Positions 1-26,282 of a stretch of DNA of 26,282 nt are shown here, piece by piece. The notes below the pieces were generated by a model. It did not search any database and was not told the origin of the DNA. It saw nothing but the letters and a program-made list of their open reading frames with translations. Every line of letters starts with the position of its first letter. Position 1 is the stretch's first letter. The translations under genes and the position numbers were made by a program. The stretch is from a virus. The stretch lies in IMG/VR virus record IMGVR_UViG_3300031707_000151, positions 1 to 26,282 of that record; one strand, written 5' to 3'.

Positions 1-37
1 CCCCCGGAATAATCACACCAGGAAATCGTTGACCGTT

Positions 38-250
38 TCATTGTTCCCCCTTCCCTTGCCACTTTCCACACGCCACCCAATTCGTCGCCCAACTGGCGCT
101 CCGCCCATGCCGGTGCGGCTCAGTCGGTAACAGCAGGCAGTACATGGACGTGGCCTGGTACTGCGCGCAGTGCCCACAACGTTGCCCCTCGGTGACGCCG
201 TGGGAGGCGTGCATACGGGCCAGTCGCGCTGAGGTGTAGATGCGGGTCAT
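38..250 (-). CDS. Small Cys-rich protein (70 aa), unknown function
   Basis: The last early-operon gene before the window edge. The start is ATG at 250, whose ATGA overlaps the stop of the upstream gene at 247. The 70-residue product has a CGHC knuckle near residue 27 with further cysteines near residues 38 and 61, so a small zinc-binding fold is plausible. No family is recognised. It resembles the other Cys-rich small proteins of this operon (1770-2006, 2483-2701) in size and CxxC spacing but not clearly in sequence. The 37 bases left of its stop hold nothing recognisable. Confidence 0.55.
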   Translation of the reverse strand: MTRIYTSARLARMHASHGVTEGQRCGHCAQYQATSMYCLLLPTEPHRHGRSASWATNWVACGKWQGKGEQ

Positions 251-609
251 GGTGGCTCCGGTTCGGTGGTCTCCGGTTCTGGGACCTCCGGCCATCGCAC
301 GTATCCCAGCCATTCATCACCTCGCCAGGCGGGCATCCATACGCCGGGCCGGCAGTCGGCCAGGTACCGCTCGAAATCGGGCTGGGCATCAAGTTCATGC
401 TGCGCCCTTTCCGCCTCTTTCACCACCAGGGCCACCGAGGGGAAAAACTGGTCGCGGCTGATAATCCGCTCAGCGGCCAGCGTCACCGCCGGGGCCGTGC
501 GCTGCTTCAACCCGGTATGATAGGCCCGCATGGTATTGGCGTTCGGCTTGAAATGCGGATAGGCCCCCAGGAGCATATCCATGATCGGGCGAAACTCATC
601 AAGCTCCAT
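247..609 (-). CDS. Helicase loader/inhibitor-like replication protein
   Basis: A 120-residue protein that begins MELDEFRPIMDMLLGAYPHF. The pattern is an N-terminal helix, then AYPHF, then a middle segment with tryptic-rich helices ending in FFPSVALVVKEAE. It resembles the small phage helicase loader and inhibitor proteins (G39P-like), which deliver the replicative helicase to the origin complex. The start ATG at 609 follows an AAGGAGG ribosome site and overlaps the end of the replication initiator-like gene by 11 bases, so the pair is probably coupled. The C-terminus is acidic and proline-rich (PEPETTEPEPP). Assignment rests on pattern and on position next to the initiator. Confidence 0.55.
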   Translation of the reverse strand: MELDEFRPIMDMLLGAYPHFKPNANTMRAYHTGLKQRTAPAVTLAAERIISRDQFFPSVALVVKEAERAQHELDAQPDFERYLADCRPGVWMPAWRGDEWLGYVRWPEVPEPETTEPEPP

Positions 610-1432
610 GCGCCGCCTCCTTACGCTTCTCTTGCTCATACCAATCGTCTAACATCTCCGTGCTGGTCTTTCCAGAGACGTGCCCATTGTTGCGGTGCTC
701 GGCAAAGGCTTTCGTGATGTAGGCCAGCACGTCTCCCGTCGGTGGCTTCGCGGACAGCTGCCACAGTATCTCCGCAAGGCGGCCAGCGCCGCCAACCGAG
801 CGGGCAACCTTGCCGAGATAACCGTAGTCCGGCGCGGGCGGTGGGAAGCAAATGAGGTATATCTCTGTGAGGATAGCCTGCTTGTTGGGCGCAGTCCGCA
901 GGACATCAAGCAGAAAGCGAAAAGCATCGGCCAGGTTAGGCGGCTGTGCGGGCTGGCCTGCACCCGATGTACTCATCGGGTACTTATAGCTTAATAGCCT
1001 TATAGTAATAGAGAGAGTGCAGGATTCTTCACTTCTCTCTTCACTTCTCTCTTCACTTCTCTCGCCATTTTGGGCATGTGAAGTGAAAGATATTGCACTT
1101 CTCTCATCTTGCCTCTGGGTCAGCCACTCCTCAACACTGCGCCAATTGGAAACTTGCACTTCCAGGTGATGCGGTTTCCGGCCCATTTTTATGACATATT
1201 GGTTCTGTTGGAGTGTCTGAAACCAAGACTTGATAGTGCGTGAAGTGACGCCCAAGTCCTCAGCCGCCTCTTCGTGATTGTAAGTAAGCATCCCCTCCTG
1301 TTGATGTATCCAGGCGCGCGCCAGCACCCAGCCATAGAGCCAGATCGCCATGCCCATCTGCTTGACGTGCTTGGCGTCGTAGAGGCCCTCGAAGGTTGGG
1401 AAGTACCAGCGCGAGCCGGATGAGTCAGTCAT
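599..1432 (-). CDS. Phage replication initiator-like protein with N-terminal winged helix
   Basis: 277 residues. Residues 25-110 look like a winged helix: AAEDLGVTSRTIKSWFQTLQ is a typical recognition-helix segment, followed by a wing. Phage replisome organizer proteins have this fold at the N-terminus and bind origin repeats. The middle holds a tandem SEER repeat (about residues 123-137), encoded by the iteron-like DNA repeats at 1028-1063. The C-terminal half (residues 165-277) is helical and may recruit helicase or its loader, which would fit the loader-like gene immediately downstream. The ATG at 1432 overlaps the upstream stop as ATGA. Replication role is inferred from fold pattern, internal repeats and neighbour. 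Confidence 0.6.
   Translation of the reverse strand: MTDSSGSRWYFPTFEGLYDAKHVKQMGMAIWLYGWVLARAWIHQQEGMLTYNHEEAAEDLGVTSRTIKSWFQTLQQNQYVIKMGRKPHHLEVQVSNWRSVEEWLTQRQDERSAISFTSHAQNGERSEERSEERSEESCTLSITIRLLSYKYPMSTSGAGQPAQPPNLADAFRFLLDVLRTAPNKQAILTEIYLICFPPPAPDYGYLGKVARSVGGAGRLAEILWQLSAKPPTGDVLAYITKAFAEHRNNGHVSGKTSTEMLDDWYEQEKRKEAAHGA
962..981. repeat. Perfect 8-bp inverted repeat beside the iteron cluster
   Basis: ACCCGATG and CATCGGGT are separated by TACT. The dyad lies within the coding sequence of the replication gene. It is followed at 982-1012 by an AT-rich stretch rich in TTAATAG, TATAG and TAATAG. Together with the repeats at 1028-1105 it has the parts of an origin: dyad, AT-rich segment and iterons. 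Confidence 0.6.
1028..1105. repeat. Iteron-like 12-bp repeats; candidate phage replication origin inside the replication gene
   Basis: TTCACTTCTCTC occurs three times head to tail without mismatch (1028-1039, 1040-1051, 1052-1063). A fourth related copy, TTGCACTTCTCTC, is at 1093-1105, and an inverted partial copy, GTGAAGTGAAAG, at 1078-1089. Lambdoid phages carry iterons inside gene O that are bound by O itself, so a similar arrangement is plausible here. The alternative is that the repeat only encodes a low-complexity SEER linker. The additional spaced and inverted copies outside the SEER run favour a DNA role. Confidence 0.5.
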
Positions 1433-1773
1433 CTTCCCATCAGCAATTGAATGGCGTAGTACGCCGGATTGCTAAATCCTAGGAAAGCGGACGTGAGACA
1501 AAGCACGCCTGGAATTGTGCAGCAAATTGCCAATGACGCCCAGAGCCAACAATAACTCCAGTTGGCATTACCCCAGCGAGACTCAAAACCTGCCTTGCCA
1601 ATAGTTAGTAGCAGAAACCCACCGGCAAGGGCGCACAACCAAATACCCCACGTTTGCTGGACTTGGGCGTTTATCAAAACTTGCTTGACCATCGTGTCCC
1701 ACGTAGCCTGGCCCATCGGCCCCAGGCGCTCGACGAGAATGTCCAGGATCTTCGAGATGTCCGTTGGGTTCAT
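1429..1773 (-). CDS. Small membrane protein (114 aa), unknown function
   Basis: The start ATG at 1773 overlaps the upstream stop as ATGA. The 114-residue product has a soluble N-terminal helix region (residues 1-42) and two hydrophobic segments, about residues 44-60 (IWLCALAGGFLLLTIG) and 73-95 (WSYCWLWASLAICCTIPGVL). It should sit in the inner membrane with two passes. No family is recognised. Its place just upstream of the replication gene suggests an early function, perhaps membrane anchoring or host takeover, but that is only inferred from position. Confidence 0.55.
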   Translation of the reverse strand: MNPTDISKILDILVERLGPMGQATWDTMVKQVLINAQVQQTWGIWLCALAGGFLLLTIGKAGFESRWGNANWSYCWLWASLAICCTIPGVLCLTSAFLGFSNPAYYAIQLLMGR

Positions 1774-2006
1774 CGTTCCTCCTTCACTCTCTCCTCGTAC
1801 AGCCCGCACGCCCTATTCTGCTCGCTCCACGGCATCTTGTGGCCGCCCGGCGTGGTGAACGCTGCGCAGACCCAGTAATCCGCCGCCTCGCCGAAGTCAT
1901 GGCACGAAAGCAGGTGCTGGCAGCCGGCGCACTTCTGCAACAGGTTCTCGCTGGCCCCATGGCGGCTCACCATAAGATTCGGCCCTTGCGGTTTCTCGTG
2001 TTTCAT
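1770..2006 (-). CDS. Cys-rich small protein (78 aa), possible zinc ribbon
   Basis: The start is ATG at 2006, preceded by GGGGGAG and overlapping the stop of the 26-residue gene upstream as ATGA. The product contains CAGCQHLLSC near residues 26-35, another cysteine in YWVCAAF and one in ACGLYEE, so a small metal-binding domain is likely. The C-terminus (YEERVKEER) is charged. No known family is recognised. Confidence 0.55.
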   Translation of the reverse strand: MKHEKPQGPNLMVSRHGASENLLQKCAGCQHLLSCHDFGEAADYWVCAAFTTPGGHKMPWSEQNRACGLYEERVKEER

Positions 2007-2083
2007 CTCCCCCTCCCCGCCCACAGCGCCACCCCACTCCAAAAGATCAGCAGTGCCATGGCCGCACGCAGTAACCAGATCAC
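2003..2083 (-). CDS. 26-residue membrane micropeptide
   Basis: A GTG at 2083 is preceded by AAGGGGG at a spacing of 4 bases. It opens a 26-codon frame whose TGA (2005-2003) overlaps the next gene's ATG as ATGA. The peptide begins MIWLLRAAMALLIFW, is hydrophobic over residues 2-22 and ends with arginines, like a single membrane span. It is too short for standard gene callers. Support is the ribosome site, the coupled overlap shared with most neighbours, and its membrane character. It could instead be a leader peptide that controls the Cys-rich gene downstream. Confidence 0.35.
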   Translation of the reverse strand: MIWLLRAAMALLIFWSGVALWAGRGR

Positions 2084-2086
2084 GGG

Positions 2087-2104
2087 GCCCCCTTGCTTGG
2101 GGGC
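2087..2104. repeat. GC-only hairpin
   Basis: GCCCCC and GGGGGC pair perfectly around a TTGCTT loop. The hairpin lies upstream of the 26-residue gene on the minus strand, partly overlapping its ribosome site, so it might limit translation. No U-tract follows on either strand, so it does not look like an intrinsic terminator. Confidence 0.5.
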
Positions 2105-2162
2105 TACGCTCCCCCCTGGCGCGGTCTCTCACCGGCTTGGCGTACTGGCATCACAGCGTCTT

Positions 2163-2202
2163 GTCCGGGTCGCTTCTCGTTTCCCGGCGCCTGTGCCCGG
2201 AC
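2163..2202. repeat. Inverted repeat in the 2084-2343 non-coding gap
   Basis: GTCCGGG (2163-2169) and CCCGGAC (2196-2202) form a 7-bp stem around 26 bases. It lies 26 bases to the left of the tRNA-like element, downstream of it on the minus strand. No protein gene is supported in the 2084-2343 gap. The gap holds this stem, the GC hairpin at 2087-2104 and the tRNA-like element, so it may be a structured RNA spacer. Confidence 0.4.
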
Positions 2203-2227
2203 CACGTTCCCATCCTCTCGGGGTATG

Positions 2228-2286
2228 GGGCACGGGCCAGAATCGAACTGGCCGGGGTTTCTGCATTACCCTACCCACACCGTGCC
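2228..2286 (-). ncRNA. D-armless tRNA-like element, apparent anticodon GCA (Cys)
   Basis: Read on the minus strand, GGCACGG (2286-2280) pairs perfectly with CCGTGCC (2235-2229), like a 7-bp acceptor stem. The T arm is canonical: GCCAG, loop TTCGATT, CTGGC. Between them is one hairpin, GGGT, loop AATGCAGAA, ACCC, whose loop reads as U33 followed by GCA at 2264-2262. Only 8 bases (TGTGGGTA) link acceptor and anticodon arm where a normal tRNA has a D arm, and the variable region is 2 bases. The intact acceptor and T arm argue for recent tRNA ancestry or selection. It may be a deletion remnant of a phage tRNA-Cys or a functional tRNA mimic. Confidence 0.5.
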
Positions 2287-2343
2287 CTTGCCGAGCCGCC
2301 GCCAACCTTTGTCTAATCGCCGCGCACGGCCCGGCCAAACATC

Positions 2344-2481
2344 CTACAGTCGCTCCCTCATCTTCACGACGAACTTGATGGCCTCACCCATCACGCGGAC
2401 GGCATAGTCCAGTAGATCACACTCGAGATCCAGCGCCTGGCGCTCTTTGGCCAGCTGGCGCAGCGCATCCTGTAGGCTCAT
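2344..2481 (-). CDS. 45-residue helical protein, unknown function
   Basis: The ATG at 2481 follows AAGGAGTGAT, a strong ribosome site, and lies one base after the upstream stop. The product (MSLQDALRQLAKERQALDLE...) is short, charged and shows heptad-like leucines, consistent with a helical hairpin or coiled coil. A longer reading from 2589 would overlap the gene before it in another frame and has no ribosome site. No family recognised. Confidence 0.5.
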   Translation of the reverse strand: MSLQDALRQLAKERQALDLECDLLDYAVRVMGEAIKFVVKMRERL

Positions 2482-2482
2482 A

Positions 2483-2701
2483 TCACTCCTTTGCGATGAC
2501 ATCAGTGATCTTGAGACAGCTATCGCAGCGCCAGGCCACCAGGCTTCGTTTGGCGATTTGTTGGGGGTCCTCGGGGTAAGGGTCATCAAACATCGAGATC
2601 GGTATCTGCCAGGTTTCCAGGCCGCACAGGGGGCACTGGCGTCGGGTCATAGGCTCATTTAGGTCACGGTACTTTTGGATAGCCTGCGTCGACGCGCTCA
2701 T
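2483..2701 (-). CDS. Zinc-ribbon-like small protein (72 aa)
   Basis: The ATG at 2701 overlaps the upstream stop as ATGA. The 72-residue product has two CxxC knuckles, CPLC near residue 23 and CDSC near residue 59, spaced like a zinc ribbon. Such proteins in phage early operons often bind nucleic acid or polymerase, but no specific role can be assigned. Confidence 0.55.
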   Translation of the reverse strand: MSASTQAIQKYRDLNEPMTRRQCPLCGLETWQIPISMFDDPYPEDPQQIAKRSLVAWRCDSCLKITDVIAKE

Positions 2702-2949
2702 GCGTACATCGCTCCTTTTGGGTTCCTCTGCGGCGTGTCACCTGGCGGCGCGTCATCCCTGGCCAGCGCTTTGACCCCCAACGCGATGGCCGCAATCTCG
2801 TTCTCCTCTGCGCCTAGCACCGTCAATTCGTCCGCGACCTCCTGTATGATCTCCTCGTTGGTGAGTCCCCGGTACCGGCGCGAATCGCGGGCGTACATGC
2901 GGGCTGCGAAATCCCGCGCATAGTCCGACATGGGGATCATCGTGGCCAT
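2698..2949 (-). CDS. 83-residue early protein, unknown function
   Basis: The start ATG at 2949 follows GGAG at 5 bases and overlaps the end of the RecT-like gene by 13 bases. A second ATG at 2940 gives an exact ATGA overlap and cannot be excluded. The product is helical and acidic in its middle (TNEEIIQEVADELTVLGAEE), with no motif recognised. Tight packing between the RecT-like gene and the zinc-ribbon gene places it in the same transcript. Confidence 0.5.
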   Translation of the reverse strand: MATMIPMSDYARDFAARMYARDSRRYRGLTNEEIIQEVADELTVLGAEENEIAAIALGVKALARDDAPPGDTPQRNPKGAMYA

Positions 2950-3947
2950 AGGGGCTCCGGCTCAGTAGGGGGCGTCGCCACACCTCTCAACCCCCCTATA
3001 GGGGGGCAAGGAGGTGCGCTCTCAGCGGCTTCCGGCTCGCCTTTGGCTTTCTTGGCAGCCTTCTGCTCAACCCAGGCCGATATGCGCTCCTTCGCCGCCA
3101 GTGGGGAAAGCTGTACCTCGGAGAGATCCATCGCCCCCAGGGCGGTCAGTACATCGAGGGTCTCCAGGGCGAAATAGGCGCAGGCGCCGGTCATAAACTC
3201 CGCCCATTTGGCCTCGCCCAACTCGCCCAGAGTAACCGTGTGCTTTTCGCTGGCGGGGGCCTCGGCTGGCGCGTCGGCGTTGACTCGCTCGGCCGCGACG
3301 ACCGTATCCAGGTGCGCCCGTTTCAGCGCCTCGAGCTCGAGGTCACGGATGCGCTCTAGCAAGCGGGCGTTATCGGCCTGCAGGCGCTCGATCTCCCCGC
3401 CCCCGTCCGCGATCTCATCCGCCGTGGCCATCACTTCCCCCGTGGGCCGCCGCAGCACTTCCGGGCAGAACTGGCGGATGTTGATCGAGGCCGCGCGATA
3501 GGTCAGCATGGTCTTGCGCCCCTGGCCGGCCCAGGTGGGCTTGATGCCGCTCTGCGTCTTGTGCCAGCCGGCAGCCTCGGCGTCCGCCCAGGTCACTGTC
3601 ACCGTGTTGGACTGCCCATCCCGCCGCGTGATGGTGACGGTCGCCTTTTCCATGGTCTGCTCGTCAAAGATCAGCCGGTGCCCCGCCCCGCGCAGGCGAG
3701 AGACCATCAACTGAGTCATCACCCCGATCCGGCCCCTGACCACATAGAAATCGTTCACGGCCTGAAACGGCGATATGCCGAACTCGCGTCCGGCGCAGGC
3801 GCAGAGGATCACCTTTTCCGGCGTGTCCAGGCCCTCCGGCACCAGCTTGTGCTGGATCATCGCCTGCGCCCACGCGAAGATGTCCTGTTCGGGGGCCATC
3901 AGGGCCGACATTTGCCTCGTTGCGGGAAGATTCGTTGTAGTACCCAT
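2937..3947 (-). CDS. recT: RecT-like single-strand annealing protein
   Basis: 336 residues from the ATG at 3947. The N-terminal 170 residues follow the RecT pattern. There is a helical start, then AGREFGISPFQAVNDFYVVRGRIG (about residues 52-75), where 'GISPFQA...VVRGR' is the conserved core, then LMVSRLRGAGHRLIF, a strand region, and finally RKTMLTYRAASINIRQFCPEVL, equivalent to the 'R-A-...-FPDVL' end of the fold. Residues 195-235 form a coiled coil (IERLQADNARLLERIRDLELEAL), and the tail is Ala/Glu/Pro-rich. RecT proteins anneal single strands in phage recombination and replication. A start at 4022 would read through a 12-bp hairpin and was not chosen. No RecE-like exonuclease is seen nearby. 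Confidence 0.6.
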   Translation of the reverse strand: MGTTTNLPATRQMSALMAPEQDIFAWAQAMIQHKLVPEGLDTPEKVILCACAGREFGISPFQAVNDFYVVRGRIGVMTQLMVSRLRGAGHRLIFDEQTMEKATVTITRRDGQSNTVTVTWADAEAAGWHKTQSGIKPTWAGQGRKTMLTYRAASINIRQFCPEVLRRPTGEVMATADEIADGGGEIERLQADNARLLERIRDLELEALKRAHLDTVVAAERVNADAPAEAPASEKHTVTLGELGEAKWAEFMTGACAYFALETLDVLTALGAMDLSEVQLSPLAAKERISAWVEQKAAKKAKGEPEAAESAPPCPPIGGLRGVATPPTEPEPLWPR

Positions 3948-3965
3948 TGCGTTTTTGTTCCTTTC

Positions 3966-4034
3966 GTGGTACAATGACCACAGATACCTTTTCCTTCGAC
4001 CCAGGGGCTCTCGATTCACCACAATCGAGAGCCC
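3966..4034 (-). promoter_or_regulatory. Two hairpins in the leader of the RecT-like gene
   Basis: The first is a perfect 12-bp stem, GGGCTCTCGATT (4005-4016) with AATCGAGAGCCC (4023-4034), loop CACCAC on the plus strand. The second is GTGGT (3966-3970) with ACCAC (3977-3981) and loop ACAATG. On the minus-strand transcript the second sits just before the AAAGGA ribosome site of the RecT-like gene. The loop of the first reads GTGGTG there and is complementary to the ACCAC arm of the second, so the two could interact. No U-tract follows, so translation control or mRNA processing is more likely than termination. Confidence 0.5.
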
Positions 4035-4039
4035 GCTCC

Positions 4040-4315
4040 TTACCTCTGCGTGATCACGTCGATAGTGCCCTGGGCTGTACCTTCCTCCCGCCAGTCAACG
4101 CGCCTCTCATATTGAGGGAATGTGCCGGTCTCATAGAGGGGCAGATCCCCCGATTGCTGTGGCTTTGTCTGTCCTCTCAGCGCCTTGACTTCCGCCTCCA
4201 GCGCCAGAAGCCGCTCCAGCATCCGCTGTTCCAGCTTGATGATCCGCCGCGAGAGGGTGGCCAAATCCTCCCACACCTCAGAGTCCGAAGTAGTAAACTC
4301 GTTGAACTCGCTCAT
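4040..4315 (-). CDS. 91-residue coiled-coil protein, unknown function
   Basis: The start ATG at 4315 overlaps the upstream stop as TAATG. Residues 15-48 (WEDLATLSRRIIKLEQRMLERLLALEAEVKALRG) carry leucine heptads typical of a coiled coil. The C-terminal half is less regular, with tyrosines and charged residues. No family recognised. A longer frame starting at 4498 overlaps the neighbouring gene and was rejected. Confidence 0.5.
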   Translation of the reverse strand: MSEFNEFTTSDSEVWEDLATLSRRIIKLEQRMLERLLALEAEVKALRGQTKPQQSGDLPLYETGTFPQYERRVDWREEGTAQGTIDVITQR

Positions 4316-4518
4316 TAGCAGTGCTCCCGTTTCTCGCCGGGCATTCTGCCCTCCGGCGCGTTGTACCGTTGCGTGAGCTCGGCATAGATCTCTGGCCAGC
4401 CCGCTTTGAGTTTGGCCAGGTTTTCTGAATCTGCCAGGCGCATGGCCGCCTCGATGACCGACTGGAAGCCGTACAGGTTGGCGATGATCCTGCCACAAGC
4501 ATAAGTGTGCTGGCTCAT
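4315..4518 (-). CDS. 67-residue early protein, unknown function
   Basis: The ATG at 4518 overlaps the upstream stop as ATGA. The product is mostly helical (FQSVIEAAMRLADSENLAKLK, WPEIYAELTQRY) and ends with a basic tail. No family recognised. Reading-frame packing on both sides supports it as real. Confidence 0.45.
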   Translation of the reverse strand: MSQHTYACGRIIANLYGFQSVIEAAMRLADSENLAKLKAGWPEIYAELTQRYNAPEGRMPGEKREHC

Positions 4519-4709
4519 CTCACCCCCAGCATGGCCATGAACAGATCCATCAGTGGCTCCGCGAAAACGCAGACCAGGCCGATGACCACCAGAATCACCA
4601 TCACCAGCGCCTCATCCTTCAGCGCTCTGTGCTCCGCCGCCGTCACCGGTTCGGGGTACTGCCAGGGGCGTTCGCCGACACTGAAACGCCACGTCTTCAG
4701 TCTAGCCAT
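4515..4709 (-). CDS. Single-pass membrane protein (64 aa)
   Basis: 64 residues with a soluble N-terminus of about 32 residues, then a hydrophobic segment VMVILVVIGLVCVFAEPLMD (about residues 36-55) that should span the membrane. The start ATG at 4709 lies 3 bases after the upstream stop. Function unknown; it is one of three small membrane proteins in the early operon. Confidence 0.5.
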   Translation of the reverse strand: MARLKTWRFSVGERPWQYPEPVTAAEHRALKDEALVMVILVVIGLVCVFAEPLMDLFMAMLGVR

Positions 4710-5121
4710 GCCTCACCGCCTCCATTGCTTCGGGTACTGAAACGCATCCATCTGGTGGTTCCGCGTCGCCCGGATGATCCATTGCGCCAGTCTGATGACG
4801 ACCAGCCATTTCTCTGGGATCGTACCGGCCCTCATCCAGTCCTGCTCTGCCTCCGCGATGATGCGATCCATCCGCCCCAAGGGCACCAAGACCTGATCCT
4901 CGAATGACTCTATCTCCCTCATCCTTCCCTGTGTGTAGCGAGGCATTCCCCCCGCAGCGAGTGCCACCTTTCTCACCTCCTTCCATGTCCAGATACGCCC
5001 TGATTGCGGCCACGCACGCTTCGTGCGACGGCCGGCCGTTGTCGTAGGCGTGGCCCTCCCACTCCCGTGGATAGTTGTGCCACACGCCGGATTCGTCCTG
5101 CCAGCGAACGCGCTTGCTCAT
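4702..5121 (-). CDS. Early protein beginning MSKRVRWQDE; 3' half doubtful, possible frameshift
   Basis: The ATG at 5121 overlaps the upstream stop as ATGA. The first 48 or so residues look genuine (GVWHNYPREWEGHAYDNG, EACVAAIRAYLDMEGG). After that the frame becomes Gly/Arg/Asp-rich, as out-of-frame GC-rich DNA does, and runs over the whole of the next gene. In the -1 frame a TGA at 4975-4973 would end this gene in a GTGA overlap with the GTG at 4976, matching the style of the operon. A one-base indel or sequencing error close to 4980-5000, or a true +1 shift, would explain it. The N-terminal part is the supported coding region. Confidence 0.4.
   Translation of the reverse strand: MSKRVRWQDESGVWHNYPREWEGHAYDNGRPSHEACVAAIRAYLDMEGGEKGGTRCGGNASLHTGKDEGDRVIRGSGLGALGADGSHHRGGRAGLDEGRYDPREMAGRHQTGAMDHPGDAEPPDGCVSVPEAMEAVRHG
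4713..4967 (-). CDS. 84-residue helical protein, unknown function
   Basis: The likely start is GTG at 4967, 8 bases after AGGAGG. Another GTG at 4976 would give 87 residues but sits directly against the ribosome site. The product reads as a compact helical protein (REIESFEDQVLVPLGRMD, EKWLVVIRLAQWIIRATRN). It occupies the same DNA as the second half of the frame at 4702-5121. Its more protein-like composition and good fit with the next gene make it the real coding frame here. Confidence 0.5.
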   Translation of the reverse strand: MALAAGGMPRYTQGRMREIESFEDQVLVPLGRMDRIIAEAEQDWMRAGTIPEKWLVVIRLAQWIIRATRNHQMDAFQYPKQWRR

Positions 5122-5420
5122 GGCTTGATGATCCCCCTCTCGATCTGCCGGCGCCTGCGGGCATTCTCGCGGGCGTGGCTGTGCTCGCGTGGCTTCTCTC
5201 TGCCTCCAAGCACGGCCTTCCAGCTGCCGTCCAGTTGATGCAGCCAGTCGGCGAACCTGAGCCACTTGGGCGTCGGCGCTTTGTTGATCGTCGGGGCGCG
5301 GCGAAGGCGCACCTCGACGACATGCGGCTTGGCCAGCGAACCAGCCACCTTCTTGGCCAGGTCCTTCGCCTCGACCTCTTCCGGCTCACTCACTGTGCCA
5401 TCCTCATAAACCTTTTGCAT
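5118..5420 (-). CDS. 100-residue basic protein, unknown function
   Basis: Start chosen at ATG 5420, overlapping the previous gene by 17 bases; a GTG at 5441 is an alternative. The N-terminus is acidic (VSEPEEVEAKDLAKKV). The C-terminal third is strongly basic (HARENARRRRQIERGIIKP), which suggests nucleic acid binding. A WLRFADWLHQLDGSWKAVLGG segment in the middle is the most structured part. No family recognised. Confidence 0.45.
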   Translation of the reverse strand: MQKVYEDGTVSEPEEVEAKDLAKKVAGSLAKPHVVEVRLRRAPTINKAPTPKWLRFADWLHQLDGSWKAVLGGREKPREHSHARENARRRRQIERGIIKP

Positions 5421-5838
5421 CTTGTCCGCACCCGCTTTCACCGGTTGGCTCGCTCTTGATAGCGCTTCGGAGCGCTTGATCTATCTGCGCTTCATCGTCC
5501 AAGTGCTGTTGTAGCCTGGCCGCCTGTTTGGGATTGAACCATCCCCAATGCCCGTGCCACTTCACAGGGCAAAGGCGGGGGTAGTAGTCGCACCTCACAG
5601 TGTCGGGACCGAAACTTAACTGGATCGGCCCTACCTGAAACGTGTGCCCGAATAGCCTGACGCCCGGCCCGTCGCCGCCGACTTCCCAGCCCCAGTGTGC
5701 GTAGAATCTGCTACTGCCACGGTATCGCCTCACGCGAATTGGCCACCAGAGATAAATGTCCCGCGATTGCCAATAGTGCCCACATTGCGGGCAGTGCATC
5801 ACGCCCTTGTCATCCTGACCCATTCCGAGAAATGTCAT
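5404..5838 (-). CDS. 144-residue Trp/His-rich protein with one zinc knuckle, unknown
   Basis: The ATG at 5838 overlaps the upstream stop as ATGA. Near residues 16-21 there is a CPQCGH knuckle, and two more cysteines lie in VRCDYYPRLCPVKWHGH (about residues 82-98), so one zinc site built from both is possible. The middle is rich in aromatic residues (HWGWEVGGDGPGVRLFGHTF). No family recognised. Confidence 0.5.
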   Translation of the reverse strand: MTFLGMGQDDKGVMHCPQCGHYWQSRDIYLWWPIRVRRYRGSSRFYAHWGWEVGGDGPGVRLFGHTFQVGPIQLSFGPDTVRCDYYPRLCPVKWHGHWGWFNPKQAARLQQHLDDEAQIDQALRSAIKSEPTGESGCGQDAKGL

Positions 5839-6035
5839 GCCGGCGCCGCCTCTGGCTGCGGCTCGGCCAGCATCTCCAGGCCCCGGCGCTGCGCGGCCTC
5901 GGCAACCGCCTGCCGGATCATGTCTGATATCGTGCGCCGCTCAGTACTGGCCATGGTTTCAAGCCAGGTTCTTTCCTGGCGGGTGAGGCGGCTATAAAAA
6001 ATCTCGGTCCGCCGCTCTAGATTCTTACTGGTCAC
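5835..6035 (-). CDS. Ribbon-helix-helix-like DNA-binding protein
   Basis: 66 residues and the first gene of the leftward early operon. The GTG start at 6035 follows GGAGG at 8 bases. Residues 12-50 fit the ribbon-helix-helix layout: a short strand (IFYSRLTR), helix A (QERTWLETMASTE), a turn (RRT) and helix B (ISDMIRQAVAEAAQRR). Such proteins bind operators as dimers. Being first behind the promoter at 6104-6132, it is a candidate Cro-like or early operon autoregulator. The C-terminus is a flexible Pro/Ala tail. Confidence 0.6.
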   Translation of the reverse strand: MTSKNLERRTEIFYSRLTRQERTWLETMASTERRTISDMIRQAVAEAAQRRGLEMLAEPQPEAAPA

Positions 6036-6089
6036 TTTGCCACCCTCCTTAAGTGCATCTGTACAAACTACTAAGCCGCTCTGTAATCC

Positions 6090-6104
6090 TGAAGCATAGC
6101 TTCA
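6090..6104. promoter_or_regulatory. Perfect dyad over the leftward start site
   Basis: TGAAGC, ATA and GCTTCA form a perfect 6-bp dyad that abuts the -10 of the leftward promoter and covers its likely start point near 6097. A wider pair, GTACAA (6061-6066) and TTGTAC (6105-6110), encloses it. A protein bound here would block early transcription, so this is a candidate operator for the RHH protein or the repressor. Confidence 0.5.
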
Positions 6105-6132
6105 TTGTACCACCGCTTTCTGATTTTGTCAA
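6104..6132 (-). promoter_or_regulatory. Leftward early promoter, near-consensus sigma-70
   Basis: On the minus strand TTGACA (6132-6127) and TACAAT (6109-6104) are separated by exactly 17 bases. Transcription would start near 6097 and read the RHH gene, the RecT-like gene and the replication genes. It lies between divergent repressor and early genes, as expected for the main lytic promoter of a temperate phage. Confidence 0.75.
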
Positions 6133-6151
6133 GGGGTTCTACGTAAATATT

Positions 6152-6184
6152 ACAGAATCACTTTGATCATTCTGTGCTAGAATG
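6152..6184 (+). promoter_or_regulatory. Overlapping repressor operator dyads with the repressor's extended -10
   Basis: ACAGAAT (6152-6158) and ATTCTGT (6169-6175) form a 7-bp dyad with 10-bp spacer. CATTCT (6168-6173) and AGAATG (6179-6184) form a second one with 5-bp spacer. The AGAAT half-site thus occurs three times. TGCTAGAAT (6175-6183) is an extended -10 that would start the repressor transcript near 6190, with no clear -35. The dyads overlap this promoter, which fits autoregulation by the HTH protein encoded at 6214. Confidence 0.55.
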
Positions 6185-6213
6185 ACTGTATCAATAATCA
6201 AGAAGGGATTGAC

Positions 6214-6558
6214 ATGGAAGGCTTTGGGGCCTGGCTCCAGAAACAGATGACGGACAAGGAACTTGATGTAGGTGAATTGGCCTTGAAGTTACGCCTGACG
6301 GATAGTGCAGTGTACCAGTGGCTCAAAAATGACACCCGGCCAGGGCCAGACAGCATCCGACGTCTAGCCAGGATACTGCGTATTGACCCACTGGACATCT
6401 ATGCCGCACGGGACCGGGTGCGCCCGCCTAGCGCAGAGCGCGATCCCCTTATCTCTGAGATCGTCGCCGGATTGGAGATGATGGAACCCGCTGAGTTGCG
6501 CCGCTGGTGGCGGATGATTCGCGCATCCTTTGAAGAAGAGACCGAAGGTGAGGCATAG
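6214..6558 (+). CDS. Phage repressor, Xre-type helix-turn-helix protein
   Basis: 114 residues, ATG at 6214 after AGAAGGGA at a good distance. Residues 18-60 form a Cro/CI-type helix-turn-helix: DVGELALKLRLTDSAVYQWLK is the two-helix core and PGPDSIRRLARILRIDPLDIY the closing helices. There is no S24 peptidase domain, so it is not a RecA-cleaved CI type; the C-terminal 45 residues are helical (SEIVAGLEMMEPAELRRWWRMI) and may dimerise. It is divergent from the early operon and lies right next to the operators, so it most likely keeps that operon off in lysogeny. Confidence 0.8.
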   Translation: MEGFGAWLQKQMTDKELDVGELALKLRLTDSAVYQWLKNDTRPGPDSIRRLARILRIDPLDIYAARDRVRPPSAERDPLISEIVAGLEMMEPAELRRWWRMIRASFEEETEGEA

Positions 6559-6607
6559 ACAGCGTTCGGAGAATAGCATTGATGTTGCAGATAAGATCTG
6601 TTCTCGA

Positions 6608-6631
6608 TTGCATGATGGAACCTCCATGCAA
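6608..6631. repeat. Inverted repeat in the repressor-to-recombinase gap
   Basis: TTGCATG (6608-6614) and CATGCAA (6625-6631) are separated by 10 bases (ATGGAACCTC). The dyad is the only clear element in the 6559-6790 gap. It may be an operator, a short RNA hairpin or part of an attachment site for the serine recombinase; the sequence alone does not decide. Confidence 0.45.
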
Positions 6632-6790
6632 CTTCTGCGGCGATGCTTCACCTGATTATAGCATACCTGCCGCCACTTAGCACCTGTATCTTTTACCAGG
6701 TTTCCGGCTTCCAGCGTAAAGAGGGCGTAAACTCGTCTGTTGTAGTAATAGGGCGAAACCGTCCGATGTTGGCATTAAGGAGGCGCAAAC

Positions 6791-7027
6791 TTGGAAGTCA
6801 TTCACGAGTACAAACGCTTTGGCTACTGGGTCACTCTGTATCATGATCGGATCGAGATAAAGGACGTGATCTTGCTCAGCAGCGTGGTCGGCGTCACTGT
6901 GAGTGCCCTCAGGAGGGACAGCAAGGAACTGACGCTGAGTCTCACCGACGGCAGTCAGAGGAATGTTCTGGTCTACGGAAAAGACGCCGACAAACTGCGG
7001 CAGGCGATTCTGAGGGTGATCCAGTAG
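6791..7027 (+). CDS. Small PH-like domain protein, unknown function
   Basis: 78 residues from a TTG at 6791, supported by AGGAGG 7 bases upstream. It reads as a run of strands followed by a C-terminal helix: HEYKRFGYWVTLYHDRIEI, LSSVVGVTVS, KELTLSLTDGS, QRNVLVYGKDADKLRQAILRVI. That is the layout of bacterial PH-like domains. It ends one base before the recombinase ATG, so the two are cotranscribed and may act together, perhaps as a recombination directionality or accessory factor. That role is only inferred from position. Confidence 0.55.
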   Translation: MEVIHEYKRFGYWVTLYHDRIEIKDVILLSSVVGVTVSALRRDSKELTLSLTDGSQRNVLVYGKDADKLRQAILRVIQ

Positions 7028-7028
7028 C

Positions 7029-8495
7029 ATGACCTTCCGCGCCTGCATCCTCAACTCAGTCAGCAAGCCATCCCAGGCCACCGCCGAAAAGTTCAGCCTG
7101 GAAGAGCAAAACCGGGACAACTACCTCTCCTGCCAGGCCCACAATTGGCCGGTGGTTGAAGTCATCACCATCATTCACTCCCGCGACTGTCTCTGGCTGC
7201 ACGAGATCCTGCGCGACTGTCCCCCGTTCGCCCACCTGGTGAGCTTGATCGAAAGCGGCGCTATAGACCTGATCGTCGTTCGCCACTATGACCGCTTGTG
7301 GTCGAATAGCAGTCTCCAGGGCCAGATGTCTGCGCTTTGCAGGCAACACAAGGTGCAGATTTTCGCTATCCTGCAACCCAAAGAACCCATTGACCCGGCG
7401 CTGTTGCCACGCCGCCCCGGTCTGCAAGGCATCATGGAATCGCTATCCGGCGTCCTCAGAGACGAAGAGCAGAACATCCGCGTCGCCCGGCGCGCCGTGG
7501 GAATGGAAAAGCGTATCATCAAGGGCGAACACGTCTGGGGACCGACCACGGCCTACGGCTTCACCCGCCAGGACAAGGCCCTCGTAGTAGACGAATCCGA
7601 GTGGCGCTGGCTGGAAGAGATGAAGCGCTGGGTGCTGGAGGATGGGTTGGGCGCATCCGGCATCGAGGCGCGGCTGAATCGCCTGGGGGTGCCCCCGCCG
7701 GGCGCAAAACGCCAGTCCACGCCGACCCGCCATGGGCGTTGGACCCGCAAGACGATCAAGCGCATCCTCTGTAATCCGCTCTATGCCGGGATCACTCGCT
7801 GGGGCAACTTCAGCAACGACGGCCAGCATCGGGCGCTGTTCACCGCTGAGGAGCAGGCACGAGTGCTAGCCGTGGTGTCCGGCCCCAGCGCCAGGCAGGG
7901 CGTATACGATGATCGGCTCCTCTCCGGCCTGGCCCGCTGTGGCTACTGCGGCCACGCCATGAGCTACTGCCACTCATTCGGGGCCCGCTATCTGCGCTGT
8001 AGCTGGCACACCAACACCCGAGGGGCTGAGTGCCAGAACAATGGGCACGCCGCGGCGGCTGTGCATGCCTACCTGCTAGAGGCCATCTACCATGCCTCCC
8101 AGGATCGTGACGATTGGCTTGCCGCGCGCCGGGCACAGCATGACAGCGCGCAGATCCGGGAGAGGATCTCCGCCATTGAGGCGCAGATCCGGGAGCACCA
8201 GGCGGCATTTGCCAGATGGTCAAGCGCCTTCGAGGTTGGGTTGATCGGCCTTAACGAATTGGCGGCGCACCGGGCACGCATTCTGGGCGGCGTGGAGGCG
8301 CTCAAGGGTGAACGCCAGACGCACACGATGCGGCTGGACAGCGAATCGCAGGCCCTCGGGGCGATGGAGGAGCTATCCCCCGGCATGGAGGGGCTGGCAG
8401 ACCAGACGGTAGCGGAGCAACGAGTCGTCCTGGTAAGGCTGGTGGAGCGGGTAGACCTCGTGCAGGGCCAGCCGCCGGCAATCCACTGGCGCTAG
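7029..8495 (+). CDS. Large serine recombinase (putative phage integrase), with altered catalytic arginine positions
   Basis: 488 residues. Residues 1-150 are the resolvase catalytic domain. NSVSKPSQ (9-16) takes the place of the usual YxRVSxxxQ, so Ser12 is the likely nucleophile, and YDRLWSNS (87-94) replaces DRLxRS. Residues 165-300 hold the recombinase domain (GPTTAYGF, TRKTIKRILCNPLYAGI). Residues 304-335 hold a zinc ribbon with C304, C307, C324 and C335, and a coiled coil follows at about 375-440. Length and domain order are normal for the family. Two positions that are usually catalytic arginines read as serine (S10 and S92). It would integrate the phage at an attB site if active. Confidence 0.85.
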   Translation: MTFRACILNSVSKPSQATAEKFSLEEQNRDNYLSCQAHNWPVVEVITIIHSRDCLWLHEILRDCPPFAHLVSLIESGAIDLIVVRHYDRLWSNSSLQGQMSALCRQHKVQIFAILQPKEPIDPALLPRRPGLQGIMESLSGVLRDEEQNIRVARRAVGMEKRIIKGEHVWGPTTAYGFTRQDKALVVDESEWRWLEEMKRWVLEDGLGASGIEARLNRLGVPPPGAKRQSTPTRHGRWTRKTIKRILCNPLYAGITRWGNFSNDGQHRALFTAEEQARVLAVVSGPSARQGVYDDRLLSGLARCGYCGHAMSYCHSFGARYLRCSWHTNTRGAECQNNGHAAAAVHAYLLEAIYHASQDRDDWLAARRAQHDSAQIRERISAIEAQIREHQAAFARWSSAFEVGLIGLNELAAHRARILGGVEALKGERQTHTMRLDSESQALGAMEELSPGMEGLADQTVAEQRVVLVRLVERVDLVQGQPPAIHWR

Positions 8496-8542
8496 TGTGC
8501 TTAACGTGGCCGCCATCCCGATCATGGCCCGACAAGTGACAA

Positions 8543-8577
8543 GGGGCCGCCAGGTGGAGGTCGAACCCAGCGGCCCC
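8543..8577. terminator. Perfect GC-rich inverted repeat between convergent genes; possible terminator or attachment-site element
   Basis: GGGGCCGC (8543-8550) and GCGGCCCC (8570-8577) flank 19 bases. It lies in the 8496-8630 gap, where the recombinase and the lysis genes converge. A strong stem in this place suggests a bidirectional terminator, though no T-run follows. Serine recombinases often have attP next to their gene, so it may also be part of attP. Confidence 0.4.
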
Positions 8578-8630
8578 GAAAGGAGGAGGAACCCCCACGC
8601 GGCTCGCCAGACCGCACGGGCGGATATGGT

Positions 8631-8930
8631 CTACTGCCTCAAGGGCGTAGGCGTACTCGGCTCTTTGTCCATCAGGTCATATATAAAGGAAGGCCCAAAC
8701 CCAACAATCGCGGCGGATAGTATGCGTCCTACAACGGGCCATGCTGTGAAGATCGGAAATGCGTTGGCCCCCGTGGCCCAACCCAGGGGCGCGCCCAGCA
8801 CGACAGCGACGTACACAAGCCAGAACGGGTCCAGCCCGGCCTTCAGCCAGGCAGGCTTGATGGCTGCATCCATGATCTTGTAGAGCAGCCACGCGACGAT
8901 CGCTAGAGTTGCCAATACTGCAAAGTCCAT
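8631..8930 (-). CDS. Holin-like membrane protein, three predicted spans
   Basis: 99 residues with a GGGAGG ribosome site before the ATG at 8930. Hydrophobic segments are near residues 3-20 (FAVLATLAIVAWLLYKI), 36-54 (FWLVYVAVVLGAPLGW) and 65-85 (PVVGRILSAAIVGFGPSFIY), followed by a charged tail. It is the last gene of the late operon and lies two genes downstream of the endolysin, a usual holin position. The holin role is inferred; no family name is certain. Confidence 0.55.
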   Translation of the reverse strand: MDFAVLATLAIVAWLLYKIMDAAIKPAWLKAGLDPFWLVYVAVVLGAPLGWATGANAFPIFTAWPVVGRILSAAIVGFGPSFIYDLMDKEPSTPTPLRQ

Positions 8931-8942
8931 CTTGCCTCCCTC

Positions 8943-9263
8943 TCACCAGATCTTCAACAGCTTGCCAACGACGAACACCACCACCCCGACGCCCCCGGCC
9001 CCCATGCCCCCGGCCACCCCGCTCTGCACCGAGATGCGGGCCACGTCCAATCGTAGATCGTCGATCTTCTTCACCACATCGTTGTGCAACACGCAGGGCA
9101 GTTGGCGCAATTCCAGCGACGTGATCCGATGCGTGTTGATGGAAATCTGCCGCGAGTCCACCTCGTAGTGTTGGCAGAGATCGTCGATCTTTTCCGAGAC
9201 GTTATCCAGTTTCTCACCTAAGACCGCGATCGTCACTCGCTCGTTGCTTGCTGGTTCGCCCAT
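8943..9263 (-). CDS. XhlA-like holin accessory: coiled coil plus C-terminal membrane span
   Basis: 106 residues. The first 75 form amphipathic helices (LGEKLDNVSEKIDDLCQHYE, VVKKIDDLRLDVARI). Residues 81-103 are a Gly/Val-rich membrane segment (GVAGGMGAGGVGVVVFVVGKLL) and the protein ends KIW. That layout matches hemolysin XhlA-type phage proteins, which work with holin to permeabilise the membrane. It lies between endolysin and the three-span holin candidate. Start ATG at 9263 after AGGAG. Confidence 0.55.
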   Translation of the reverse strand: MGEPASNERVTIAVLGEKLDNVSEKIDDLCQHYEVDSRQISINTHRITSLELRQLPCVLHNDVVKKIDDLRLDVARISVQSGVAGGMGAGGVGVVVFVVGKLLKIW

Positions 9264-9281
9264 GTCGCTTCGCTCCTGCTG

Positions 9282-10652
9282 CTATGCCTGCATGAATGTT
9301 GCCAGTTTTACCCTCAGCGCTTCCACATCCCGCGCCAATTCCTCAGCCTGCTCGCGTGTCAGGCCCGGCTTGACCGGCGGTGGCGGTTCCGGCGGCGCAG
9401 TGACTCCCCCGGCGTTGATGTAGGCCGCCAACCGCCTGGATTCATTCTCCCCGATGTCGAATGTCGCCCAGTCCGGGGTAGGCGCTGAGGTGAAGATGAA
9501 CGCCGCCACAACGATGTCATCTTTCGCCAGCTCCGCATCTCCCCATTTCAACTGCTCGAAATACTGCTCCCATGAGACCGGCGGATTCTGCGCCTTCCAG
9601 CCCTTGCCGACCAGTTGCGTCTCCCCCGGCTTGGTGGCTCCCCCGTCAACCCCGTACTCTCCCAGGAACACCGGGGGCATGCGCACATTGAGGCCCTTCA
9701 GCGTATTGGTCAGCATCCGGTGCTTCAACGTGAACCACTCGGCGTCGAGGCGCATGTCGCCCTTGCGATACTGGTGCAAACCCAGGTAATCTGTCGCCTG
9801 AAACAACGGCGCGAGCTCGCGGATGGTCGCCGGGTCCTCGGCTTGCGGCCAAGTGACGGGAAAGTTGCCCCCCACGCACTTATAACCCCGCGTCACCGAG
9901 CCGGCGTGCATGAGTTCGATCCACCGGGTTGTGAAGGTTACCAGACTGGCGCGTTCTGCGGGGCTACCGGACATCGGCTCATTTGGCCCCTCGATGGCAT
10001 ACACCTTGCCCCGCAGCTTGTTGTAGTACGGCAGCAGGTTGGTATAGTACAGAGCTGCCCCGCTGGCCCCCTGGTCGATGTAGCGATGCTCGATGCCGTC
10101 GCCGCCGACCCAGATGCGGGCCACGGTGCGCTTAGTGGGAAAAGCGTCCGGCTCATCACCGCTATAGAACATCTGCTTGACGTACAGCGCCGGCGTCGAA
10201 TTGATCACCGCCCCCATCCACGGCGTCGTGGTCTGGAAGTGCCAACTGAGTTTACTGGGCATATCATCCTCCAGGTAGAGTTCCGGGTCGCAGCGCGTGC
10301 CGTTGACCCAGAGCATGAGATCCAGGTGGCTGGCTGTGCTATTGCCCGTCGTACCCACATAGCCGATCACCGTGCCCGCCTGTACCGCCACGCCATCCGT
10401 CGCTTTCAGCCGCGATAGGTGCGAGTATTGCGTGGTGAACGGAGTGCCCACGACTTTGGCATAGATCCCGAACGTCGGACTCTGCCCGGTGGCCACAATC
10501 CCCGCGTGACAGGCGACAACCGGCGTTCCGGTGATGGCTCCGAAATCAAGGCCCGTATGGCCGGCGGCAGTGTAGCCGTAGAGAAACGGGTTCTCGCGGA
10601 AGTGCTGCGAGATATGCCCCGCGCCATCCGCCAGAGGCCATCGCAATCTCAT
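9282..10652 (-). CDS. Two-domain endolysin: M23 peptidase-like plus clan-A glycosidase-like domain
   Basis: 456 residues from ATG 10652, preceded by GAGGGGG. Residues 1-125 match the M23 fold: HTGLD (32-36) gives the HxxxD metal ligands, YSHLS (76-80) the conserved active-site His and SHLDLML (108-114) the place where M23 enzymes have HxH. Here it reads HLD. Residues 135-415 look like a (beta/alpha)8 glycosidase: EGPNEP (221-226) would supply the acid/base Glu225 and LGEYG (330-334) the nucleophile Glu332. A Pro-rich linker (about 420-429) leads to a coiled-coil end. It would cleave both peptide and glycan bonds of the wall at lysis. It could instead be a tail-associated lysin, but the holin-like neighbours favour lysis. 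Confidence 0.7.
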   Translation of the reverse strand: MRLRWPLADGAGHISQHFRENPFLYGYTAAGHTGLDFGAITGTPVVACHAGIVATGQSPTFGIYAKVVGTPFTTQYSHLSRLKATDGVAVQAGTVIGYVGTTGNSTASHLDLMLWVNGTRCDPELYLEDDMPSKLSWHFQTTTPWMGAVINSTPALYVKQMFYSGDEPDAFPTKRTVARIWVGGDGIEHRYIDQGASGAALYYTNLLPYYNKLRGKVYAIEGPNEPMSGSPAERASLVTFTTRWIELMHAGSVTRGYKCVGGNFPVTWPQAEDPATIRELAPLFQATDYLGLHQYRKGDMRLDAEWFTLKHRMLTNTLKGLNVRMPPVFLGEYGVDGGATKPGETQLVGKGWKAQNPPVSWEQYFEQLKWGDAELAKDDIVVAAFIFTSAPTPDWATFDIGENESRRLAAYINAGGVTAPPEPPPPVKPGLTREQAEELARDVEALRVKLATFMQA

Positions 10653-10789
10653 ATCCCCCTCATCATCCTCGCCACCCACCACGCCCACGCCCAAACCCAG
10701 CACGCCGCCATGTCCCCCCACTCCCCCAGCGCACGCCACAAAGCCCAGGTCAGCGCGGCGGTCAGGGCCAACACGACGGTGTCGTTCAC
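10649..10789 (-). CDS. 46-residue Trp-rich membrane protein; holin-like candidate
   Basis: The GTG at 10789 overlaps the previous stop as GTGA and the TGA at 10651-10649 overlaps the endolysin start as ATGA. The frame therefore exactly fills the gap between two coupled genes. The product has two hydrophobic segments, about residues 4-20 (TVVLALTAALTWALWRA) and 27-41 (MAACWVWAWAWWVAR), with a short EWGD link, and 8 Trp in 46 residues. The size and position immediately upstream of the endolysin fit a class II-like holin or antiholin. No homologue is recognised. Confidence 0.5.
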   Translation of the reverse strand: MNDTVVLALTAALTWALWRALGEWGDMAACWVWAWAWWVARMMRGI

Positions 10790-11379
10790 GGCACTGCCGG
10801 AAACCACCAGCCGTCTACAGCCAATCCCACGGCCATCAATCCCACGTCGTTGTCGGGCGCATCAATCGAGATCGCCTTGACCAGCGCGATCGCGTCCTCT
10901 ATCGGTATCCCATCCTCGCATCGCCGGATCAGTATCAACTCGTGCCCGCGCATCGCGCCCTGTAGGGCCAGATAGGGCGGGTCGTTGGGCACGTACAGCC
11001 CGCCTGCGGATACGTCCGATGAGTAGCGCCCCGGCATGATCCGTCGAAAGCGGGTGTCCTTGGATGACCAGTCAATCGGCTCGCTGCCTTCGCCGAAATC
11101 CACCACACGCTGCTCGGCCAGCGGCTCGTATAGGGGAGCCGACCATGTGCCGGTGTTGACCAGCAGGATGATTCCGCTGCCCAAGAGGACCATCGGTGGC
11201 GCGGGAGGCGTGGGTGGTGGCACATAGACATCCACCTCAATGACGATCTGGCTGATGCTATGTTGTAGGATTGCGTTATGGTCCACCTCCATAACGATCT
11301 GGAATACCTGCCGCTGCCGGTCGACCTGGTTTACATCGGTCTCAACAGCCAGTTGGGTGAGATCGCGCTGGTCAGCCAT
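10786..11379 (-). CDS. Tail-tube-like domain fused to a fibre-type repeat
   Basis: 197 residues. Residues 7-51 hold three copies of a Q-x-V-x-E-x-D-type repeat (LTQLAVETD, VFQIVMEVD, ISQIVIEVD). A proline linker follows (PPPTPPAPP, about 54-62). Residues 66-195 align along their length with the tail tube protein at 21116-21523: WSSKDTRFRR against ASSKDSRSKR, GRYSSDVSAGGLYVP against GRYGSTISMDGLYVP, and SIDAPDNDVG against SMDAPDNDVS. The tube fold is used here within the fibre/baseplate cluster, so it is more likely a baseplate or tip component or a tail decoration than the main tube. The repeat is shared with the protein at 12404-12862. Confidence 0.65.
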   Translation of the reverse strand: MADQRDLTQLAVETDVNQVDRQRQVFQIVMEVDHNAILQHSISQIVIEVDVYVPPPTPPAPPMVLLGSGIILLVNTGTWSAPLYEPLAEQRVVDFGEGSEPIDWSSKDTRFRRIMPGRYSSDVSAGGLYVPNDPPYLALQGAMRGHELILIRRCEDGIPIEDAIALVKAISIDAPDNDVGLMAVGLAVDGWWFPAVP

Positions 11380-11380
11380 C

Positions 11381-12394
11381 TCACCTCACTGTCGCCCCCG
11401 CCTGCATCGCGTTGACGGCTGGTATCGTCCACGGAGTACCAGGCGCTTGTCCAGGATCGGTCTCGATGATCTCGGTGATCGTCTTAGGTGACGTGTCCAG
11501 CCCCACATCCGCCCCCTGCGAGTCCACGCCGTTGGATCGTATCAGCCGGGCGATGTTGCCCGTGCCCACGGCGTCCAGTTTGGCGCGCATGATCACGTTG
11601 ATGCAAGATATCGTGCCTATTGTAGGAACCAGTGCGGTCAGCGCATACACAGACTTCTTGTCCACCGTAGATTCGTAGACGTAATCGGCGTCGCTCGGCG
11701 GCACCTCATTGATGCAATCCCAGGCGGGGGGCGCTGAGGCGATCAGGTCGGTGTAGGTTCCTACCCCTTCAGAGACGATGCCATAGATCCCCCCGCGCCC
11801 GACCCAGGAGTTGTTGACGGCCCCGGCGACATCGTTGATGGCGATGTCGTCTATATACTGAGTTGGGTAATTGTACGTGCCGGTGGAGCTTCCTATCTTC
11901 AGGTAGTTCACTCCAGCATTCGCAGTTTGCTTGGTGTCCAGGACACCCGATAGGGTAAGTATCGTCGTGCCATCGAGCTTGATCGTGACCAGTCCATCTG
12001 TGTCATGTATTTTCAGGTACAACTCAAGGCATTGCCACTGGTTTAGGAGTAGTGGCGCTGACCCGGTGCCCAGCCACGTCCCGGCGTATCCCCCTCGATA
12101 GGCCATGATGGCGTACATGGCGTTGCTACAGATGCCGAATTGCGCAGCGCCCGCCGAGTCCAGCAATGTAAACAGGTCATAGGGATTATCAGTTCCATGT
12201 CCCGTCGTGTATATCCCCATGCGAATATACAGTTCCGTTTTGTTCGCAAACTGTTTCCAGGCGTATTGCATATAGGTCATGTAGAAAGAAGCGGCCCCCG
12301 TCCGCTTCTGCACCGTGCTTACTGTAAGGCCAGATACAAAATCCCATACAGGGGTACTCTCCGATTCCGCCCCGGTCATGAATATCCTGCCCAT
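11381..12394 (-). CDS. LamG/concanavalin-like tail protein, candidate receptor-binding protein
   Basis: 337 residues, ATG 12394 after GGAGG. Residues 1-200 read as a jelly-roll lectin-type domain: RTGAASFYM, KTELYIRMGIY, LNQWQCLELYLKIHDTDGLVTIKLDGTTIL and YIDDIAIND are typical of LamG-like folds in phage tail proteins. The remaining 137 residues are a second, mostly beta domain. Such proteins bind host surface sugars. It is followed directly by the repeat plus tube-like protein, repeating the pattern of the gene pair upstream. Confidence 0.6.
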   Translation of the reverse strand: MGRIFMTGAESESTPVWDFVSGLTVSTVQKRTGAASFYMTYMQYAWKQFANKTELYIRMGIYTTGHGTDNPYDLFTLLDSAGAAQFGICSNAMYAIMAYRGGYAGTWLGTGSAPLLLNQWQCLELYLKIHDTDGLVTIKLDGTTILTLSGVLDTKQTANAGVNYLKIGSSTGTYNYPTQYIDDIAINDVAGAVNNSWVGRGGIYGIVSEGVGTYTDLIASAPPAWDCINEVPPSDADYVYESTVDKKSVYALTALVPTIGTISCINVIMRAKLDAVGTGNIARLIRSNGVDSQGADVGLDTSPKTITEIIETDPGQAPGTPWTIPAVNAMQAGATVR

Positions 12395-12403
12395 TCCAGC
12401 CTC

Positions 12404-12862
12404 CTAGACAAACTGTGCCGACAATATGCGGCCCGCTCCGAATCCCCAATTCTCTCCATCCACCTCAATGACGAACTGGAATAGCTGCCAGCCGAGAGGC
12501 CCGCTGTCCACTTCGGGCTCAACCACTTCTTGGCTGAGGCTACGTTGTAGGACTGGGTCATGGTCTGCCTCGATAACCAGTTGGGATAACCGCCGTTGCC
12601 CCTCGGTCCGGTTGACATCGCTCTCTATAACTTCCTGGGTTAGCTCTACTGCCCGTCTAGTGATCAGTGTACCGGAGACCGTCGCGACGCCCGCGCTGGC
12701 CCCGGCCAGTGCCCACAACATGCTCAGCGCCCCGGCCACCGTGGCTACACCATGTGACGCGCCAGCAAGATCAAGACCGGGAGGGGCCACGGCAGCCCAA
12801 TAGCCTAGCCGAATGTTGGCCAGGGTGCTATCGGACTGCCCCAAACGCCCAGTAAAGGCCAT
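12404..12862 (-). CDS. Repeat protein of the tail-fibre cluster
   Basis: 152 residues. Residues 31-66 contain two copies of a LAGAS-GVATV-G-L repeat, common in phage fibre-like proteins. Residues 74-135 contain four spaced copies of a VIExD-type strand repeat (LTQEVIESD, LSQLVIEAD, LSQEVVEPE, LFQFVIEVD). The second block is clearly related to residues 7-51 of the protein at 10786-11379. It probably forms an elongated beta structure in the baseplate or fibre. Exact role unknown. Confidence 0.5.
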   Translation of the reverse strand: MAFTGRLGQSDSTLANIRLGYWAAVAPPGLDLAGASHGVATVAGALSMLWALAGASAGVATVSGTLITRRAVELTQEVIESDVNRTEGQRRLSQLVIEADHDPVLQRSLSQEVVEPEVDSGPLGWQLFQFVIEVDGENWGFGAGRILSAQFV

Positions 12863-12871
12863 TTAGCACGC

Positions 12872-13807
12872 TCAACTCACGCGGAACGCATCAAGCGCTA
12901 TACGGGCAATGCCAGTGCCATAGATGCGCCCAAAGGTGATATAAGCAGGTGTGAACGTTTGTCCGGCCACGTTCGCCGCCTCAAAGAAAGTGCGAATACG
13001 ACGATCCCCTATCGCTATGCTCCCGCGGTAGGTAGTTCCATCCTTCTTAAGCCAGAATGTGTGTGATCCCCCATTCTCGCAGTTGCTGCCGAGGGAAGTG
13101 GCAGCGGCCGTTTGCTGCCAGTTACTGATCACTCGCATGACATAGAGGGTACCCTGATCCCAACAGAGGCCCATGCCAGCGCCATTACTGTCGAGGATAT
13201 TAACGCCCCACATCTGTCGGGAAGTACAAAAGCCGACGGTAAAATAGGCCATGATCGTGAAATCCCCAGCGGGGGTTGCCTGGTAGATATGCTGATCAGC
13301 TGATTGGCCTGTAGGAATATCGAGCAGCAAACAACCCGGAGCCTCAGCATTGCTCAACTTAAGCCACGCTGCGGTACCCAAGTTGTGCTTGCTCCATTTA
13401 GCGTCAAGTCCATTGTTCGGCCCAGATTGCCCTGACAGGTCTATAAACTCATCATCCTTGGCATTGGCGCTGGCAGGAGGGTGCCAGATATAAGGCTTTC
13501 CATCTCCCAAGGTAAACAGGGTGTCAGTCTGGAATTGGGCCAACGCCCCCGCCGTGAGCACGTGCGTCACCGTCGAGCCGTTGCTATGGGCCACTGCGGC
13601 TGTCCCCTCGACGCCGCGGGTTACCGTCCAGGTCAGCGTCCCGGCCCCGGCAGTGACCAGCATCAATTCGCTCTCGATCAGGATGCGGTACTGCGCCGCC
13701 GCGGGAAAGCCGGCGAACGAGGCTACGTCCACGCTGGTATCTACACCATCGGCGAGCTCGGAGGTGAGCGTCGTCTGTGGGGCATTGGAGAATTGTTCAA
13801 CAGCCAT
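12872..13807 (-). CDS. Tail protein with N-terminal phage structural domain and LamG-like C-terminus
   Basis: 311 residues. Residues 1-90 (FSNAPQTTLTSELADGVDTS, RILIESELMLVTAGAG, TVTRGVEGTAAVAHSNGSTV) match a domain often found at the start of phage tail proteins. Residues 105-311 look like a lectin-type jelly roll (FIDLSGQSGPNNG, GDFTIMAYFTVGF, YVMRVISNWQQ, TFWLKKDGTTYRGSIAIGDR). It is a likely receptor-binding or fibre protein and similar in layout to the one at 11381-12394. The ATG is one base after the previous stop. Confidence 0.6.
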   Translation of the reverse strand: MAVEQFSNAPQTTLTSELADGVDTSVDVASFAGFPAAAQYRILIESELMLVTAGAGTLTWTVTRGVEGTAAVAHSNGSTVTHVLTAGALAQFQTDTLFTLGDGKPYIWHPPASANAKDDEFIDLSGQSGPNNGLDAKWSKHNLGTAAWLKLSNAEAPGCLLLDIPTGQSADQHIYQATPAGDFTIMAYFTVGFCTSRQMWGVNILDSNGAGMGLCWDQGTLYVMRVISNWQQTAAATSLGSNCENGGSHTFWLKKDGTTYRGSIAIGDRRIRTFFEAANVAGQTFTPAYITFGRIYGTGIARIALDAFRVS

Positions 13808-13808
13808 C

Positions 13809-14234
13809 TCAGTCCTCCGTTACCACAAGAGTGCCAGGGGGAAAGTTAGGAGTGTCGCCGATCCCAACCGGCTTATCCACAGTCAACTCGCCCCAGTAGA
13901 GCAGGTTGTTCGCGCCGCCGATCGCTGAATCAAAGATACCGAAAGAGGTCACCGTGCCCCAGGGGGCCCCCGCGAGCGGGAAGGTGACAGCGATGTCATT
14001 GTGCTTGGGGCCTGCCGCGGCGTCATGCCAGGTCGTGTCATCGTTATCCACTTCGACGCGATCGTAGAGCGTCCCGCCAGCCTGCGTGACCTCTGTGCCG
14101 CCGCCAGGATCAGAAGGATCGACGGTATAGAGGGCGATATAGACATGGGCTGGCACAGCAAACGGGTGAGAGACGCCGCCCAGCACGTGGTCGAGAATCG
14201 CATTTTCCAGATAGTCCGACTTTGACCCGGCCAT
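13809..14234 (-). CDS. Phage tail fibre/structural protein, small conserved family
   Basis: 141 residues beginning MAGSKSDYLENAILDHVLGG. The order of motifs (YIALYTVDPSDPGGGTEV, YDRVEVDNDDTTWHDAA, ITFPLAGAPWGTVTSFGIFD, LLYWGELTVDKPV) is that of a common small phage structural family found near tail-fibre genes. GGAGGCTGTGA is its ribosome site. It probably sits in the distal tail; its exact position is unknown. Confidence 0.65.
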   Translation of the reverse strand: MAGSKSDYLENAILDHVLGGVSHPFAVPAHVYIALYTVDPSDPGGGTEVTQAGGTLYDRVEVDNDDTTWHDAAAGPKHNDIAVTFPLAGAPWGTVTSFGIFDSAIGGANNLLYWGELTVDKPVGIGDTPNFPPGTLVVTED

Positions 14235-14244
14235 TCACAGCCTC

Positions 14245-14694
14245 CTATGCCGCCACAAAGATCACGGCCACGGTCCAATCCGCCCCCGCGGGCCCTATCC
14301 CGATCTGATCCATGCCCTGTTGCAGGTAATCGTCGCCGTCCATCGCCGTAATGTCCGGCACATCCGAGTCATCCAGATTCGTTCCTGCGGCGATCTGCGC
14401 CCGCTTGTTCTGATCGGTGAAGATCGTCACCCCGTTGAGGTGGATGTCAAAGATCGCTGCCTGCGTCCCTGGGGCTGTGTCCACCGCCGCGCGCACCTTT
14501 TCAATAGTCCAGTTCCCAGTCGGCGGGTAGATCCTCAGCGGCTTCTCGCCAACGGTCAGATCGTTCTCGCCCGAAAAGACGATCTCACGTCTCTCGACGC
14601 CGCCCGCGCCCCCGCCCTCCAGCGTCTCCAGGTGGGCCACGCGCCGGGCAATGGCTGAGATCTGGCCCATGATGCGATCCAGGATCTCGCTCAT
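14245..14694 (-). CDS. Baseplate-region protein: short coiled coil plus beta domain
   Basis: 149 residues. Residues 1-24 (ILDRIMGQISAIARRVAHLE) suggest a trimerising helix, followed by a Gly-rich hinge and a beta domain (IVFSGENDLTVGEKPLRIYP, WTVAVIFVAA). That composition is typical of small trimeric baseplate or fibre proteins. Its ATG at 14694 is next to the left end of the TnpB element, which separates it from the Gp37-like gene it was probably coupled to. Confidence 0.5.
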   Translation of the reverse strand: MSEILDRIMGQISAIARRVAHLETLEGGGAGGVERREIVFSGENDLTVGEKPLRIYPPTGNWTIEKVRAAVDTAPGTQAAIFDIHLNGVTIFTDQNKRAQIAAGTNLDDSDVPDITAMDGDDYLQQGMDQIGIGPAGADWTVAVIFVAA

Positions 14695-14710
14695 CTTCCC
14701 TTCTCAATAC

Positions 14711-14738
14711 TTGACAAGCCTTTAGTTTGTGCTATACT
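14711..14738 (+). promoter_or_regulatory. tnpB promoter, near-consensus sigma-70
   Basis: TTGACA (14711-14716) and TATACT (14733-14738) are separated by 16 bases, just upstream of the tnpB ATG at 14745. With the start codon so close, the transcript would have a very short leader or be leaderless. It is carried within the inserted element. Confidence 0.6.
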
Positions 14739-14744
14739 GAAGCT

Positions 14745-15836
14745 ATGAAGCTGATTGCCCAGGTAAAACTGTTGCCGACTGAAGAACAAGCCGATGCCCT
14801 CAAGCGCACGGTGGAACGCGCCAACGCCGCTTGTGACTACCTGTCTCAACGCGCCTGGGATACCCGCACCTTCGGCCAGTACAGCCTTCACAAATTGGCT
14901 TACTACGATACCCGACGTGAGTTCCCCGACCTCTCGGCACAGATCGTCGTGCGCTGCATCGCTCGTGTTGCCGACGCCTACAAGCTGGATCGCAAGACCC
15001 CACGCGCCTTCAGGCCCTATAGCGCTATCACTTATGACGACCGCATCCTGCGCTGGTATGTCGGCAAGTCGGCAGTCTCGATCTGGACGGTGGCCGGTCG
15101 CCAGCATATCCCCTTCGTCTGTGGCGAGCGGCAGCGCGTCCTCTTGCAGACCCGCCAGGGTGAGGCTGATCTGACATTTGTTCAGGGCAAGTGGTACTTG
15201 CTGGCCACCTGCAACATTGAGGAATCGCCGGAGGTTGAGCCGACCGGATTCCTCGGCGTTGATCTGGGCATTGTCAACATTGCCACGACCAGTGATGGCG
15301 AGAATCACGCGGGCAACCACCTCAATAGTCTGCGCCATCGCCACGCCCGCCTTCGTGCAAAGCTGCAAGGTAAGGGAACCCAAGCAGCGCGTCGTCTGCT
15401 CAAGAAGCGCAGACGCAAAGAACAGCGCATGGCTCACCACGTCAACCACGTAATCTCCAAGAAAATTGTTGAGAAAGCCAAAGACACCGGGCGCGGAATT
15501 GCCCTTGAGAACCTTACGGGCATACGAGACCGGATAACGGTTCGCAAGGCTCAGCGGAGACAACATTCTTCTTGGAGCTTCTACGACTTGCGCCAGAAGA
15601 TCGAGTACAAGGCAAAGCTGGTTGGCATTCCCGTGATCCTGGTGGACCCCCGAAACACCAGTCGGACTTGTCCGATATGTGGTTGCATTGACAAACGAAA
15701 TCGTCCTACTCAAAGCCTTTTCTCCTGCGTATCTTGCGGGTATTCCGCGCCTGCTGATACTGTCGCGGCGAGCAACATTGCTCACCGGGCCACCGTAAAC
15801 TGGCCGCACTTCCCGGATACACGAACCGTCGTGTAG
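14745..15836 (+). CDS. tnpB: TnpB, RNA-guided endonuclease of an IS605-type element
   Basis: 363 residues, full length for the family. The RuvC-like motifs are in place: GVDLG with Asp173, ALENL with Glu255 and PADTVAASN with Asp338. The last normally reads (H/D)AD-x-N-A-A, so the Asn is Val here. A zinc ribbon lies between the last two: CPIC (309-312) and CVSC (328-331). Characterised TnpB proteins cut DNA using an RNA from the right end of their element. All catalytic acids are present, so it may be active. It is on the strand opposite to the phage operon and has its own promoter. No tnpA is nearby. Confidence 0.9.
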   Translation: MKLIAQVKLLPTEEQADALKRTVERANAACDYLSQRAWDTRTFGQYSLHKLAYYDTRREFPDLSAQIVVRCIARVADAYKLDRKTPRAFRPYSAITYDDRILRWYVGKSAVSIWTVAGRQHIPFVCGERQRVLLQTRQGEADLTFVQGKWYLLATCNIEESPEVEPTGFLGVDLGIVNIATTSDGENHAGNHLNSLRHRHARLRAKLQGKGTQAARRLLKKRRRKEQRMAHHVNHVISKKIVEKAKDTGRGIALENLTGIRDRITVRKAQRRQHSSWSFYDLRQKIEYKAKLVGIPVILVDPRNTSRTCPICGCIDKRNRPTQSLFSCVSCGYSAPADTVAASNIAHRATVNWPHFPDTRTVV

Positions 15837-15877
15837 TGTCAGGGAAAAGCTCCCGGCTTTAGCCAGGGGTTGTTTAC
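15819..15877 (+). ncRNA. Putative right-end guide RNA (omega RNA) scaffold of the TnpB element
   Basis: The end of tnpB and the right end contain two hairpins: ACACGA, ACCG, TCGTGT (15819-15834), and CCCGGC, TTTA, GCC, bulged A, GGG (15852-15868). In IS605 elements the omega RNA covers the tnpB 3' end and right end, and its guide is the flanking DNA. The guide would then begin near 15878 and match the end of the Gp37-like gene. Extent upstream is unknown. Confidence 0.55.
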
Positions 15878-16962
15878 GTGCCGTACTCCGCCGGTGGGTC
15901 GGCCAGAATCACCTTGATCTGCTCGCCGTTACCATCCACGACGAAATCGAGCCCTACCACCTCCTGCACCGCGCTATAGGTCTTGAACTTGACTGTCACC
16001 AGGTCGCCCAGGAAGTAATGCAGGCCGTAGAGGCACGATGGCACTTGCAACACATCGAAGGTCAGCTGATAGGGCGATTGCCCGTCATCCAATGCTCGAT
16101 CCCCAGTGAAGTTTAGGCCGTCAGTATCAGCATCCTGACGCTGGTCAATGAACAACTCCCGGCGATTGATTGGACTATCGGCGATGCGCGTCGGATCCGT
16201 CCGCCATACCGTTGTCCGGGCTACGCCATCTCCCTGGCCCCCGACCAACACGGCGTTGACCTCGTTCGTCCGCCTGCGCACCAGACGCGGGCGGCCCATG
16301 TTACCCCACTCTATGGCAAAGATGACCGTGGCTGATCGGTCCGCGCCCAACTGCCCCAGATACCACTGGAACTGGTATGTCGCGCCCCCGGTGCCCACCA
16401 CGGCGAAGTCGCCCCCGCCGATGGCGGCGATCTCCTGGCACACGTCGAGCACGTAGCGATAGGCACGCGCGAGGCGCACCGGGTTGCCGGTTCCCCCAGA
16501 AGGCAGATCCACAATGAGTCCAGCGATCGCCCTGGCTCCCGCCGTCGCCCCACACTGCTCCTCGACGAAGTCCTTGATCACCGTCTCCGCCGGGCCATCC
16601 TTCGCTGCCTCTACCGAGCCAGAATAGGCGGCGATGATCCGTCGCCGCAATAGCTGGTTGTAGCCGGGGCCACTGGATATATAGGACTCTATCCCATCCG
16701 CATCGTAGGCATCCTCAGAATCGCAATGCAGGCCCTCGAATACCAGATACCGCGGGATACTCCGCGCTGTATCCACCCGCCAGAACTCTAGCTGACCATC
16801 CAACTCAAATAGCGGGATGCGCGTGTCATTTCCGGCAAGCTCCAGCGCATACGCGCCCGGAGCGTTCACGCGAGCATTGATCACCAGGTGCGGGAAAGAC
16901 TCGAACACGGCTACTCGATCCCCCGCAGGATTCCTCAGCCACGCCTCCCAGAAGACAGTCAT
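15874..16962 (-). CDS. ReqiPepy6 Gp37-like tail hub protein
   Basis: 362 residues. MTVFWEAWLRNPAGDRVAVF, the IYDFxxL-like start region, GPGYNQLLRRRII near residue 100 and the long beta segments to the end (VQEVVGLDFVVDGNGEQIKVIL) follow the siphovirus ReqiPepy6 Gp37-like family. These take the place of gp27-type hub proteins under the distal tail protein. ATG 16962 directly follows the Dit stop. The last codons and the TAA at 15876-15874 lie at the TnpB junction. The native end was therefore probably displaced by a few residues. Confidence 0.65.
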   Translation of the reverse strand: MTVFWEAWLRNPAGDRVAVFESFPHLVINARVNAPGAYALELAGNDTRIPLFELDGQLEFWRVDTARSIPRYLVFEGLHCDSEDAYDADGIESYISSGPGYNQLLRRRIIAAYSGSVEAAKDGPAETVIKDFVEEQCGATAGARAIAGLIVDLPSGGTGNPVRLARAYRYVLDVCQEIAAIGGGDFAVVGTGGATYQFQWYLGQLGADRSATVIFAIEWGNMGRPRLVRRRTNEVNAVLVGGQGDGVARTTVWRTDPTRIADSPINRRELFIDQRQDADTDGLNFTGDRALDDGQSPYQLTFDVLQVPSCLYGLHYFLGDLVTVKFKTYSAVQEVVGLDFVVDGNGEQIKVILADPPAEYGT

Positions 16963-17775
16963 TCACACCCCCACGTAAAGCGCATAGAAAGCCACCGCGA
17001 AGGTCGTTGCTCCCGAGGTTCCGCCGCCTTCTACCCTGAAAGTGCTGCCTCCCGGCTCGAAACAGAACGTGGCAAGATCACTCGCCTCGGTGAGGTAGGG
17101 TAGGATATTGCCTGCTACCGAGGAGATGATCGTCTTGTGGCCTGGCCGCAAGTCGATGTTTATCCACTCCGCTCCGGCGATGTTATAGGCCGACAGATCA
17201 AGTATCTGGGACCCATGCACTACCTTCGGCGCTGACAGCGGCCCCACGATGTGGAACTGTGGGTAGGTAATCCATGAACCAGCATTGTTGATATTCTGGT
17301 TAACACCCACGTCAGTGTTGATGTAGGGATACGTCACCGGCATTGGATCATAGAAGAGCGGATCATGGGCGATACACTCCAGCACGCATACTTGCTGCGA
17401 GAGGTTATGCTCCAGGGAACGCGGCAGGCTCAATCCGCCGCTGTATCTCACGACAATCTCGCGCTCATCTCCGTTGGGCATAGTTACTGTCAGATAGACC
17501 CCATCCTCCAGCACGCTGACCACGCGGATCAGATCATCGCGGGCAGTCCAAAGATCGGCCTCGGTATCGTATACTAGCTGAAAGTTGAACATGAGATGCC
17601 GCGGTTTGAGACGGCTCCCCAGGTACGCCTCGCCCTCCTGCTGAGCATAGTCCTCAGTGAAATGCTTTACATCGGGCATTCCCAACCCCTCCACGCTGCG
17701 CAACCGTACATTAGGCAGGATCAGGTCGATGTGATCTCCTGTGCCAACTCCTGTAAGCGTATAGGTTTCTGGCAT
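16963..17775 (-). CDS. Distal tail protein (Dit)-like
   Basis: 270 residues from ATG 17775, which overlaps the tape measure stop as TGATG. LPNVRLRSVEGLGMPDVKHF, then GEAYLGSRLKPRHLMFNFQL (about residues 50-68), then the LSQQVCVLECIAHDPLFYDP segment (about 125-145) follow the Dit/siphovirus tail component pattern: an N-terminal ring-forming domain and a C-terminal beta-sandwich. It follows the tape measure gene, the standard Dit position. Confidence 0.7.
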   Translation of the reverse strand: MPETYTLTGVGTGDHIDLILPNVRLRSVEGLGMPDVKHFTEDYAQQEGEAYLGSRLKPRHLMFNFQLVYDTEADLWTARDDLIRVVSVLEDGVYLTVTMPNGDEREIVVRYSGGLSLPRSLEHNLSQQVCVLECIAHDPLFYDPMPVTYPYINTDVGVNQNINNAGSWITYPQFHIVGPLSAPKVVHGSQILDLSAYNIAGAEWINIDLRPGHKTIISSVAGNILPYLTEASDLATFCFEPGGSTFRVEGGGTSGATTFAVAFYALYVGV

Positions 17776-20474
17776 CAAACCTCCAGTATCTGAAGCATCC
17801 GCACGGTATGATACAGGTCGCTCTCGGATTCCTTCTCAGCGTACTGAGCTGTCAGGAAGTAGTTTGTCACCGGCCCGCCCGCCTGGCCCCCATTCCCGTT
17901 GACCCCCACCGTCACCCGCTCCCCCAGGGGCATCCCGGCAAGTGTCGGCTGGCCCGGCATGGTTGGCATGAGCGCCCCCATGCGCATCATCGGCTGGCTG
18001 GCCATGTCGCCCCACAACCCGTTCATCTCTCGCAGGGCGTCGTTGATGCCGATGATGCCGAGCTCGAGGGGTGTGGGGCTGCCGGTTTGGAGCCAAGAGG
18101 GCAGGGTGATAGAGCCGATGAGATCCTTGAGCTTCTGTAGTTTGTCCAGGAACCACTCCAGCGTGCCCTTGATGCCGTCTATGGCGGTCTTGAGGCCCAG
18201 GAAGACGGTATCGGACAGCCATTGGATCTTGGGCCCCAGGAAGTCTACGATGAAGTCTTTCACGTCCTTGAAGATCGGCAACACCTTATCGGTGATGAAG
18301 TCGCTAACTACCTTCATCGCCGGTTTCAGGGTGTTCTCCCAAAAATCAGACAGCGCAGAGGATGCCGTTTTCGTGGCCTCGATGCCGTCCGTCGTCAACG
18401 CCTTGAGGATCGGGATCACGTTATCCTGGATGAACTTCCACACCGTCTCCAGCGCTGGCTTGAGGGTGTTCTCCCAATACCCGGCGAGGGCTTGTAGGGC
18501 AAGATTCAGCAGGGCGATGTCGATATCCACCAGCGTGGTGAAGATCGGGATGATGTACTGATCGAGGAAGTCCCATACAGCGGTGATCGCCGGGAGCAGG
18601 GTATTCTCCCAGACGCCGCTCAGCGTCTTGGTGGCCGCGGGAATGGTCGTCTGCAGCCAGTCGCGCACCGTGGTGAAGATGCTGACCACATTGGTGGATA
18701 GGAAATCCCACACGGAACGCAGGGCCGGGAGCAGGGTATTCGACCAGAAGTTGGAAGTGGCTGCGGTCGCCGCCGGGATGTTGGTCCCAAGCCAGCCAGC
18801 GACAGTCTGGAAGATAGGAATGAGCGTGCCGGTGATGAATCCAGATACCGCCTGGAAGGCCGGCACCAGCGTGCCCGTCCAGAACCCGCTTACCGCCGTG
18901 ATCGCCGCGGGGATGTTGACTTCCAGCCAGGCCCTCAGCGCCTCGAAGATCGGCTGAGCGGTGTTCGTCCAGAACTCGGTCAGCGTGGTGCGTATCCCGC
19001 CCCAGTCGTTGATCCAGGCAGCAGTCAGCAGGGCCACCGCTGCGCCGATGGCTACCACCAGGGCGATCAAGGGCAGGTTGGCTATCGCGGTTGCCGCCGC
19101 TGCCGTAGCCCAGGCCCAGAAGGCGGGAACAAGGACCGTCAAGAGCACCGCCGCCAGCCCGGCCAGGATCGGCGTGGCATTAGCAGAGATGAAGGCGAAC
19201 GCCTCCTGAAAGGCGGGGATGAGACCCTGTACGGTGGCGATGACCGTGGTGATGGTCTCCGCGATCCACGGAGGAAATAGCTCATCCCACGGCGCATCCC
19301 AATCGCCAGCGATCATGGTCTCGATGGCCAGGATCACATTGTCTATAAAGGGGACAACATCCTTTTCGATGATCCCCGCCAGTGTTTCCAGGGCCGGCCC
19401 CGCCTTGTCCAGGATCTTTCCAGCGATGTCCATCAGGGCCGTGCCGATGGGAGCCAGGGCCACGGTGGCGACGTTCTTCAGTTTGGCCCACTTTTCAGGC
19501 CAGTCCTCAGTGGCGTCCGCAGTGTTCTGAATGGCCCCCTCTGCCCCTTGGAGGGCCTCTACCATATCATCCAGCGAGAACTTCCCAGAGCGGATAGCGT
19601 CCACCATCGCCGGCGCAGCCCGCGCCCCGAAGAGCGCCATGCCCTCACTGAGCGCAGCCGTGTCGGTCTTGGCGTTCTTGATGCTGTCAATGGCTCCCAT
19701 GAACCCGGTCTTAATGTCCACGCCCGACTTGGCGAACTTGCCCGCGGCCAGCTTCATCCCGGCCATGACCTGGCCCGACTCGATGCCGGCCTTCTCGAAG
19801 TTGGCCATCAGGGCAATGGATTCGTCCATACCGAAACCCATGGCCCTGAGCGCCGGGCCGTATTGTTGGACGCTTCCGGTCAGCTGTTCCAGGCTGATGC
19901 CAGACTTCTGCGTCGCCACGAAGAGTTTATCCAGCGTCGCCGCGCCGTCCTCGTTGGAGATACCCCAGGAACCCATCATCTTGGCCAGCGTCGCGGCGTT
20001 CTGAGTCGCGTCGCCGCCCATGAGTTTGGCGGAAAGCGTCAGGCCCTTGGCCATGTCCTGAAGCGGCTGGCCTGTGGCCCCCAACCGTGAGTTGAGCTCG
20101 GTGATTGCCCCAGAGACGGTCTCGGCGTCCACCGGAACAGTCTTGAAAACGGCCTTGAAATCATCTTGTAGCCCCGCCAGCACCTCGCCCGTGGCCCCCG
20201 TCCCTACGGCGATCTTGTCGTAGGCGTCATCCAACTGCATCCCCGCATTGAACGCCGCGACGCCAATCCCGGCCACCGCAGCCGCAGCCGCAACCGCGCC
20301 GCCGATCACCACGGCCTTGCCGATGTCGGCGACCTTGTTGCCGATAGACGCCAGCGTCCCGCCGAGGCTACTCTCAACCTTTTTTCGCGCCTGTTCCAGG
20401 TCGCCGTCCAGCTTGTCCAGCGTCGCCCGGATCGGTATCTGTGCTTTTCCGAGTTCCTCGCCGCCGTCTGTCAC
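17775..20474 (-). CDS. Tape measure protein, TP901 family
   Basis: 899 residues from a GTG at 20474 after AAGGAG. Residues 85-330 match the TP901 tape measure core (AAFNAGMQLDDAYDKIAV, LNSRLGATGQPLQDMAKGLT, LMANFEKAGIESGQVMAGMK). Hydrophobic segments lie near 55-75 and 436-486. Residues 531-755 consist of five 45-residue repeats that begin with FW/VW/YW-x-NTL-x-PA. The C-terminus (800-899) is Gly/Pro-rich. Tape measure length sets tail length; with about 0.15 nm per residue this predicts a tail near 135 nm. It overlaps the chaperone frameshift product by 101 bases. Confidence 0.85.
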   Translation of the reverse strand: MTDGGEELGKAQIPIRATLDKLDGDLEQARKKVESSLGGTLASIGNKVADIGKAVVIGGAVAAAAAVAGIGVAAFNAGMQLDDAYDKIAVGTGATGEVLAGLQDDFKAVFKTVPVDAETVSGAITELNSRLGATGQPLQDMAKGLTLSAKLMGGDATQNAATLAKMMGSWGISNEDGAATLDKLFVATQKSGISLEQLTGSVQQYGPALRAMGFGMDESIALMANFEKAGIESGQVMAGMKLAAGKFAKSGVDIKTGFMGAIDSIKNAKTDTAALSEGMALFGARAAPAMVDAIRSGKFSLDDMVEALQGAEGAIQNTADATEDWPEKWAKLKNVATVALAPIGTALMDIAGKILDKAGPALETLAGIIEKDVVPFIDNVILAIETMIAGDWDAPWDELFPPWIAETITTVIATVQGLIPAFQEAFAFISANATPILAGLAAVLLTVLVPAFWAWATAAAATAIANLPLIALVVAIGAAVALLTAAWINDWGGIRTTLTEFWTNTAQPIFEALRAWLEVNIPAAITAVSGFWTGTLVPAFQAVSGFITGTLIPIFQTVAGWLGTNIPAATAATSNFWSNTLLPALRSVWDFLSTNVVSIFTTVRDWLQTTIPAATKTLSGVWENTLLPAITAVWDFLDQYIIPIFTTLVDIDIALLNLALQALAGYWENTLKPALETVWKFIQDNVIPILKALTTDGIEATKTASSALSDFWENTLKPAMKVVSDFITDKVLPIFKDVKDFIVDFLGPKIQWLSDTVFLGLKTAIDGIKGTLEWFLDKLQKLKDLIGSITLPSWLQTGSPTPLELGIIGINDALREMNGLWGDMASQPMMRMGALMPTMPGQPTLAGMPLGERVTVGVNGNGGQAGGPVTNYFLTAQYAEKESESDLYHTVRMLQILEV
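18210..18974 (-). repeat. 45-residue (135-bp) tandem repeats inside the tape measure gene
   Basis: Repeat units begin at residues 531, 576, 621, 666 and 711, each exactly 45 residues apart, with a shorter 30-residue unit from 501. The pattern is aromatic-W-x-N-T-L-x-P-A, then VWDF, then IPIF. The phase is kept without indels over five units even where sequence differs, so spacing is under selection. Confidence 0.8.
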
Positions 20475-21119
20475 TGTTCTCCTTCATCGCCTCGAACTCG
20501 CGCTTCTTGCGATCCAACTCCTCTGGCGTGACCTCGCCCTTTACGGGCCGGATGAACCGCCTGAGAGGGGGCAGCCGTTTGACGCGCCCCAACGCGGCCA
20601 TGTGCCAGGCCAGCCAGGCGTTGGCCTCGCGCTGCTGATCTCGCCGCCAGGCGTCGTTCTGGAAGACCAGATCCAGCTCGCGCGGGGTCAGGTCCCAGAA
20701 TTGCCCCACGGTCAGGCCGGTCCGTAGGGCATCGCTTAGGAGCTTCCGCCAGTCCCACGCAGTGCCGGGGGGTTGTCATCGGCCTTGCTCCCGTCGTAGT
20801 TGTAGGCCATGGAGATGGCCTCAAAGACGGCTTTCGTCGCTGGGAGGAAGCCCATGCTCTCGATGATCGCCCAGGCATCGGCAATGGTATAAGGCCGCGT
20901 GCCGGGATGGGCATCGCGCCTGGCAGCCTCCAGGCCGGTCAGCGTCAAACGCGCCAGGTCGGCCAGCGGTAGCCCGTCAGCCTGCATGGACTGCCCGATT
21001 TTCTGAATGGTCTTACCGAGTTGCGTCTCCGCGTCGGCCAGCGCCCGGACAGTGAAGAGAATGGGGCGCTCTTCATCGCCGAGCCTCAGAATCGCTTCCC
21101 CGCGCGCGCCCGCGCTCAC
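20374..21119 (-). CDS. Tail assembly chaperone, long form made by -1 frameshift
   Basis: The first part is shared with the short form. At C CCC CCG (20772-20766) a -1 slip moves the ribosome to a frame that continues GTAWDWRKLLSDALRTGL, then VGQFWDLTPRELDLVF. This WRKLL...FWDLTPREL run is typical of the second half of tail assembly chaperones. The product is 248 residues and ends in a basic Gly/Arg/Lys tail. Chaperones of this type bind the tape measure protein and recruit tube subunits, and the short:long ratio matters. It overlaps the tape measure start by 101 bases. Confidence 0.75.
20736..21119 (-). CDS. Tail assembly chaperone, short form
   Basis: 127 residues from a GTG at 21119, which overlaps the tail tube stop as GTGA. 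Residues 1-45 form strands (AILRLGDEERPILFTVRALADAETQLGKT) and the rest is helical. It ends at the TAA at 20736 if no frameshift occurs. The position between tube and tape measure genes is that of G in lambda. An upstream ATG-like start at 21167 overlaps the tube gene and was rejected. Confidence 0.7.
   Translation of the reverse strand: MSAGARGEAILRLGDEERPILFTVRALADAETQLGKTIQKIGQSMQADGLPLADLARLTLTGLEAARRDAHPGTRPYTIADAWAIIESMGFLPATKAVFEAISMAYNYDGSKADDNPPALRGTGGSS
20766..20772 (-). promoter_or_regulatory. Programmed -1 frameshift site CCCCCCG
   Basis: The heptamer is in the proper phase (C CCC CCG) in the chaperone frame and slips to CCC CCC G. The alternative frame opened by the slip is coding-like at once and carries the conserved chaperone second domain. 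No strong downstream hairpin was seen by eye. Confidence 0.75.
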
Positions 21120-21523
21120 GTTCCGCACGGCGTCCACTCGCCGTCGATGGTCAGGGAAATCGAGCAAGTGGATACGTCGTTATCCGGCGCATCCATGCTG
21201 ATCGAGGTCACCAGCGCCGTGGCCTGTTCCACGTCAACGCCTTCCTCCTGGCGCACGACCAGGATGAAGGTGCCGTTGCGGTTGGCCGCCACCAGCGCCT
21301 GATAGGTGGCCTCGCTGGGCACGTAGAGGCCATCCATCGAGATGGTCGAGCCATAACGCCCGGCCAGCACGCGCTTGGAGCGGCTGTCCTTCGAGCTCGC
21401 GTCGATCTCGTCGGTGGTCTCGTCGAAGGTCGCCCCGCGCTGCCCGGTCGCGGCCTGCCAGGAAGGGGAGAGCGGGGGACCAACGTTCACGAATAAAAGT
21501 ATGTCAACGCCATTTATTGCCAC
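21116..21523 (-). CDS. Major tail tube protein, TP901-1 family
   Basis: 135 residues. A GTG at 21523 follows GAGGAG at 8 bases. DILLFVNVGP at the start, then TDEIDASSKDS, then GRYGSTISMDGLYVP, and ATALVTSISMDAPDNDVSTCSISLTIDGE at the end are the TP901-1 major tail protein pattern. It polymerises into the tube below the terminator and above Dit. It lies between terminator and chaperone genes, as expected. A second gene at 10786 encodes a related domain. Confidence 0.8.
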   Translation of the reverse strand: MAINGVDILLFVNVGPPLSPSWQAATGQRGATFDETTDEIDASSKDSRSKRVLAGRYGSTISMDGLYVPSEATYQALVAANRNGTFILVVRQEEGVDVEQATALVTSISMDAPDNDVSTCSISLTIDGEWTPCGT

Positions 21524-21553
21524 TTCTGTTCTCCTCTTTACACTACTATGCGG

Positions 21554-21967
21554 TTAAGACTCCATCATAATGAGCTTTACCGTCACGATTCGCCCGTAGG
21601 CGTCCTGCTCGTTGCTCGCAATCGGCCCCGAGCATTCCGCCACCAACGTTCCGTAGCCTGCCACGACCAGCTTGTGCCGATGCAACAGCCCCCTCACCCG
21701 CTCCGCGATCTGCTCCACCGGCATCGCATCGCCGTCCGCCGCCGTATAACAGCGCACATCGCGCCAGATGCGCCGGCCCCTGTCTAACTTGGTGTCGAAG
21801 GACGTGTCAGTCACGTCGCCACTGCTCACCAGGTAGGGCAGCACCGCGTCGCCCGGCACCGGGTCAATGGTGAAGATCGCCGGCGCGCCCTCGTAAGAGG
21901 CCAGCATTCCCACCAGCGTCGGGTCACTGGACAGCCGGTCGTTCATCCCCTGAGTCAGTGCGTTCAA
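21554..21967 (-). CDS. Tail terminator/completion protein, DUF3168-like
   Basis: 137 residues. The start is a TTG at 21967 with AAGGA upstream; ATG 21946 is a shorter alternative that would lose the first helix. LSSDPTLVGMLASYEGAPAIF, then AVLPYLVSSGDVTDTSFDTK, then RDVRCYTAADGDAMPVEQIAERV follow the DUF3168 tail completion pattern. It caps the tube at the head-proximal end. Location before the tube gene fits. Confidence 0.65.
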   Translation of the reverse strand: MNALTQGMNDRLSSDPTLVGMLASYEGAPAIFTIDPVPGDAVLPYLVSSGDVTDTSFDTKLDRGRRIWRDVRCYTAADGDAMPVEQIAERVRGLLHRHKLVVAGYGTLVAECSGPIASNEQDAYGRIVTVKLIMMES

Positions 21968-21992
21968 CGAATCCGATCCTTCCCCTTAAGCA

Positions 21993-22064
21993 GGAAACGC
22001 CCCGTCATATGTGCGGTTCCGGCGCTATTTGCGCCGCTGTTACTCGCACAAAGCGGGGCGTTCC
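21993..22064 (-). promoter_or_regulatory. Three-level nested hairpin ahead of the tail genes
   Basis: Outer stem ACGCCCCG (21997-22004) with CGGGGCGT (22054-22061), extended by three more pairs. Middle stem GTGCG (22011-22015) with CGCAC (22045-22049). Inner stem CGGCGC (22020-22025), loop TATTT, GCGCCG (22031-22036). In the minus-strand transcript it lies about 26 bases upstream of the terminator-protein start. It may be a leader structure, processing site or attenuator between head and tail modules; no U-tract was seen. Confidence 0.55.
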
Positions 22065-22086
22065 AATGGACTGCCCAATTACGTTG

Positions 22087-22221
22087 TTAAGGCCGGTTCA
22101 GCTTCCTCAATTCAGCCGTCCGCGGCTGTATGTCTAGCATCCGCTCGATGGCGTCCAGGGCCATGAGAAGCGCCTGCCGAATCGCCATCCAGAACTCGCG
22201 GTCAGGCATTTGCCCAGTCAT
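22087..22221 (-). CDS. 44-residue helical protein of phage structural operons
   Basis: ATG at 22221 with GAGGG 8 bases upstream; TAA at 22089-22087. The peptide (PDREFWMAIRQALLMALDAIERML) is a strongly amphipathic helix of a kind often seen as a tiny ORF beside phage structural genes. Its function is unknown. It lies in the gap between neck protein and tail terminator genes, sharing DNA with the -35 of the opposite promoter. Confidence 0.5.
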   Translation of the reverse strand: MTGQMPDREFWMAIRQALLMALDAIERMLDIQPRTAELRKLNRP

Positions 22222-22224
22222 CTA

Positions 22225-22253
22225 TTGACCCTCAGTACCAGTTATGCTATAAT
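22225..22253 (+). promoter_or_regulatory. Consensus-like sigma-70 promoter facing the tRNA-like element
   Basis: TTGACC (22225-22230), a 17-base spacer and TATAAT (22248-22253), with the extended -10 TGC immediately before. It points away from the operon, on the plus strand. The predicted start is near 22260. The next 130 bases contain a GCGCG/CGCGC hairpin (22271-22286), a GGGGGG/CCTCCC hairpin (22292-22311) and then the tRNA-like element. Nothing else on this strand would need it. Confidence 0.7.
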
Positions 22254-22312
22254 GGTCCTTGGAGAGTAAGGCGCGATTTAACGCGCGTCCGGGGGGGCTT
22301 ATCAACCTCCCT

Positions 22313-22397
22313 AGGCAGGTCGTCCAATGGGTAGGACGCCGTGAAAAAGCTGATACCTGAAGTAACGGATATGCAGGTTCAAATCCTGTCCTGCGCC
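22313..22397 (+). ncRNA. tRNA-like element with a 22-nt anticodon loop
   Basis: Canonical pieces appear in the correct order: acceptor-like AGGCAGG (22313-22319) with CCTGCGC (22390-22396), T8, D stem GTCC/GGAC (22322-22325, 22334-22337) with loop AATGGGTA, T stem GCAGG/CCTGT (22373-22377, 22385-22389) with loop TTCAAAT. Acceptor pairs 1 and 2 (A-C, G-G) do not match. The anticodon stem is 4 bp, CCGT/ACGG (22339-22342, 22365-22368), with 22 bases in its loop and no U33 in place. It cannot decode as a normal tRNA without processing. It may be a remnant, a mimic or a spliced tRNA. Confidence 0.5.
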
Positions 22398-22424
22398 TCT
22401 CCTTATTTGTTCGCCTCAGTGCGT

Positions 22425-22814
22425 TCATCCCTTCCCCACAAACAAGCGCATGATTTCGGCGGCGTTGCCGAACACCGCCGGGCGCAGGAAGGGGTGCGCC
22501 GGGCGTGCAGGGATGCGCCGCCGCACAGTATGCCCGCTGACCGTGGTCGCTCCGCGCTCATAGCCACTCGTGCCCAACTCGACAAACCAGGCCCAGAACA
22601 CCTTCGCTTTCGCGCCGACGATGCACTCAATGGTCTCCCCATGCGCCTCGACCTTGTAGATGATGCTGCCCTTCAGGACACCCCGGCCGGGCGGCGCATT
22701 GGCCGAGGCCCGCTCCGCGCAGAACTGCCCGACGCGATCCATGCCGTCAAGGACCTTGGCAGAGATCCCGCGCTTGAACTTGTCCGCGTTCCAAGTGATC
22801 TTGACGCCGCTCAC
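22425..22814 (-). CDS. HK97 gp10-like head-tail joining/neck protein
   Basis: 129 residues, ATG 22814 overlapping the upstream stop as ATGA. AERASANAPPGRGVLKGSI (about residues 34-52), FWAWFVELGTSGYERG (about 72-87) and IPARPAHPFLRPAV (about 100-113) are the family signature (FVExGTS ... PAxPFLRPA). These proteins join the tail to the head. The order connector, closure, gp10, terminator, tube is the usual one. Confidence 0.8.
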   Translation of the reverse strand: MSGVKITWNADKFKRGISAKVLDGMDRVGQFCAERASANAPPGRGVLKGSIIYKVEAHGETIECIVGAKAKVFWAWFVELGTSGYERGATTVSGHTVRRRIPARPAHPFLRPAVFGNAAEIMRLFVGKG

Positions 22815-23158
22815 GACCCGACCTCCTTCGTGGGCTTCTGGATCTCCAGGCAGTCAATCTCCAAATGGTGATCCGCCCTGCTCGGCTCGCGCACGCCCTG
22901 CACTCGTACCGTCACCTCATCGCCCTCCACGGTGTCCTCGCGTTGGATGTCCGTCCCGGCCACAACGTACAGCACATGGCTGATCGCCCGCTCTAACTGG
23001 TCGGCCACATCGCGCTCGGAGCCGCCCGCCGGGCGCAATCGCCCGCGTATGGTGCCCAAGGGAGAGTAGGCGATTGCCCAACCTCCCTGGCCGTTGGGGA
23101 GGCGCACAGGACGCGACACGAGAAAGTCATTGTTCAAGAGGCTGGTAAAGATGCTCAC
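22811..23158 (-). CDS. Head closure protein (SPP1 gp16-like), putative
   Basis: 115 residues from a GTG at 23158, overlapping the previous stop as GTGA. FLVSRPVRLPNGQGGWAIAY, LGTIRGRLRPAGGSERDVADQ and VLYVVAGTDIQREDTVEGDEV fit the small beta-barrel head-tail joining family. A longer frame from 23437 overlaps the connector gene and is rejected. It lies between connector and gp10-like genes. Confidence 0.6.
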   Translation of the reverse strand: MSIFTSLLNNDFLVSRPVRLPNGQGGWAIAYSPLGTIRGRLRPAGGSERDVADQLERAISHVLYVVAGTDIQREDTVEGDEVTVRVQGVREPSRADHHLEIDCLEIQKPTKEVGS

Positions 23159-23739
23159 AGTCTGTACCTGTCCAGTCGCTCTTTCTCGCTCTTGAGTAGC
23201 AGCGGCGCGGCACTCGCACCGAGCACGCCTTCCCCTGCCCCCTCGCCGCCGAAGGATACGCTGTAATCGCCCAAACTCAGGGCGGTGACCCCCGGAATGG
23301 CACTCATCTCCTCGGCCCGCAGGCCCGCCTGGTAGGCCCGGCTCGCGGCGCGGGTGGCGATGGAGATGATGTCGTCCGGGAGGACCGCGTAGCCATGATC
23401 GTAGGTGATGGCGATGATTTGGATGCCCACGGTCCAATAGGCCCCGATGCGATATAGGATGCCGTGCTCGCCGAGTTTGTAATCATCATCCACCAGCAGC
23501 AGGTCGCCGTCCTCGACCACGGAGATGACCGCAGTTACCGGGAGTTCGGGCAGCAGAATGCGCGGGCCCCCGATGCAGTCCAGGGTGATCGTCTCCCCCA
23601 CGGCCTCGAGCACCTGGTGGCAATAGTTCTGTATCGCCGCCGTAGCCTCGACGATGGCCCTATTGGCCGCGTCCGTCTTCGCCGCCGGAACCGCGATCTG
23701 TAGGAAGTGCTCGATGTCGGCCACTGTGCAAAAGACCAT
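23155..23739 (-). CDS. Head-tail connector protein, gp6-like
   Basis: 194 residues from ATG 23739 (TGATG overlap with the upstream stop; a TTG one codon earlier is possible). VFCTVADIEHFLQIAVPAAK, ANRAIVEATAAIQNYCHQVL, then LPELPVTAVISVVEDGDLLL and the VDDDYKLGEHGILYRIG segment follow gp6-type head completion proteins. It adds a ring below the portal. The portal gene itself is beyond the window. Confidence 0.7.
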   Translation of the reverse strand: MVFCTVADIEHFLQIAVPAAKTDAANRAIVEATAAIQNYCHQVLEAVGETITLDCIGGPRILLPELPVTAVISVVEDGDLLLVDDDYKLGEHGILYRIGAYWTVGIQIIAITYDHGYAVLPDDIISIATRAASRAYQAGLRAEEMSAIPGVTALSLGDYSVSFGGEGAGEGVLGASAAPLLLKSEKERLDRYRL

Positions 23740-23957
23740 CAAGCCCCCTTGTTCGGCGCTGGCTTGCGCATCTTGTTCGGCGGAGGCTCCGCCTGTTTCG
23801 GCGGCGCGGGGATCAGCCCCAAGCGCACGGCCTCATCCTCGTGCATCTGTTGCCAGACCCCCGAGGCGGTCTGAATGCGGATCATCTTCCCTGTCCGCAA
23901 CTCCATCGGGATGTCGCTCAGGATCATCGTCTCCACATAGCCCTCCGTCGTTTTCAT
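23739..23957 (-). CDS. 72-residue protein of the head-tail module, unknown
   Basis: ATG 23957 overlaps the upstream stop as ATGA. Residues 1-48 look like a short beta domain (MILSDIPMELRTGKMIRIQTA). The C-terminus is Pro-rich and basic (PAPPKQAEPPPNKMRKPAPN). Similar small genes with unknown function are common ahead of connectors. Confidence 0.5.
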   Translation of the reverse strand: MKTTEGYVETMILSDIPMELRTGKMIRIQTASGVWQQMHEDEAVRLGLIPAPPKQAEPPPNKMRKPAPNKGA

Positions 23958-24640
23958 TTCGCCAAACTCCGTTCTCGCATCCGCGCAAACCGCTCCAGGG
24001 TTTTTTGCTCCTGTCCTTCAGGACAACTCACGAACACGCTCGGCCCGATCTGCACCCGCACCATCACCTGCTGGTGGCTCATGGCCCTGGATCTGGCCGT
24101 GCGGGCGTCCTGCTCGGCGCGCTTCTGCAGGTCGGCGAGCCAGGATCTGGGCAGGGCGCAGAACAGCGGCTTGACCAGGTAGAGCGCCCGCAGGAAGGAT
24201 AGGCGTTCGTCGCTTCCGGATCCGTTGCCCTCGCCGCACTCGGCGCGCCAGGTCTCCAGGAAGCGCAGTCCGTCGGGGCTCTTGCGCACAAACAGCAACT
24301 CGTGCGCGTACAGCAGCACCCGCAGGTCGCGGATGACGGCTTCCGTCCGTTTCTGGTCCGAGGGCGTGCCCTGGTCTTTGGCCAGCACCCCGTAGCGCCA
24401 TAGAGGCGCGGCCACGTCCCAACGTTCCAGGAAGTGCATGCCGGCGGGGATCAGGTCCCAGGGGATGATGGTGCCCGGCGCGGCAAATAGAGTGCGCTGG
24501 AAGGGCAGATCCCATGAGTCGGTGACGGTCAGGGTCAGGCCGGCCTTCTTGGCGCGAAGGGTTGCGGTCCCGTCAGAGGCCCGCAATACCAGGCCGACGC
24601 CTGATTGCCCTGCCCCGTATCCCATATGGCCGTCGGTCAT
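23954..24640 (-). CDS. 228-residue protein, unknown function
   Basis: ATG 24640 overlaps the methyltransferase stop as ATGA. A longer frame from 24886 would run through the methyltransferase gene. The N-terminal 60 residues are beta-like (GVGLVLRASDGTATLRAKKA, GLTLTVTDSWDLPFQRTLF). The middle and end are helical and charged (LRFLETWRAECGEG, WLADLQKRAEQDARTARSRA). No family recognised. It sits between modifying enzymes and head genes. Confidence 0.5.
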   Translation of the reverse strand: MTDGHMGYGAGQSGVGLVLRASDGTATLRAKKAGLTLTVTDSWDLPFQRTLFAAPGTIIPWDLIPAGMHFLERWDVAAPLWRYGVLAKDQGTPSDQKRTEAVIRDLRVLLYAHELLFVRKSPDGLRFLETWRAECGEGNGSGSDERLSFLRALYLVKPLFCALPRSWLADLQKRAEQDARTARSRAMSHQQVMVRVQIGPSVFVSCPEGQEQKTLERFARMRERSLAK

Positions 24641-25092
24641 TTGCATACCTGCATCAGGGCAACAATGGATGTCTTTTGCCGACTCAAGGCCGGCTTCCAC
24701 AGAAATCGCCATTTCCTCTCCGTGTAGAACCCGTAAGCCCGCCCATACTCCGTGTCGGGGTCGAATATCTCCAGTGTGTCCAAGCTGAAGAACCACCGGT
24801 GCGTCGGGTCCCGATACGAGCTGTCGCTCTGCCACCAAGGGACCCGCAAGTCCAACGTTCCCTCGGGCCGTAACAGCCTCCAGCACTCATCCATAGACTC
24901 GATCAGCGTTATCTGTAAATGCTCCAGCACCGCCTGGGCGACTATGAGGTCAAACGATTCATCCGCCCAGGGCCAGGGCAGGACATTGAGATCATGCACC
25001 ACATCGATCTCTGGCCGGTGCCTCCGAATATCGTGATTGACAGCGCCCGGCAGGATCACGTTTCCACAGCCCAGGTTCAGAGTATCCGGCAT
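24637..25092 (-). CDS. SAM-dependent methyltransferase (Methyltransf_11-like)
   Basis: 151 residues. LNLGCGN (5-11) is motif I, binding SAM; VNHDI follows as the acidic end of strand 2; DLNVLPWPWADESFDLIVAQAVLEHL (about 34-60) covers motifs II-III. The C-terminus is short for the family. Its start at 25092 overlaps the glycosyltransferase end by 16 bases. With two glycosyltransferases upstream it may methylate a sugar or lipid, but the acceptor is unknown. Confidence 0.7.
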   Translation of the reverse strand: MPDTLNLGCGNVILPGAVNHDIRRHRPEIDVVHDLNVLPWPWADESFDLIVAQAVLEHLQITLIESMDECWRLLRPEGTLDLRVPWWQSDSSYRDPTHRWFFSLDTLEIFDPDTEYGRAYGFYTERKWRFLWKPALSRQKTSIVALMQVCK

Positions 25093-25775
25093 TGGCGATA
25101 CTCCTCTGGCGGCTCCAATGTGACCAGGTCCACCGGCTCGATCATGAGGCGCGTCCAGTTCTTCCCCGGCACCCGTATTGAATCTGGGCAGTAGTGCCAG
25201 GTGTAAACTCCCTTCAGGTATCCGACCTTCCCACCGATAGCATGAACATATTTTGCCTGCGTCTTGTTTGGCGACTTGCGGGATTTGCGATCGGTGAATA
25301 ATTGCGCCGTTTTCTCGAGCAGTGCCCGACGCATCGCCAGAAAGTGACCGCTTACGTAAGCCGAGTAGACTACCTCGCCATCGTCGGAGTAGGGATGCCG
25401 CGAGCCAGTCTTGTTATCGCCAGGGTTATTCAACCCGAGCATCATCAGCCTCGGGCGCGTCGCCATCGCCTCAAGTAGCTGCTGCAACCAGTCTGGATCG
25501 AGATGCGGGCAGAGTGCATCATCGTCCGTATAGATCACTGGGTCGGACTTGGATACCTTGGCCACGTCGATCAGGTTCTGGTGCATACCACCCCGCTTTT
25601 CGCGCCTGTGAAGACTCAACCCCAACGATTTGACGTAATCAGCGGTGCCATCTGTGCTCGCATCGTCTATGATGCTCAGGCGATAGGGCGTCGTTGTGCG
25701 CTCCTGGATACACTCGATGGTGCGCCGGAGCATCTCCAGCCGGTTGTGTGTGCCGATCACAATGTCAATGACCAC
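25077..25775 (-). CDS. GT2-type glycosyltransferase
   Basis: About 232 residues. The start chosen is GTG 25775 with AGGA 9 bases upstream; ATG 25793 would give 238 residues. Residues near the start, VIDIVIGTHNRLEMLRRTIE, are the GT-A nucleotide-binding strand and helix, and IYTDDDALCPHLDPDW (about residue 90) has the DxD metal motif. The end carries a SGHFLAMRRALLE acceptor-side segment. It shares structure and motifs with the truncated gene upstream, so the two arose by duplication. Target unknown: capsid, tail or host envelope. Confidence 0.7.
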   Translation of the reverse strand: MVIDIVIGTHNRLEMLRRTIECIQERTTTPYRLSIIDDASTDGTADYVKSLGLSLHRREKRGGMHQNLIDVAKVSKSDPVIYTDDDALCPHLDPDWLQQLLEAMATRPRLMMLGLNNPGDNKTGSRHPYSDDGEVVYSAYVSGHFLAMRRALLEKTAQLFTDRKSRKSPNKTQAKYVHAIGGKVGYLKGVYTWHYCPDSIRVPGKNWTRLMIEPVDLVTLEPPEEYRQCRIL

Positions 25776-26282
25776 GCCGGGCCGTCCTTGCAATCATTGC
25801 CGCCAATGGCTCCAGCGTATCCGCATTGATCAGTGTCACATCCCGCGACCTCAAATCGTGGCCAGTGCGCCCCGATCGCAAGCCAATGTGTTGGCAGTAC
25901 ACGCCGGTCAGGTATGCCACCCAATACCCCCTTGACCATACTGCCCGGCTCCATGCCCGATCTATCCCGTAAGCGTTTGCCTGCATCACAATCTTTTCCA
26001 TCATACCGCCGACAGACGGAATGACGATGCTGCGCATGAGATCCCTCCGGATGAACGCCAAGTGCGACCCCACGCGATCGCACAGGGTCACCGGCCCCTC
26101 CTGGCGGATCACCTTGATGGGAGCGGTCGGGAGATGCAAGGCCAATAATCCGAGTTTGTGATAACGCGCCATCGCTGCCAGGCCCCTACTCAGCCAGTCC
26201 GGGCTGAGTTTCGGGCACAGGATGTCATCATCGCTATAGACTAAGATGTCCGATTGCGCCATACGCGAGACGGCGCTCCAGT
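25765..26282 (-). CDS. GT2-type glycosyltransferase, 5' end outside the window
   Basis: The frame is open to the right edge, so the true start lies beyond 26282; reading on from the edge gives WSAVSRM before the first ATG. LVYSDDDILCPKLSPDW carries the DxD motif and GSHLAFIRRDLM corresponds to GHFLAMRRALL in the next gene. The part visible lines up with about the C-terminal 70% of its paralogue at 25077-25775. It would use a nucleotide-sugar donor. Confidence 0.65.
   Translation of the reverse strand, partial: WSAVSRMAQSDILVYSDDDILCPKLSPDWLSRGLAAMARYHKLGLLALHLPTAPIKVIRQEGPVTLCDRVGSHLAFIRRDLMRSIVIPSVGGMMEKIVMQANAYGIDRAWSRAVWSRGYWVAYLTGVYCQHIGLRSGRTGHDLRSRDVTLINADTLEPLAAMIARTARRGH

Follow-up and report, generated by a model that had tools for sequence, protein, structure and literature searches.

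The locus described here lies in the window, i.e. the whole 26,282-bp stretch of viral DNA that was analysed (an IMG/VR virus record), in which the head and tail genes are on the minus strand. The virus is a siphophage that looks temperate; the closest GenBank capsids are about 41% identical and belong to Arthrobacter phages, and our capsid search found no close capsid relative encoded in any genome. A small cassette sits between two tail genes, and the features at this junction are as follows.

21554-21967 (-): tail-terminator-like gene, now with a TTG start (weak PHROG 176 match; alignment of relatives)
21955-21966 (no strand): direct repeat copy 2, TCAGTGCGTTCA, where the tail-terminator gene now starts
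21967-22415 (no strand): inserted cassette, unique part of 449 bp, with an empty site in relatives
21976-22086 (-): strong long hairpin region preceding the tail-terminator ribosome-binding site, with a 9-bp core stem (21996-22004/22054-22062)
22087-22221 (-): conserved 44-aa ORF, its ribosome-binding site overlapping the -35 box of the RNA promoter
22225-22253 (+): putative extended -10 promoter TTGACC-N17-TATAAT with TG at 22245-22246 (motif scan; identical in L002, a piece of a related contig)
22261-22402 (+): predicted RNA of about 142 nt, both ends predicted (fold and promoter)
22271-22286 and 22291-22312 (+): leader hairpins of the RNA (fold)
22403-22411 (+): TTATTTGTT, a U-rich stretch beyond the closing stem
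22416-22427 (no strand): direct repeat copy 1, TCAGTGCGTTCA, 12 bp, comprising the gp10 end and the original tail-terminator start
22425-22814 (-): HK97 gp10-like tail-component gene (Pfam PF04883)

The promoter proposed in the first-pass annotation (TTGACC, 17 bp, TATAAT with an extended -10) was borne out at 22225-22253 and stands far above chance, as promoter sites of the 11/12 class occur three times in the 26,282-bp record against an expectation of 0.05, all three with TG before the -10 box. As a sequence it is a credible promoter, from which transcription is predicted. The other two sites are at 14711, before a TnpB gene, and at 6132 on the minus strand, beside a repressor-like gene; no operator common to the cassette and the repressor region was seen. 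It may be noted that this gene for a TnpB-type RNA-guided nuclease (14711-15836, plus strand) lies amid the tail genes on the strand opposite to them, has its own near-consensus promoter (TTGACA-16-TATACT) and is likely another late insertion.

Downstream of the promoter, the tRNA model RF00005 gave the sole Rfam match within the window, scoring 34.2 bits (gathering score 29) with an E value of 2.2e-7 for the record. This agrees with the tRNA acceptor, D and T arms that had been read from the letters earlier. The parts of the domain are listed below.

22315-22394 (+): tRNA-like domain (Rfam RF00005, 34.2 bits)
22315-22319/22390-22394 (+): acceptor GCAGG/CCUGC of 5 bp, with 1-72 and 2-71 mismatched (G-G, A-C)
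22322-22337 (+): D arm GUCC/GGAC, complete
22339-22368 (+): anticodon-like arm with the 4-bp stem CCGU/ACGG and a 22-nt loop (22343-22364)
22373-22389 (+): T arm GCAGG/CCUGU with the loop UUCAAAU

As read from the sequence, the elbow positions are all canonical (U8, A14, A15-U48, G18, G19 and A21, and also G53-C61, U54, U55, C56, A57 as R57, and A58). A decoding tRNA requires an acceptor stem of 7 bp and an anticodon arm of 17 nt having a 7-nt loop and U33. Here the acceptor has 5 bp and then two mismatches, while the anticodon arm is 30 nt long, an excess of 13 nt, and therefore this is not a decoding tRNA. ARAGORN at its default threshold called no tRNA at the domain, also when introns of 0-60 nt were allowed, on which ground we rejected an intron-bearing tRNA; the spliced-tRNA role suggested earlier finds no support. 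At a lowered threshold the program reports a tRNA-Phe(GAA) in which positions 31 and 32 are separated by 13 inserted nt, but it then also makes clearly spurious calls, of tRNAs and a tmRNA on the other strand. The 22-nt length of the loop given in the first-pass annotation is correct, but its statement that U33 is absent hinges on the placement of the 13 extra nucleotides. Also, YUNNNRN should occur about once by chance in a loop of 22 nt. The sequences CCGU-GAA...AGUA-ACGG beside the anticodon stem could form a putative bulged-G (loop-E) motif. On searching the loop for an antisense seed, the best complement elsewhere in the window, at 25212 and on the non-coding strand, was 11 nt long, which is about chance level. 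A phage attachment site in a tRNA gene was set aside, the recombinase gene being about 14 kb off and the D arm complete.

The ends of the predicted RNA had been claimed to pair with each other. This holds for GGAGAG (22261-22266) and CUCUCC (22397-22402), an end-to-end stem with pair probabilities of 0.95-1.0, but less so for GGCGC (22270-22274) with GCGCC (22393-22397), as the fold prefers the competing local hairpin GCGCG/CGCGC at 22271-22286. The fold of 22262-22404 is more stable than its shuffles by 2.25 standard deviations. While the closing stem is supported by folding, the cloverleaf of the tRNA-like domain (-21.9 kcal/mol) is not the minimum-energy fold (-25.4 kcal/mol), and the partition function gives the D stem 93-98% but its acceptor, anticodon and T counterparts only 3-8%. 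The cloverleaf would need tertiary contacts and modifications, both of which are ignored by the energy calculation, and a three-dimensional tRNA fold of the domain is a prediction from its sequence.

Relatives were recovered via the gp10-like protein (9 loci) and by alignment of the tail-terminator protein (14 loci), many contigs being present in both sets. All contigs that show the junction, except one, have the empty site with the terminator gene directly at the gp10 end; the sole cassette-bearing relative among the recovered contigs is IMGVR_UViG_3300035688_000095, of which L002, L005, L012, L042 and L047 are pieces. The insertion amounts to 449 bp and one additional copy of the 12-bp direct repeat. 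A weak similarity of the repeats extends into the ribosome-binding site (CCTTCCCC), so the duplication may originally have exceeded 12 bp. The gp10 stop is unharmed by the insertion, which also provides the terminator gene with a new ribosome-binding site and with TTG as its start codon. Despite the direct repeat we found no terminal inverted repeats on the cassette, and a transposon, insertion sequence or MITE was rejected for want of inverted ends. As for the features of a moron, the cassette is missing from close relatives and has, judging by sequence, its own promoter, and a scan downstream of the RNA found no intrinsic terminator of its own.

The RNA gene forms one end of this recently inserted segment, its predicted 3′ end being 13 bp from the repeat. 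This place at the end of a repeat-flanked cassette, missing from nearly all relatives, escaped the first-pass annotation, which described the RNA as antisense to the structural operon; the direction is indeed opposite, but the RNA overlaps none of the structural genes and sits inside the inserted segment. The promoter might keep the late structural operon silent in a prophage, acting through antisense transcription or interference, with the tRNA-like part incidental, as a strong promoter opposing the operon and no terminator found after it would suggest. We hold this to be quite improbable, since no structural gene is overlapped, the tRNA-like body would be superfluous and nearly all relatives manage without the cassette.

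The cassette has two other elements. Comparison of the 44-aa ORF with its copy in L002/L005 showed 13 changed codons, of which 8 are synonymous, and it therefore looks like a real gene; a 71% relative is present in L013, an otherwise different phage contig. The hairpin region at 21976-22086 has a stability z of -4.4 and no Rfam match. In L013 the relative of the ORF is followed by GGGCAGTCCATNGGAACGCC and a hairpin (3195-3260) and then by a structural-type gene. Among viral contigs, exact GGGCAGTCCATNGGAACGCC was found, besides the window, only in the contigs of L002 and L013, and with its hairpin it has the look of a conserved leader RNA or of a processing site. Sites logged for GGGCAGTCCATNGGAACGCC are 21976-22086 (minus strand) in the window, L013:3195-3260 and L039:9522-9541. 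There was no tRNA-like match in the record of L013. In several relatives (L006, L007 and L009) an extra gene, beginning about VAALCSVEGCKRPARGRGMCSMHYKRWK, is found just after the tail-terminator gene and is missing from the window; by eye, it is zinc-finger or HNH-like. With this second extra gene, the operon seems to accept insertions at gene junctions.

To compare divergence we have two cassette copies, that of the window and that of IMGVR_UViG_3300035688_000095. Of the 181 sites in promoter plus RNA, 2 are different between them, as against 15 of the 135 in the ORF (p = 1.5e-4 by Fisher's test). Both differences in the RNA fall on variable tRNA loop positions (17 and 59), and the leader (22261-22314), promoter, arms and end-to-end stem are identical. 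This contrast suggests that the RNA is maintained, probably by purifying selection as far as two copies allow such a reading, though local recombination could contribute. The low divergence persists for 72 nt into gp10, where the empty-site phage L003 equals the cassette-bearing relative (97.2%), with identity falling to about 73% in the more distant part of gp10, and thus a recombination tract could explain part of the similarity of the RNA. The gp10-like gene is itself a mosaic, its last 72 nt being about 97% identical to some relatives and the rest about 73-78% (22418-22499 versus 22570-22831), and this identity break at the gp10 end points to recombination there.

These data bear on the main rival to the reading that we prefer below, namely a recent tRNA relic that was captured with its promoter from a source tRNA with a D arm of Glu/Gln type and then disabled by a 13-nt insertion and acceptor mismatches, so that it may be transcribed and yet inert. 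With 13 nt taken out, the anticodon arm is back at 17 nt and can be read as Phe(GAA), the acceptor mismatches are there, the unmodified RNA favours another fold, and it may be through recombination and not selection that the surrounding tract has diverged so little. Yet the elbow nucleotides, promoter and arms, and likewise the leader and the end-to-end stem, are unchanged in the second lineage while the neighbouring ORF has diverged by 11%. A relic is a possibility to be taken seriously, but we doubt it.

We tentatively prefer, with a probability of roughly 0.45, a tRNA-derived small RNA gene that does not decode, has a housekeeping-type promoter and was carried in by a recent moron-like cassette, with mimicry as the most likely mechanism. 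Sequence comparison directly supports the tRNA homology, the promoter sequence, the insertion and the presence in a second phage lineage; likewise, the core of the first-pass annotation, a promoter-driven tRNA-like RNA out of the ordinary, finds support in the Rfam match, the promoter and the near-identical copy elsewhere. RNA polymerase would start near 22261, and the transcript, with a length of at least about 142 nt, would have paired ends and a 3′ part that would keep the D-loop/T-loop elbow while its acceptor end and anticodon arm are altered. The tRNA elbow is a recognition feature for host tRNA-processing enzymes. It could be bound by a host tRNA-handling enzyme (for maturation, modification or cleavage), and the RNA would then occupy that enzyme. 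We judge tRNA mimicry to be the most likely function because an intact elbow is combined with changed decoding and charging ends. Phage tRNAs are increasingly viewed as tools against tRNA-cleaving defences. A more specific form of our reading, in which the RNA offers its elbow and enlarged anticodon loop to a host defence enzyme that cleaves tRNAs, serving as its decoy or inhibitor, and is hence a non-decoding counter-defence gene in a small mobile cassette, is unlikely as it stands.

The elbow also bears on a different proposal, that the tRNA-like part is a 3′ maturation or stability module for RNase P and RNase Z/E and that the product is the 54-nt leader with its two hairpins. Such enzymes recognise the tRNA elbow, no intrinsic terminator was found downstream and the leader (22261-22314) is identical in both copies; however, a 5-bp acceptor would be a poor substrate and the leader has no homologues in Rfam or other phages, which makes this proposal improbable. 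If the mimicry reading is true, a tRNA-derived RNA that does not decode, but has kept its elbow as well as its promoter, would set mimicry apart from codon supply, and the close relatives with and without the cassette offer a natural comparison. Also, the cassette shows how a small RNA gene may enter a packed structural operon, with the ribosome-binding site and start codon resupplied downstream.

On searching for similar genes, the RNA was found to have only arm-sized pieces in common with GenBank phages and plasmids, and the RNA pattern had no match in genome contigs. A gapped pattern for long-anticodon tRNA-like genes in phages matched 26 contigs, 21 of the matches being inside ARAGORN tRNAs. 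L037 is a tRNA-Ser missed by ARAGORN at default settings, L002 is the relative already known, and L016 and L023 are apparently tRNA fragments or chance matches. The remaining match, L014:1925-2045 (minus strand), combines a T arm with a 4-bp stem that encloses 22 nt and is itself closed by a stem of 14 bp; Rfam matches its T arm only, and it has no ARAGORN call and no clear homology to our RNA. This parallel may be coincidence, since the pattern selects such spacing. In this phage contig a flotillin-like gene is found downstream of the site.

Among known systems, tmRNA resembles this RNA in having a tRNA-like domain within a longer RNA, but tmRNAs are without a complete D arm, which is complete here. 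The tmRNA role raised earlier was rejected, there being no Rfam match, no tmRNA found by ARAGORN at default threshold and no tag reading frame. Domains resembling tRNA are also known from bacterial Y RNAs, one of which is a proposed competitive inhibitor of an anticodon nuclease (PMC7790460). As in the YrlA Y RNAs, paired ends close our RNA with a tRNA-like domain inside; it differs in its two additional leader hairpins. The other role raised earlier, that of a YrlA-like RNA, fared no better, as RF02553 gave no match at E <= 10. A divergent Y RNA whose closing stem binds Ro60 (Rsr), with the tRNA-like domain at the other end, would account for this architecture, but given the failed YrlA match and no Ro60/TROVE gene in this record or that of the relative, both partial, we regard it as very improbable.

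Phage-encoded tRNAs include ones with altered anticodon loops (PMC10264068), and the T5 tRNA-Lys acts against PARIS (PMC11455837). Like these, our RNA is a phage-borne tRNA homologue whose anticodon region is changed and whose elbow is kept. However, those tRNAs stay full and decoding (PMC10264068, PMC11455837), whereas this one has a short acceptor and 13 extra nucleotides in the anticodon arm and, unlike clustered phage tRNAs, is solitary with its own promoter. The cassette is also comparable to phage morons, which are small own-promoter cassettes between structural genes and missing from relatives, except that here the promoter would give a non-coding transcript that runs counter to the operon, the ORF lies on the opposite strand and a 12-bp duplication flanks the whole.
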